Assembly (NCBI GenBank): GCA_000724175.1
Contig: JPGV01000033.1
Location: 1 to 51,504 of the forward strand
DNA length: 51,504 nucleotides
From: [Candidatus Thermochlorobacteriaceae] bacterium GBChlB
GTDB taxonomy: Bacteria; Bacteroidota; Chlorobiia; Chlorobiales; Thermochlorobacteraceae
Direction: 5' to 3'
Part shown: piece after piece, positions 1-51,504 of the stretch
Numbering within the stretch: the first letter of the stretch is position 1
Layout of the letters: each line of letters opens with the position of its first letter
Notes under the pieces: model-generated
Databases searched by the model: none
The model's input: the letters and a program-made list of their open reading frames with translations, nothing else
What the model was told of the DNA's origin: nothing
Translations under genes and position numbers: made by a program

Positions 1-938
1 TGCTCGGCGCAAAACTCGTTACACACCAAACCGGGCCCGAAGGCAAAGAAGTCAAACGATTGCTCATCGAGCAAGGCGTGAACATCGATAAAGAATTTTA
101 TCTCGGCATTACGCTCGACCGCGCGGTCTCGAAAAATGTCCTCATGGTCTCGACCGAAGGCGGCATGGAAATCGAGAAAGTTGCCGAAGAAACGCCCGAC
201 CGCATTTTGAAAATTCACCTCGACCCGATGCTTGGCATTCAGCCGTATCAAGCCCGCGAAGCCGCGCTGTTCTTGGGCTTAGAGGGCGACCAATTCAAGA
301 ACGCTGTGTCGTTCATCATCGCGCTCTGCAACGCTTATTTGCACATTGATGCCTCGCTGGCTGAAATCAATCCGCTGGTTGTTACCAAAGAAGGTCAAGT
401 CATTGCGCTCGATGCGAAAATCAACCTCGATGAAAACGCGCTCTTTCGCCATAAAGACTATCTCGAGCTGCGCGACCTCTCCGAAGAAGACCCGCTTGAA
501 GTCGAGGCGTCCAATTCCAATTTGAACTATGTCAAGCTCGACGGCAATGTGGGCTGCATGGTAAACGGCGCAGGACTGGCTATGGCGACGATGGATATCA
601 TCAAACTTGCGGGCGGCAAGCCAGCGAACTTCTTAGATGTCGGCGGCGGCGCCAGTGCAAAGACTGTTCAGGAAGGCTTCCGCATTATTCTTTCCGACCC
701 GAATGTGAAGGCGATTTTGGTCAACATCTTCGGCGGCATTGTGCGCTGCGACCGCGTAGCGACGGGCATCATTGAGGCAGCAAAGAACATTCAACTTCGC
801 GTTCCCGTCATTGTGCGCCTCGAAGGCACAAACGCGGAAATCGCGCAAAAGATGCTCGATGAGTCAGGCTTGAATTTGATTTCCGCAAAAGGGCTGGCAG
901 ACGCCGCCGAGAAAGTAACGAAAGCGCTGGCCGGATAA
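1..938 (+). CDS. sucC: Succinyl-CoA ligase (ADP-forming) beta subunit, 5' end cut off
   Basis: This is the ATP-grasp beta subunit of succinyl-CoA synthetase, which interconverts succinyl-CoA and succinate with nucleotide phosphorylation in the TCA cycle. The reading frame is open from the first base (first full codon at position 3, [14 protein letters not shown]), so the gene begins outside the window; about 310 of the usual ~390 residues are present. Recognisable blocks are LAEINPLVV followed by the metal-site region [12 protein letters not shown], the glycine-rich [11 protein letters not shown]...LDVGGGA segment, and the C-terminal [14 protein letters not shown] and VRLEGTNAE segments of the CoA-ligase domain. 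The alpha subunit gene sucD is not the next gene; the neighbour 135 bp downstream is a pyruvate kinase-like gene on the same strand. Identification is secure. Confidence 0.96.
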
Positions 939-1072
939 TCCTTCGTGAATATTTCGTGAGAGCGCAGTGCCAACACGACGCAGTTGGGATTCTCTCTGAC
1001 CGGCGTTATGCTTGCGGTATTGGTTTGACTGCGCGTTTATGTAGCGATGTAAATTCGTTAGGGTTCAACGTT

Positions 1073-2587
1073 ATGCGTCCCGATGATTTGAACGCAAGAG
1101 ATTTAAGCAACCCGGCTCGTTTGCTGTCGGCGTTGCGTCTGTTGCGGCGCGAGGTGTATCGCGAAGGCAAAGCGATTTTTGAGTCGTGGAAACCGCTCAT
1201 TCATCGTAAAGACTTTCGGTTCAGCGCGCAGAATTTCGCCTACTATCTTGCCTTTCGAAAGCGCGACCTTCGCGCCGTGCAGCGCGCGTTGATTCCGTTG
1301 GGACTCTCTTCGCTCGGACGCAGTGAATCGCACGTCTTGCAAAACCTCGATGCGGTCATTGCCTCGCTGACGGCAATTTGCGCCCCGCAAAAATCGTCAT
1401 CGGTTGCACATCTGTCTCGAGCCGACTTCTATCGTGGTCAAAATTTGCTTCGCGCCAATGCCGATGCTGTTTTGGGCAAAGCGCCCGACCGCCGCACAGT
1501 TCGGATTATGGTTACGCTCGATGCCGCAGTTGCCAAAAATTATGACCATGTGCTTCGATTGCTGGAAAGCGGTATGAATTGTGCTCGCATCAATTGCGCA
1601 CATGATACGCCCGACGACTGGGAACTGATGATTCGCCATGTTCATCGCGCTGAACAGTCAACCGGGCTTTCGTGTAGAGTCTTTATGGACTTATCGGGAC
1701 CGAAAGTCCGCACGGGCGCGGTTCACACACCGCCGCACCGACAGCGCGTTCAAAAGGGCGACGTGATTTACATTTACGGCAATCGACCGAAACGCACAGC
1801 GACATTAAAAAATCTTTTTCAAGTGCAATGCACGTTGCCCCACATTTTGCCGCAGGTCGGCGTCGGCGCCGAAGTCTGGATTGACGACGGGCATATCGGC
1901 GCCGTCGTTGAGTCGGTGCTGAGCGGCGGGTTCATGGCACGCGTTACTCATATTGAGGATAAAGGTCGAAAATTGCGTCCCGATAAAGGCTTGAATTTCC
2001 CGACCGTCTCGCTGAACATTTCGCCGCTCACCGATAAAGATTTGGTCGATTTGGACTTCATTGTTCAGCACGCCGACGCCGTGAGCTACTCGTTCGTTCA
2101 AACCGCCGACGATATAAAATTGCTTCAATCGGAATTGCAAAAACGGCTCGCGCCGCGCCGCAAAGACTTTTCGGTTGTTGCAAAAATCGAGACGAAACGC
2201 GCCGTTGAAAACTTGCCAGAAATTATCATTCAAGCGGCAGGCTCATTTCCGCTGGGCGTGATGATTGCACGCGGCGACTTAGCCGTTGAAATCGGCTATC
2301 AACGCATCGCCGAAATTCAGGAAGAGTTGTTGTGGATTTGCGAAGCCGCGCATGTGCCGGTGATTTGGGCGACACAGGTGTTGGAGAATCTGGTCAAGAA
2401 AGGCATTCCCTCGCGGGCGGAGATTACCGACGCCGCTATGTCGGAACGCGCCGAATGTGTAATGCTCAACAAGGGGAGATTTATTGTCGAGGCAGTCGAC
2501 ATTTTAGACAACGTCCTGATGCGGATGCAACAGCATCAACAAAAAAAAGCCCCGCAACTGCGCGCCCTGCACTCGTGGCGACGCTAA
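1073..2587 (+). CDS. Pyruvate kinase-like protein with N-terminal extension and no C-terminal domain
   Basis: This 504-residue protein contains a pyruvate kinase barrel (residues ~140-480) but not the standard layout. Visible family motifs are GMNCARIN (~168-174, phosphate-binding Arg), DLSGPKVRTG (~206-215), VVAKIET with the active-site Lys at ~371, MIARGDLAVEIG (~397-408) with the metal/substrate Asp, and ATQVLENL...PSRAEITDAA (~433-455). The usual SGETA motif reads LNKGRF, and the protein ends about 35 residues later, so the C-terminal allosteric domain is absent. Before the barrel lies a ~140-residue extension rich in Arg and Leu, resembling none of the domains I know. The ATG at 1073 was chosen because upstream codons look non-coding; an in-frame start at 956 is possible. 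It may be a true pyruvate kinase of a divergent subfamily or a related phosphotransferase; the fold is sure, the substrate less so. Confidence 0.85.
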   Translation: MRPDDLNARDLSNPARLLSALRLLRREVYREGKAIFESWKPLIHRKDFRFSAQNFAYYLAFRKRDLRAVQRALIPLGLSSLGRSESHVLQNLDAVIASLTAICAPQKSSSVAHLSRADFYRGQNLLRANADAVLGKAPDRRTVRIMVTLDAAVAKNYDHVLRLLESGMNCARINCAHDTPDDWELMIRHVHRAEQSTGLSCRVFMDLSGPKVRTGAVHTPPHRQRVQKGDVIYIYGNRPKRTATLKNLFQVQCTLPHILPQVGVGAEVWIDDGHIGAVVESVLSGGFMARVTHIEDKGRKLRPDKGLNFPTVSLNISPLTDKDLVDLDFIVQHADAVSYSFVQTADDIKLLQSELQKRLAPRRKDFSVVAKIETKRAVENLPEIIIQAAGSFPLGVMIARGDLAVEIGYQRIAEIQEELLWICEAAHVPVIWATQVLENLVKKGIPSRAEITDAAMSERAECVMLNKGRFIVEAVDILDNVLMRMQQHQQKKAPQLRALHSWRR

Positions 2588-2613
2588 GCATTCACGACAA
2601 CAGAGTTTTTTCG

Positions 2614-2621
2614 TAACTTTG
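2614..2621 (+). promoter_or_regulatory. Possible Bacteroidota-type promoter core (TAnnTTTG) for nnr
   Basis: TAACTTTG stands 27 bp before the nnr start, in a T-rich stretch. It matches the -7 box TAnnTTTG known from Bacteroidota. No clear TTG box is seen at the expected upstream distance, so the call rests on position and on similar motifs in front of other genes here. Confidence 0.35.
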
Positions 2622-2647
2622 CGCTTTCACTTAACGGCAGGGTCGCT

Positions 2648-4285
2648 ATGCAAAAAGTTCTGACTGCGCAGCAAATGCGCGAAGTCGATTACGATGCGGT
2701 CGTCAAACTTCGCATCACGGAAAAGCAACTGATGGAATTGGCAGGCAAGGAGTCGCTGAATATCATTGAGCAAAAATTCGGCGCAGTTAGCGACAAATCG
2801 TTTCTCGTCTTGTGCGGCAAAGGCAACAACGGCGGCGATGGCATCGTGTTGGCGCGGCATTTAGTCAATCACGGCGCCTGCGTCGATTTGGTCTACCTCT
2901 GCCCGACACATCTGTTGAAACAAGACGGCGCAGCGACGCTTAAAATTCTCTCGCAATACGTTGGCTACACCGACCGACTCCGCGCCATTGAAGCCGACGA
3001 GATGATTCCATTGTTCGTCATTGAAAAACGCTACGACATTGTCGTCGACGCCATTCTCGGCACAGGCTACAAACGCACTGACCACCCCAAGGGCATCAAG
3101 CGGCGCGAAGAAAACAACCCATTTCTGCCGAACATTTCTGCCGACACGCTCGCCGAACCCGCACCACTTCCGATTGACTTGCAACAGGAACTCCGACCAT
3201 CTCTTTCTCCGATGGTTCGCGACGCAATTGCGCTCATCAACGATAAACGCGCCGATGGCTCGGCGGTCGTCGCGATTGATATACCCAGCGGGCTGGACGG
3301 CACAACCGGTGCAGTCGAGGATATGTGCGTCGAGGCTGACCTAACGATTTCGCTTGGGTTTTTGAAAACAGGATTTTTCTTCGGCGAAGGTCGACGGGCT
3401 TGCGGTGACATTGTGCTTGCCGACATTTCCATTCCGACGTTTCTAACGACCGATGCGCATTGCAATTTGGTCGATGACGATTTCGTCGCCTCGTGCTTTC
3501 CGATGCGCTCGCCAAACAGCGCGAAGCATCAAAACGGAAAGGTATTGATTGTCGCAGGTTCGCAGTCCGACGACGGCTCAATGATGGGCGCGGCGATGAT
3601 GTCAATTCGCGCTGCCGTCAAAATGGGTGCAGGCTATGTCGCTGCCGCCGTGCCACCGGCCACGTTTAATTTGGTTCACGCCGCCACACCCGAAGCCGTG
3701 TTGATTGCTCAAACCGACGCAGCGATTCTCGAGAAAGCTCAATGGGCAGACGCGGTTCTCATTGGCTGCGGCTTGGGCAGAACACCAGAGCGACAAGCCT
3801 TTATCGCTAAACTTGTTACAAACCCAATGTTCGCCGACAAGAAAATTATCCTCGATGCCGACGCGCTTTATGCGATTTCAGAGTTGGATTTGTTGAACCA
3901 ATTGGCTCTTTCTCATGCGCTTCTGACGCCGCACTTAGGTGAGTTCTCTCGTCTCGTCGGCATATCGGTTCAGGAATTGGATTCCGAGCGATTTTTCTAC
4001 GCGAGAGAATTTGCCCACGAGTATCGTTTAGGCTTGCTCTTAAAAGGCGCGCCAACGCTTATTACAGCGCAAGGAAAATGTTATTTGAGCAACAGCGGCA
4101 CGGCGGCGCTGGCAACGGCGGGAACAGGCGATGTGCTTGCGGGAATGATTGTCTCACTTGCCGCACAAGGATTGCCGATTGACCAAGCGGCGGCGACGGC
4201 AGCCTATCTGCACGGCGTTGCAGGCAAATCCGCAGAGGCAACCTCTGGAATGGTATCCGCCACCGATGTCCTTCAATCACTTTAA
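2648..4285 (+). CDS. nnr: Bifunctional NAD(P)H-hydrate epimerase / ADP-dependent NAD(P)H-hydrate dehydratase
   Basis: This enzyme repairs hydrated NADH and NADPH: an N-terminal epimerase interconverts the R and S hydrates and a C-terminal ribokinase-like domain dehydrates the S form at the expense of ADP. The epimerase domain (YjeF_N, ~1-270) shows GKGNNGGDG (58-65), DAILGTG (134-140) and DIPSGLDG (211-218). The dehydratase domain (~295-545) shows GKVLIVAGS, the DADAL segment, TPHLGEFSRL and the nucleotide-binding NSGTAALATAGTGDVLAG block (482-499). Between GTG140 and the DIPSG motif are about 70 residues, where E. coli has roughly 20-25; this Pro-rich insertion (~145-200) is unusual. The ATG at 2648 gives a start typical of the family (LTAQQMREVD). 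Next gene starts 34 bp downstream. Confidence 0.95.
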   Translation: MQKVLTAQQMREVDYDAVVKLRITEKQLMELAGKESLNIIEQKFGAVSDKSFLVLCGKGNNGGDGIVLARHLVNHGACVDLVYLCPTHLLKQDGAATLKILSQYVGYTDRLRAIEADEMIPLFVIEKRYDIVVDAILGTGYKRTDHPKGIKRREENNPFLPNISADTLAEPAPLPIDLQQELRPSLSPMVRDAIALINDKRADGSAVVAIDIPSGLDGTTGAVEDMCVEADLTISLGFLKTGFFFGEGRRACGDIVLADISIPTFLTTDAHCNLVDDDFVASCFPMRSPNSAKHQNGKVLIVAGSQSDDGSMMGAAMMSIRAAVKMGAGYVAAAVPPATFNLVHAATPEAVLIAQTDAAILEKAQWADAVLIGCGLGRTPERQAFIAKLVTNPMFADKKIILDADALYAISELDLLNQLALSHALLTPHLGEFSRLVGISVQELDSERFFYAREFAHEYRLGLLLKGAPTLITAQGKCYLSNSGTAALATAGTGDVLAGMIVSLAAQGLPIDQAAATAAYLHGVAGKSAEATSGMVSATDVLQSL

Positions 4286-4319
4286 AGAGTCTATTCAGTT
4301 CACTTCAAACCATCAAAAT

Positions 4320-5435
4320 ATGACCGTCAAATTTTTAGACCTCAAAATTCAATACAATAAACTCAAGCCTGAAATTGACGCAGCTTGGGCAGACATCTTG
4401 AATCAGACGATGTATATCGGCGGCGCGCCCGTCGGCGAGTTTGAGTGCGACTTTGCTGGCTACTGCAATGCTCAGTTTGCCGTCAGCGTCGGCAATGGCA
4501 CAGACGCGATTCAACTTGCGCTTCGCGCTATGAACATTGGTCCGGGCGACGAAGTTATTTTGCCGACAAACACCTTCATCGCCACATCAGAATCCGTTAC
4601 CGCAACCGGCGCGCGCGTTGTGCTCGTCGACCACGACCCGCACACCTATATGATTGATGTCAATTTGATTGAGGAAAAAATTACGCCGCGCACAAAACTC
4701 ATCATTCCCGTGCATCTCTATGGACAGCCTGCCGATATGGACGCGGTGAATCGCGTTGCTGCCGCACACGGCATTCCAGTGATGGAAGATGCGTCCCAAG
4801 CGCATGGCGCCTACTACAAAGGCAAGCGTATCGGGTCGGGACACAGCCGACTCGCCTCGTTTAGTTTTTATCCGGGCAAGAATCTCGGCGCGTATGGCGA
4901 TGCGGGCGGCGTCGTTACCAATGATGAAGCGCTGGCACTGAAAATTCGCATGCTCAGCAGTCACGGCGGCATAAAAAAATATCAGCACGATATTGAAGGA
5001 TTTAACTCGCGCTTAGATACGCTGCAAGCCGCCGTCTTGAAAATCAAATTAAAATACCTTGACGAATGGAACGCGCTTCGGCGTCAGCATGCGGCGCTCT
5101 ACAATGCGCTCTTCGCCGACGTTGAAGAAGTCAAAACGCCAAAGGAAGTCCCCGATACAGTTCCCGTCTATCATCTCTACGTGATTCGCGTTCAGAACCG
5201 CGATGCGCTGCAAAAACGGTTGAACGAACTTGGCATTTCAACTGGTATTCACTATCCACTGCCGCTTCACTTGATGAAGGCGTATCAATATCTTGGACAT
5301 AAACCGTCAGACTTTCCTGTTGCATCAGAGTATGCTTCTCAGATACTAAGCCTGCCGATGTATCCCGAACTTACCGAGGGGGAGATTGAATATGTTGCTA
5401 AATGCGTGAAAGAAAATGTGCTTACGGCAGTTTAA
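4320..5435 (+). CDS. DegT/DnrJ/EryC1/StrS family PLP-dependent sugar aminotransferase
   Basis: The 371-residue protein is a PLP-dependent aminotransferase of the family that aminates nucleotide-linked keto sugars for O-antigen, glycan or antibiotic synthesis. The PLP lysine sits in SFYPGKNLGAYGDAG (Lys ~187), the cofactor-contacting Asp in VMEDASQAHGA (~157), and the N-terminal part has the family's VSVGNGTDAIQLAL and VILPTNTFIAT blocks. The ATG at 4320 gives the usual family start, MTVKFLDLKIQY; longer in-frame starts would overlap the end of nnr. It lies 34 bp after nnr on the same strand, so they may be cotranscribed. No glycosyltransferase or nucleotide-sugar gene is adjacent, so the sugar cannot be named. 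Confidence 0.93.
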   Translation: MTVKFLDLKIQYNKLKPEIDAAWADILNQTMYIGGAPVGEFECDFAGYCNAQFAVSVGNGTDAIQLALRAMNIGPGDEVILPTNTFIATSESVTATGARVVLVDHDPHTYMIDVNLIEEKITPRTKLIIPVHLYGQPADMDAVNRVAAAHGIPVMEDASQAHGAYYKGKRIGSGHSRLASFSFYPGKNLGAYGDAGGVVTNDEALALKIRMLSSHGGIKKYQHDIEGFNSRLDTLQAAVLKIKLKYLDEWNALRRQHAALYNALFADVEEVKTPKEVPDTVPVYHLYVIRVQNRDALQKRLNELGISTGIHYPLPLHLMKAYQYLGHKPSDFPVASEYASQILSLPMYPELTEGEIEYVAKCVKENVLTAV

Positions 5436-5563
5436 GCGCGGCTTAATACACAGCCGCCCGTATACCCTTGTGAAATCAGGCGTCTACGGGCGACTTGCGT
5501 TTCTACGGCTATGCGTTTTTATCTAATACCAAAAAATTAGAGAGGAGTAGATTTTACAACGGT

Positions 5564-5637
5564 GTCGTTCCGAGCGAAGCGAGGAATCCATCTTTATGCT
5601 TGGATTCTTCATCCTGCTTTGCGGGATTCAGAATGAC
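5564..5637. repeat. Dispersed palindromic intergenic repeat, copy A
   Basis: The sequence starts GTCGTTCCGAGCGAAGCGAGGAATCC and, after a short loop, returns as GGATTC...GAATGAC, so the two ends are imperfect inverted copies of a GTCATTCYGA...GAATCC unit and the whole can fold as a long hairpin. It fills most of the gap between two convergent genes. Related units lie near 15.13-15.26, 28.24-28.36 and 50.98-51.01 kb. The rest of the gap (5436-5677) holds only a weak GCGGCT/AGCCGC hairpin at 5438-5457. Confidence 0.7.
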
Positions 5638-5677
5638 AACCCCTACCTTCTTCAAGTTGTATTGGTATAATGCCGTT

Positions 5678-6163
5678 TCAATCTTTTGGCACCGGCAGAC
5701 CCATTTGTTGGTAGATGTCTTCAATCATTTTTTTGTTCTTGGCAGCTTCGGCGTTGTCGGCTTGAAGTTCCAAGACGCGGTTGTAGGCTTTAAGCGCAGG
5801 GCGATACTTGATGCGCGGCGAGACAGGCGCCTTGAATGTCATATAATTTGCAAATTCCATATACGCCGCTACTGCTTCAGCTTTTTTTTCCATCACCTTT
5901 CCGCTCTCTTCGATGGTCTTCACTTTCGCGAAAAGCTCTTTGGCTTTCGCGTCGGCGTCTAAGGCTTTTTGTGTCGTCGAGTCAATCTTAAATCCTTTCG
6001 GCGCAGGCTGTTCCGAAACGACAAGCATGGGCGACTCTTTCAAGGAAGGGGCGGCGGCTTTAGCAGCATCTGCGGTGTTTGCTTCCGCTTTTGGTTCTGA
6101 CTTTGCGCATCCGGCGGCCAATACACAAACGCCGACACATAATGCAATGATGCTCTTTTTCAT
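5678..6163 (-). CDS. Small lipoprotein with a TPR-like C-terminal segment
   Basis: The protein has 161 residues. Its N-terminus is a lipoprotein signal peptide with lipobox LAAGC (Cys 19), followed by an Ala/Lys/Glu-rich linker, so it should be anchored in a membrane facing the periplasm. The C-terminal half (about 85-155) is predicted helical and the segment ALKAYNRVLELQADNAEAAKNKKMI reads like one tetratricopeptide repeat. I do not recognise a specific family. It is the last gene of a same-strand series that also holds an exported RidA-like protein and two T9SS-exported proteins; the gap to the RidA-like gene is 65 bp. A scaffold or binding role in the envelope is possible but only inferred. 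Confidence 0.8.
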   Translation of the reverse strand: MKKSIIALCVGVCVLAAGCAKSEPKAEANTADAAKAAAPSLKESPMLVVSEQPAPKGFKIDSTTQKALDADAKAKELFAKVKTIEESGKVMEKKAEAVAAYMEFANYMTFKAPVSPRIKYRPALKAYNRVLELQADNAEAAKNKKMIEDIYQQMGLPVPKD

Positions 6164-6228
6164 AGACGTGAATTTAAATCGTTTTGAATTTTTACACCTG
6201 AAAGTTACGCTGTTTGCGCGGCATTTCG

Positions 6229-6696
6229 TTATGGCACGACCGCGATGACTTCGACTTCGAGCAGATAGTCTTCCGACGCCAATCGTCGCACTTCGACCGC
6301 AGTGCTGGCAGGCGGCGCGTTCATATTCAAATACTCGTTTCGAATTTGACGGAACACTGGCAACTGCTCCGCCATGTTTGTAAAGTAGCTATTCATTTTG
6401 ACCACATGCGAAAAGTCTGCACCGACTGCCGCCAACGCGGCTTTGAGGTTTTGAAACACTTGCCGTGTCTGCGCCTTAAAATCGCCTTTGCCGACAACCT
6501 TGCCCGTTGTGTCGTTGGAAACCTGTCCTGCAATGAAAATCATGCGTCCCCCTTTGGTCTCGACCACATGCGAATATGTCGGCGGCTTATAGAGCGTTGG
6601 CGGGTTGATGAATTTCAGCTCTGGCATTGCCCCCTGCGCCTGCACAACTTGATACGCAAGGAGTAACACGATGAAAACAAACATTGATGATTTCAT
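6229..6696 (-). CDS. Exported RidA/YjgF-family protein lacking the catalytic arginine
   Basis: This 155-residue protein has a Sec signal peptide (~1-20, ending VVQAQ) followed by a RidA/YjgF/UK114 domain (~40-154): IFIAGQVSND, the FQNLKAALAAVGADFSHVVKM helix region and the closing VEVRRL...LEVEVIAVV strands. RidA proteins are normally cytoplasmic and hydrolyse reactive 2-aminoacrylate-type imines using an Arg in a PARxxVEV motif. Here that place reads PASTAVEV (~129-136), so the Arg is a Ser, as in Rid subfamilies without known deaminase activity. Its start overlaps the stop of the upstream T9SS cargo gene by ATGA, indicating translational coupling. The substrate is unknown; a periplasmic ligand-binding role or a role linked to the secreted dehydrogenase is inference. 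Confidence 0.88.
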   Translation of the reverse strand: MKSSMFVFIVLLLAYQVVQAQGAMPELKFINPPTLYKPPTYSHVVETKGGRMIFIAGQVSNDTTGKVVGKGDFKAQTRQVFQNLKAALAAVGADFSHVVKMNSYFTNMAEQLPVFRQIRNEYLNMNAPPASTAVEVRRLASEDYLLEVEVIAVVP

Positions 6697-9600
6697 TTGA
6701 CCAGCATCATTTTTTTAGTTTGCACAAACCCATTGGCTTGCAGTTGATAAATATACACACCGCTTCCTAACTCACTGCCCTCGAATCGATACTCATTTCT
6801 GCCGAGCCGCGCTTGAATGGTTTGTCGCGCGACAGCTCGACCGAGCATATCATAGATTGTCAGCGTTGCTGCGCCTGCCGCCTTCATTGTAAATGGAATC
6901 ACCGTCGTTGGGTTAAACGGGTTGGGATAATTTTGCAAAAGCGCATACTCATAGACTTTCGCTTGCACGGGTTCGCGGACTTCGATGCTGACGGTTTGTG
7001 CATGGTCGTGAACCGTTCCATCTAAATCGTAGCTGCGCAATTTGTAAGTGTAGATGTTGCCTGTTTCCACGCCGCCGTCGAGAAACGCATAGCTTGTCGC
7101 CGATGTCGTTGTGCCGTTGCCTTTGAGTTCAGGCGAGAAGCGAAACGAGGCGATTTCCGTCAAGGGCGTTGCGGGTTGTGTGCGCGACCTTGATGAGCGC
7201 AAGATGACAAACCCCGCGTTGTTGCGCTCCGATGCGGTTTTCCAAGTAAGTTCTATGCCGCGCTCGACCGTCCGTCCTCTAAATTCCGTGAGTTCAACGG
7301 GAAGCGGATTATCGCCATCGCCGCCGAAAACGAACTCGGAGAAAGTGTTGGTCATCGCTCGAACTTCATCGGGAGCAGCACTGTCGAAGGCATTGGTCAA
7401 GAGCGAGAACGTGCCTGTTCCGAGCGTTGGTCTGCGATAGACGCGCACGGTTTGCGGATTAAAAATACCGTCGTTCGGAATTTGGGTTCGATTGAAGCGC
7501 ACGGTTGCATTGAACGACCCGAGTCCTGTTTGGTCAATAACAAACCTGTATGGACTGACGTTGCCAACGACGCCTGTGGGATTTTGCGGCGCGTCATCAT
7601 AGCGTTGTACGGTAACCGAGCCTGCGCTCGAGACGCCTGTAAAATTGATGCTGACGCTGGTGCCTGCAAACGACGGTTGGCTATCGCCCGTGCCGACCGG
7701 CACGGTTGCCGCCGCGCTGGGAAGGGCGCATTGGGAAACATAGTTTGAGGTTATTCCTCCGATGGTTATACCGTTGCCGCCTGCGAATGCGGTTCGTCCG
7801 CTCGTAGCAATCGCGTTCATTACGCCGCTTGCACCAACGTCCGTGTTCTGTCCGAGTGCGCTCCAGCCCGTCGCACTGTTCCATCGTGCCAGATAATTTA
7901 CAGCAATGCCACCGACCGTCGTGAATGCTCCGGCAGCCAGCACATCGTTGTCGCTTGTCGCCAAAGCAATGACCGTGCTGCTCGCACCACTTCCCAACGC
8001 TGACCAACCACTTGCTGGAGTCCACCGCGCGAGTCGATTTGCGCTTGTGCCGCCAGCGTTAGTGAAGTTTCCGCCGACAATAACATCACCATTTTGCATT
8101 ACAGCGATAGCGTTGACGATAGCATCTGTTCCGACGCCGAGCGTGTTCCAACTTACTCCGTTCCACCGCGCGATGTTGTTGGCAGGCGTTGTTCCAGCTT
8201 GCGTAAAGTTTCCGCCAGCAAACAGTTCTCCCGCCGCATTGAAAGCAACAGCGCGGACTTCGTTATTTGCGCCGCCTTGTAAATCGCTCCACGCTGTGCC
8301 ATTCCATTGCGCAATGTTATTGACTGCCGCGCCGCCTGCCGTTGTAAAACTTCCGCCGATGACCATGTTGCCGTTGTTTGGATTGACCGCGATTGAACTC
8401 ACATACCCATCTGTTCCGGTGCCAAGCGCGTTCCAAGTCGTGCCGTTCCATCGCGCGATGTTATTGACGGTTGTTCCACTTGCCGTTGCAAAACTTCCGC
8501 CGACATACACATCGCTGCCCGATATAGCGATTGAATTAACGGTGCCGCTCACGCCGCTGCCCAGCGCTGACCACCCGCTTGCTGGATTCCACCGCGCGAT
8601 GTTATTGACGGTTATTCCATTTGCCGTTGCGAAATTTCCGCCGACATACACATCGCTGCCCGATACCGCAATCGCCCTAACGATGCCGCTTACGCCGTTG
8701 TTCATTGCTGACCATACACCAATGCCTGCAACGGTTTGTCCCGACGGCGGCGGCGCGCTGTTCGTGAATCGATAAATTCTGCCGTTGTTGTAGCCGATGA
8801 AATACAACTCGTTGTTCTGGTCGACGCCAAATCCCGACACGTTGATTCCACTCGTGTTGAACAGCAATGTGTTCGACAGCGTATTCAAGTTCAGCGCCCA
8901 AACATTCCCGAAGGCATAATCAGCGTAGAGGTAAAGCCCGTCAAGGCTTGGAACAGCAGTGCCTCGATAAACGTGTCCGCCTGTGATTGAGACGCCTTGC
9001 GAGCGCCCATAGGTTAAAATCGGGAATGTTGCGCTTGGGTTGGCGGGAACAGGATCGCTGGCGTTGAAGACGCCGTTGCCTTCGTATTTCCTCCACCCAT
9101 AATTTTTCCCGTTCTCGATAAGGTTAATCTCTTCAAAAGCGTTTTGTCCTACATCGCCGCCGATAAGCCGTCCGGTTACATCGTCGAAGCTGAAGCGCCA
9201 CATATTGCGAATGCCCCATGCAAAAATTTCAGGGCTGCCGCCGCCTGTGGCAAACGGATTGGTTGCGGGAATTCGATAATTGCGGTCGCCATCGAGCGGG
9301 AAATCGTCGCCGTCGACATCGATGCGCAGCATTTTCCCGAAGAGATTGTTGCGGTTTTGTGCGTTGTTTTGCGGGTCGCCGCCGCCGCCGCCATCGCCGA
9401 TGGAAGCGTAAAGAAATCCGTCCGTTCCAAAAGCAATCTTTCCGCCGTTGTGGTTCGAGTTGTTTTGATTTTTAACGAACTGTAACAGCCGAACTTCGCT
9501 GGTCGATAACGCTTCGTTTGGATTTGAGGGCTTCGCCTCGAAGCGCGAGAGTGTCATTTTCATACGGGTTCCGACGCTTGCAATAACCGTATCGCGCGTG

Positions 9601-9932
9601 TAGTAGATGTAAAAATATCGATTGACCGCATAGTTCGGGTGGAACGCCAAGCCTAAGAGTCCGCGCTCGTCGTTTGTGCCGGGATTTTGCGGCACAATGC
9701 GCGTGCTCATGTCCAAAAAGAGCGTCCGCGTCGAGACCCCGCTTTGATTTTGGAACACATAAATTCTTCCCGATTTTTCAACGACGAACAAGCGGTTCGT
9801 GCCATCGGGCGATGCCACCAACTCGACCGGTATCGAGAAACTGGGCAGCGACGGAAAGGCGTCGGTGTAGCCGACCTGCGCCAGCGTTGTAGAAGCAGCT
9901 AATAGGAGACAGAGCACCGCGAGTTTTTTCAT
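6693..9932 (-). CDS. T9SS-secreted glucose/sorbosone dehydrogenase-like protein with propeller repeats
   Basis: This is a 1079-residue secreted protein. A signal peptide (MKKLAVLCLLLAAS...LAQ) supports the ATG at 9932. Residues ~25-390 form a PQQ-type glucose/sorbosone dehydrogenase propeller (LLGLAFHPNY, NHNGGKIAFG, SIGDGGGGGDPQN, GKMLRIDVDGDD). Residues ~410-735 hold about seven repeats of 43-47 residues with consensus WxALGxG...V.AIA..G.DVYVGGxFT.AGG...NNIARWN. Then come Ig/Fn3-like regions and a C-terminal T9SS type A sorting domain from ~997 (LLQNYPNPFNPTT ... GSGVYIYQL ... KKMMLVK), so the protein should cross the outer membrane by the type IX system and be attached or released. It precedes and overlaps the exported RidA-like gene. 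The sugar or other substrate of the dehydrogenase-like domain is not evident. Confidence 0.92.
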   Translation of the reverse strand: MKKLAVLCLLLAASTTLAQVGYTDAFPSLPSFSIPVELVASPDGTNRLFVVEKSGRIYVFQNQSGVSTRTLFLDMSTRIVPQNPGTNDERGLLGLAFHPNYAVNRYFYIYYTRDTVIASVGTRMKMTLSRFEAKPSNPNEALSTSEVRLLQFVKNQNNSNHNGGKIAFGTDGFLYASIGDGGGGGDPQNNAQNRNNLFGKMLRIDVDGDDFPLDGDRNYRIPATNPFATGGGSPEIFAWGIRNMWRFSFDDVTGRLIGGDVGQNAFEEINLIENGKNYGWRKYEGNGVFNASDPVPANPSATFPILTYGRSQGVSITGGHVYRGTAVPSLDGLYLYADYAFGNVWALNLNTLSNTLLFNTSGINVSGFGVDQNNELYFIGYNNGRIYRFTNSAPPPSGQTVAGIGVWSAMNNGVSGIVRAIAVSGSDVYVGGNFATANGITVNNIARWNPASGWSALGSGVSGTVNSIAISGSDVYVGGSFATASGTTVNNIARWNGTTWNALGTGTDGYVSSIAVNPNNGNMVIGGSFTTAGGAAVNNIAQWNGTAWSDLQGGANNEVRAVAFNAAGELFAGGNFTQAGTTPANNIARWNGVSWNTLGVGTDAIVNAIAVMQNGDVIVGGNFTNAGGTSANRLARWTPASGWSALGSGASSTVIALATSDNDVLAAGAFTTVGGIAVNYLARWNSATGWSALGQNTDVGASGVMNAIATSGRTAFAGGNGITIGGITSNYVSQCALPSAAATVPVGTGDSQPSFAGTSVSINFTGVSSAGSVTVQRYDDAPQNPTGVVGNVSPYRFVIDQTGLGSFNATVRFNRTQIPNDGIFNPQTVRVYRRPTLGTGTFSLLTNAFDSAAPDEVRAMTNTFSEFVFGGDGDNPLPVELTEFRGRTVERGIELTWKTASERNNAGFVILRSSRSRTQPATPLTEIASFRFSPELKGNGTTTSATSYAFLDGGVETGNIYTYKLRSYDLDGTVHDHAQTVSIEVREPVQAKVYEYALLQNYPNPFNPTTVIPFTMKAAGAATLTIYDMLGRAVARQTIQARLGRNEYRFEGSELGSGVYIYQLQANGFVQTKKMMLVK
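7730..8712 (-). repeat. Tandem coding repeats (about 130-141 bp units) inside the secreted propeller gene
   Basis: The part of the gene coding for the second propeller is built of about seven tandem units. Two adjacent units around 8450-8720 are close to identical at DNA level: CGCGCGATGTTATTGACGGT and CGACATACACATCGCTGCCCG each recur 141 bp apart. Older units have diverged and lost two to four codons. This points to recent duplication within the gene. Confidence 0.8.
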
Positions 9933-10044
9933 TGGAACTACCGAAGGTTTCGATTTGCGAGATAATTGCAGGTTATGCAATCAACCGTGAACCCGAAGTG
10001 ATTTAATTCACAGCAGACCGGCGTAAAAAACCAAACGGCTTTAT

Positions 10045-12927
10045 TTACTTCACAAGCAACATCTGTTTCGTCTCTACAAATTCTTGCGCTCCCGACGAGC
10101 GAGCCAGCGCACTCGATGGGCGAACAGACAGCCGATAAAAATACGCACCGCTCGCCAGGTTCTGCGGTCTGAACTCGACCTGATACAGCCCTGCCGCTTG
10201 CCTTGTCTTTACAAGCGTCTGCACTTCTCTGCCCAACACATCGAATACTTTTAGCACCACCTCGCCATCGACAGGCAATTGATAGCTGATGATGGTCGAC
10301 GGGTTAAATGGATTCGGATAGTTTTGCGCCAATCGATACGAGGCAATTGTTTGCGCCTTATCGTTTGCCGTTGAAAGGGGCGTGCGCGTGAGCGCAGGAA
10401 GATTCGCCGCAGTGATGCTCGCAGTATAGACGCCGTTGCCGTGCGTGGCAACCGCCACCAGCCCATCCGATTCACGCGCTTTAATCATATCAATAACGAC
10501 GTTGCCAATCGTCGACGCGCCTTGCTGAATCCACTGCGTTCGTGCGCTGTCGAGCCGCGCCGTTGCGTAAAGTCCTGTCGTTGTTCCCGCCAAAAAAACG
10601 GTTTGGGTTCCGACGGGCAGCATTTCCACCCATTTGACAGCGGGGCCGTTGCCCGTGCCGTCCGGATTTTGTTCCAAGTTGCCGCTCACGGGCGTCCAAC
10701 TTGCGCCGCCGTTTTCGGTAAAGTAAATGCTGATGATGTTGTAGTTCGAGAGCGAGACCATTACACGGTCGGCGTTGCGCGGGTCAAGGGCAATTGCACT
10801 CACATAGCCGATGTTCTGCCCTTGTGCATTTTTCGGAAAATTCGTTCCAGTGATTTCTCTCGGCGATTCCGTCGAGACGTCGGCGTTGTCGAGTCGATAC
10901 ACTCTGCCGTTTTGAGTGCCGTAATACAGTCGGTTTGCTGGTGTCTTCGAGACGGCAAGTGCGGTTACATTCGCCGAGTTGATGTTGCGCAATGAATCCC
11001 ACCGCTGCGATGCGCCGCTTTGATTTAAAACTCGATTGCGCCAAACGACGGTGCCGCCCGCAAGGAACATGGCGTTGCTGTTGTTCGGGTCTAAGACAAA
11101 GGGGGTAATGAACAAAAATCCGCCGGCGCTAGGCGGACGCACAGAGGTTCGACCGAACACGTTTCCGCTTGCGTCAATTGTTTGTCGCACCACATTGCCT
11201 TCCTGAGACGAGACATAATACGCCGTTTTGCCGCTGGCAATCTCGCAGTAGCCCCCGTCGCCGCCGTTGATTTCACGCCACGCAGCCGTTTGGGAGACGG
11301 CGTTTACGAAATGCGTGCCGTTGTCCTGCATTCCGCCGATGATTACATTATCGTTTGGCGTTGTCGGGTCAATGGCGATGGAATAGAACTGCGTCGTCAG
11401 ATAGCCGTTAGATAAATCGTCCCATGCGACGCTTGACGCAAGACAGTTATTGGTTCGGCTTACACCGCCGTCGTGCGAGGAAATCAGCACGTTTGGATTT
11501 GACGGCAGAAATGCGAGTCCGTGTTGGTCAGGGTGGTGATTTGCGTAAATCGAGACGTTGTTTGCCGTTGCATAGCCGCCCACCCAAGTTGTATTGTTTC
11601 GCGTGCTGAATCCGTCGGTCGAGCGATAGAGATTCGTGCCGCCAATAAAGACGACGTTTTCATCGTTGGGCTTGACTTTAACGATGAGATTATACGAGGC
11701 TTGCGAGTTGAAATTGCCGACTGCGCCACCGAAGTCGGGCAAGTTTGCCGAGAGATTTTCCCAACGTCCGCCTGCGCCTGTGCCATCGCCTGAAAGGTAG
11801 GTATATCGCCAGAGGCTGCACCAATCGGGCGCGTCGCCGCCGTAGCCGCCTGCAAACCCGCTGTTCGGCGTGTTGCCCAAAAAGTAAACCACATTGGGAT
11901 TGGAGGGCGAAATGCCAATGACAAAACGGTTGTAGACGCTTGGAAATGTGGGCGGCGTGATGTTCGTCCAAGCAATGCCGTCGGTCGAGCGCCACAGTCC
12001 GCGAGAAGCTGCGGTAACCACCGTTGTGCTACTTGTTGCTTGGCTCATGGCAGCATAAACAACGCCGTTAGGTGCGACCGCGACGTCGGTAAAGCGCGAT
12101 GCATTCGCCGCCGTTGCAAATGTTCCGCCTTGCGGCAACACCACTTGCCATGTATTGCCGCCGTCGACGCTACGATGAACCGCGCCGATGGTTGCCACAT
12201 AGAGTTCATCTTCCGAGGCATTAGCCACATCGAGCGCAATGTTCCAAGTCCAATCAAAATAATTATCGAAGGCTTGCGGGACGTCAGTAAAGGTAGATGG
12301 TAAGCGCGCCCATGTTCTGCCGCCGTCGGTGGATTTAAAGATGCCGTCGCCACGAAAGACGCCGTCGCCAATGGCTCTGCCAGCGCTGTTGCCGCGCAGT
12401 TCGCCCGTGCCATAATACCACACGTTGCTTTTTCCAGCCCGCGTATCTTGTGCAATGCAACTGACGCTGTGCAGTTGGTCGGGCGTAGTTACTTTCGTCC
12501 ATGACGCGCCGCGATTTTCGGTGCGCCACAGTCCGCCAGAGACGCCTCCGGCAAGGTAGATGTTCTCATTGCTGACATCAATTGCCAATGCCCTTGTTCT
12601 GCCACCGACGTTCCACGGTCCGCGAGAGCGCCACTGCACCTCTTGCTGAACGGCTTGAAGTGAGAAGTCTCCGCGCCGACGTGCCTCTGCCCTCCGCTCA
12701 CCATCGTTTGGCAGCGCGGCGGTGTATTCAAGCTCCTTGCGCCGAATGTTCGGCGGCAGTTTCCCAGTGCGCGGGTCAATGAGTTTCGAAAGTTCCCACT
12801 CGGCGCGTTTTTCAGGGTTCTCGCGTTTTTCAGGGACATCTTTTCGCGTCAGTCTTTCTGACGCCAGAACTATCGTTACCACGCCGATTGCCGCAAGTGT
12901 CCATCTTATCCAAACGTGATTTTTCAT
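10045..12927 (-). CDS. T9SS-secreted BNR/Asp-box (sortilin-like) beta-propeller protein
   Basis: The protein has 960 residues from the ATG at 12927, which lies 2 bp after the ybaB stop. The N-terminus has one hydrophobic segment (WTLAAIGVVTIVLAS) serving as signal peptide or anchor, then a charged linker. Residues ~85-830 contain repeated propeller blades with Asp-box-like motifs (LWRTENRGASWTKV, IFKSTDGGRTWARL, VHRSVDGGNTWQVV, LWRSTDGIAWTNI, YFTENGGASWTPV), as in sialidase/sortilin/VPS10-like proteins. A T9SS type A sorting domain closes the protein (~865-960, LAQNYPNPFNPSTII ... LASGAYFYRL ... KQMLLVK). Such proteins are often annotated as glycosyl hydrolases, but no catalytic residues can be assigned; binding or adhesion on the cell surface is as likely. 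The next gene of the series begins 112 bp downstream. Confidence 0.9.
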   Translation of the reverse strand: MKNHVWIRWTLAAIGVVTIVLASERLTRKDVPEKRENPEKRAEWELSKLIDPRTGKLPPNIRRKELEYTAALPNDGERRAEARRRGDFSLQAVQQEVQWRSRGPWNVGGRTRALAIDVSNENIYLAGGVSGGLWRTENRGASWTKVTTPDQLHSVSCIAQDTRAGKSNVWYYGTGELRGNSAGRAIGDGVFRGDGIFKSTDGGRTWARLPSTFTDVPQAFDNYFDWTWNIALDVANASEDELYVATIGAVHRSVDGGNTWQVVLPQGGTFATAANASRFTDVAVAPNGVVYAAMSQATSSTTVVTAASRGLWRSTDGIAWTNITPPTFPSVYNRFVIGISPSNPNVVYFLGNTPNSGFAGGYGGDAPDWCSLWRYTYLSGDGTGAGGRWENLSANLPDFGGAVGNFNSQASYNLIVKVKPNDENVVFIGGTNLYRSTDGFSTRNNTTWVGGYATANNVSIYANHHPDQHGLAFLPSNPNVLISSHDGGVSRTNNCLASSVAWDDLSNGYLTTQFYSIAIDPTTPNDNVIIGGMQDNGTHFVNAVSQTAAWREINGGDGGYCEIASGKTAYYVSSQEGNVVRQTIDASGNVFGRTSVRPPSAGGFLFITPFVLDPNNSNAMFLAGGTVVWRNRVLNQSGASQRWDSLRNINSANVTALAVSKTPANRLYYGTQNGRVYRLDNADVSTESPREITGTNFPKNAQGQNIGYVSAIALDPRNADRVMVSLSNYNIISIYFTENGGASWTPVSGNLEQNPDGTGNGPAVKWVEMLPVGTQTVFLAGTTTGLYATARLDSARTQWIQQGASTIGNVVIDMIKARESDGLVAVATHGNGVYTASITAANLPALTRTPLSTANDKAQTIASYRLAQNYPNPFNPSTIISYQLPVDGEVVLKVFDVLGREVQTLVKTRQAAGLYQVEFRPQNLASGAYFYRLSVRPSSALARSSGAQEFVETKQMLLVK

Positions 12928-12929
12928 CC

Positions 12930-13277
12930 TCAACTGCCGAGATTAAGGTCTTTGAGAAAATCCATGCCGCCGCCTTGCATCAATCCGCCGGTTATTTTCA
13001 CCATTTCTTCTTGCGCAACACGCGTTGACTCCTCGAGCGCTTTATTGACGGCAGCGACAATAAGGTCTTGCGCCATATCGACCTCTTCGGGCTTCAAGAG
13101 GTCTTTTTCAATATCAATTTTTAAGATGCGTTGCTTGCCATTGGCGACGACTTTGACCATCCCGCCGCCCGCTTCGCCTGACACGGTAATTTTTTCAAGC
13201 TCGCGTTGGACTTCTTCCATTTTTTGGCTCATTTGTTGAACTTGCTTCAACATTCCTGCCATGTCTTTGAGTTGCAT
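12930..13277 (-). CDS. YbaB/EbfC family nucleoid-associated protein
   Basis: This is a 115-residue DNA-binding protein of the YbaB/EbfC family, which forms tweezer-like dimers that coat the nucleoid. It shows the family's N-terminal coiled helix ([19 protein letters not shown]), the central [19 protein letters not shown] strand segment, and the [17 protein letters not shown] helix, ending with a Gly/Met-rich tail. In many bacteria it follows dnaX and precedes recR; here neither is adjacent, and instead it heads a series whose next member, two base pairs on, encodes a T9SS-secreted propeller. Length and motifs are typical. Confidence 0.95.
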
Positions 13278-13310
13278 AAGAAATGATGTTAGCTATTTAA
13301 GAGATAAATT

Positions 13311-13617
13311 TAGTCATTGGTCATAGCCTTCGCTGATGTTCGCCGACATAGAATCCGCCGCTCTGACCAACTGCAATCCTATCGAACGCTTGCTGAATAG
13401 GTCAAATGTTTCTGTTGTTTTCCAAACGGTTTCTCCAATATTCATTGCCAACTGGTAGACTTTCAAATCGTCCAGTTTGTCCTCATCGTCGTTTTCGCTT
13501 CTTGCTACCCTCTCTTTTTGCTGCTTTTTCTTTCACCTTTTCATTCTCTTTACCCATTTCCTTCAATTTACTTTAACCTATCTCAAACAAACATCTCTTC
13601 CCGATGACCAATGACTA
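13311..13617. mobile_element. Small element with perfect 14-bp inverted ends carrying a broken four-helix-bundle gene
   Basis: TAGTCATTGGTCAT at 13311-13324 and its exact reverse complement at 13604-13617 bound a 307-bp segment; the match extends to 17 of 18 bases outward (AATNTAG...). Between them lies a degraded gene of the four-helix-bundle (23S rRNA intervening-sequence/S23) family. The right end supplies the TAG stop codon of the phosphohexomutase gene and the left end supplies the truncating stop of the four-helix-bundle gene. The segment fills nearly the whole gap between ybaB and the mutase gene. That it is mobile is inferred from the inverted ends and from the known insertion habit of this gene family inside rRNA; no transposase or clear target duplication was seen. 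Confidence 0.55.
13314..13557 (-). pseudogene. Four-helix-bundle (S23/IVS-type) protein, frameshifted and truncated
   Basis: Reading from the ATG at 13557 (preceded by GAAGGAA) gives a Lys-rich MGKENEKVKEKAAK start that stops near 13486. One frame over, without its own start codon, the sequence continues DKLDDLKVYQLAMNIGETVW, then FSKRSIGLQLVRAADSMSAN and ISEGYDQ, then stop. DLKVYQLAM, QLVRAADS and NISEGY are hallmarks of the four-helix-bundle family encoded by 23S rRNA intervening sequences and by free-standing loci. Normal members run about 115-130 residues; this one ends right after the EGY motif, exactly inside the left inverted repeat. So there are two lesions: a one-base frameshift and loss of the 3' half. 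Family assignment is firm despite the short length. Confidence 0.75.
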
Positions 13618-15048
13618 GATTAACCCTTTCGCAAACCCAATCACGTCATTCACACGCTGCTCCGAACTTGCTTCGGCGTAGAACCGCACGACGGGCTCGG
13701 TGCCGCTAAACCGAACTAAGAGCCAACTGCCGTCGTTGCATATCAGTTTTACGCCATCACGTCTGTCCACTCTTGCCACCGATGTTCCTGCCACGTGTGT
13801 TGGCGTGTCGTTTTGAAGTTTGGCGAGCAGGGCATTTTTCTTTTCGTCTGTCAGTTTCAAGTTTTCGCGTATGGTGTAGAAATGCCCGTATGTGTCATAA
13901 AGCATTTGCAGATACTTTGAAAGCGGCTGCTTGGTTCGCGCCGTAATTTCAACAAAGAGCAAGCACGCCAAGATACCGTCCTTTTCGGGAATGTGCTGAT
14001 AGACCGACAGTCCATTGGATTCTTCGCCGCCCACAATCATATCTTCGCGCATCATGATTTCGCCGATGTATTTGAACCCGACCGGCACGTCGTAGAGTTT
14101 CACGCCCTCTTTCTCGGCAATGGCATCGATAAGGTGCGTCGTCGCCAATGTTCTGACCACACAGCCTTTCCACTGCGGCTTATGTTTGAGCGCATAATGA
14201 AATAAAATCGCTAAGAGTTGATTGGCTTGCAAATACGTTCCTGTTGAATCAACGACGGCGTATCGGTCGGCATCGCCATCGTTAGCAATGCCAATCACGA
14301 ATTCACCGTTGTCTCCAAGGTATTTGACGCGGGCAATGAGTTCAGGAATGCGGCTTTCCGACGGCTCTGGCGCGCGTCCGCCGAAATAGACATCACGGTT
14401 GGTGTGCATGGCGTCGACAGCGACGCCAAGATTTTTCAAAAACTTATCCGTGTAATCGCGCGCCGTGCCATACATCGCGTCATAGACAACTTGAATTCCC
14501 GACGACGCAATTATGTCCGAGTCTACAATTTCCGCCAACCGCTTCAAATACGGTTCATTTGGATTGATACGTTCAATCATTCCCGACTTCAGGAGGTCGT
14601 CAAACGGCGCGTAAGTGTTCGGAGTTGTTTTGGTTGCGTAAAGCTCCTCGAAGTAGTGCTCGAATTTTTTGGTGATGTCGGGCAAGGCGGGCGCGCCATC
14701 GTCAGTTGAAAATTTCAAGCCTTGATACTCTGGCGGATTATGCGACGCGGTAAAGTTCAGCCCGCCGCCCGCTTGTCGACGCCTGATTTCATAGCTGATA
14801 ACGGGCGTTGGCGTATCGCGCTCACATAAAAAAGCCTTGATGCCATGCGATGCCAATACCTGTGCCGCAAGGTTCGAGAACTCCTCGCCGAGAAACCGCG
14901 TATCGCGTCCAATCACAATGCCTTTCTTCGATAGGTCCGTCTCCTTCAGATAACGAACAATCGCTTCGAGAACGATGATGAGATTATCCACCGTAAATTC
15001 ATCGGCGATAATTGCCCGCCAGCCTGATGTGCCAAATTTAATTTTCAT
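13615..15048 (-). CDS. Phosphoglucomutase/phosphomannomutase (alpha-D-phosphohexomutase)
   Basis: This 477-residue enzyme moves phosphate between C1 and C6 of a hexose, feeding glycogen or nucleotide-sugar synthesis. All four family signatures are visible: the phosphoserine loop NFTASHNPPEYQG (Ser ~102), the metal-binding DGDADR (~257-262), the sugar-specificity loop GGEESNGLSVY and the phosphate-binding RFSGTEPVVRFYAEA near the end. The start MKIKFGTSGWRAI is standard. The sugar-binding loop has GEESNG, typical of PGM/PMM enzymes rather than GlmM (which has GEQSGH), but glucose versus mannose preference cannot be read. Its stop codon TAG lies inside the inverted repeat of the adjoining small element. 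Confidence 0.94.
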   Translation of the reverse strand: MKIKFGTSGWRAIIADEFTVDNLIIVLEAIVRYLKETDLSKKGIVIGRDTRFLGEEFSNLAAQVLASHGIKAFLCERDTPTPVISYEIRRRQAGGGLNFTASHNPPEYQGLKFSTDDGAPALPDITKKFEHYFEELYATKTTPNTYAPFDDLLKSGMIERINPNEPYLKRLAEIVDSDIIASSGIQVVYDAMYGTARDYTDKFLKNLGVAVDAMHTNRDVYFGGRAPEPSESRIPELIARVKYLGDNGEFVIGIANDGDADRYAVVDSTGTYLQANQLLAILFHYALKHKPQWKGCVVRTLATTHLIDAIAEKEGVKLYDVPVGFKYIGEIMMREDMIVGGEESNGLSVYQHIPEKDGILACLLFVEITARTKQPLSKYLQMLYDTYGHFYTIRENLKLTDEKKNALLAKLQNDTPTHVAGTSVARVDRRDGVKLICNDGSWLLVRFSGTEPVVRFYAEASSEQRVNDVIGFAKGLI

Positions 15049-15133
15049 GGTTTTGATGGAATCGTTTTTTGAGACCCCTTTGACTTGATTGGATTAACAA
15101 ACATTAGGCTTCTTGCGAGCGGTGCTTGTTTTG

Positions 15134-15258
15134 GTCATTCCCGCAAGCGTATCGCATCGGGAATCTGTATTGCAAAACCTGCTGTGGTGAAAGACGGCTT
15201 GCAGACACCTGTCTGGCTCCGCCAAAGGCGGACAGATTTGGCGGAAGCCGAAATGACC
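15134..15258. repeat. Dispersed palindromic intergenic repeat, copy C
   Basis: The segment begins GTCATTCCCGCAAGCG...CGGGAATC and ends GAAATGACC, giving inverted outer ends like those of the copy at 5.6 kb. Inside is a strong hairpin at 15212-15236 (TCTGgcTCCGCC-aaa-GGCGGACAGA). It occupies the centre of the 289-bp gap between the transketolase subunit and phosphohexomutase genes. I see no gene in that gap. Confidence 0.55.
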
Positions 15259-15337
15259 ACTCGCAAAGGTCTATTTGCTAAGCTGCATTTTTACATCACG
15301 AGAATTCCACAGGCACAAAGAGTATTTCCATATCTCC

Positions 15338-16300
15338 TCAGCCTTTGCGTTTCAACGCCGCTTTCGCTTTTTGCACGATGTGTTCGGTTGTCAAGCCATA
15401 TTTTTCTAAGAGTTGCAGGTGTGTTCCAGACTCACCGAATTTGTCCATCACCGCGACCGACTCTATCGGCACGGGCAAGGTTCTGGCGCACACGCCTGCG
15501 ACCGCATCGGAAAGCCCACCATTTAATTGATGTTCTTCCGCCGTTACAATCGCGCCCGTCTCTTGTGCTGCTTTCAAAATTGCCGCGTCATCGAGTGGCT
15601 TGATAGTGTGCATGTTCAGCACACGAGCGAAGATATTTTCTGACGCCAATTGATACGCGGCTTGTAATGCTCGCCACACCATTACGCCGCAGGCGATTAT
15701 CGTTAGGTCGTTTCCGTCGTGCAGCTCGATTGCTTTGCCGATGTCAAATGGCTCGTCGTCGCTTGAAAAATCGGGCATTGCTGGGCGACTGAAACGCAAA
15801 TACACTGCGCCTCGATGTTTTGCAACCGCATGGACTGCGCGTTTGGTTTGGCTGAAATCGCACGGCACAACGACCGTCATATTCGGCAGAGAGCGCATCA
15901 AGGCAATGTCTTCCAAAATTTGGTGCGTTGCGCCGTCTTCGCCGAGTGTCAGTCCTGCGTGCGAGGCGCAGATTTTGACGTTCATTTCGGAGTAGCACAC
16001 CGATTGACGAATTTGGTCGAAGCTGCGCCCAGTGGCGAAGTTGGCGAATGTGGCAATGAAGGGAATTTTCCCCGCCGCTGCAAGCCCAGCGCCGATGCCC
16101 GTCATATTGGCTTCCGCAATGCCCGCATTGAAAAAGCGATGGGGATAGGCTTTCTCAAATTTTTTCATGCTGAGCGATTCGGTCAGGTCGGCACAGAGAC
16201 CAACGATGCGCTCGTCTTGCGCGGCCACTTCGAGCAAGGCTTCGCCGAAGCCAGCGCGCGTGGCTTTATCGCCACGCGATTCGTATTTGGATTTAGTCAT
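15338..16300 (-). CDS. Transketolase, C-terminal subunit (split type)
   Basis: The 320-residue protein corresponds to the pyrimidine-binding and C-terminal domains of transketolase, which with the thiamine-diphosphate-binding N-terminal subunit transfers two-carbon units in the pentose phosphate pathway. Visible are the catalytic-Glu region [23 protein letters not shown], the [17 protein letters not shown] segment, [17 protein letters not shown] and the C-terminal [15 protein letters not shown] region. The usual N-terminal partner gene is not beside it: upstream, 11 bp away, is a cyclase gene. The ATG at 16300 is the first sensible start; the frame is open further upstream but the sequence there is the end of the cyclase gene in another frame. 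The partner must be encoded elsewhere. Confidence 0.9.
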
Positions 16301-16311
16301 AGCGTTGATGC

Positions 16312-17430
16312 TTAATTCGCCTCGCGCAGTTTGTCGGATTGCGATTCCAACTGCCGTCGAATTTTTTCGGAAACTTTTTGAACCATTGTTGGAAGGTCGT
16401 CTATTTTCTCGGTTTGCTCGACGGCGGTGGCAAGGTATTGATTGCGAATCGGGTCTACCGCCTTCATATCGACCGAGTAGACGTGTCCAAACTTTTTCAC
16501 CAGTGCGGTAATTAAGACGTCGGCGTGGGTTTGTTTGCAAATCTCTAACGCAAGCACTTCGTTGACGCGTCGATTTTTTTCTTTTTTGAGCAACTTCAAT
16601 TCTTCATACATTCGCGGGCGGGTCATCACGGAGAGGTCGGGCGATTCTTCAATCACGGCGCGGCTCTTATCGCCTAACTGAATCTCCAACTGCCTCACAT
16701 CTGTCTCATTCACGAAATCCGTTACGACCACCAGAATCTGCCGTTTCTCGCTTTTGCCCAACATCGTTTGCGACACCACTGCAATAAGCACCAGACACGC
16801 CAGCGCGGCAAGCGCCATCGTGCGCGTCCGCCTTTGTTTAACGACAAAGCGCAGCCGTGCAAGCACATTTGCAATGTTCAGCGGCTCAACGGTTTTCGGC
16901 TCGACTTTGTAAATCGCCACATCAGTTTTGATGTTCTTCAATTCGCCTTTGCCGAGTTTGGTAAAGCTCGCGTCAATTTTATTCTGCACCTGCCGAAACA
17001 CGTCTTCCGATACAGCAATGCCGCCCGGCTCAGCAGTGGCTTCAACGCGCGAGGCGATATTGACGCCGTCACCGTAGACATCGCCTTGCCGATGCACCAC
17101 GTCGCCTAAGTGAATGCCGATGCGAATTTTGATTTGCACTGTTTCAGGAGACGCCGCGTTGTATTCCGAGAGCGTGTGTTGAGTTTCCAGCGCGCACAGC
17201 ACGGCGTTAAGCGTGTTGTCGAAAGAGACCAAAAATGAATCGCCGATAGTTTTGACAATCACGCCGTTGTGTTTTTCGAACATCGGCCTGAGCAAGCGCC
17301 GATGCTCTTCCAATAGCTCGAGGGCAAGCCGCTCGTTTTTTTGTGTAAGCGAACTGTAGCCGACCATGTCCGTGAACATAATCGCCGAGAGCCGTCGTTG
17401 TTCGCCTTGCACGATGAGTTCTGCCGCCAT
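16312..17430 (-). CDS. Class III adenylate/guanylate cyclase with membrane anchor and TolB/FlgO-like tail
   Basis: This 372-residue protein has an N-terminal class III nucleotide cyclase domain (~8-180): [15 protein letters not shown] with metal Asp ~21, [14 protein letters not shown] with Lys ~60 and metal Asp ~64, and the transition-state pair in [11 protein letters not shown] (Asn ~124, Arg ~128). The catalytic set appears complete, so it should make cAMP (or cGMP). One transmembrane segment follows (~205-223), then a C-terminal domain (~230-355: [12 protein letters not shown] ... [10 protein letters not shown] ... YSVDMKAVD) resembling the TolB-N/FlgO/CsgG-like fold, probably in the periplasm. 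The ATG at 17430 was chosen over a TTG further upstream. Sensing envelope conditions and reporting by cyclic nucleotide is a plausible but unproven role. Confidence 0.88.
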
Positions 17431-17578
17431 AAACGTTTCGAAAAATCCACGTTTGCCGTTTTGGCAATTTACATAAAGATACGCGAGATTCGTCGTCTGC
17501 GAAACGACAAGATTCAATCAGTAAAAGCCGTCTAAGATGACACACACTCAATCTGATACGAACCATGACTTTAAACGC

Positions 17579-17605
17579 CAGAGGGCGGTTCTGCTCCGCC
17601 CTCTG
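17579..17605 (-). terminator. Likely terminator hairpin after pepA
   Basis: CAGAGGGCGG pairs perfectly with CCGCCCTCTG across a 7-nt loop, 20 bp beyond the pepA stop codon. On the minus strand the stem is followed only by GCGTTT, a weak T-tract, so termination efficiency is uncertain. Confidence 0.5.
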
Positions 17606-17624
17606 AACTCTAATGCGTCGACGC

Positions 17625-19157
17625 TTAATTCCAGCGCCGCATTGCCTCGACAAGCAGTCGCACGCCGAAGCCTGAACTACCTTTGCCTTGTGCGCCGCCC
17701 ATGCTTGGAAATGCGGGTCCGGCGATGTCGAGATGCGCCCACGACTTATGGTCGCCGATGAACTTCTCCAAGAACTTCGCTGCTGTAATTGCGCCCGCGC
17801 CACGTCCGCCCGTGTTTTTTACATCGGCAACATCGGATTTGATTTGCTTGTCGTAGTCGTCCCAAAGCGGCATACGCCAGACTTTTTCGCCGGAGCGCAG
17901 TCCTGCGGCGAACAGCAACTCGGCGAGCTTGTCGTCGTTGCTAAACAGCCCTGCGGTCGGATTTCCTAACGCAATTACGCAAGCGCCTGTCAGTGTGGCA
18001 AGGTCGATGATAGCGTCGGGTTCAAATTTTTCTTTGGCGTAGGTCAGCGCGTCGGCGAGAATCAATCGCCCTTCCGCGTCAGTGTTGTCGACCTCGATGG
18101 TGATGCCGGAGTAGGTTGTCAGCACGTCGCCCGGATTCTGTGCAGTGCCACTCGGCTTGTTATCGGTCGCTGGCATAATGCCGATGACGTGCATCGGAAG
18201 TTTCAGACGTGCCGCTGCCTCGACCGCACCGATGACGTCCGCTGCGCCCGACATATCGGCTTTCATATCGCCCATATTTTCAGATGGCTTCAACGAAATG
18301 CCGCCCGTATCGAATGTAACGCCTTTGCCAACGATGGCGATTTTCGCTTTTACTTTTCCGGTTGGTTTGTATTCCAAAATCGAAAAGGTCGGCGGGTTTG
18401 CACTGCCGGCGTTGACGCCCAAAAGCCCACCCATGCCTAATTCTTCAAGTTGCTTTTTGCCGAAGACGGTTACTTTGTATCCGTATTTTTTGCCGGAGGC
18501 TTTGGCGGCGTTGGCAAGGTCGGTTGCCGTCATGTAGTTGCTCGGCGAGTTAATGAGGTCGCGCGTCATGGATTGTGCAGAGCCGATGATGTCGCCTACT
18601 TTGGCGCCTTCGGCAACATCGCTTGCAGCGTCAGCATCGGTTGTAAGCACAAGTTCTTTAAGCTCAACTTTTTTCTCGTCAGCTTTTTTGCCGTTGCTGT
18701 TTTTGAGCGCCTCGATACGGTTTGTTTTAAGTTGGTCGTAGTCGTAAGCCCCATACCAAACGCCTTCCACGACGGCTTGCGCGACGTAATCGACGCTTTC
18801 GCTGATGTGTTTTGCGAGTGTTTCAACGGCGGTTAAGTCTACGCCGATTTTTCCGAACTTCATCTCGCGTGCTTTAGCAGCGAAAGCAGAGGCGGCTTTA
18901 CGAACCGAATCGAGCGTTGGCTTCTCGCCTAAGCCGAGCAATACGGCGCGCTTCGGCTCGAACTTTCCGTTTTGCGGATACAGCAGATGCAGGTCAGCTT
19001 CTTTGGCTTTGAAGTCGCTGCCAATGCTGGTCGCCGTCACGCCGATGAGCGATGCAATGTTGCTCACTGCTTTTTCGCGGTCTGTTCCGACAACGAAGAA
19101 CGCTGCCGCGTCCAACGAGAGCGTTTCCGTCGCGGCTTTTGAAATTGAGATTTTCAT
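17625..19157 (-). CDS. pepA: Cytosol (leucyl) aminopeptidase, M17 family
   Basis: This 510-residue enzyme removes N-terminal residues from peptides and is a cytoplasmic hexameric di-metal protease. The C-terminal catalytic domain has the family's metal and catalytic residues: VGKGVTFDTGGISLKP (Lys and Asp), KADMSGAADVIGA, and the signature NTDAEGRLILADAL; further on it has DLATLTGACVIALG and the closing AHLDIAGPA. The N-terminal domain is divergent, as usual for M17, with a Lys-rich linker around 160-170. The hairpin 20 bp past its stop suggests it ends its own transcript. Assignment is secure. Confidence 0.95.
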   Translation of the reverse strand: MKISISKAATETLSLDAAAFFVVGTDREKAVSNIASLIGVTATSIGSDFKAKEADLHLLYPQNGKFEPKRAVLLGLGEKPTLDSVRKAASAFAAKAREMKFGKIGVDLTAVETLAKHISESVDYVAQAVVEGVWYGAYDYDQLKTNRIEALKNSNGKKADEKKVELKELVLTTDADAASDVAEGAKVGDIIGSAQSMTRDLINSPSNYMTATDLANAAKASGKKYGYKVTVFGKKQLEELGMGGLLGVNAGSANPPTFSILEYKPTGKVKAKIAIVGKGVTFDTGGISLKPSENMGDMKADMSGAADVIGAVEAAARLKLPMHVIGIMPATDNKPSGTAQNPGDVLTTYSGITIEVDNTDAEGRLILADALTYAKEKFEPDAIIDLATLTGACVIALGNPTAGLFSNDDKLAELLFAAGLRSGEKVWRMPLWDDYDKQIKSDVADVKNTGGRGAGAITAAKFLEKFIGDHKSWAHLDIAGPAFPSMGGAQGKGSSGFGVRLLVEAMRRWN

Positions 19158-19212
19158 TTGTCTGTATTGGAAATTATGTCCGAAAAGTTATGTCGAAAAA
19201 ATGCGTTTGGTT

Positions 19213-20283
19213 TCAGGCGGGTCGGAAAAGTTCCGATGCTTCTTTAACGACTCGGCTAATCGTCTCGTTGAGCGGCATGGGTGCAGTGCAGCCAGCGGCA
19301 TTGCGATGTCCGCCGCCGCCGTAGCGTTTAGCGATTTCATTCACAGCGTAGTCGGCGCGAGAGCGAAAACTGATTTTCGTTTTACCATCGGGCAGTTCAA
19401 TGAACATCATGGCAATCATCGTTTTGGACATTCCCATTAGATATTCCAACAGCCGCTCCGTGTCGGACAGCCCGACGCCTGTCTCTTGCAACATCGCTTG
19501 GGTTACAGACAGATATGCAATCGCGTTTTCTTCGAGTATCTGAATATTGCCGATTGCCAAACCGATGAGTTTCAACGCGCCGGGCGTGAGCGTGTTATAG
19601 ACGCTGTCATAAATTTCCATCGGCGCAACACCTGCTTCCAAGAGTTCTGCCGTGAGCCGATGAATGCGCGGCGATGTCTTCGGCAGTTTGAACGACGCCG
19701 TGTCGGTCATCACTGCCGTGTAAAGTCCTGTTGCAACAGTTTTGTTTAGAAGCGGTTTTTCAAAGTAGCGTTCCATTTCGCGCACCAGTTCATAAGCCAG
19801 TTCGCCCGTCGCCGCTGATGCGCTGATGCAGACCATGACATCGGCAAAGTCCTGCGGGTCAAGGTGATGGTCAATACAGACGATTTTCAGTGTTCCCGCA
19901 TCGCGCAGTTCCAAGACATGATTTTTAATCGCCCGCGTGCGCCCGATGTTGTTTGTATCAAGCAAAATGAACAAATCCGCGTCATGCAGTCTTTGAATAT
20001 GAGATTCATTTTGCTCATCGAAGACGGCGACCGTGTTCATAAACGGGAGAAACTGATAGTTCTTCGGGATGACGGTGGGGTTGACAAGATGCACATCTTT
20101 GCCGAGTTGTTTGAGCGCGGCGACGAGCGCGACCTCACTGCCTAAGCCGTCGCCGTCGGAATTCTCGTGCGTTGAAATCACTACACGCTTGGCGCCGTCA
20201 ATGAGTTCAATGACAGGCATCCAAAGCGATTCCAGCGTTTGAGCATCAAGGTCTCGTTCCATGTGTGCGAGTTGCGAGTTCAT
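19213..20283 (-). CDS. DHH/DHHA1 phosphoesterase, NrnA-like (oligoribonuclease / pAp phosphatase)
   Basis: The 356-residue protein belongs to the DHH superfamily and most resembles NrnA, which degrades nano-RNAs and dephosphorylates 3'-phosphoadenosine-5'-phosphate. Metal-binding motifs are STHENSDGDGLGSE (~38-50), LLDTNNIGR (~108) and the DHH signature CIDHHLD (~136-142); the DHHA1 substrate domain ends with YGGGGHRNAAG (~330). The ATG at 20283 gives a sensible N-terminus; an internal ATG at 20262 is an alternative. The protein is cytoplasmic and stands alone between pepA and typA. c-di-AMP phosphodiesterase activity, as in stand-alone GdpP-like proteins, is a possible alternative role. Confidence 0.9.
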   Translation of the reverse strand: MNSQLAHMERDLDAQTLESLWMPVIELIDGAKRVVISTHENSDGDGLGSEVALVAALKQLGKDVHLVNPTVIPKNYQFLPFMNTVAVFDEQNESHIQRLHDADLFILLDTNNIGRTRAIKNHVLELRDAGTLKIVCIDHHLDPQDFADVMVCISASAATGELAYELVREMERYFEKPLLNKTVATGLYTAVMTDTASFKLPKTSPRIHRLTAELLEAGVAPMEIYDSVYNTLTPGALKLIGLAIGNIQILEENAIAYLSVTQAMLQETGVGLSDTERLLEYLMGMSKTMIAMMFIELPDGKTKISFRSRADYAVNEIAKRYGGGGHRNAAGCTAPMPLNETISRVVKEASELFRPA

Positions 20284-20383
20284 CGTGCGACAGATGTTTA
20301 TGGCGTTGAAGACGCGAGCATTTAAAGCGCGTTTGAGAATGCGAGCGTTCCGAAGTGGCACAGTTGTGTGTCAAGCTAAGTCG

Positions 20384-20413
20384 CAAAGTTACGACAATCG
20401 CTGCGCTTTGCAA
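20384..20413 (-). promoter_or_regulatory. Candidate Bacteroidota-type promoter for the NrnA-like gene
   Basis: On the minus strand TTG, 19 bases, then TAACTTTG: this fits the -33 TTG / -7 TAnnTTTG promoter layout with normal spacing. It lies about 100 bp before the chosen ATG. Confidence 0.45.
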
Positions 20414-20523
20414 TAAAGAAACACCTCTACACAGAACACCCTGAACGCATGATTCATTTTTCGTCGCGCGCTCACATCACTTTGTTGAAGTTCACGTTTA
20501 ACTCTGGCGAGCGCGTCGGACGC

Positions 20524-22374
<1,851 letters not shown>

Positions 22375-22452
22375 AGCGATTTTGTTTGCGATTGATTATG
22401 CTTACAGAAATTGTATCTTTACAGTTTGTAACTACGGTCTAAAATTCGGGCG

Positions 22453-22460
22453 CAAAGATA
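22453..22460 (-). promoter_or_regulatory. Possible promoter core (TAnnTTTG) for typA
   Basis: TATCTTTG followed by CGCCC on the minus strand, 79 bp before the typA start, in the gap between divergent genes. It matches the Bacteroidota -7 box; a TTG at the -33 position is not clear. Confidence 0.4.
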
Positions 22461-22518
22461 GCGTTTTGAGAACAGATATTCTAACGCCGCCCAACATCGA
22501 AGAAGTTTTGACGATTGT

Positions 22519-23343
22519 ATGGGACACTCGCTCTCTTTTTTCACGCTGGCCTTGCCGATTTCTTACTTAGCGGCAACGGCGGCGTATTCTCTGAATTTTT
22601 TCTCGACCACCGCGTCGTTCAAGCAGCTCACTCGTCCCGCGCTCTTTGCCGTTACGCTGCTGCACTGCGCGTATCTGCTTGTGATGACGTTTCACCAAAC
22701 ATTTCCACCCATTGCCTCGCTGCACCAAATCATGAGCATGATTGCCTTTACGCTGCTGACCACATATCTCTTCATCGAGCTTACCACCGATGAGGTCAGC
22801 ACGGGCGCGTTTGTCTTGTTTGCGGCATTTTTATTTCAACTGTGTTCGTCGGCGTTCATTGCCGAAACCCAGACGCTCGACACCTCGTTCAAAAATCCGA
22901 TTCTGGCAACGCACATTTTGGCGGCATTGCTTGGATACAGCGCGATTGCCGTCGCCGGCGTTTATAGCTTGCTTTATATTATGATGTTACGCCAAATTCA
23001 AACGAACAAGTTTGGAACACTGTTCGAGCGATTGCCAAACTTAGAGACACTCGAGCAAATGAGCCTGCGTGCGGTTGGATTTGGATTTACTTTTTTAACC
23101 GTTGCGTTCGTTTCAGGCGCAGCGTGGATTCCGCAGTCGGACGGTCGGTTTACTTTCGGCGACCCGAAGCTCATCGGTCTCATTATGGTTTGGGTAATTT
23201 ACGGCGCGAGTCTCTTGCTCCGTCAGCGATTGGGTTTGCAGGGCAAGCGCATGGCAGTAACGCTGGCGGCTGGGTTCTTGTTCTCGTTTCTTTCAATGAC
23301 GGCGATGAACTTTTTTTCGTCGCGGTTTCACGCGATTCAATAA
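22519..23343 (+). CDS. CcsA/HemX-like membrane protein (cytochrome c assembly family)
   Basis: The protein has 274 residues and about eight hydrophobic membrane spans, placing it in the CcsA/CcmC/HemX family of heme-handling integral membrane proteins. It lacks the tryptophan-rich WGxxWxWD heme loop of true CcsA/CcmF. It stands 26 bp before hemA on the same strand, the arrangement of hemX-hemA in Bacillus, where HemX limits the amount of glutamyl-tRNA reductase. A HemX-type regulatory role is therefore the better inference, with participation in cytochrome c maturation as the alternative. Confidence 0.82.
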   Translation: MGHSLSFFTLALPISYLAATAAYSLNFFSTTASFKQLTRPALFAVTLLHCAYLLVMTFHQTFPPIASLHQIMSMIAFTLLTTYLFIELTTDEVSTGAFVLFAAFLFQLCSSAFIAETQTLDTSFKNPILATHILAALLGYSAIAVAGVYSLLYIMMLRQIQTNKFGTLFERLPNLETLEQMSLRAVGFGFTFLTVAFVSGAAWIPQSDGRFTFGDPKLIGLIMVWVIYGASLLLRQRLGLQGKRMAVTLAAGFLFSFLSMTAMNFFSSRFHAIQ

Positions 23344-23369
23344 CACACGTTGCACTAAAATTTTCAGCT

Positions 23370-24689
23370 ATGGCAGCAGTTTCGCACAATAGCACGCCGT
23401 CTGCGTCAATGAACCTCATTGCCGTTGGCGCTACGCACAAAACCGCCTCGATTGAGCAGCGAGAGCAACTCGCATTCAGCGAAGACGAAACCAAAACACT
23501 ACTCTCGGAACTTATTGACGGCGGACTGCTCTCCGAAGCCATGCTCGTCTCGACCTGCAATCGCACTGAACTTTACGCTGTTCCTGCGCTGCCCGAAGTC
23601 GATGCCAATTACCTGAAAGACTTTTTGATTGAGCGCAAGCACGCGCGCAAAGACGTGCGTCGAGACCATTTTTTCAGTTTAATGGCGTGCGGCGCGGCAA
23701 AGCACTTATTCGAGGTCGTCTCTGGCGCCGATTCTATGATACTCGGCGAATCCCAAATTTCTGGTCAGGTCAAAAATGCCTATCGTATCGCGGTGGAATC
23801 CAAAGCGACGGGCGCGCTGCTCAACAAACTTTCTCACGCCGCATTCAGCGTTTCTAAGCGCGTCAAGAGCGAGACGAAACTTTCCGACGGCGCGATTTCC
23901 GTCAGCTATGCCGCTGTCGAACTTGCCCGAAAAATTTTCTCCGATTTGTCGTCCAAACAAATTCTTTTAGTTGGCGCGGGCGAAACGGCGGAACTTGCGG
24001 CCATTCACTTGCGCGACAAAGGCGCTCGACGCATTTTCATCACGAACCGCACCGCCGAGCGCGCCGAAAAACTCTCGCGCCAAATTTTAATGAAAGAGAC
24101 CGGCGGCGTGATTGCATTTGAGTCGTTCAAAACGCGCTTGCATGATTTTGACATCATCATTTGCGCCGTCGGCGACGCTGGCGAACTCATTTCCGCCGCC
24201 GAACTCGATGCCGCCATGCGACAACGCAAACACAACACGCTCTTGCTCTTAGACTTGGGCGTGCCGCGCAACATCGATGCCAAAGCCGCCACGCTCTATA
24301 ATGTCTTTCTCAAAGATGTCGACGATTTAAAGCTCATCATTGATAAAAACGTCGAACTTCGCCGCGCCGAACTGCCCAAAGTTCAAGCCATTGTCAATGA
24401 AGAGCTTATCGCGTTTGAGCAGTGGCATAACACGCTTCAAGTTGCACCGACCATTCGCGAGCTGCAGGCGAAGTTCGAGGACATTAAAAAGTTGGAGTTA
24501 GAGCGCATACGGCACAAAGTCAGCCCCGAGCAATTTGCAATGATGGAGCAACTTGCCGACCGCATTCTTGGCAAAGTGCTTCACTTGCCGATTAGCGCGC
24601 TCAAATCGCCCGTCGATACCGCGCAAACCTTGATAAGCAAACTCAATTTGGTTCGCAGCATTTTCGAGCTGGGCGAAGCGGAGAAATAA
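23370..24689 (+). CDS. hemA: Glutamyl-tRNA reductase
   Basis: The 439-residue enzyme reduces glutamyl-tRNA with NADPH to glutamate-1-semialdehyde, the first step of the C5 route to heme and (bacterio)chlorophyll. Visible are GATHKTASIEQRE, the active-site Cys in STCNRTELYAV (Cys ~63), the signature GADSMILGESQISGQVK (~119-135), the NADPH-binding VGAGETAELAAIHL, LGVPRNID, and the C-terminal dimerisation helices. The ATG at 23370 was chosen; a second ATG at 23409 (MNLIAVGATHK) is also plausible. It follows the HemX-like gene by 26 bp. Its 3' end overlaps a questionable small reading frame on the other strand. Confidence 0.96.
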   Translation: MAAVSHNSTPSASMNLIAVGATHKTASIEQREQLAFSEDETKTLLSELIDGGLLSEAMLVSTCNRTELYAVPALPEVDANYLKDFLIERKHARKDVRRDHFFSLMACGAAKHLFEVVSGADSMILGESQISGQVKNAYRIAVESKATGALLNKLSHAAFSVSKRVKSETKLSDGAISVSYAAVELARKIFSDLSSKQILLVGAGETAELAAIHLRDKGARRIFITNRTAERAEKLSRQILMKETGGVIAFESFKTRLHDFDIIICAVGDAGELISAAELDAAMRQRKHNTLLLLDLGVPRNIDAKAATLYNVFLKDVDDLKLIIDKNVELRRAELPKVQAIVNEELIAFEQWHNTLQVAPTIRELQAKFEDIKKLELERIRHKVSPEQFAMMEQLADRILGKVLHLPISALKSPVDTAQTLISKLNLVRSIFELGEAEK

Positions 24690-24907
24690 ACACTTATGAT
24701 GCAAGCGACTTCGCCTGTTTCGGGCAGCGCGTTCATCCACACGTCAGTATTGACTTCATATTCATATTCCAGCCTAACGCGGCCTTTTCGACGCGCTGCG
24801 CTGTATAAACTTTTCAAGAGTTCACCGTCTTCTTTCGGCAATACGTCCTCAATGATTTGACCAATGGCAACGTCGATTCCCCAACTGGCTTTAAGCCGCT
24901 TCGGCAC
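24581..24907 (-). CDS. Doubtful small reading frame or gene remnant
   Basis: A GTG-started frame of 108 residues follows the degenerate kinase gene by 27 bp on the same strand. Its first ~70 residues (KASWGIDVAIGQIIEDVLPK, then RRKGRVRLEYEYEVNTDVWM) have protein-like composition, but the rest runs antisense through the last 109 bp of hemA. I recognise no family. It could be a remnant whose original 3' end was lost, or chance. Apart from it the 24690-24934 gap holds nothing I can name. Confidence 0.25.
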   Translation of the reverse strand: MPKRLKASWGIDVAIGQIIEDVLPKEDGELLKSLYSAARRKGRVRLEYEYEVNTDVWMNALPETGEVACIISVYFSASPSSKMLRTKLSLLIKVCAVSTGDLSALIGK

Positions 24908-24934
24908 ATGTTTATTGAAATGTGCTTGAACCGC

Positions 24935-26041
24935 TCAATGTGCTTTTTTGCTTTGAAGTTTTAACTCCATTTTCTCGTTACCTCGTTCAACGCTTGCGTG
25001 AAGCTCTTCCGCCAGCATTTCAATCACCCTAAAGCTCAATCTTTGTCCGTTCATTTCGCCGGGCGTTTTTTTGGCTCGTCGTTCATCAGCGGATTTTTTT
25101 TCAATGCGAATTGTTATTTCATCTTTGTCGTTCAAGTTTGCATCCATCAAAATTCTCATCGTTTCACCTTTGTTGACGCTGTCGAGCGCCTCCAGCAACG
25201 CTTCGCAGGTGATTAACCCTATCAGCGCGGCGTGTTCGCCGTCAAGCGAGACTTCACCGATTGTGTTGTCTTGCACAACGTCGGGAGAGATATTATACAA
25301 GTCGCAGAGCGCGTTGATAAGCAGCGTGAGATAGTTTCCAAAATTCAATTGCGGGAGGGATTTATTTTCGGCGAGTTGTTCGTAAAGCAACGCCAGCGTT
25401 TTGATTCGCGCGCGGCTGCGGTTAAAAATTACTTCGGCGCGTTCACGGTCATCTGTTTGTTCAAGCTCGCGTGCTTCCAAAAAGAGCAAACTTGACACAA
25501 TGCGCAGGTCGCTGTTGATGCGTCGATAAATTTGCATTGGCTCTATCTTTGTCCCGCTCTGCGAGTCTTCTTCTTGGCGCGGCGGCTGAGCAGTCGAAAT
25601 AATTTCGTTTGGCTTAATTGCGCGGGATGTCTCTTCGTGTTTCATTAGGTTGAGCGGCGCGCCGCCCTTCTCGAGATAGCATTGGCGCATCAACGACGCC
25701 AGCGGCTCATAGTCGGCCGGTGTGATGAACATTGCGGCGCCAGCGGCGAGGCAGTCTTGCGCGGCGCGCTCGTCTTTGGCATCAGCAAGCATTACAAACG
25801 GCAGCGTTGGCGCAAGGCTACGGGCAAGTTGCAACGCGCTTAATCCATCGTATTCGGGAAACAGACATTGATTGAGCAACAGGTCAGGCGACGGCGATTC
25901 ACGCAGCGCCTCAATAAATTCAGGACGGGTTTTAATTTCTTTGGTGGCAAACGGCACGCCCGCTTTTTGAAGTTCGCGCTCAATCGGCGCGCTGTCGGCA
26001 AGCGACGTGTTCAGGATTAAAACTCGAACATCAACGGACAT
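24935..26041 (-). CDS. Degenerate receiver plus HisKA_2-like pseudo-kinase protein
   Basis: The 368-residue protein has a response-regulator receiver-like N-terminus (~4-122) followed by a linker and a HisKA_2/HWE-type histidine kinase-like part (~165-365). Every signalling residue I can place is changed. The receiver block PDLLLNQCLFPEYDG aligns with PDLxLLDxxLPxxDG, so the phosphoacceptor Asp is Gln (~58); the Thr/Ser is Ala (~86, MLADA) and the Lys is Pro (~108, FITPAD). In the dimerisation helix, QIYRRINSDLRIVSSLL aligns with EIHHRVKNNLQVISSLL, so the phosphoacceptor His is Tyr/Arg (~172-173), and the N-box Asn of the ATPase domain is missing (LITCEALLEALDSV). The reading frame is intact, which suggests a kept non-catalytic role such as a binding or anti-kinase scaffold. 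Partner unknown. Confidence 0.75.
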   Translation of the reverse strand: MSVDVRVLILNTSLADSAPIERELQKAGVPFATKEIKTRPEFIEALRESPSPDLLLNQCLFPEYDGLSALQLARSLAPTLPFVMLADAKDERAAQDCLAAGAAMFITPADYEPLASLMRQCYLEKGGAPLNLMKHEETSRAIKPNEIISTAQPPRQEEDSQSGTKIEPMQIYRRINSDLRIVSSLLFLEARELEQTDDRERAEVIFNRSRARIKTLALLYEQLAENKSLPQLNFGNYLTLLINALCDLYNISPDVVQDNTIGEVSLDGEHAALIGLITCEALLEALDSVNKGETMRILMDANLNDKDEITIRIEKKSADERRAKKTPGEMNGQRLSFRVIEMLAEELHASVERGNEKMELKLQSKKAH

Positions 26042-26131
26042 AGCCTTGCAGGCGGGATTTGGATCTTTGGCGAATATAGTCAGATTTTGTTCTTTTCAGG
26101 TTACCGCCGTTTCAGCCGAACTGTTTTTGCG

Positions 26132-27148
26132 ATGCACGAAGACGCCGAACTTGAACAAGCGCCGAAAAAACTGACGCTCATTGTGCCAAACATTCATGAG
26201 CGCGAGCGCATTGATAAATTTCTTGCGCGGCAGGTCGAGAACGCGACGCGCAACAAGATTCAAACTGCGATTGATGAGGCGCGCGTTCTCGTCAATGGCA
26301 AAGCTATCAAAGCCAACCACAAACTTGCGCCCGGCGACGTGATTGACATTACTTTCACTCGACCGCCCGCACCCGAAATGAGAGCCGAGAACATTCCGCT
26401 CGACATCATTTATGAAGATGAATTTTTGATGGTCATTAACAAACCTGCTGGTATGGTTGTGCATCCCGCATTTGGAAATTGGACAGGAACGCTTGCCAAC
26501 GCGGTGCTTCATCATACGCAGAACGCGCTTTCCGACCTAAACGACGACGAGATGCGTCCGGGCATTGTGCATCGCTTGGATAAAGACACATCGGGCTTAA
26601 TCGTCGTCGCCAAAGACAACAACACGCACCACATCTTAGCGAAACAATTTGCGGCACGAACCACCGAAAAAATTTATCTTGCGCTTGTCTTCGGCGTTCC
26701 AAAACGCGAGAGAGGAACAATTGAAACCAACATTGCCCGCAGTAAAAGAGACCGTAAGGTCATGGCGACGTATCCGTTCAACGGCGCAGATGGCAAACCC
26801 GCGATTACCGATTATGAGGTCGTCGAGAATTACGGTTTTTTCTCATTGCTCTCGCTCACGCTGCATACGGGACGCACGCATCAGATTCGCGTTCACTTGC
26901 AGCACATTGGTCACCCAATTTTAGGCGACGATGTCTACGGTGGCAGAACGATTCGCCCGATGGGATTTCCGCAAAGCGATGCGTTCTTAAAAAATCTGCT
27001 TATCCTTTTGCCGCGTCAAGCGTTACACGCTGCACAGTTGTCGTTTGTGCATCCGCGCACGGCAAAAAAAGTCTCGTTTTCTGCCGCGCTTCCAAACGAT
27101 ATTACTCAGGCGATTGAAAAAATTAAAACCATTACTCGATTCTCGTGA
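26132..27148 (+). CDS. RluA-family 23S rRNA pseudouridine synthase (RluD-like)
   Basis: The 338-residue protein has an N-terminal S4 RNA-binding domain (~24-80, RIDKFLARQ ... VLVNGKAIKANHKLAPGDVI) and a RluA-type catalytic domain with VINKPAGMVVHP, the active-site motif GIVHRLDKDTSG (Asp ~150) and LHTGRTHQIRVH. This layout is that of RluD, which modifies helix 69 of 23S rRNA, though RluA-family specificity is hard to read from sequence. The ATG at 26132 is preceded by a longer open frame that appears non-coding. The downstream hydrolase gene starts in a GTGA overlap with its stop codon, so the two are cotranslated. Confidence 0.93.
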   Translation: MHEDAELEQAPKKLTLIVPNIHERERIDKFLARQVENATRNKIQTAIDEARVLVNGKAIKANHKLAPGDVIDITFTRPPAPEMRAENIPLDIIYEDEFLMVINKPAGMVVHPAFGNWTGTLANAVLHHTQNALSDLNDDEMRPGIVHRLDKDTSGLIVVAKDNNTHHILAKQFAARTTEKIYLALVFGVPKRERGTIETNIARSKRDRKVMATYPFNGADGKPAITDYEVVENYGFFSLLSLTLHTGRTHQIRVHLQHIGHPILGDDVYGGRTIRPMGFPQSDAFLKNLLILLPRQALHAAQLSFVHPRTAKKVSFSAALPNDITQAIEKIKTITRFS

Positions 27149-28158
27149 AACCACTTTCCCTTGTTCTTCTTGCGCTGCTTTTTGTCGGCTGTGGCGGCTC
27201 GCAAGCCGTTCAAAAATCCGTCTTTGAACTTGAACCGACTGACCGACCTGTCTATGAACGCTTGATTTCACAAGCAGATTCGGCAGTTCGTTACTTCACC
27301 ACGTTCGACCTGACGCGCATTGCTTACCGCGTTGTTCTGCCGAGCGACGGCGAGACGAAAACCGTCGTTGCGTTTATTCACGGAACGGCAGCACAATCCA
27401 AACTTTATTTGCCTCTTGCCGATTCGCTTCGAGAGCGCGGCATCGGCACAGCGCTGATTGACCTTCGCGGACATGGACTTTCGGGCGGGACACGCGGCGA
27501 CTCACCGACCGCCGATGCACTGGTGCGCGACGTGAAGCTCTTTCTTGACACGCTTCGACGCGAGTTTCCCAACGCGAAAATCGTCTTGGGCGGACACAGC
27601 CTTGGCGCAGGCTTGTGCTTGAAATTCGTTGACTACTTTGCAGAGAAAAAAAAATTGTATCGCCCGCCCGATGGTTTGCTCTTGATGGCGGGTGGCTTTT
27701 TGCCCTCCGACACATGCAGCGCGGTGGAAGTTCAGGAACGACGCAAACGCTTATCGGGACGCGCCTTTGCGCGCATCGACGGCGCGACGTTTGCCGCCGT
27801 GCTTCCTGCGTCAATTTTTAATCTTCGCCCACAACCGATTGAAATCTTGCTGCCCAACGACTCGCTGGCGCAAGTTGCTGCCCGCAATGGACTCTTGACT
27901 GTGCGTTACTCGATGCAGTTTTTGCTTGCGGCGTTTCCCGCCGACATCGCGCAAGTGTATCAAAAGTTGAAATGCCCAACGCTGCTCATCGTCGGCAGGC
28001 AAGATGAACTCGCTCGCACATGCGACGCCGAATATGCCTTCAAGCGCCTTTCCGTTGAGCCGCGAGAGTTGTTCATCGTTAGCGACGCCAATCACATCAA
28101 CGTAATTTGGAAATCCGCCGGCGCAATTGCCGATTGGCTCAAAGAAACAGTCAAATAA
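27145..28158 (+). CDS. Lipoprotein alpha/beta-hydrolase (monoacylglycerol lipase-like)
   Basis: This 337-residue protein starts at a GTG overlapping the RluD-like stop codon. A lipoprotein signal (LLALLFVGC, Cys 16) should anchor it in the envelope. The hydrolase domain resembles serine aminopeptidase S33/monoacylglycerol lipases: oxyanion region FIHGTAAQS (~78), DLRGHGLSGG (~106), nucleophile elbow GGHSLGAG (Ser ~152), acid LIVGRQDE (Asp ~287) and the catalytic His in SDANHINVIW (~317). The triad is complete, so it should be active on an ester or amide outside the cytoplasm; lipid substrates are likely but not shown. Confidence 0.9.
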   Translation: MKPLSLVLLALLFVGCGGSQAVQKSVFELEPTDRPVYERLISQADSAVRYFTTFDLTRIAYRVVLPSDGETKTVVAFIHGTAAQSKLYLPLADSLRERGIGTALIDLRGHGLSGGTRGDSPTADALVRDVKLFLDTLRREFPNAKIVLGGHSLGAGLCLKFVDYFAEKKKLYRPPDGLLLMAGGFLPSDTCSAVEVQERRKRLSGRAFARIDGATFAAVLPASIFNLRPQPIEILLPNDSLAQVAARNGLLTVRYSMQFLLAAFPADIAQVYQKLKCPTLLIVGRQDELARTCDAEYAFKRLSVEPRELFIVSDANHINVIWKSAGAIADWLKETVK

Positions 28159-28235
28159 TTTAACACGTGGTTATTGTGGAAGCATAGTGTTGCTTTTAAT
28201 TGAAATTTGCTTCATTTCTAACAGGTCCGGTGATA

Positions 28236-28361
28236 GATTCCTCGCTGGCGCTCGGCATGACAATAGTTGGTCGCGTGAGCAATTGTGGAATGGAACAGCA
28301 CTTGTCATTGCAAAAAACCGACCTTGTCATTCTGAGCGAAGCGTAGCGCAGTGAAGAATCC
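28236..28361. repeat. Dispersed palindromic intergenic repeat, copy B (two units)
   Basis: GATTCCTCGCTGGCGCTCGG...CATGAC at 28236-28261 is the reverse complement of a GTCATGCCGAGCG...GAATC unit. A second unit in the other orientation, GTCATTCTGAGCGAAGCG...GAAGAATCC, lies at 28326-28361, with a further GTCATTGC fragment at 28304. The two full units face each other, as in copy A, separated by about 65 bp. Confidence 0.65.
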
Positions 28362-28541
28362 AGACAAGCCAATGAGAGCAACACAACACACGGTTCATCC
28401 ACAATCTTCTAACAGTGATTTTCAGGGAAAGCCGTGCTAAGTCAGCAATCAAATACGACATCAAGCCAGCAAGAAAGCAAACTATCAACATCAGCAAAAG
28501 TTAGATTTCAAAGTATTCAATTCTTTTATTTGTAAAACACA

Positions 28542-28564
28542 AAAGCCTGCGATGTGCAGGCTTT
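28542..28564 (-). terminator. Intrinsic terminator of the exbB-exbD-exbD-tonB operon
   Basis: AAAGCCTGC and GCAGGCTTT form a perfect 9-bp stem with a 5-nt loop. On the minus strand the stem runs into TTTTGTGTTTT. It lies 44 bp past the tonB stop codon. Confidence 0.8.
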
Positions 28565-28607
28565 CGGTGATACGATGGCGGAGTTTGACCATTCTCTGGC
28601 TGCTGCC

Positions 28608-29426
28608 TCACTTTGAGTTCAGCTTGAAGGCAATCGGAATGACCATCCAGACCTTGACAGGTCTGCCGTTTTGAATGCCGGGCGAGTAGCTGGATTGCAT
28701 CACGGAGGCAATTGCCGCTTCGTCGAAGACGTCGGTTCCCGGGTTTTTCATAATTGTGGCTTTGACCGGTTTGCCGTCTTTGTCAATCAAGACTTTCAGC
28801 ACGACTCTGCCTTCCATGCCCGCTTTCCGTGCGATTTCGGGATAGACTGGGCGAATTTGGTTGATGAACTTCGGCTCTTGCTCAACCGCGACGAAATCCG
28901 GTGGATCTCCGTCTGATTCTTTTACTTCAACAGGGCCAGAACCGCCGCCGCCCATGGTAATTGGTTTGGCGTCGGCAAGGCCGGTGGTATCGTCGCCGGT
29001 TGTTACGCCTTTTTCAATCATCTTTTTGAGGTCTTCTTGCGTTTTGACCGTTTTGTTCGGCGGCGCTTCTTCATCTTTTACTTTTTTGACTTCGCCGACG
29101 TCGGGCGCTTGCGGCGGTTTGACTGCTGCTGGCGGCGGCGGCGGCGGTTGGTTTTGGTCCATCGGCGGCGGCGGTTGCAGGTCGTTGATGCTGGTGATTT
29201 GCCGCGCGACGGGGGCATCGTCTTCCTCATTGGTTTTCAGCAACTCTTTGATGAAGCCGTAGCTTAGATAGAGAACGAACACTCCAATAAAAATAGACGC
29301 AGAGATGGCGACGCCGCGCGCCATAAAGTTGTGCCGTTCTTTGCGCAGCACGAGATTTCCGTAGTCAATATGGCGGAACTTCTCGGTGTCCAAGTAATCA
29401 AGCTGAATAAAGCCTTTTTGCTCCAT
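28608..29426 (-). CDS. tonB: TonB-family energy transducer
   Basis: The 272-residue protein has a cytoplasmic N-terminus, one transmembrane span (~36-60), a proline-rich periplasmic linker (PPPP stretches ~82-105), and a C-terminal TonB domain (~190-268) with the usual RPVYPEIARKAGMEGRVVLKVLIDKDG and FDEAAIASVMQSSYSPGIQNGRPVKVW features. TonB passes proton-motive energy from ExbB-ExbD to outer-membrane receptors. It is the last gene of the exbB-exbD-exbD-tonB series, 42 bp after the second exbD, with a GGAGG ribosome site about 10 bp before its ATG. No TonB-dependent receptor gene is in the window. Confidence 0.94.
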   Translation of the reverse strand: MEQKGFIQLDYLDTEKFRHIDYGNLVLRKERHNFMARGVAISASIFIGVFVLYLSYGFIKELLKTNEEDDAPVARQITSINDLQPPPPMDQNQPPPPPPAAVKPPQAPDVGEVKKVKDEEAPPNKTVKTQEDLKKMIEKGVTTGDDTTGLADAKPITMGGGGSGPVEVKESDGDPPDFVAVEQEPKFINQIRPVYPEIARKAGMEGRVVLKVLIDKDGKPVKATIMKNPGTDVFDEAAIASVMQSSYSPGIQNGRPVKVWMVIPIAFKLNSK

Positions 29427-29468
29427 ATCGCATGTTCCTCCGTTATTACGAATTGGGTCGTTTCAATT

Positions 29469-30053
29469 TTATTGCGGATTTGCCACTGGCGCTGGTGTTG
29501 CCGCACCAAGTTTCTGGATTTCTTCTCGGTCGGCGTCGGTGAATGGCGCAAGACTGAACCGATTGACCTTCATCAGGTTGAGTTCATCAATGATGTCGAC
29601 CATGTTTCGGTATTTCGCCGTTTTGTCGAATTTCAACACAACGACCATGACATCGTCATTGACGCGGGCGCGAACTTTTTCTTTTTCGCCCATGATGAGT
29701 TCTTTGAACTTTTTGCTGATGGTTGGCTTATCGCCGCCTGTTTCATAGAGTTCAAACGGAATCGGGGGCTCGAAGCCGATGTTCCAATATGCTTTGTTGC
29801 CTTCGGTCATGCGAAGCGTAAAGATGTTCGATGCAGCCACTTCCACGTCTTTCATCTCTTGCGACGGAAGGTTGATTTCCATCGTATTGGGTTTCGAGAA
29901 CGTGGTGGTAAGCATAAAGAACGTCAGCAAAAGAAACGCGACATCGACCATTGGTGTCATGTCCAAACTGAACCCCATGCGTTTCGTTTTTCTCTTTTTG
30001 CCTTTTTTCGCGCGCGAACTGGATTGTTCCGGTGCGCCTACGCCGCCGCCCAT
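29469..30053 (-). CDS. exbD: ExbD/TolR-family biopolymer transport protein (second copy)
   Basis: This 194-residue ExbD/TolR protein has a basic N-terminus (AKKGKKRKTKRMGFSLDMTPMVDVAFLLLTFF), a single membrane span with the proton-conducting Asp in the TPMVDVAFLLL motif, and a periplasmic domain. Compared with the first ExbD it has a longer N-terminal Gly/Ser/Lys tail and an insertion around 85-110 mentioning aromatic and Pro residues, and ends in an Ala/Pro tail. Two different ExbDs in tandem are common in Bacteroidota and may form a mixed dimer. It lies 36 bp after the first exbD. Confidence 0.93.
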   Translation of the reverse strand: MGGGVGAPEQSSSRAKKGKKRKTKRMGFSLDMTPMVDVAFLLLTFFMLTTTFSKPNTMEINLPSQEMKDVEVAASNIFTLRMTEGNKAYWNIGFEPPIPFELYETGGDKPTISKKFKELIMGEKEKVRARVNDDVMVVVLKFDKTAKYRNMVDIIDELNLMKVNRFSLAPFTDADREEIQKLGAATPAPVANPQ

Positions 30054-30089
30054 AGTATTTTTCGTTTAGAGATTGATTGTTCTATTCTG

Positions 30090-30647
30090 CTATTCTGCCG
30101 GTTTAGCTTCCATACTCGTAATGAGATTGAAAGTCGGCATATTTGTTTTCTTGAATGTTTGCATCACCATCTCGACCGTCTCGTAATTTGCGTTCATATC
30201 CGCTTTGATAACGGGGCGCAAACTCGGGTTCGAGAGCCGTGCATCAATGACGAGCCGTTCCAAATTTTCTGCCACTTGCTTCATGTCGTTGCCTCTGACG
30301 GGCGTGCCTTCCGCCAATCGGAATTTTTTAAGCGAGTCCTCTATCGCGCCCGCCCCTAAGCCCGCAGATTCAAGCGATTTGCGAATAGTTTTGGCGAACA
30401 TGGCTTCGCGCGTTGGCTGTGCGTCGACGCCGATAAAGACTTCACTTTTTTCGCCGATGACGACCATCAAGATGTCCTTATCGGGCAACTTGCGGTCGGC
30501 AGTGGCGTTAGGCAAATCGATTTTCGCCAGTTCCGGCGGCTTAAACTGCGTGGTGAGCATGAAGAACGTCAGGAGCAGGAACGCAACGTCGACCATCGGC
30601 GTCATATCCAACTTAAATCCAACGCGCTTCGATTTAACTTTCGACAT
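30090..30647 (-). CDS. exbD: ExbD/TolR-family biopolymer transport protein (first copy)
   Basis: This 185-residue protein shares the KRVGFKLDMTPMVDVAFLLL start with its neighbour, including the membrane-embedded Asp needed for proton use. The periplasmic part shows a typical ExbD fold region (DKDILMVVIGEKSEVFIG; LRPVIKADMNANYETVEMVM). With ExbB it should form the proton channel that drives TonB. It begins 20 bp after exbB. The segment ~90-125 is longer than in E. coli ExbD. Confidence 0.93.
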   Translation of the reverse strand: MSKVKSKRVGFKLDMTPMVDVAFLLLTFFMLTTQFKPPELAKIDLPNATADRKLPDKDILMVVIGEKSEVFIGVDAQPTREAMFAKTIRKSLESAGLGAGAIEDSLKKFRLAEGTPVRGNDMKQVAENLERLVIDARLSNPSLRPVIKADMNANYETVEMVMQTFKKTNMPTFNLITSMEAKPAE

Positions 30648-30667
30648 ACCTTTTTCCCGTTTTGAAA

Positions 30668-31420
30668 TTACGCGATTCTTTCGTCCTTGACAGCAAGCGT
30701 TTGGACGATATAGAATGCGGCTTCATCAATTTGATACGTGAAACTGTCAATGCGTTTGGTGAAGACGTTGTAAGCAATAATGGCGAAGATACCTGCGCTG
30801 ATGCCGCCTGCCGTATTGAAGAGCGCTTCCGAGATGCCACGCGAGAGGCCGACCGCGTCGGGTGCGCCGCCCGTTGCAAGTGCCGCGAAGGCGCGAATCA
30901 TTCCGATAACTGTCCCGAGCAACCCAATCATCGTCGAGGTTGAGGCGATGGTCGAGAGCGCCACGAGGTTTTCTTCGAGAAGCGGCATTTCCATCATTGT
31001 GGCTTCTTCCATTGCTTTTTGCAATTCGGCGGTGCGTTTATCGGGGTCAGTAATGCGGCGTGCAACCAGGGTCTTGTATTTGTCCAACCCAGCGCGAATG
31101 ACCGCAGCAAGCGAGCTCTTGTGGTCGTTGCATTTTTCAATGGCGGCATCAATGCGGCCGGCTTCGATTTCCTGCTCAACTTCCTTAATGAAGGTTGAAA
31201 TCGCGCCTTTTCCTTGTGCCTTGCCGAGCGCAATCGTGCGTTCAATCACGTAAGCAGCAATCATAATGAGCAGTGCAATCAGCACGCCGACAAGCGGTCC
31301 GCCTTCATGAAGCGCATGGAAGGTAGATTCCTTTGGTTGCGTGCCGAACCAGACCCAAAATGCAATCCCGATGACGAGCGCAACAATCAGCAATATCAAG
31401 GTGAAAGTCCCCTGTTTCAT
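30668..31420 (-). CDS. exbB: ExbB/TolQ/MotA-family proton channel protein
   Basis: The 250-residue protein has three membrane regions: an N-terminal span (~5-25), a second (~43-62, GVLIALLIMIAAYVIERTIAL) and the conserved pair near the C-terminus (LSTIASTSTMIGLLGTVIGMIRAF and the GISEALFNTAGGISAGIFAIIAYN stretch), typical of ExbB/TolQ. It forms the pentameric stator around ExbD. It is first in the operon, and the 5' leader contains a likely promoter ~65 bp upstream. Confidence 0.95.
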   Translation of the reverse strand: MKQGTFTLILLIVALVIGIAFWVWFGTQPKESTFHALHEGGPLVGVLIALLIMIAAYVIERTIALGKAQGKGAISTFIKEVEQEIEAGRIDAAIEKCNDHKSSLAAVIRAGLDKYKTLVARRITDPDKRTAELQKAMEEATMMEMPLLEENLVALSTIASTSTMIGLLGTVIGMIRAFAALATGGAPDAVGLSRGISEALFNTAGGISAGIFAIIAYNVFTKRIDSFTYQIDEAAFYIVQTLAVKDERIA

Positions 31421-31481
31421 AAAATTGTGTAGTTTTTAAGTATGTGTTTGTGTGAAAACTGCCGCTTTGTTGTTTGAACGA

Positions 31482-31509
31482 CAAGTATACGAAAAATTAG
31501 AATAATCAA
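31482..31509 (-). promoter_or_regulatory. Candidate promoter of the exbB operon
   Basis: On the minus strand TTG, 17 bases, then TATACTTG, 62 bp before the exbB ATG in an AT-rich stretch. It fits the Bacteroidota TTG-N17-23-TAnnTTTG layout with one mismatch in the -7 box; the same TATACT could also serve as a sigma-70-like -10. Confidence 0.4.
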
Positions 31510-31710
31510 AAACTCTTTAAACGTTTCTTAATGCGCGTCTTGCTTTCACCTAAAAAACTTAGGCGTGTTGCTTGGCGATTCGTCGGAACACTTTTCTTGG
31601 CGCGCCTCGGCGACGGAGTCGTCTGCGCAGCGCCCTGACGCTTAGGCCACTGGTCAAACAACCTTGCCTACTTTTACGATAAACTTACATAAGCAGCGCG
31701 GATCGCCCAA

Positions 31711-31734
31711 AAACCCTTGTCAGCACAAGGGTTT
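31711..31734 (-). terminator. Intrinsic terminator of the hrcA-grpE-dnaJ operon
   Basis: AAACCCTTGT and ACAAGGGTTT form a perfect 10-bp stem with a 4-nt loop. On the minus strand the stem continues into TTTTTGGGC, giving a short T-tract. It lies 21 bp past the dnaJ stop. Confidence 0.78.
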
Positions 31735-31754
31735 TCCGACGACGTCCGCAAAGT

Positions 31755-32906
31755 TTATCCAAAAATATCTTTGGCTTTATCGAAAAAGTTTTTGCCATTT
31801 TTGTTCGGCGAAATGTTCTCCGACTTTTGCAGTTGCTTCAAGAGTTCTCTTTCGCTGGCGGACAGTTTGGTTGGAATGTGGATATTGACGCGCACGATTT
31901 CGTCGCCGTTGCCGTAACCATTGAGATGCGGAATGCCTTTGCCTTGCAAACGAATTGTTTTGCCAGCTTGTGTGCCCGCTGGAATGTCAATGGTTTCTCT
32001 GCCGTCAAGCGTTGGCACATCGACTTTGACGCCGAGCGCAGCGTCGGGGAAACCGACAAACAAGTTGTATAAAATGTCGTCCTCTTTGCGCGTGAAGTAT
32101 TGATGCGGCGCTTCTTCGATGACGACGAGCAAATCGCCTGCCGACCCGCCGCGCACGCCTGCGTTTCCCTGTCCACGCAGCGGAATGTAGTTACCTTCAG
32201 CGACGCCTGCGGGAATGTTGACCTTAATGGTTACCTCTCCTTGCACTCTGCCCTCGCCCTGACATGTCGCGCATTTATCTTTGATGATGCGCCCTTCTCC
32301 TTGACAGGTCGGACAGGTCGAGACGCTGACGAACTGCCCGAACATCGTGCGCGAGACTTGGCGCACTTCGCCTGTGCCTTGACACGTCGGGCATACATCA
32401 TACTGTTTGGTTTTTGAGCCAGACCCGCCGCATGTCTCGCACTTAATTTGCTTTTTAATTTTGAGCGTTTTTTCGACGCCTGTGGCGATTTCTTCGAGCG
32501 TCAGTTTGAGCTTGATTTTCAGGTCGGAGCCCGGCACGCCTTGGCTGCGTTGGCGTTGGCGGGTGCGTCCGCCAAATGACTCCTCGAATTGTGTGCCGCC
32601 GAAAATGTCGCCGAAGGCGCTGAAAATGTCGCTCATGTCTCTGCCTGCAAACGGATTGCCGCCGTCCGACGCTGCCGATGTGCCAACGCCTGCATGTCCG
32701 AATTGGTCGTATCGACGACGCTTTTCGTCGTTTGAGAGAACTTCGTATGCTTCGTTGATTTCTTTAAATTTCTCTTCGGCTTCTTTGTTGCCCGGATTGC
32801 GGTCAGGGTGATACTGCATTGCCAGTTTGCGGTAAGACCTTTTCACGTCGTCTGAGCTTGCGCCGCGTTTGATGCCGAGAACGTCGTAGTAGTCGCGTTT
32901 TGCCAT
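31755..32906 (-). CDS. dnaJ: Chaperone protein DnaJ
   Basis: This is a full-length 383-residue Hsp40 that delivers unfolded proteins to DnaK and stimulates its ATPase. It has the J-domain with HPD ([10 protein letters not shown], ~30-40), a Gly/Phe region, four zinc-binding CxxCxGxG motifs ([32 protein letters not shown], ~150-220), and the C-terminal peptide-binding domains. The ATG at 32906 ([11 protein letters not shown]) matches the family's start; a start five codons earlier is less likely. It follows grpE by 162 bp on the same strand. dnaK is not in this cluster. Confidence 0.97.
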
Positions 32907-33068
32907 TTTTGTTTTGACCATAATTTTGCGCCTCCAAAATTTTCACCTCAATTTCAGAATCGCTTTACGAACAGATGTTAAAAAAAGTTGATTTCGTCGC
33001 GCGCCGTTGCGGCGTCGCAGAAACCGCTTATGCCGACCTGTGATAAGTAACTTGTCGCGTTGCTGTGG

Positions 33069-33647
33069 TCATTCTGCTTCTTTGGCAATAACCACTTTTG
33101 CGTGCCTGATGACATCATCGTGCATCGTGTAGCCCGCCTCAAACTCCTCAATGATGGTATCAGGGGCGACGTCCGATTTCGGCACTTGCGTCAAGGCTTC
33201 GTGAAAATTGACATCAAATTTTTTGCCGAGCGCCTCGATTCTTTTCACACCGCGTTGCTCCAAAGTTTTGAGCAATTTCTGATGCACCAGCTTGACACCG
33301 TCGACATAGATTTTCGCGTCGGGATTGCCCTCTAAAAATTTATCTGCGTTTTTGATGACGCGCTCTAAGTCATCAAGGTTCGGCAGCAGGGCTTTAATGA
33401 GTCCCTTTTCGGCGAACTTCAAATACGCCGCCGCTTCTTTTTCTTTTTGGCGACGGAAGTTCTCGAAATCGGCAGCTTTGCGGTAGAGCTGGTCTTTGAA
33501 CGCATCGCGTTCTTTTTCAAGTTCGGCGATAATTTCTTCAAGCGTTTTTTCTTTGACATCCTGCGCCACATCGGCGGTTGTCTCGACGGGCTGCTGCGCG
33601 TTGAGTGCTTCTTGATTAAGTCCTTCTTGGTTGAGTTCTTCTTGCAT
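33069..33647 (-). CDS. grpE: Nucleotide exchange factor GrpE
   Basis: The 192-residue protein has the long N-terminal coiled coil (~35-85), the four-helix region LLPNLDDLERVIKNA and the C-terminal beta domain closing with the family motif KSDVAPDTIIEEFEAGYTMHDDVIRHAKVVIAK. GrpE releases ADP from DnaK. The ATG at 33647 was chosen because the longer frame would begin with a TTG two bases after the hrcA stop. It lies 34 bp downstream of hrcA. Confidence 0.95.
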   Translation of the reverse strand: MQEELNQEGLNQEALNAQQPVETTADVAQDVKEKTLEEIIAELEKERDAFKDQLYRKAADFENFRRQKEKEAAAYLKFAEKGLIKALLPNLDDLERVIKNADKFLEGNPDAKIYVDGVKLVHQKLLKTLEQRGVKRIEALGKKFDVNFHEALTQVPKSDVAPDTIIEEFEAGYTMHDDVIRHAKVVIAKEAE

Positions 33648-33681
33648 AGCTTTCTGTTTAGAAAAGGTTTTAAACTTCAAG

Positions 33682-34743
33682 TTATAGTTGAGTCAGCGCA
33701 CCCGATAAACTTTTGGCGACATAGTCGATGACGCGGACGATTTTGCCGTAATCCATGCGCGTTGGACCAATGACGCCGACCGTGCCGACCGCATTGCCGA
33801 CGCTATACTGCGCCGTGATAATGCTGCAATCTCGGATTTTGCTCTCTTGATTTTCCTTGCCAATTCGAATCGTTACGCCGTCCACCGCCTCGACGACTTC
33901 CAACGGTTGGCGCGACTCTTCCAAGAGATGCACAATGACATTTTCATTTTCAATCAGCTCGATGATGCCGCGAATTTTCTCGCGCGTTTCAAATTCGGGA
34001 TGCTCGAAAATGTTTTCTGTTCCCGCAATGTGCAAGCGCTCTGTTTCGGGCGGTTCGTCGAAGAGCCGCTCGGTTGATTCGACGAAGAGCCGAATCAAGC
34101 CCGTTTCATCGCTGTAATCGGCGACACGCTCGGCGAAGGTTTGCCTGATTTCTTCAAGCGTCAGCCCTGAGAGCCGCTCGTTGAGCACTTGTGCGAGCAG
34201 GTCGAGATGCTGTCGCGGAATTTCGGAATTTACCTCGAGCATAATGGTTTTGACGAGTCCCGATTGAATCGAGATAATCACCATCACTTTGCTCGACGAG
34301 AGCGGCACGATGTCCAATTTTTCAAAGATGCCCTTCGAGAGCTTCGGCGAGAGCGCGATGCTGATTTGCTTCGAGAGCTTGCCGAGAATTTTCGACGACT
34401 CGCGCAACACTTCGTCCGAGGTCGGCGCGGTTGCGGCAAGTTGCAAAATGTTTTGGTCGATTTTCAGCCGTTCGCTCTGCGAAAGCGCGCCGATGCGCAT
34501 CATGGTATTGACATAAAACCGATAGCCTTTGTCGGTCGGCACCCGTCCCGCCGATGTGTGCGGATGCGTGATGTAGCCCTCGTCTTCAAGGTCAGCCATG
34601 ACATTGCGGATGGTCGCATCGGAGAGCCCCAAATCACAACGCTTCGCAAGAAAACGCGAGCCAACGGGCGTCGCCGTCAGAATGAAATTCCGAATAATCA
34701 GCTCGAGAATTTCTTTTTCTCGGTCGTTGAGTTCTCGCGGCAT
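33682..34743 (-). CDS. hrcA: Heat-inducible transcription repressor HrcA
   Basis: HrcA normally represses chaperone operons by binding CIRCE elements. The 353-residue protein shows the N-terminal winged-helix region (LNDREKEILELIIRNFI ... GLSDATIRNVMADLEDEGYI ... HTSAGRVPTDKGYRFYV) and the GAF-like C-terminal domain (VGVIGPTRMDYGKIVRVIDYV). It is first in the hrcA-grpE-dnaJ series. No complete CIRCE (TTAGCACTC-N9-GAGTGCTAA) is visible upstream; there is one GCACTC half-site only. A sigma-70-like promoter abuts the start codon. Confidence 0.96.
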   Translation of the reverse strand: MPRELNDREKEILELIIRNFILTATPVGSRFLAKRCDLGLSDATIRNVMADLEDEGYITHPHTSAGRVPTDKGYRFYVNTMMRIGALSQSERLKIDQNILQLAATAPTSDEVLRESSKILGKLSKQISIALSPKLSKGIFEKLDIVPLSSSKVMVIISIQSGLVKTIMLEVNSEIPRQHLDLLAQVLNERLSGLTLEEIRQTFAERVADYSDETGLIRLFVESTERLFDEPPETERLHIAGTENIFEHPEFETREKIRGIIELIENENVIVHLLEESRQPLEVVEAVDGVTIRIGKENQESKIRDCSIITAQYSVGNAVGTVGVIGPTRMDYGKIVRVIDYVAKSLSGALTQL

Positions 34744-34751
34744 GATGTGCG

Positions 34752-34779
34752 ATTACAGTTTAATTATCGAGTTTGTCAA
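34752..34779 (-). promoter_or_regulatory. Candidate sigma-70-type promoter of hrcA
   Basis: On the minus strand TTGACA, 16 bases, TGTAAT. The -10 box ends only 8 bp before the hrcA ATG, so transcription from it would give an almost leaderless mRNA; no Shine-Dalgarno sequence is visible there. Confidence 0.4.
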
Positions 34780-34810
34780 ACTTCGTGCCGATTCGCTCTG
34801 CTTGTAACGT

Positions 34811-34849
34811 TGTCAGTGCCGTCGGACGTTTCCGCCCGACAGACTGACA
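34811..34849. other. Imperfect 39-bp palindrome upstream of hrcA
   Basis: TGTCAG-tgcc-GTCGG ... CCGAC-aga-CTGACA forms two nested stems with a 10-nt loop, 68 bp upstream of hrcA. It could be an operator or an mRNA hairpin; it is not a CIRCE. Confidence 0.4.
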
Positions 34850-34949
34850 GGAGTGCGACAAAATGTTCGGTCGACTCCATTTTTCCACGTTACATGTAAA
34901 ATCTTTACTTCCGATTCTTCATTGTCGTCTCGAAACAGATGAAAATACA

Positions 34950-34979
34950 AAAGGCGAGCCTCGTTTGAAACTCGCCTTT
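34950..34979 (-). terminator. Intrinsic terminator of the VPS10-like gene
   Basis: AAAGGCGAG and CTCGCCTTT form a 9-bp stem. On the minus strand it runs into TTTTGTATTTT. It lies 27 bp past the stop codon. Confidence 0.75.
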
Positions 34980-35005
34980 GCCTTCTTTACTTTTCGAGCC
35001 TATGG

Positions 35006-38000
35006 TTAGTTCTCGCCGACGGCGCTTTGCGGTTTCTGCTTTAGAATCACGCTTGGCACGCCTTTTTGTCTGACAAGGTCGTTGAACGCCGCCACATCTT
35101 TTTCAAGCACGGTTTTAAGCGACAATAGTTCTGCATCGATTTGGCGTGTGATGTCGTTGCGCACGGCAATCATCTGGTCGGTCGGTCGATAGTCGCCGCG
35201 TCCGGCAAGGCTGCCGACATAGCTCAATTTGTTGTTCAATCGAATCGGAAAATTCAATGGGTCTTGCCCACTTCGATTTTTCGTTTGGTACAAGGCTTCT
35301 TCAATCTTGGTTAATTTTTCCGTCAAGCCTTTTGCCGCATCAGCGATGTCCTTTGCGTCGTCTTTGCCCAAGCGTTTGGTCAGGGCACTCACTTGTGACT
35401 TGACTTCGCGGATTTGCTTAATCGCCTCGTGTGTCTCGGAGAGCTTATCGCGCACCGATATCACAAAGTCGAACTGCGCTTGCAAATCGGCTTGGGTCGA
35501 TTGCGCCCTTGGGTCTTTGAGCACGTCAAACACGACGGTTTGTGATTTGCCTTCGCAGGACAGCCGCGCTTTGTAAGCCCCCGGCACAACCAGCGGTCCT
35601 TGCGTGCCGCCGCCCCAGAGAATCAATCCGTCGAACTTTTCCGCGTCGGCGTGGCGCATATTCCAAGTAAAGACATTACAGCCAGCTTTGATGGGGTTCA
35701 ATTTGTCTTCGCGCTTGTCTGCCCTTGTGCTGAACTTGCGAATGAGCTTATCGCTTGCATCGAGGTATTCGAGCGTTACAGGCTTGGAGGTGTCGGGCGC
35801 GGTCTTGAAGTAGAAATAGGTTCTCACCCCTGCTTGTAAGTTTTCGCCCATGCCTTTCGGTGTCTTTTCGGGGCGAGAGCCGCTCATCCGATAGGTCGTG
35901 CGCGGCTTGTAGAGATGCATCTCGCTTTTGGCAACCTCGCTTGACAGTTCTCGAAGCGGCGAGATGTCGTCGATGAGCCAGAACGAGCGACCTTGCGTGG
36001 CAACAATTAAGTCGTTGTCTTTGATGGTCAAGTCTGTAATCGGCACAATGGGCAAGTTTAATTGAAAGCGTTTCCACTCGTCGCCGTCGTTGAACGAGAC
36101 ATACATGCCGCTTTCTGTGCCAGCAAAGAGCAAGCCTTTGCGTGCAGGGTCGCATCGAATTGCCCGCGTGAAATGCTCCTTGTCAATTCCCTTTGTGATT
36201 TTTTTCCATGTCTTGCCGTAGTCCGATGTTTTGTAGAGATACGGCGCGAAGTCGTCCGATTTGTAGCGCGTTGCAGCAATGTAGGCGCTGCCTCTTTCAT
36301 GCGGGTTGATGTCAATGCAATTAATCATCGACCAATCGGGCAGATCTTTCGGCGTGATGTTCGTCCATGTTTTTCCACCGTCGCGCGTGATATGCACCAG
36401 CCCGTCGTCGCTGCCCGTCCAAATCACGCCTTTTTCTTGGGGCGATTCGGCGGCGGCGAAAATCGTGCCGTAGTATTCGACGCTGGTGTTGTCTTTGGTA
36501 ATCGGACCGCCCGATGGGCCAAGTTTTGTTTTGTCATTGCGCGTCAGGTCTTGGCTGATGGCTTCCCATGATTGTCCCTCATTGGTAGTTTTGAATAAGA
36601 CGTTCGCGGCGGCATAGAGCGTGTTGGCGTCGTGCGGCGAGAAGAAAATCGGGAAGTTCCATTGAAAGCGGTATTTGAAATCTTCTGCGCCGTGTCCCAT
36701 TGGATTATCGGGATAGACATCAATCATGCGTTGCTCGTTGGTGGCGTGATTGACGCGCTCCAAGAGTCCATCGTATGAGCCTGCATAAACAATGTCGGGA
36801 TTTTGCGGGTGCGGCGCGATGTGTCCCGATTCGCCGCCGGCGGTTTCTTCCCAATCGCGTTCCGTAATTGCGGCGCCCTCGACGCGATGTCGAATCCGCA
36901 CCGTGCTGTTGTCTTGCTGCGCGCCGTAGATTCGATACGGGAATGAGTTGTCGGTCGTTACACGGTAGAACTGCGCTGTCGGTTGGTTGTGATACGTCGA
37001 CCAATTTTCGCCGCCATTGACCGAGACTTGCGCGCCGCCGTCGTCGCCGACAATCATGCGTTCAGGGTGGTTCGGGTCAATCCATAAATCGTGATGGTCG
37101 CCGTGTGGGGTTTGCAAGGTGGTGTAAGTTCTGCCGCCGTCTTTGGAGCGATGAAAATTCACGTTCATCACATAGACCATGTCCTCGTTTTTGGTGTCGG
37201 CGTAGATGCGCGTGTAATACCAAGCGCGTTGGCGGAGGTTGCGGTCTTCAGAGAGCTTTGTCCATTTTTTTCCGCCGTCGTCGGAGCGAAAGACGCCGCC
37301 ATCTTCGGCTTCGATAATCGCCCACACACGGTCAGGCTTGACGGGCGAGACCGTTACGCCAATAATGCCCAGCGTGCCTTTCGGCAGCCCGTCGTTTCGG
37401 GAAATGTTTTCCCACTTGTCGCCGCCATCGACGGATTTCCAAAGCCCAGAGCCTTCGCCGCCGCTTTCAAAAAGATGCGGTGAGCGGCGCACGCGCCACG
37501 TGCTTGCGTAAATGACGCGCGGGTTTGATGGGTCTAAAATCAAATCGACTGCGCCTGCGTCGTTACTGACGAACAGAATTTTCTCCCATGTCTTGCCGCC
37601 GTCTTTGGAGCGAAAGACGCCGCGTTCAGGGTTTGGACCGAATGCGTGTCCAATCGCGGCGACATAGACGAGGTCAGGATTTTTCGGGTGAATGCGAATG
37701 CGCGAGATGTGGCGCGTCTCTTCGAGTCCCATGGATTTCCATGTCTTGCCTGCGTCGGTAGATTTCCAGACGCCGTAGCCGTGCGAGACATTGCCGCGCA
37801 AGGTTTTTTCGCCGCCGCCCACGTAAATCACATTTGGGTCGTCGACGCTGACGGCAATGGCGCCGATAGAACCGCCGAAAAATCCGTCGGACATGTTCGT
37901 CCATGTTGCGCCAGCGTCAATGGTTTTCCAGACGCCGCCGCCTGTGCCGCCAAAGTAAAACACGTTGGGCTGACCGACGACGCCCGTTACCGCGCAAGAC

Positions 38001-38155
38001 CGCCCGCCGCGATACGGCCCGATGGAGCGGTATTGCAAGCCGTTGTAAAGCGATTCGTCGAAGTCGATTTTGGATTGCGCAAGCAACTCCGTCGCCGCGC
38101 CGCACATCAGAAACAGCAAGAGCCATTTGACGTGATTGAATACTCGATGAGACAT
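35006..38155 (-). CDS. Secreted VPS10/sortilin-like beta-propeller protein (often annotated glycosyl hydrolase)
   Basis: This 1049-residue protein has a signal peptide (WLLLFLMCGAATELLAQ, ~11-27) and two large propellers built from repeated Asp-box blades (VWKTIDAGATWTNM, VWKSTDAGKTWKSM, VFRSKDGGKTWEKI, LWKSVDGGDKWENI, VFRSDDGGKKWTKL, HITRDGGKTWTNI, YKTSDYGKTWKKI), as in sortilin/VPS10 and sialidases. A C-terminal region (~800-1049) has Ig-like strands and a helical coiled segment. Unlike the other two secreted propellers here it has no T9SS sorting domain, so it probably stays in the periplasm. The ribosome site GGAGG about 9 bp before the ATG supports the start. Catalytic activity cannot be assigned; peptide or sugar binding is equally possible. 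Confidence 0.9.
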   Translation of the reverse strand: MSHRVFNHVKWLLLFLMCGAATELLAQSKIDFDESLYNGLQYRSIGPYRGGRSCAVTGVVGQPNVFYFGGTGGGVWKTIDAGATWTNMSDGFFGGSIGAIAVSVDDPNVIYVGGGEKTLRGNVSHGYGVWKSTDAGKTWKSMGLEETRHISRIRIHPKNPDLVYVAAIGHAFGPNPERGVFRSKDGGKTWEKILFVSNDAGAVDLILDPSNPRVIYASTWRVRRSPHLFESGGEGSGLWKSVDGGDKWENISRNDGLPKGTLGIIGVTVSPVKPDRVWAIIEAEDGGVFRSDDGGKKWTKLSEDRNLRQRAWYYTRIYADTKNEDMVYVMNVNFHRSKDGGRTYTTLQTPHGDHHDLWIDPNHPERMIVGDDGGAQVSVNGGENWSTYHNQPTAQFYRVTTDNSFPYRIYGAQQDNSTVRIRHRVEGAAITERDWEETAGGESGHIAPHPQNPDIVYAGSYDGLLERVNHATNEQRMIDVYPDNPMGHGAEDFKYRFQWNFPIFFSPHDANTLYAAANVLFKTTNEGQSWEAISQDLTRNDKTKLGPSGGPITKDNTSVEYYGTIFAAAESPQEKGVIWTGSDDGLVHITRDGGKTWTNITPKDLPDWSMINCIDINPHERGSAYIAATRYKSDDFAPYLYKTSDYGKTWKKITKGIDKEHFTRAIRCDPARKGLLFAGTESGMYVSFNDGDEWKRFQLNLPIVPITDLTIKDNDLIVATQGRSFWLIDDISPLRELSSEVAKSEMHLYKPRTTYRMSGSRPEKTPKGMGENLQAGVRTYFYFKTAPDTSKPVTLEYLDASDKLIRKFSTRADKREDKLNPIKAGCNVFTWNMRHADAEKFDGLILWGGGTQGPLVVPGAYKARLSCEGKSQTVVFDVLKDPRAQSTQADLQAQFDFVISVRDKLSETHEAIKQIREVKSQVSALTKRLGKDDAKDIADAAKGLTEKLTKIEEALYQTKNRSGQDPLNFPIRLNNKLSYVGSLAGRGDYRPTDQMIAVRNDITRQIDAELLSLKTVLEKDVAAFNDLVRQKGVPSVILKQKPQSAVGEN

Positions 38156-38347
38156 CTCTTACTTCCTCCGTTGATTTGTTGATTAAAGTCCGTAGGAAGA
38201 AAATACGCAACTGCGGCGAGAAAACGATTCCCCCCGCCATTTCTTGGCAAGACGCAGAGACGCCGTTGGACGCTTTGCGCATTGACCGTTCAATCGCTAT
38301 CTTGCTTCGTTTAGTTTTCCAACCTTAACTATTTCAGGAGTTTTAGT

Positions 38348-39135
38348 ATGAGCAGTCCACTTGTCCCGCCGCGCGAATGGATAGACCTTCCTAACTTTTT
38401 ATCTGCTGAGGACTTCAAGCAGTTGCCGCCAAACGCCAAGACCTGCATCATCGTCGAGGGCATGACCTATGCTGGACGGCATACACAAGCCGACGTGATG
38501 AGCAAAGAATTCGACCTTCCGAAATTCGTCTTTTCTGAATGGGTTCAAAAGTATCAAGCCTAAAAATGAAATCGAGGCGGCGACCATTCAATACTGCTTG
38601 AAGAATGCTGTCTATTTGCCTGACGACTTGCGCGTGAAAATTGCGGATTGGGCATTGGAAGAATTTTATCAAATTGCATGCCGACGGCGACCCGTTTTAC
38701 ACGCGCCCGTTTGTCATGGTCGGCTATCCGCGCACGATTGAACACGCCAAGCATTTTCAACAATTTTTGCAGAAGCACGAGATTTACGCGATGGTCGTCG
38801 TCATTGAAATCAACGCCGCCGAAGCGCAGCGTCGAATGAGCCAAAGTGCCGTGCAACGCATCGGGCATGAACGCGACACATCACCCGACATGCAAAAAAT
38901 CCGCATCAGCGAGTATTACCTCAAAACGCACGGCTACCTGAAATGGCTGATTTTCACAGGCAAAGCCACCGTGTTTAAAACATGCCTCAGCAAAGCAGAA
39001 TACGAAAAACGCAAAGGCGAAGGGATTTCCGCCGTAGATAGAGGCGACTATGTGGTTATGTATCGAGAAGATGTTACCAAGATGATTATGCAGTTTCTCA
39101 ATATGTTCCACTTTGTGCAAAACAGCGGCGCATGA
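38348..39135 (+). pseudogene. Adenylate-kinase-like (NMP kinase family) gene broken by two frameshifts
   Basis: Three successive frames together make one ~260-residue adenylate kinase-like protein. Frame one (38348-38563, 71 residues) contains IIVEGMTYAGRHTQADVMSK, which lines up with the P-loop GxxGxGKxTQ but has Arg for Lys. The next frame (about 38550-38670, no start of its own) reads NEIEAATIQYCLKNAVYLPDD and VKIADWALEEFYQIA. The third (about 38670-39135) has FVMVGYPRTIEHAKHFQQFL, matching the DGFPRT motif of adenylate kinases, then HERDTSPDMQKIRISEYYLK resembling the LID/ATP-binding Arg region. Each junction needs one base removed. It may be a decaying gene, a case of sequence error at short A-runs, or less likely recoding. 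The lost P-loop Lys suggests that even the intact ancestor was not an ordinary kinase. Confidence 0.7.
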
Positions 39136-39319
39136 TGTTTGCCTCGTCATGAGCGTGCGATGCGCGATGGTGTTCCACTTGCAGACCCTACGCTGCTCCT
39201 GCCGTTGTTTTTGTAGAGCCCCCATTCAACAGCACGCCCATCGGCAGTTTCCCACACAGGCGCTTTGGGCTTGGAATGCCTTGCGCAACATGAGCTATTT
39301 CAAGGTAATTTCTATTTCT

Positions 39320-39327
39320 TATATTTG
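39320..39327 (+). promoter_or_regulatory. Possible promoter core (TAnnTTTG) for the TRAP operon
   Basis: TATATTTG lies 39 bp before the ATG of the TRAP binding-protein gene, in an AT-rich stretch. It matches the Bacteroidota -7 box; the -33 position has only a TTTC. Confidence 0.35.
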
Positions 39328-39366
39328 ACTCAATTACACGTTATTCCAATTCAACGTCTATCAACA

Positions 39367-40470
39367 ATGACAAGCAGATTACCTATCCGCATTCTCGCCA
39401 TGTGTTTTGTGGCATCTTTGATGCTCTCTTCTTGTGGCACCGACTCGAAGGATAAAGCGTCGGGCAGTGCCACGCCCAGCAAAACCTACACATGGAAACT
39501 CGTTACATCGTGGGCGCCGAAATTTCCTGTGTTGGGAGAAGGCGCCGAAAAATTCGCGCAGTGGGTCGACAGTGCCTCTGCGGGTCGATTGCGCATCAAA
39601 GTGTATGGTGCTGGCGAATTGGTGCCGGGGCTGGAAGTGTTCAATGCCGTCAGTGCTGGCACGGCAGAAATGGGACACAGCGCGTCTTACTATTGGGTGG
39701 GCAAAGTGCCGTCGGCAGCCTTGTTTGCCTCATTCCCCTTCGGCTTGAACGCACAGCAGTTCAACGCATGGTATTACGGCGGCGGCGGAAAAGACCTGTG
39801 GGAAGAAGCCTATGCGCCACACAACGTGATGCCACTGCTCTGCGGGAACACCGGCGTGCAAATGGGCGGCTGGTTCAACAAAGAAATTAAATCTGTTGCC
39901 GACCTCAAAGGCTTAAAAATGCGTATCCCGGGCTGGGGCGGAAAAGTTATCACGAAAGCCGGCGGCTCGTCCGTTACACTTGCCGCACCTGAAATTTACA
40001 CCAGCCTTGAACGCGGCGTCATTGACGCGACCGAATGGATTGGACCGTATCACGACTATAAACTGGGACTGCACAAAGTTGCCAAGTATTACTACTATCC
40101 CGGTTGGCACGAGCCGGGCACCGCCTTTGAACTGCTTGTCAACAAAAAAGCCTTCGAATCTCTGCCAAGCGATTTGCAAGAAATTGTCCGAACCGCAGCA
40201 GCACGCGCAAATATTTGGGTGCTATCCGAATTTGAAGCGCAAAACAACACCTATTTGCAAAAGCTCATCAACGAAGAAAAAGTCCAGCTTAAAGAATTTC
40301 CAAAAGATGTGTTGGTGGAATTGAAAAAACTCGCCAAAGAGGTCGCCGAAGAGGAAACGGCCAAAGACGCACAAGCCAAAAAAACCTACGAAAGTTTAAT
40401 GGCGTTCAAGAAGAATATCTTGGAGTGGAACAAGAAATCGGAAGACGCCATGCGCCCTTACTTGGAGTGA
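39367..40470 (+). CDS. TRAP transporter solute-binding lipoprotein, TakP-like
   Basis: This 367-residue DctP-family protein captures a substrate in the periplasm for the adjoining TRAP membrane subunits. The signal peptide ends in lipobox SLMLSSC (Cys 23), so it is lipid-anchored rather than free. Key segments are SAGTAEMGHSASYYWVGK, LKGLKMRIPGWGGKV with the carboxylate-binding Arg, EIYTSLERGVIDATEWIGPY, and YYYYPGWHEPG; the last two are typical of the TakP subgroup, which binds 2-oxo acids such as pyruvate. The ATG at 39367 fits the signal peptide; longer starts do not. Substrate class is inferred from these motifs. Confidence 0.93.
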   Translation: MTSRLPIRILAMCFVASLMLSSCGTDSKDKASGSATPSKTYTWKLVTSWAPKFPVLGEGAEKFAQWVDSASAGRLRIKVYGAGELVPGLEVFNAVSAGTAEMGHSASYYWVGKVPSAALFASFPFGLNAQQFNAWYYGGGGKDLWEEAYAPHNVMPLLCGNTGVQMGGWFNKEIKSVADLKGLKMRIPGWGGKVITKAGGSSVTLAAPEIYTSLERGVIDATEWIGPYHDYKLGLHKVAKYYYYPGWHEPGTAFELLVNKKAFESLPSDLQEIVRTAAARANIWVLSEFEAQNNTYLQKLINEEKVQLKEFPKDVLVELKKLAKEVAEEETAKDAQAKKTYESLMAFKKNILEWNKKSEDAMRPYLE

Positions 40471-40641
40471 TACGAGCTTGAGATGCTTAGCTTCACAACA
40501 TGCGTCGTTTAACCCGACCACGATTGATGTTCTCGCTTATTTTTGAGCGAACTTTCCAACGGCTACAACAATGAACAAGATTGAAAACCAAATGGCGATG
40601 CGCGGTTGCATCTTGCCAAATTAAAACAGCCATCAATACGC

Positions 40642-41163
40642 ATGAGAAAAATTGCTCAATTGATTTCATCGCTCAATGAGCGCATCGGCAATGTGGTGTC
40701 GGGATTCAATGTGGTGCTGGTGATGCTGGTCTGTGTTGATGTTGTAGTGCGTTATGTTTTCAAACAATCCAGCGCGGCGTTTTATGAATTAGAGTGGCAT
40801 CTGTTTTCATTGATTTTTTTGCTGGGCGCTGGCTGGACACTTCGGCACGACCAACATGTGCGCGTCGATATTTTCTATGCCAAATCCAGTCCGCGCCGTC
40901 AAGCCCTGATTGATTGCGTTGGCGTGTTGATACTGCTCATTCCGTTCTGTCTGGTGCTTCTCTTTACCTCAATTCCTTACACGCTTGTGGCGTTTCAGAC
41001 CGCCGAGGCGTCGCCCGATACAGGCGGGCTGCCGTATCGATGGGTTGTAAAATCATCGATTGCGATTGGCGCCCTCTTGCTTTTGTTGCAAGGCATTGCG
41101 ATGCTGTTGGAAAAAACGCTGTTTTTGAGAGAGCGAAAGGAGCCGTCAGAATATGTCGGCTGA
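40642..41163 (+). CDS. TRAP transporter small membrane subunit (DctQ family)
   Basis: The 173-residue protein has four membrane spans, the standard for DctQ subunits, with family motifs RYVFKQSSAAFYELEWHLFSLIFLLGAGWTLRHDQHVRVDIFY across spans 1-2. It forms the membrane complex with the large DctM subunit. The ATG at 40642 was chosen over an in-frame TTG. It is separated from the binding-protein gene by 171 bp, which contain no evident gene or terminator, and its end overlaps the large-subunit start by 11 bp. Confidence 0.93.
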   Translation: MRKIAQLISSLNERIGNVVSGFNVVLVMLVCVDVVVRYVFKQSSAAFYELEWHLFSLIFLLGAGWTLRHDQHVRVDIFYAKSSPRRQALIDCVGVLILLIPFCLVLLFTSIPYTLVAFQTAEASPDTGGLPYRWVVKSSIAIGALLLLLQGIAMLLEKTLFLRERKEPSEYVG

Positions 41164-42475
41164 CCTGATTACCGTGCTGCTCTTCATTGGGCTGGTGGTG
41201 CTTTTGCTTATGGGCTTTCCTGTGGCGTTCACGCTGGGCGGCTTATCGGTCATTTTGGGATATTTCGTCTTTGGCTTTGAGTTTTTCAATCTGCTGCCGC
41301 TACGGGTGTTCGGCATCATGACGAATTATGTGCTAATTGCCGTTCCGCTCTTCGTGTTCATGGGCACCATGCTCGAAAAGTCTGGCATTGCCGAGCGATT
41401 GCTCAACACGATGTCGCTCTTGCTTGGACGGCTCAGGGGCGGTCTTGCGCTTTCGGTTATCGTGGTGGGCGCACTTCTTGGCGCCACGACGGGCGTGGTG
41501 GGCGCAACCGTCACCACCATGGGGTTGCTCAGTCTGCCCACGATGCTCAAACGCGGATTCAGCAAGTCGCTTTCTACCGGCACAATTGCCGCCGCCGGAA
41601 CCTTAGGGCAACTGGTGCCGCCCAGCGTCCTTATGGTGTTGCTCGGCAGCGTGATGAATGTTTCTGTCGGCGATTTATTTGCCGCTGCCATTGTGCCGAG
41701 TGTGCTACTTGTAGGCGTCTATCTGATTTACATCTATGCCATCGCCTTGCTTAAACCAGAGCAAGCTCCACCGATTGATGCTGATGAACTTGCTGACTTC
41801 TGGCGTCAAGGCATGCTGGTGCGCGTCTTTCGTGCGTTTGTGCTGCCGTCTTTCTTGGTCATCGCCGTTTTAGGGTCAATTTACACCGGGATTGCGACGC
41901 CCACCGAAGCGGCGGCAGTCGGCGCGCTCGTTGCCACAGTGCTCACCGCGCTTGAAAAAAAACTCACGTGGAGCGTCGTGCTCGATGTCTGCAAACAAAC
42001 GACCTTTTTGACCTCAATGGTGTTTATCATCTTGGTCGGCGCAACGGCATTTGGGTTGGTCTTCAGAGGCATCGGCGGCGATGATGTGCTTGTGCGCTTG
42101 CTGGAACGCACCAATTTAAATCCGCAATTTTTTTTAGCGGTGGTCTTGATTGGAATTTTCGTTGCCGGCGCGTTCATTGATTTTATTGAAATTATCTTCA
42201 TCTTCGTGCCAGTCATTATGCCGCTACTGGTGAAGTATAATTTCAACCTGATTTGGGTCGGCATCCTGATGACAGTTTCTTTGCAAACGTCGTTTCTTAC
42301 GCCGCCCTTTGGCTTTACGCTCTTTTACCTTAAAGGCGTCGCACCGCCAGAGATTTCAACGGGCGATATTTATCGCGGCGTCGTGCCGTTTATCGCCCTT
42401 CAACTGTTGATTACTTTTTTGTTGCTTTTTTTCCCCGACATTTTGTCGCTGATTCCAACGGGGGCGCGGCGCTGA
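41153..42475 (+). CDS. TRAP transporter large membrane subunit (DctM family)
   Basis: The 440-residue protein is the transport channel of a TRAP system, with about 12 hydrophobic spans. Signatures include LVVLLLMGFPVAFTLGG near the N-terminus, LLGATTGVVGATVTTMGLLSLPTML, GTLGQLVPPSVLMVLLGSV, YTGIATPTEAAAVGAL and the C-terminal SLQTSFLTPPFGFTLFYLKG. TRAP carriers use sodium or proton gradients to import organic acids. It starts inside the end of the DctQ gene (11-bp overlap), indicating coupled translation. Confidence 0.95.
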   Translation: MSADLITVLLFIGLVVLLLMGFPVAFTLGGLSVILGYFVFGFEFFNLLPLRVFGIMTNYVLIAVPLFVFMGTMLEKSGIAERLLNTMSLLLGRLRGGLALSVIVVGALLGATTGVVGATVTTMGLLSLPTMLKRGFSKSLSTGTIAAAGTLGQLVPPSVLMVLLGSVMNVSVGDLFAAAIVPSVLLVGVYLIYIYAIALLKPEQAPPIDADELADFWRQGMLVRVFRAFVLPSFLVIAVLGSIYTGIATPTEAAAVGALVATVLTALEKKLTWSVVLDVCKQTTFLTSMVFIILVGATAFGLVFRGIGGDDVLVRLLERTNLNPQFFLAVVLIGIFVAGAFIDFIEIIFIFVPVIMPLLVKYNFNLIWVGILMTVSLQTSFLTPPFGFTLFYLKGVAPPEISTGDIYRGVVPFIALQLLITFLLLFFPDILSLIPTGARR

Positions 42476-42526
42476 GTGAAGATAACGCAGCCGTCTTAGT
42501 TACACACATCACCTTTCGCAACGCAC

Positions 42527-45043
42527 ATGTTGAACGCATTTTTAGCTCTCGCTGCTAAACTTACCGATAAGGGTGTCGCCCTTGTTAAAGCTACGGTCAG
42601 ACGGACAGGATTTACATGGGGATTTCGCTCCGTCCTGTGGGCTTTCTTCGGGCTGTGCTTGATTGCATCGTTGATTTACGTTCTGTTGCCGATTCCCGCC
42701 GACCACCGAGAACGCGCGCCGTTTCAATCGATTCGCCTGCTCGACCGCCACGGGCTGCTGCTACGCGAAGTTTTAAGCGACGCCTCTGGCTCATCATATC
42801 CTGTTACGCTTTCGGACTTACCTGCCCATTTTGTTCAGGCAACGCTTGCCGCCGAAGACAAGCATTTTTATTCGCACATCGGCATCGACTTTCCTGCAAT
42901 CGCACGCGCGGCTTGGCAAAATCTGAAAGCGTTGCGCGTGGTATCGGGCGCCAGCACCATTACCCAGCAAACGGCAAGACTTATGCTCGGCGCGGAGCGC
43001 GGACTTATCGGAAAAATTTGGACAACGCTCTACGCGCTGCGCTTAGAACTGCACTTATCGAAGGACGAGATTCTCACGGAGTATTTCAATCGAGTGCCTT
43101 ACGGCAATCAAACCTTCGGCATTGCCGCTGCCGCGCACTGTTATTTTCAGAAACCACCTTCGCAATTGACGCTCGCCGAATCGGCTTTGCTTGCAGGGCT
43201 ACCGCAGTCGCCCTCGGGCTACGACCCATTTCGCCATTTCGAAAAAGCCAAACGTCGCCAAGCCGAAACGCTGCGCCGCATGCTTGCCAACCAGATGATT
43301 TCCGAACAGGCACAGAGCGATGCGCTCGCCCAAACGATTGACCTAACGCCAGCCAAACGAACATTTCTTGCGCCACATTTTTGCGACTACGTCTTGCAAA
43401 CCGAATTGTCGTCCGACACCGCACGGGCATCGAGTGTTACCACGACGCTCGACTTGCCACTTCAACTCGAATGCGAGCGATTTTTGACCGACCATCTTCG
43501 CCGACTTCGCGGGCATCACGTTCAGAATAGCGCGTTGGTGGTCTTGGACAATCACACGGGCGACATTTTGGCGATGGTCGGCTCGCCCGATTACTTCAAT
43601 GCGAAGATTGACGGCACTTACAACGGTGCCACCGCAACGCGCCAGCCCGGCTCCGCGCTCAAACCCTTTACCTACGCGCTGGCACTGGAAAAAGGCTTGG
43701 GCGCATCGAGCATTGTTCCCGACTTGCCGCTCCCGTTTCAAATTGCGGAGCATGAGGACGGCGAGGCGGAGCGCGGCATGTTTTTTCCGCAAAACTTCGA
43801 CCGAAAATTTCACGGACCGGTTCGGCTGCGTCAGGCGCTTGCCTGCTCCTACAATGTAACGGCAGTAAAGCTGTTGGAATGGGTCGGCTATGAAAATCTT
43901 TACAATCGCCTGAAACAGCTTGGATTTACAACGCTTTCGAAGGAGGCGGGGTTTTACGGCTTGGGCTTAACGCTCGGCAACTCAGACGTGCGCCTGACGG
44001 AAATGGTTCGCGCTTACTCGATTTTTGCGCGCGGCGGACGGCTGCTCCGCGAGCGAAGCATCTTATCAAAACAGTATGCTCCCTTCGACACCCTCTATGC
44101 TCCCGCGCCGAAACCCACCAAAGAGCGGTATTTTTCGCCCGAAGTCTGCTACCTCATTTCAGATATTTTGAACGACAACGCCGCGCGACGCCCGTCGTTT
44201 GGTCCGAACTCGGTGCTGCGCTTTCCCTTCGCTGCCGCCTGCAAAACCGGCACCACAAAAGACTATCGCGATAATTGGTCGTTTGCCGTTACCGAAGATT
44301 TTACCGTCGGCGTCTGGGTTGGGAACTTCGACGGCGCGCCGATGCAGAACGTTTCCGGCGTCGATGGCGCTGGTCCCATTATGCGCGACGTGCTGATGTA
44401 TCTGTTCAAGCAGCATCCGAATCGGTCGGGATTTTTGAAAACGAAATTCGATATGCCGCCCGCGATGCGCATCGTTAAAGTTTGCCCGCTTTCCGGCGAT
44501 GCCATCTGCGACGACTGCCCGATGTCGATGCACGAAGCGTTCATCATCGGCAGAGAACCAAAGAAGCGCTGCTCACTGCACCGCAAACTTTGGATAGACA
44601 CACGAAACAATTTATTGGCGACGCCCAACACGCCTAATGAATACAGAGCGCAACGCTTGTTTGAACAGTATGCCCCCGAATACGCTGACTGGGCAGTCAG
44701 TCAGCACAAGCCACTTCCGCCGACAGCATACTCGCGCCTTTCCGACTCGCTCGCGCTTGCCGAACACGTTGAATCAGCAGCAGCGCCGCTCATCACCTAT
44801 CCGAAGCCTGATATGATTTTTGCGATGGACTCACACTTGCGACCAGAGTTTCAAGCCATGGCGTTTACGGCAATTGCGCCCAACGCGGCGACCGTCGAGT
44901 GGCGGCTCAACGGAGAGCGCATCGGCGAGACAAGCGGCGACCGACATCGCTTGATATGGCGGCTTCAAACAGGCGCCTATCGCCTGCAAACCGTCGCCAA
45001 CGGACAAGCAAGTCCCGTTGTAGAATTTGCGGTTACCGACTAA
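42527..45043 (+). CDS. pbpC: Penicillin-binding protein 1C (transglycosylase/transpeptidase)
   Basis: This 838-residue class A penicillin-binding protein has a short cytoplasmic N-terminus, one membrane span (~34-56), a GT51 glycosyltransferase domain with LAAEDKHFYSHIGID (catalytic Glu ~110) and GASTITQQTARL, and a transpeptidase domain with PGSALKPF (Ser 376, Lys 379), SYN and KTGTT. After it comes the C-terminal BiPBP domain characteristic of PBP1C (~750-838), preceded by a Cys-rich stretch KVCPLSGDAICDDCPMSMHEAFI. It builds or repairs peptidoglycan. It precedes the alpha-2-macroglobulin gene by 72 bp, the common pbpC-yfhM pairing. Confidence 0.96.
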   Translation: MLNAFLALAAKLTDKGVALVKATVRRTGFTWGFRSVLWAFFGLCLIASLIYVLLPIPADHRERAPFQSIRLLDRHGLLLREVLSDASGSSYPVTLSDLPAHFVQATLAAEDKHFYSHIGIDFPAIARAAWQNLKALRVVSGASTITQQTARLMLGAERGLIGKIWTTLYALRLELHLSKDEILTEYFNRVPYGNQTFGIAAAAHCYFQKPPSQLTLAESALLAGLPQSPSGYDPFRHFEKAKRRQAETLRRMLANQMISEQAQSDALAQTIDLTPAKRTFLAPHFCDYVLQTELSSDTARASSVTTTLDLPLQLECERFLTDHLRRLRGHHVQNSALVVLDNHTGDILAMVGSPDYFNAKIDGTYNGATATRQPGSALKPFTYALALEKGLGASSIVPDLPLPFQIAEHEDGEAERGMFFPQNFDRKFHGPVRLRQALACSYNVTAVKLLEWVGYENLYNRLKQLGFTTLSKEAGFYGLGLTLGNSDVRLTEMVRAYSIFARGGRLLRERSILSKQYAPFDTLYAPAPKPTKERYFSPEVCYLISDILNDNAARRPSFGPNSVLRFPFAAACKTGTTKDYRDNWSFAVTEDFTVGVWVGNFDGAPMQNVSGVDGAGPIMRDVLMYLFKQHPNRSGFLKTKFDMPPAMRIVKVCPLSGDAICDDCPMSMHEAFIIGREPKKRCSLHRKLWIDTRNNLLATPNTPNEYRAQRLFEQYAPEYADWAVSQHKPLPPTAYSRLSDSLALAEHVESAAAPLITYPKPDMIFAMDSHLRPEFQAMAFTAIAPNAATVEWRLNGERIGETSGDRHRLIWRLQTGAYRLQTVANGQASPVVEFAVTD

Positions 45044-45048
45044 ATTTG
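45041..45048 (+). promoter_or_regulatory. Possible promoter core (TAnnTTTG) at the pbpC stop
   Basis: TAAATTTG overlaps the pbpC stop codon, 68 bp before the macroglobulin ATG. It matches the TAnnTTTG box, but the two genes may simply be cotranscribed. Confidence 0.25.
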
Positions 45049-45115
45049 TATCTCACAGTCGTGCTCAACTTGCGCTTCACGCTTATCGGAGAATAAACTT
45101 AAAACCAGCCTCATC

Positions 45116-48100
45116 ATGCGACACTTGCCTGCTCTTCTCGCCGTATTTTTCGCTGCGCTTTTTTCGCTCAGTTGCGCCAAAAAAGAATCGGACTTCCCAC
45201 CGTTTGAAGTCGGTCAGCTCGGCACACTGACCACCGAAGAAAAAGAGCCTGCGCTTGCAACCGACGACGTTCAGGTTATTTCTGCCGCGCCGATGGGCGA
45301 AGTCAACATCATCAATGAAGCCCTAACGGTGTCGCTTGTGTTCAATCAACCGATGGTCGTTGTTGATGATGCCTCGCAGAGCGCGTCGGAGAAAGGCATT
45401 ATTCAATTTTCACCGGCGATTAAAGGCAGTTATCGCTGGCTCGGCTCGCGGACGCTGCTGTTCACGCCAAAAGATACGCTACCCTTCTCCACCGTTTTTA
45501 CGGCAAAAGTCCCCAAGGAAACCAAGTCGCTGACGGGCAAGACGCTCGCCCAAGATTACACGTTCAGTTTCTCCACGCCGAAACTGCGCCCGACGGAACT
45601 GCGCCCAAGCTACGAGGTTTCTCTACAAGACGAGTTCATTTTGAAGTTCAATCAGCGCATCACGCCGGAGATTGTCAAGAAAATCTCGATAACAAACTCA
45701 AAGGGAGACGACGTGAAATTCGCCGCGCGCCTGCTCTCCTCTGCCGAGATGCAAAAGAAAATCGATGAGTATCGCAAGGACAATCGTTACAGCGAGTTGT
45801 ATCTGCTTCGCGGCAAGCCCGCTGATGAATTTCTCTTCATCAAGCCCACCGCGCTTGCCATCGGAGAAAACTATTCGGTTAAGTTCAACGACTCGCTCAA
45901 CACGCACACATTTCCATTTTCAACCCACAAAAAATTCGCCTACACCAGTAAATTGACGCAAGAGATAACGCCGGGCGAAGGGTTCTATGTGCAATTCTCG
46001 ACGCGCGTGAGCCGCAAAGACTTGCTGGCACACTTATCGTCCAACACGAAAATTGATTCGGCATATTTGCAATCCAACTCGGACACTTACGCATCGAGTT
46101 CGCACTACCTTTACTTTGGACTCAAAGCGGCTAAAACATACGAATTCACTATTTCAAAAAACCTTACCGATGTCTTTGGGTATAAGTTAGGAGACGACGT
46201 GAAGTTCACCGTCAAGGTCGGCGACTACCCCGCCAGCGCAGCGATTCCGACAGGCTACGGGCTGATTGAAAGCGACAACCCGTTTTTGGAAGTTCGCGGT
46301 ATGAACCAAGCCGACGCCGACCTTGAGCTTGCCTCGCTCTCTCAAGCCGACATGATGCGCTATGAACCATACAGCTACGACGAGAAAAGCTACGCCGGAC
46401 TTTCGTTCAAAAAAATTCCGGTTCAATTCGAGAATAAAAAGAACAAACTGAGCATCCAGAAAATTGATTTACGCGAGGTGCTCGGCGGCGCGTCGTCGGG
46501 CTTCGTGATGGCGCAACTGCGCACGTCGTATTACGACAGTTACGACAAACGCGAGCGGTTTTATTATCAACGCGCCTTATTGCAAATCTCGTCGATGGCG
46601 GTTACGATGAAAAGCTCTTCCGAAAACACGTTGGTGTTTGTTACGCGCCTAAAAGACGCTTCACCCGTTTCGGGCGCGACGGTCACGCTTTACAACGACA
46701 AAAAAGGAATATGGTCAGGCAAAACCGACGCACAAGGCATTGCCACGGCGGCGACGCTTTACGACGCGCCCACCTACGCCTTTGTTTCCAACGGTTCAGA
46801 GGTCGCTTACGCAGGAAGCAGTTTCAACGAAGGCATTCAGCCATATCGTTTTGAACTCACCGACGACTACGATGATTACAATGCGACCTCCGATGTGCGC
46901 GGCTCGATTTTTACGGAGCGCGGCTTATATCGCGCAGGCGAAACCGTTTATTTCAAAGGCACGCTGCGCGAGTTCAGCAAAAATGCGTGGCAAATTCCTA
47001 ACGATAAAAGTTACTTCCTTTCTGTCAAGAACAGCCGCGACGAAACGATTTACACACGCGCCGTTACGATTGACAGTCAATTCGGCTCGTTCTCCGATTC
47101 GGTCAAACTCCCCACCAACGCGCCGCTCGGCTTTTACACGATTTTGCTCAAAGACAATAAGGAAGGTTACACTTCAATCGCCAGAGAGAGTTTTCGAGTC
47201 GAGGCGTATCGTCCTACGACTTTTGGCGTGAAGGTCATTCCAATAACGAAATATGTTGTGCGTGGCGATATGCTGCAAGCCAACATCGAAGGCAGATACT
47301 TGTTTGGCGCGCCGATGTCGGGCGATAAAGCCACTTGGTCCATTCAGCGCGCGCCGCTTTCTGGTCTCTCCTTTGCCAATTACGACGGCTACGTTTGGCA
47401 ACAGTTAGGGTACTTCGAGCGCGACGACGACCGCACGACAGACTTTAACGCCAGCGGGTCGGGCAAACTCAACGATTTAGGTCTGCTTACGGTCTCGCAA
47501 AAAGTCGACATCAACACGAGCGAGCCGTCAATGCTCACGCTCGAAGCGGAGGTAACCTCTCCCTCGCGCCAAGCCCTCTCGGAACGCGCAGCAATTCAAT
47601 TCCACCCAGCGGAATTTTACATCGGACTCAAACCGAAAACAACCTTCTCGGAAGAAAACAAAATGCTGCCCGTTGATGTCGTTACCGTCAATCCCGAAGG
47701 CAAACCGCGCAGCGATAAAGTAACCGTCTTGCTCGTGCAGCGTCAATGGATTTCGGCAAAACGCGCCGGCGTCGGCGGTCGCTACGAATGGTTCTCGGAA
47801 AAACTCGATACAACGATTTTCAAACAAGAGGTCTCGACGAGCGACAAGTCGCCGACGTCAATCAGCGTGCCGCTCAAAGGCGCCGGGCTGTATTTCATTC
47901 GTGCCGAGGGCAAAGATTCCAAAGGCAATGTTGCCCGCAGCGACGCCTATGTCTATGCCTATGGCTCTGGCTACGCTGCATGGGAACGACGCGACGACGA
48001 CCGCATCGACATCACGCTCGATAAAAAACTCTATAAGCCCGGCGAAACCGCCTCGCTCTTGGTTCAATCGCCGTTTGAAACCTCGACCGCACTGCTCACC

Positions 48101-50815
48101 GTCGAGCGCGAAGGCATTATCGAGCATCGGCAGTTCGAGCTGAAAGGCACGGCGGCGGCGGTTCAACTCCCCGTCAAACCAGAGTATCTGCCTAATGCCT
48201 TTATTTCAATCATGCTCTTCAAAGGACGAACCAACGCACAACCGACGAGAGACGGCGACGCGGGCAAACCGTCGTTCAAAATCGGCTATGTCCAGTTGCC
48301 CGTCGATGTCGAAGGCAAACGCTTGAACGTCGCCGTGAAAACGAACAAAAAAGACTACCGAAATGGCGAAACGGTCGAGGTCGAGCTTCTGACAACCGAC
48401 ACCCAAGGAAAAGGCGTGCGCGGCGAAATCACGCTCGCGGCGGTCGATGCCGGCGTTCTGAACCTCATCGGCTACACCTTTCCAAATGTGTTCGAGCGGT
48501 TTTATTCCAAACGAAATTTACGTGTGCGCACCGCTGAAAGTTTGATTCACCTGATTGAGCAGCGCAACTACGGCGACAAAGGCGAAACGCGCGGTGGCGA
48601 CAAAGGCGGCGACGGCACAGGCGGATTCTCATTCCGAAAAGATTTCATCACCACGCCGTATTGGAATCCAAGCATCATCACCGACGCAAACGGCAAAGCA
48701 AAAATCACCTTCAAGTTGCCCGACAATCTCACCACCTTTCGGCTAATGGCGTTTGCACAAACCACCGATGCCATGTTCGGCAAAGGTCAAACGGACATTA
48801 TGACCAACCAACCGCTCACGCTCACCACCGCCCTTCCGCGCTTTGCACGCATCGGCGATAAATTCGAAGCAGGAGTTGTCGTAACAAATTACACCGACAA
48901 AAAAGCAAGCATCAAAGTCTCTGCAACGTCGAGCGGCATTAAGTTCATTGGCAACCCAACTGAATCGCTCTCGCTCGAGGCGGGCAAGTCGCAGGAAGTT
49001 CGATTCAAGTATGAAACCGAAGCCGAAGGCACAGCGACCTTCAAGTTCGCCGCCGAATCCGACGCGGGCAATAAAGACGCAGTGCAGATGTCTATTCCGA
49101 TTCAAACGCCCTACACCAAAGAAACACTCGCGCTCACTGGCTCGACCGAAGGCAGCCAAACTGAAATCGTGAAAATTCCGAAGGCAGTTTATCCGGGCGT
49201 CGGCGAGGTCTCGGCGCAGGCGGCATCAACTGCGCTCGTTGGCTTGCGCGAAGCGGTTCGCTATGTGTTTGAGTATCCTTATGGCTGCTTGGAGCAACGC
49301 TCGTCGGGCATTTTGCCGTATATCGTCGCCAATGATTTAATTCAAACTTTCCAGTTCAAAACGAAAGCAGATACGGCAAAGGGCGGCTATGTCGCGGTTG
49401 TCAACAAAACGCTGGCGGACTTTGAAAAATACATGGTGCCGTCAGGCGGCTTCGATTATTGGCCCCAACCGTATCGCCCCAGCGACTATGTGTCCGTCTA
49501 TGCGACTTACACGATGCTCATGGCGGAAAAACAAACATTCAAAGTTACGCCGTCCGTTCGCAACCACGGCATCGCCTACTTGAAGACCATTCTCCGAAAA
49601 AATCCGCAGGGCTTTTACGGCGAGTATCACGAGCGCATCGTCAAGGCTTACGCGCTCTATGTGCTTTCGCTCGCCGGCGAATTTGACAACAGCGTTGCCG
49701 AACAGCTTTACCAGCAGCGCGAAAAATTGCCGCTGGACTCGAAAGCCTATTTGATGCGGGCGATGGTCGCAAGCAGCGCATCGCCTAAATTAGCCTCGCT
49801 CGGCGGCGGCGCGGGCAGCAACAAATTTCAGCCGCGCATCGATGAACTTGCCCGCCAGCTGATGAATCTCGCCAAAGTTCAAAACGCAACGCTACACTTC
49901 GAAGACGGCTCGAAAGACGACTGGATTTGGACATTCAGCTCTCCCGTCAAAACTACCGCCATTGTTTTGCAATCGCTCACCGAAGCCGGCTACGGCAAAG
50001 ACATCGCCGATAAAGTCGTCGCATGGCTCTTGCAAGCCCAGCGCAACGGACGCTGGAAAACCACACAAGAAAACATCTTCGTGATGGACGCCTTGAACAC
50101 GTATTTCAGAACGTATGAAAACGTTACGCCCGACTTTAAAGCGAAAATGACGCTCGCCGCACAAACGCTTCTCGAGGAAACCTTCAAAGGGCGCTCGCTC
50201 AACGCAAAAGTCTTTACCGAAAGCCTCGATAAATTCGCCAAAGGCGACAACCTTTCGCTCACCATTTCCAAAGAAGGCACGGGAAAATTGTTCTACGGCG
50301 TGCGGCTCTCTTACTACCCAATGTATGCGCTCAAAGCCAAAGACAACGGCATCTCTGTTCTCAAAACCATTGAGCGCACGGCGCCCGACGCCCGCTTGAA
50401 AGGCGAATTTTCCGGCGGCGACATCGTGAAAATCACCCTTCGCATTGCGGTGGCAGACGAGTTGCACTTCGTTGCTGTCAACGACCCGCTTGCCGCAGGC
50501 ATGGAGGCGCTCAATCCCACCCTCAAAAATTCGCCGCGCATAGCCGCACGAAACGACGACGACGACAATTACGACAACGACGAGGATAATTACGACACCA
50601 ACTACTCATTTAATTTCATCGAACTGCGCGACGACCGCGTTACGCTTTTCGCCGAGCGGCTCTCGCTCGGCCTGCATACTTACACTTACTACGCACGAGC
50701 GACGACCTACGGCAATTTCGTCCTGCCGCCAAGCTACGCCGAAGAAATGTATTCACCCGAAGTCTTCGGCAGAACGGGAACGGAACGCATCAAGGTCTTA
50801 AATACAGGAAAATAA
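45116..50815 (+). CDS. Bacterial alpha-2-macroglobulin lipoprotein with thioester
   Basis: This is the largest gene of the window: 1899 residues. A lipoprotein signal (ALFSLSC, Cys 20) anchors it in the periplasm. The N-terminal part has Ig-like macroglobulin (MG) domains with the long Asp/Lys-rich surface regions, the middle has the bait-region neighbourhood (~1110-1180, rich in Gly/Asp/Lys), and the thioester domain has the canonical PYGCLEQRSSG motif (Cys 1391, Glu 1393, Gln 1394) followed by an alpha-toroid. The thioester is intact, so it should trap proteases covalently, guarding the cell wall when the outer membrane is breached; the neighbour pbpC repairs the wall. A Asp/Asn-rich stretch near 1805-1825 is unusual. 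Identification is secure. Confidence 0.95.
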   Translation: MRHLPALLAVFFAALFSLSCAKKESDFPPFEVGQLGTLTTEEKEPALATDDVQVISAAPMGEVNIINEALTVSLVFNQPMVVVDDASQSASEKGIIQFSPAIKGSYRWLGSRTLLFTPKDTLPFSTVFTAKVPKETKSLTGKTLAQDYTFSFSTPKLRPTELRPSYEVSLQDEFILKFNQRITPEIVKKISITNSKGDDVKFAARLLSSAEMQKKIDEYRKDNRYSELYLLRGKPADEFLFIKPTALAIGENYSVKFNDSLNTHTFPFSTHKKFAYTSKLTQEITPGEGFYVQFSTRVSRKDLLAHLSSNTKIDSAYLQSNSDTYASSSHYLYFGLKAAKTYEFTISKNLTDVFGYKLGDDVKFTVKVGDYPASAAIPTGYGLIESDNPFLEVRGMNQADADLELASLSQADMMRYEPYSYDEKSYAGLSFKKIPVQFENKKNKLSIQKIDLREVLGGASSGFVMAQLRTSYYDSYDKRERFYYQRALLQISSMAVTMKSSSENTLVFVTRLKDASPVSGATVTLYNDKKGIWSGKTDAQGIATAATLYDAPTYAFVSNGSEVAYAGSSFNEGIQPYRFELTDDYDDYNATSDVRGSIFTERGLYRAGETVYFKGTLREFSKNAWQIPNDKSYFLSVKNSRDETIYTRAVTIDSQFGSFSDSVKLPTNAPLGFYTILLKDNKEGYTSIARESFRVEAYRPTTFGVKVIPITKYVVRGDMLQANIEGRYLFGAPMSGDKATWSIQRAPLSGLSFANYDGYVWQQLGYFERDDDRTTDFNASGSGKLNDLGLLTVSQKVDINTSEPSMLTLEAEVTSPSRQALSERAAIQFHPAEFYIGLKPKTTFSEENKMLPVDVVTVNPEGKPRSDKVTVLLVQRQWISAKRAGVGGRYEWFSEKLDTTIFKQEVSTSDKSPTSISVPLKGAGLYFIRAEGKDSKGNVARSDAYVYAYGSGYAAWERRDDDRIDITLDKKLYKPGETASLLVQSPFETSTALLTVEREGIIEHRQFELKGTAAAVQLPVKPEYLPNAFISIMLFKGRTNAQPTRDGDAGKPSFKIGYVQLPVDVEGKRLNVAVKTNKKDYRNGETVEVELLTTDTQGKGVRGEITLAAVDAGVLNLIGYTFPNVFERFYSKRNLRVRTAESLIHLIEQRNYGDKGETRGGDKGGDGTGGFSFRKDFITTPYWNPSIITDANGKAKITFKLPDNLTTFRLMAFAQTTDAMFGKGQTDIMTNQPLTLTTALPRFARIGDKFEAGVVVTNYTDKKASIKVSATSSGIKFIGNPTESLSLEAGKSQEVRFKYETEAEGTATFKFAAESDAGNKDAVQMSIPIQTPYTKETLALTGSTEGSQTEIVKIPKAVYPGVGEVSAQAASTALVGLREAVRYVFEYPYGCLEQRSSGILPYIVANDLIQTFQFKTKADTAKGGYVAVVNKTLADFEKYMVPSGGFDYWPQPYRPSDYVSVYATYTMLMAEKQTFKVTPSVRNHGIAYLKTILRKNPQGFYGEYHERIVKAYALYVLSLAGEFDNSVAEQLYQQREKLPLDSKAYLMRAMVASSASPKLASLGGGAGSNKFQPRIDELARQLMNLAKVQNATLHFEDGSKDDWIWTFSSPVKTTAIVLQSLTEAGYGKDIADKVVAWLLQAQRNGRWKTTQENIFVMDALNTYFRTYENVTPDFKAKMTLAAQTLLEETFKGRSLNAKVFTESLDKFAKGDNLSLTISKEGTGKLFYGVRLSYYPMYALKAKDNGISVLKTIERTAPDARLKGEFSGGDIVKITLRIAVADELHFVAVNDPLAAGMEALNPTLKNSPRIAARNDDDDNYDNDEDNYDTNYSFNFIELRDDRVTLFAERLSLGLHTYTYYARATTYGNFVLPPSYAEEMYSPEVFGRTGTERIKVLNTGK

Positions 50816-51150
50816 CTTTCGCTCGCCAAACTCATCCGAGAGACGCTGGATTACAAGAAGCGCTGGTCGTGGGTTAAATATCTGAAATATCTGTTGTGTT
50901 GCTCTTTTAGGTTGTCTGGATGGCGTCCGTCGTGCGCGCTTCCGCCAATGACGACCGTTACAGCATCGTCCGCCTTGTCTGTCATTGCAAGCGACGCGAG
51001 GAATCCATTAAAAGCGTTGATGCTTCACGGCGTTCAGAATAAATTGCTTCTTGATTATTTAATTGCATGTTGCAAGTTATCTTTTTTTGCCTCTTTACAA
51101 ATGACTAATTGAATGTAGCTTTTTTTTTCAGTCTCAAACTCTGTGTAAAT
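50816..51150. other. Gene-free gap with one repeat unit
   Basis: This 335-bp gap carries one unit of the dispersed repeat (50981-51006) and becomes AT-rich from about 51020 on. No terminator with a T-run, RNA gene or supported frame is visible; a short frame here merely translates the repeat. Confidence 0.6.
50981..51006. repeat. Dispersed intergenic repeat, copy D (single unit)
   Basis: GTCATTGCAAGCGACGCGAGGAATCC matches the GTCATTC-type half of the other copies. No clear inverted partner lies next to it, so this looks like a solo or degenerate unit. Confidence 0.55.
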
Positions 51151-51493
51151 ATGATAGAGTCTAAGACCAAAGCAAACATAACTCCTGAGGAAAGAAAGTG
51201 GTGGCTTTCAGAAATAAACTCGTCGTTTATCGATTTTGCTAAATTCATGGGAGTTGTTCTGGGTGTTATTTATCTTTTAATAATGTTACTATTATGGGTA
51301 ATTAAAGAACCCGAAGATGATTTGTATGATTTTATACCAGTAGCAGTGATAGCGTTTGCTGTGCATTTTGGTGTTTACGTGTTTTTTTTTAGCACGGCCG
51401 GGGCTTGATGCGATTATTGAAAATTTAGAAGTTATCAAAGGAGATAAAATAGTGCTTGTGGGCAAGCCGACGAAGCTATACAGGGTAGTGTAA
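51151..51493 (+). pseudogene. Small two-span membrane protein, frameshifted at a poly-T run
   Basis: From the ATG at 51151 the sequence encodes a hydrophilic start (MIESKTKANITPEERKWW), a first membrane span (~25-49, VVLGVIYLLIMLLLWV) and a second (~60-80, IPVAVIAFAVHFGVYVFF). The frame then stops at 51408. If one T is removed from the nine-T run at 51382-51390, reading continues LARPGLDAIIENLEVIKGDK and IVLVGKPTKLYRVV to a TAA at 51491-51493, giving a ~113-residue protein. The tail's coherent composition makes a frameshift likely, whether a true lesion, phase variation at the T-run or a sequence error. The region is much more AT-rich than the rest of the window. I recognise no family. Confidence 0.55.
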
Positions 51494-51504
51494 CAGAGTT
51501 GTGT

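Follow-up and report, generated by a model that had tools for sequence, protein, structure and literature searches.

The window, the whole 51.5-kb stretch of DNA that we analysed, contains a pair of exact inverted 14-mers, TAGTCATTGGTCAT at positions 13311-13324 and its perfect complement at 13604-13617. The pair lies between a gene for a phosphohexomutase-type protein and a gene of the YbaB/EbfC family, and it encloses the remains of a gene of the S23 family, which is known from intervening sequences (IVS) in 23S rRNA. Mutase, S23 remnant and ybaB are all co-directional on the - strand. In the order of transcription, the features are as follows (a dot stands where no strand is assigned):

13615..15048, - strand: phosphohexomutase-type protein, upstream neighbour, ending ...FAKGLI*
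13618..13621, strand (.): imperfect extension of the 5' arm, giving an 18-bp pairing at 94%
13604..13617, - strand: 5' arm, TAGTCAT TGGTCAT, preceding the S23 gene in the direction of transcription, of the kind of the heptamer arms around intact S23 genes
13483..13557, - strand: decayed S23 gene, N-terminal part in the other frame (MGKENEKVKEKAAKREGSKKRKRR)
13323..13487, - strand: S23/IVP remnant DEDKLDDLKVYQLAM...NISEGY, out of frame with the start of the gene, whose second half is missing
13311..13324, - strand: 3' arm, reading ATGACCAATGACTA in the direction of transcription and exactly complementary to the 5' arm
13307..13310, strand (.): imperfect extension of the 3' arm, giving the 18-bp pairing at 94%
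12930..13277, - strand: YbaB/EbfC family gene, downstream neighbour

Each 14-bp arm consists of two heptamers, TAGTCAT and TGGTCAT. The pair lengthens to 18 bp at 94%, with one mismatch (13307-13324 and 13604-13621), and the loop between the two arms measures 279 nt. The mutase ends with a stop codon (TAG, 13615-13617) that forms the first three bases of the 5' arm, the truncated S23 gene takes its own (TGA, 13314-13316) from the 3' arm, and the start codon of ybaB lies 33 bp from the 3' arm. Read on the - strand, the S23 gene runs through MGKENEKVKEKAAKREGSKKRKRR (13483-13557), changes frame and continues as DEDKLDDLKVYQLAM...QLVRAADSMSANISEGY (13323-13487), with DEDKLDDLKVYQLAMNIGETVWKTTETFDLFSKRSIGLQLVRAADSMSANISEGY as the full translation after the frameshift. 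This second part matches the profile PF05635 (S23 / 23S_rRNA_IVP) with 41.2 bits against a cut-off of 33.8 (E=2e-10). The match covers positions 2-50 of the 106 positions of the profile; its second half is absent and the gene is cut at EGY. With a frameshift and a C-terminal truncation in place of an intact four-helix bundle, the gene is a pseudogene. A preliminary description of this DNA had reported exact 14-bp inverted ends, a frameshifted and truncated gene of the 23S rRNA intervening-sequence family between them, a left end that cuts this gene at EGY and a right end that supplies the stop codon of the mutase; our analysis agrees on all of these points.

The 14-bp inverted repeat by itself is only mildly unusual and proves little, because first-order random windows contain a mean of 0.2 such pairs and 4 of 30 contain at least one. 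It is the sole exact inverted 14-mer pair with a loop of 30-500 bp in the window, and its stem of 14-18 bp folds modestly better than shuffled sequences (z=-1.75). The reality of the pair rests instead on its location and on its agreement with the subtype of the gene that it encloses. Indeed, the 5' arm begins at the upstream stop codon, the unit lies in sense to the operon, and the heptamers TAGTCAT and TGGTCAT are of the type that surrounds closely related S23 genes.

The mutase-ybaB junction and other S23 copies in the genome

Three relatives from the family of the window (genus g2; L049, L050 and L051) have the mutase gene next to ybaB, with a spacer of at most a few tens of bases and no S23 gene. 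The spacer is likewise short in a more distant member of the family (L052), and genus g3 has a different gene downstream of the mutase. Because the junction is short and free of S23 in these same-family genomes, the unit is most simply interpreted as an insertion in the lineage of the window, at a boundary that the diverged spacers of the relatives do not place at base level. The comparison of empty sites that the preliminary description had proposed was thus favourable to it.

A search of the 3.05 Mb genome that allowed up to one mismatch detected no second copy of the 14-bp ends. The same description had named this search beforehand as a test that might refute the unit. Formally its outcome is the refuting one, but it does not refute the unit, since the ends recur elsewhere: intact S23 relatives in other genomes bear ends of this kind, arranged in the same way. 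The genome of the window presents four further S23 hits (L011, L013, L014 and L015), whose neighbours we named from their sequences. L011 is an intact gene without clear arms. L013 (G000:C4:22218-25472) is a decayed copy with inverted ends of the AGTATGA type between two ABC permease genes, and L014 and L015 are near-identical decayed copies between nrdA and nrdB on two contigs (the end of G000:C15 and the start of C26).

Inverted heptamer arrays around S23 genes

We gathered S23 loci by protein or profile alone, ignoring their flanks, and scored arms as the ungapped inverted-repeat score between the two flanks, with shifted positions in the same loci as controls. For the subfamily of the window (80 loci from named genomes, 79 of them scored), the score reached at least 14 in 61/79 loci and in none of 305 shifted controls. 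Grouping loci by shared flanks reduced 143 usable loci to 69 independent sites. A score of at least 14 was found at 44 of these 69 sites as opposed to 1/608 controls, and a score of at least 12 at 48/69 as opposed to 7/608. Mucilaginibacter and Pedobacter are strongly represented in the sample, an imbalance that the tests at the level of sites and across phyla were meant to limit. The scan is anchored on gene ends and misses the unit in the window (L012), where the truncated gene enters the arm; this unit was therefore scored separately. About one third of the S23 sites lack clear arms by this score, including the intact L011.

The arms are tandem arrays: of 96 elements, 59 have a best period of 7 or 14 and another 32 one of 8, and control DNA gave no signal of a 7- or 8-bp period. 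The 5' arm begins a median of 5 nt past the upstream stop codon and the 3' arm finishes a median of 1 nt before the next ORF start. At some loci the next gene takes its start codon from the arm itself (L104, which reads MNQISIVVA..., and L145). A complete unit measures about 490 bp and comprises a 5' array, a small S23 gene for which no separate promoter is obvious, and a 3' array whose sequence is complementary and inverted relative to the 5' one. Such inverted arms frame intact S23 genes in several bacterial phyla. The 14-bp ends in the window are the proper ends of this gene family and their two heptamers are those of such a unit: what remains in the window is a dead S23 unit, internally deleted and with only two heptamers in each arm. 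The 14-bp inverted ends of the preliminary description need to be revised in this respect. They are there, but as remains of inverted 7-8 bp arrays whose sequence depends on the subtype, and not as the fixed terminal repeat of a transposon.

Some units were found in particular surroundings. Two occupy CRISPR operons, one (L247) between cas6 and cas4 in Anabaena sp. 90, its 5' array being about 300 bp long, and one (L250) between cas10 and cmr3 in Picosynechococcus PCC 7003. The S23 gene of L072 departs from the 7-8 bp arrays: it stands between very long inverted arrays built from longer palindromic units (GACGCCTTCGGCGTGCGA...).

The sequence of the arms goes with the S23 protein rather than with the host. 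Across 45 non-redundant elements, the 5-mer similarity of arms correlates with the identity of the S23 proteins (Mantel r=0.70; 0 of 1000 permutations), and the correlation is r=0.75 for pairs from different phyla, whereas flanking DNA under the same 5-mer measure yields r~0. S23 proteins of different phyla with at least 40% identity have arm words in common. GTCA-heptamer arms occur on both sides of 20/93 S23 genes close to that of the window and of 0/41 distant ones. Conversely, the two S23 units of a single strain can differ in their arms, as in M. flavus, M. terrigena and Nostoc ATCC 53789. Because non-coding arms would diverge at such distances unless they were constrained, these patterns suggest that the arm sequence is recognised.

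S23 genes lie in sense to both neighbours at 50 sites, in antisense at 8 and between converging or diverging genes at 10 (sense versus antisense, p=1.6e-8); these neighbours come from a simple ORF caller, and single orientation calls may be wrong. Copies at the same junction in related species diverge along with their flanks, for example in Pedobacter between genes of 265 and 170 aa, which we read as thyA-folA from their sequences. In five pairs of related copies, dN/dS of S23 was 0.00-0.07. Such values show that the S23 protein is kept, under purifying selection at orthologous sites.

Heptamer arrays are also found alone. Some genomes present dozens to hundreds of array matches without S23, and these arrays, inverted or single, follow stop codons. 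In two genomes of the order of the window (G053 and G025), arrays occur in pairs at gene ends, on either side of unrelated cores that include host terminators. A single conserved core for paired arrays lacking S23 was considered and discarded, the cores of these two genomes being unrelated to each other. Among 101 Mucilaginibacter genomes, the number of arrays was not tied to the presence of a matching S23 gene (13/28 versus 25/73, p=0.36). Since arrays without S23 are abundant and their number is independent of S23 in Mucilaginibacter, arrays can now spread or persist without the gene. At L267-L276 (G053 and G025), GTTGATA arrays begin at a stop codon or close to one; where genes converge, they flank the native terminator region. 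A Cytophagales genome (G187) contains many dispersed hairpins of 100-200 bp with GTCATT arms and no S23 (L158-L169); their short loops carry recurring words such as CTTTCAGGGTAAAAA, as in a MITE- or REP-like family.

Empty sites and kinship with known systems

The same element is found with 80-90% identity next to different neighbours in two groups of loci (L078/L079/L089 and L141/L149/L153). Two plasmids of Nostoc sp. ATCC 53789 have an operon in common at 91-99% identity, in which S23 units of different subtype occupy different junctions, so that each plasmid provides the empty site of the other. At the first site, the empty sequence is GGTTCTAGGTTATG and the occupied one GGTTCTA-unit-TTCTAGTTATG; at the second, they are GTGAGATAAGTTATG and GTGAGGTAA-unit-TTATG. 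A further junction on Nostoc plasmids, at TraM, exists in four versions: the first is empty and 50-52 bp long, the second contains an S23 unit, the third (L253) has arms without S23, and the fourth carries a different insertion. One Nostoc site presents a possible 5-bp duplication, TTCTA, and none is clear at the others; the comparisons of empty and occupied sites in the plasmid operon and at the TraM junction revealed no constant target duplication. Parts of the spacers seem to have been replaced at these junctions. At the UbiD junction of Mucilaginibacter, the upstream genes were mostly different and a single S23-free pair had a similar upstream gene (L232).

An S23 gene lies inside 23S rRNA on plasmid AZO_p2 of Azospirillum lipoferum (Rfam LSU at 783-3981 of L251), and the arms of this unit are inverted heptamers (TCAGAGGACGGATGACAGAGGACGGAGGAC). 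In the published rRNA IVS of Coxiella burnetii and Leptospira, an S23/IVP gene stands within complementary, stem-forming ends (PMC4990558). The IVS of Coxiella measures 428-444 nt and has a 28-bp stem, and excision of rRNA IVS by RNase III has been published (PMC4990558); the same 2016 paper on Coxiella still called the function and origin of S23 proteins and IVS unclear. Operon units and rRNA IVS thus have one plan in common, as judged from one rRNA example. They are similar in size, encode the same protein family and lie in sense to the host transcript, and the arms of the window are likewise complementary, stem-forming ends around an S23 gene. They differ in that the arms of operon units are 7-8 bp arrays at stop and start codons. 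The unit of the window, moreover, sits between mutase and ybaB, two operon genes, rather than in an rRNA helix, and its gene is a truncated pseudogene.

Heptamer arrays of the TAACTGA type have been published from Beggiatoaceae, Cyanobacteria and Bacteroidetes; no agent is known for them, and S23 is not mentioned there (PMC4679880). These arrays and the cyanobacterial STRRs resemble the arms of S23 units in unit length, in their intergenic location near stop or start codons and in their occurrence in Cyanobacteria and Bacteroidetes. However, they have been described as direct repeats with no link to S23, whereas the arms of S23 units are inverted and matched to the subtype. At L022, an S23 gene is framed by TCAGTAA/TCAGTTG arrays, near the complement of the TAACTGA heptamers, which we take as a lead only. 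REP/RAYT systems and MITEs have in common with S23 units their short inverted sequences, non-autonomous derivatives and intergenic location, but S23 units have no ends in common with Y1 transposases and no fixed termini, and no constant target duplication was found in the empty and occupied sites compared. Finally, the Avd protein of diversity-generating retroelements is a related four-helix-bundle protein (PMC10053308), although the genome of the window has no reverse transcriptase. In the open-access literature that we searched, we found no report that ties S23 genes to inverted heptamer arms matched to their subtype, be it at operon junctions or within a rRNA IVS.

Explanations of the unit and their meaning

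The locus is probably best explained as a dead, internally deleted S23 intervening-sequence unit that was inserted between two co-directional operon genes. Most likely, such a unit would be transcribed together with its host operon, as classic rRNA IVS are. The 5' and 3' arrays would then pair into a long double-stranded stem, and a double-strand RNase such as RNase III would cut it, as we infer for the operon copies by analogy. The flanking cistrons would remain translatable after cutting, so that the insertion would be nearly harmless. The S23 protein probably binds its own arm sequence. In the copy in the window, the gene bears a frameshift and a deletion that fused the EGY codon with the 3' array, perhaps through an ATG microhomology. 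Removal by RNase III, binding of the arms by S23 and the mode of movement are what we infer for these units. Evidence against this explanation comes from the third of S23 sites without clear arms, from the arrays that lack S23 and whose number in Mucilaginibacter is not tied to it, and from the short stem in the window with its modest folding score.

The alternatives can be weighed against the same data. The heptamer arrays could form a repeat system of their own, spreading behind stop codons, in which S23 settles or on which it rides, the pair in the window being a leftover. Arrays without S23 at dozens of places per genome, after stop codons and around unrelated cores, are consistent with this view, as are the array numbers in Mucilaginibacter, unlinked to the presence of S23, and the TAACTGA arrays described with no mention of it (PMC4679880). 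Yet arms match the S23 subtype across phyla and differ between two units of one strain, arms are all but absent from the control positions of these loci (1/608), and the genome of the window has an armed S23 with no other copy of the ends. We therefore consider an independent array system unlikely. An ordinary hairpin, a terminator or mRNA-stability element enclosing a chance coding relic, was already disfavoured and appears hardly credible. Its arms span only 14-18 bp in the window, where one such pair is near chance (0.2 expected), but the loop is 279 nt long, the enclosed sequence matches the S23 family and the same ends surround intact members of the subfamily. The preliminary description had raised a conserved terminator-like hairpin as the alternative to its own proposal, and this alternative fails on the relatives, which have no hairpin at the mutase-ybaB junction.

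Two further explanations invoke a mover. A non-autonomous, MITE-like DNA transposon mobilised in trans by a host Y1 transposase of the IS200/REP type would account for the inverted ends, the small size, the armed derivatives lacking S23 (L253), the patchy presence at orthologous junctions and the same element at different sites (the two groups of loci above). We nevertheless rejected a Y1 transposase as the mover and regard this explanation as rather improbable. No Y1 gene was detected in the genome of the window, the Y1 transposases in S23-bearing genomes have palindromes of their own and none is flanked by heptamer arms on both sides, no constant target duplication was found in the comparisons of empty and occupied sites, and the ends are variable arrays as opposed to fixed termini. 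Alternatively, S23 could act like the related Avd together with a reverse transcriptase, the unit being copied through RNA. S23/IVP and Avd are indeed related four-helix-bundle proteins (PMC10053308), and the sense bias and the location in operons are compatible with an RNA stage. Dependence on a reverse transcriptase was, however, rejected: PF00078 is absent from the genome of the window and from three single-contig genomes with S23 units (G022, G025 and G034). In addition, 8/69 sites are antisense, and we judge a retroelement-like unit very improbable. None of the transposases found explains the movement of the unit, and neither does a reverse transcriptase. The delimited mobile unit of the preliminary description accordingly stands in part: the ends belong to the unit of the gene, the unit is an insertion judging from the empty junction in relatives, and it is internally deleted. 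DNA transposition as its mechanism finds no support, as we found no fixed target duplication at the sites compared, no ends in common with Y1 transposases, and neither a Y1 transposase nor a reverse transcriptase in this genome.

For S23 units in general, we tentatively propose a broader reading, which is conceivable at present. S23/IVP genes may be the cargo, and the likely agent, of widespread selfish intervening sequences of operons, and rRNA IVS may be only those members that reached an rRNA gene. Every S23 protein would recognise the heptamer arms of its own unit, and this recognition would drive the upkeep of the arms and their spread to stop and start junctions without a known transposase or reverse transcriptase.

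The role and the spread of S23 proteins and IVS elements have been a question for decades. Subtype-matched arms shared by operon units and rRNA IVS would provide the S23 protein with a defined DNA or RNA target. They also give the boundaries of the unit, its empty sites and a link to the separately reported heptamer arrays of no known agent. Armed S23 units thereby offer a handle on how these old and puzzling insertions are built and on how they may spread.
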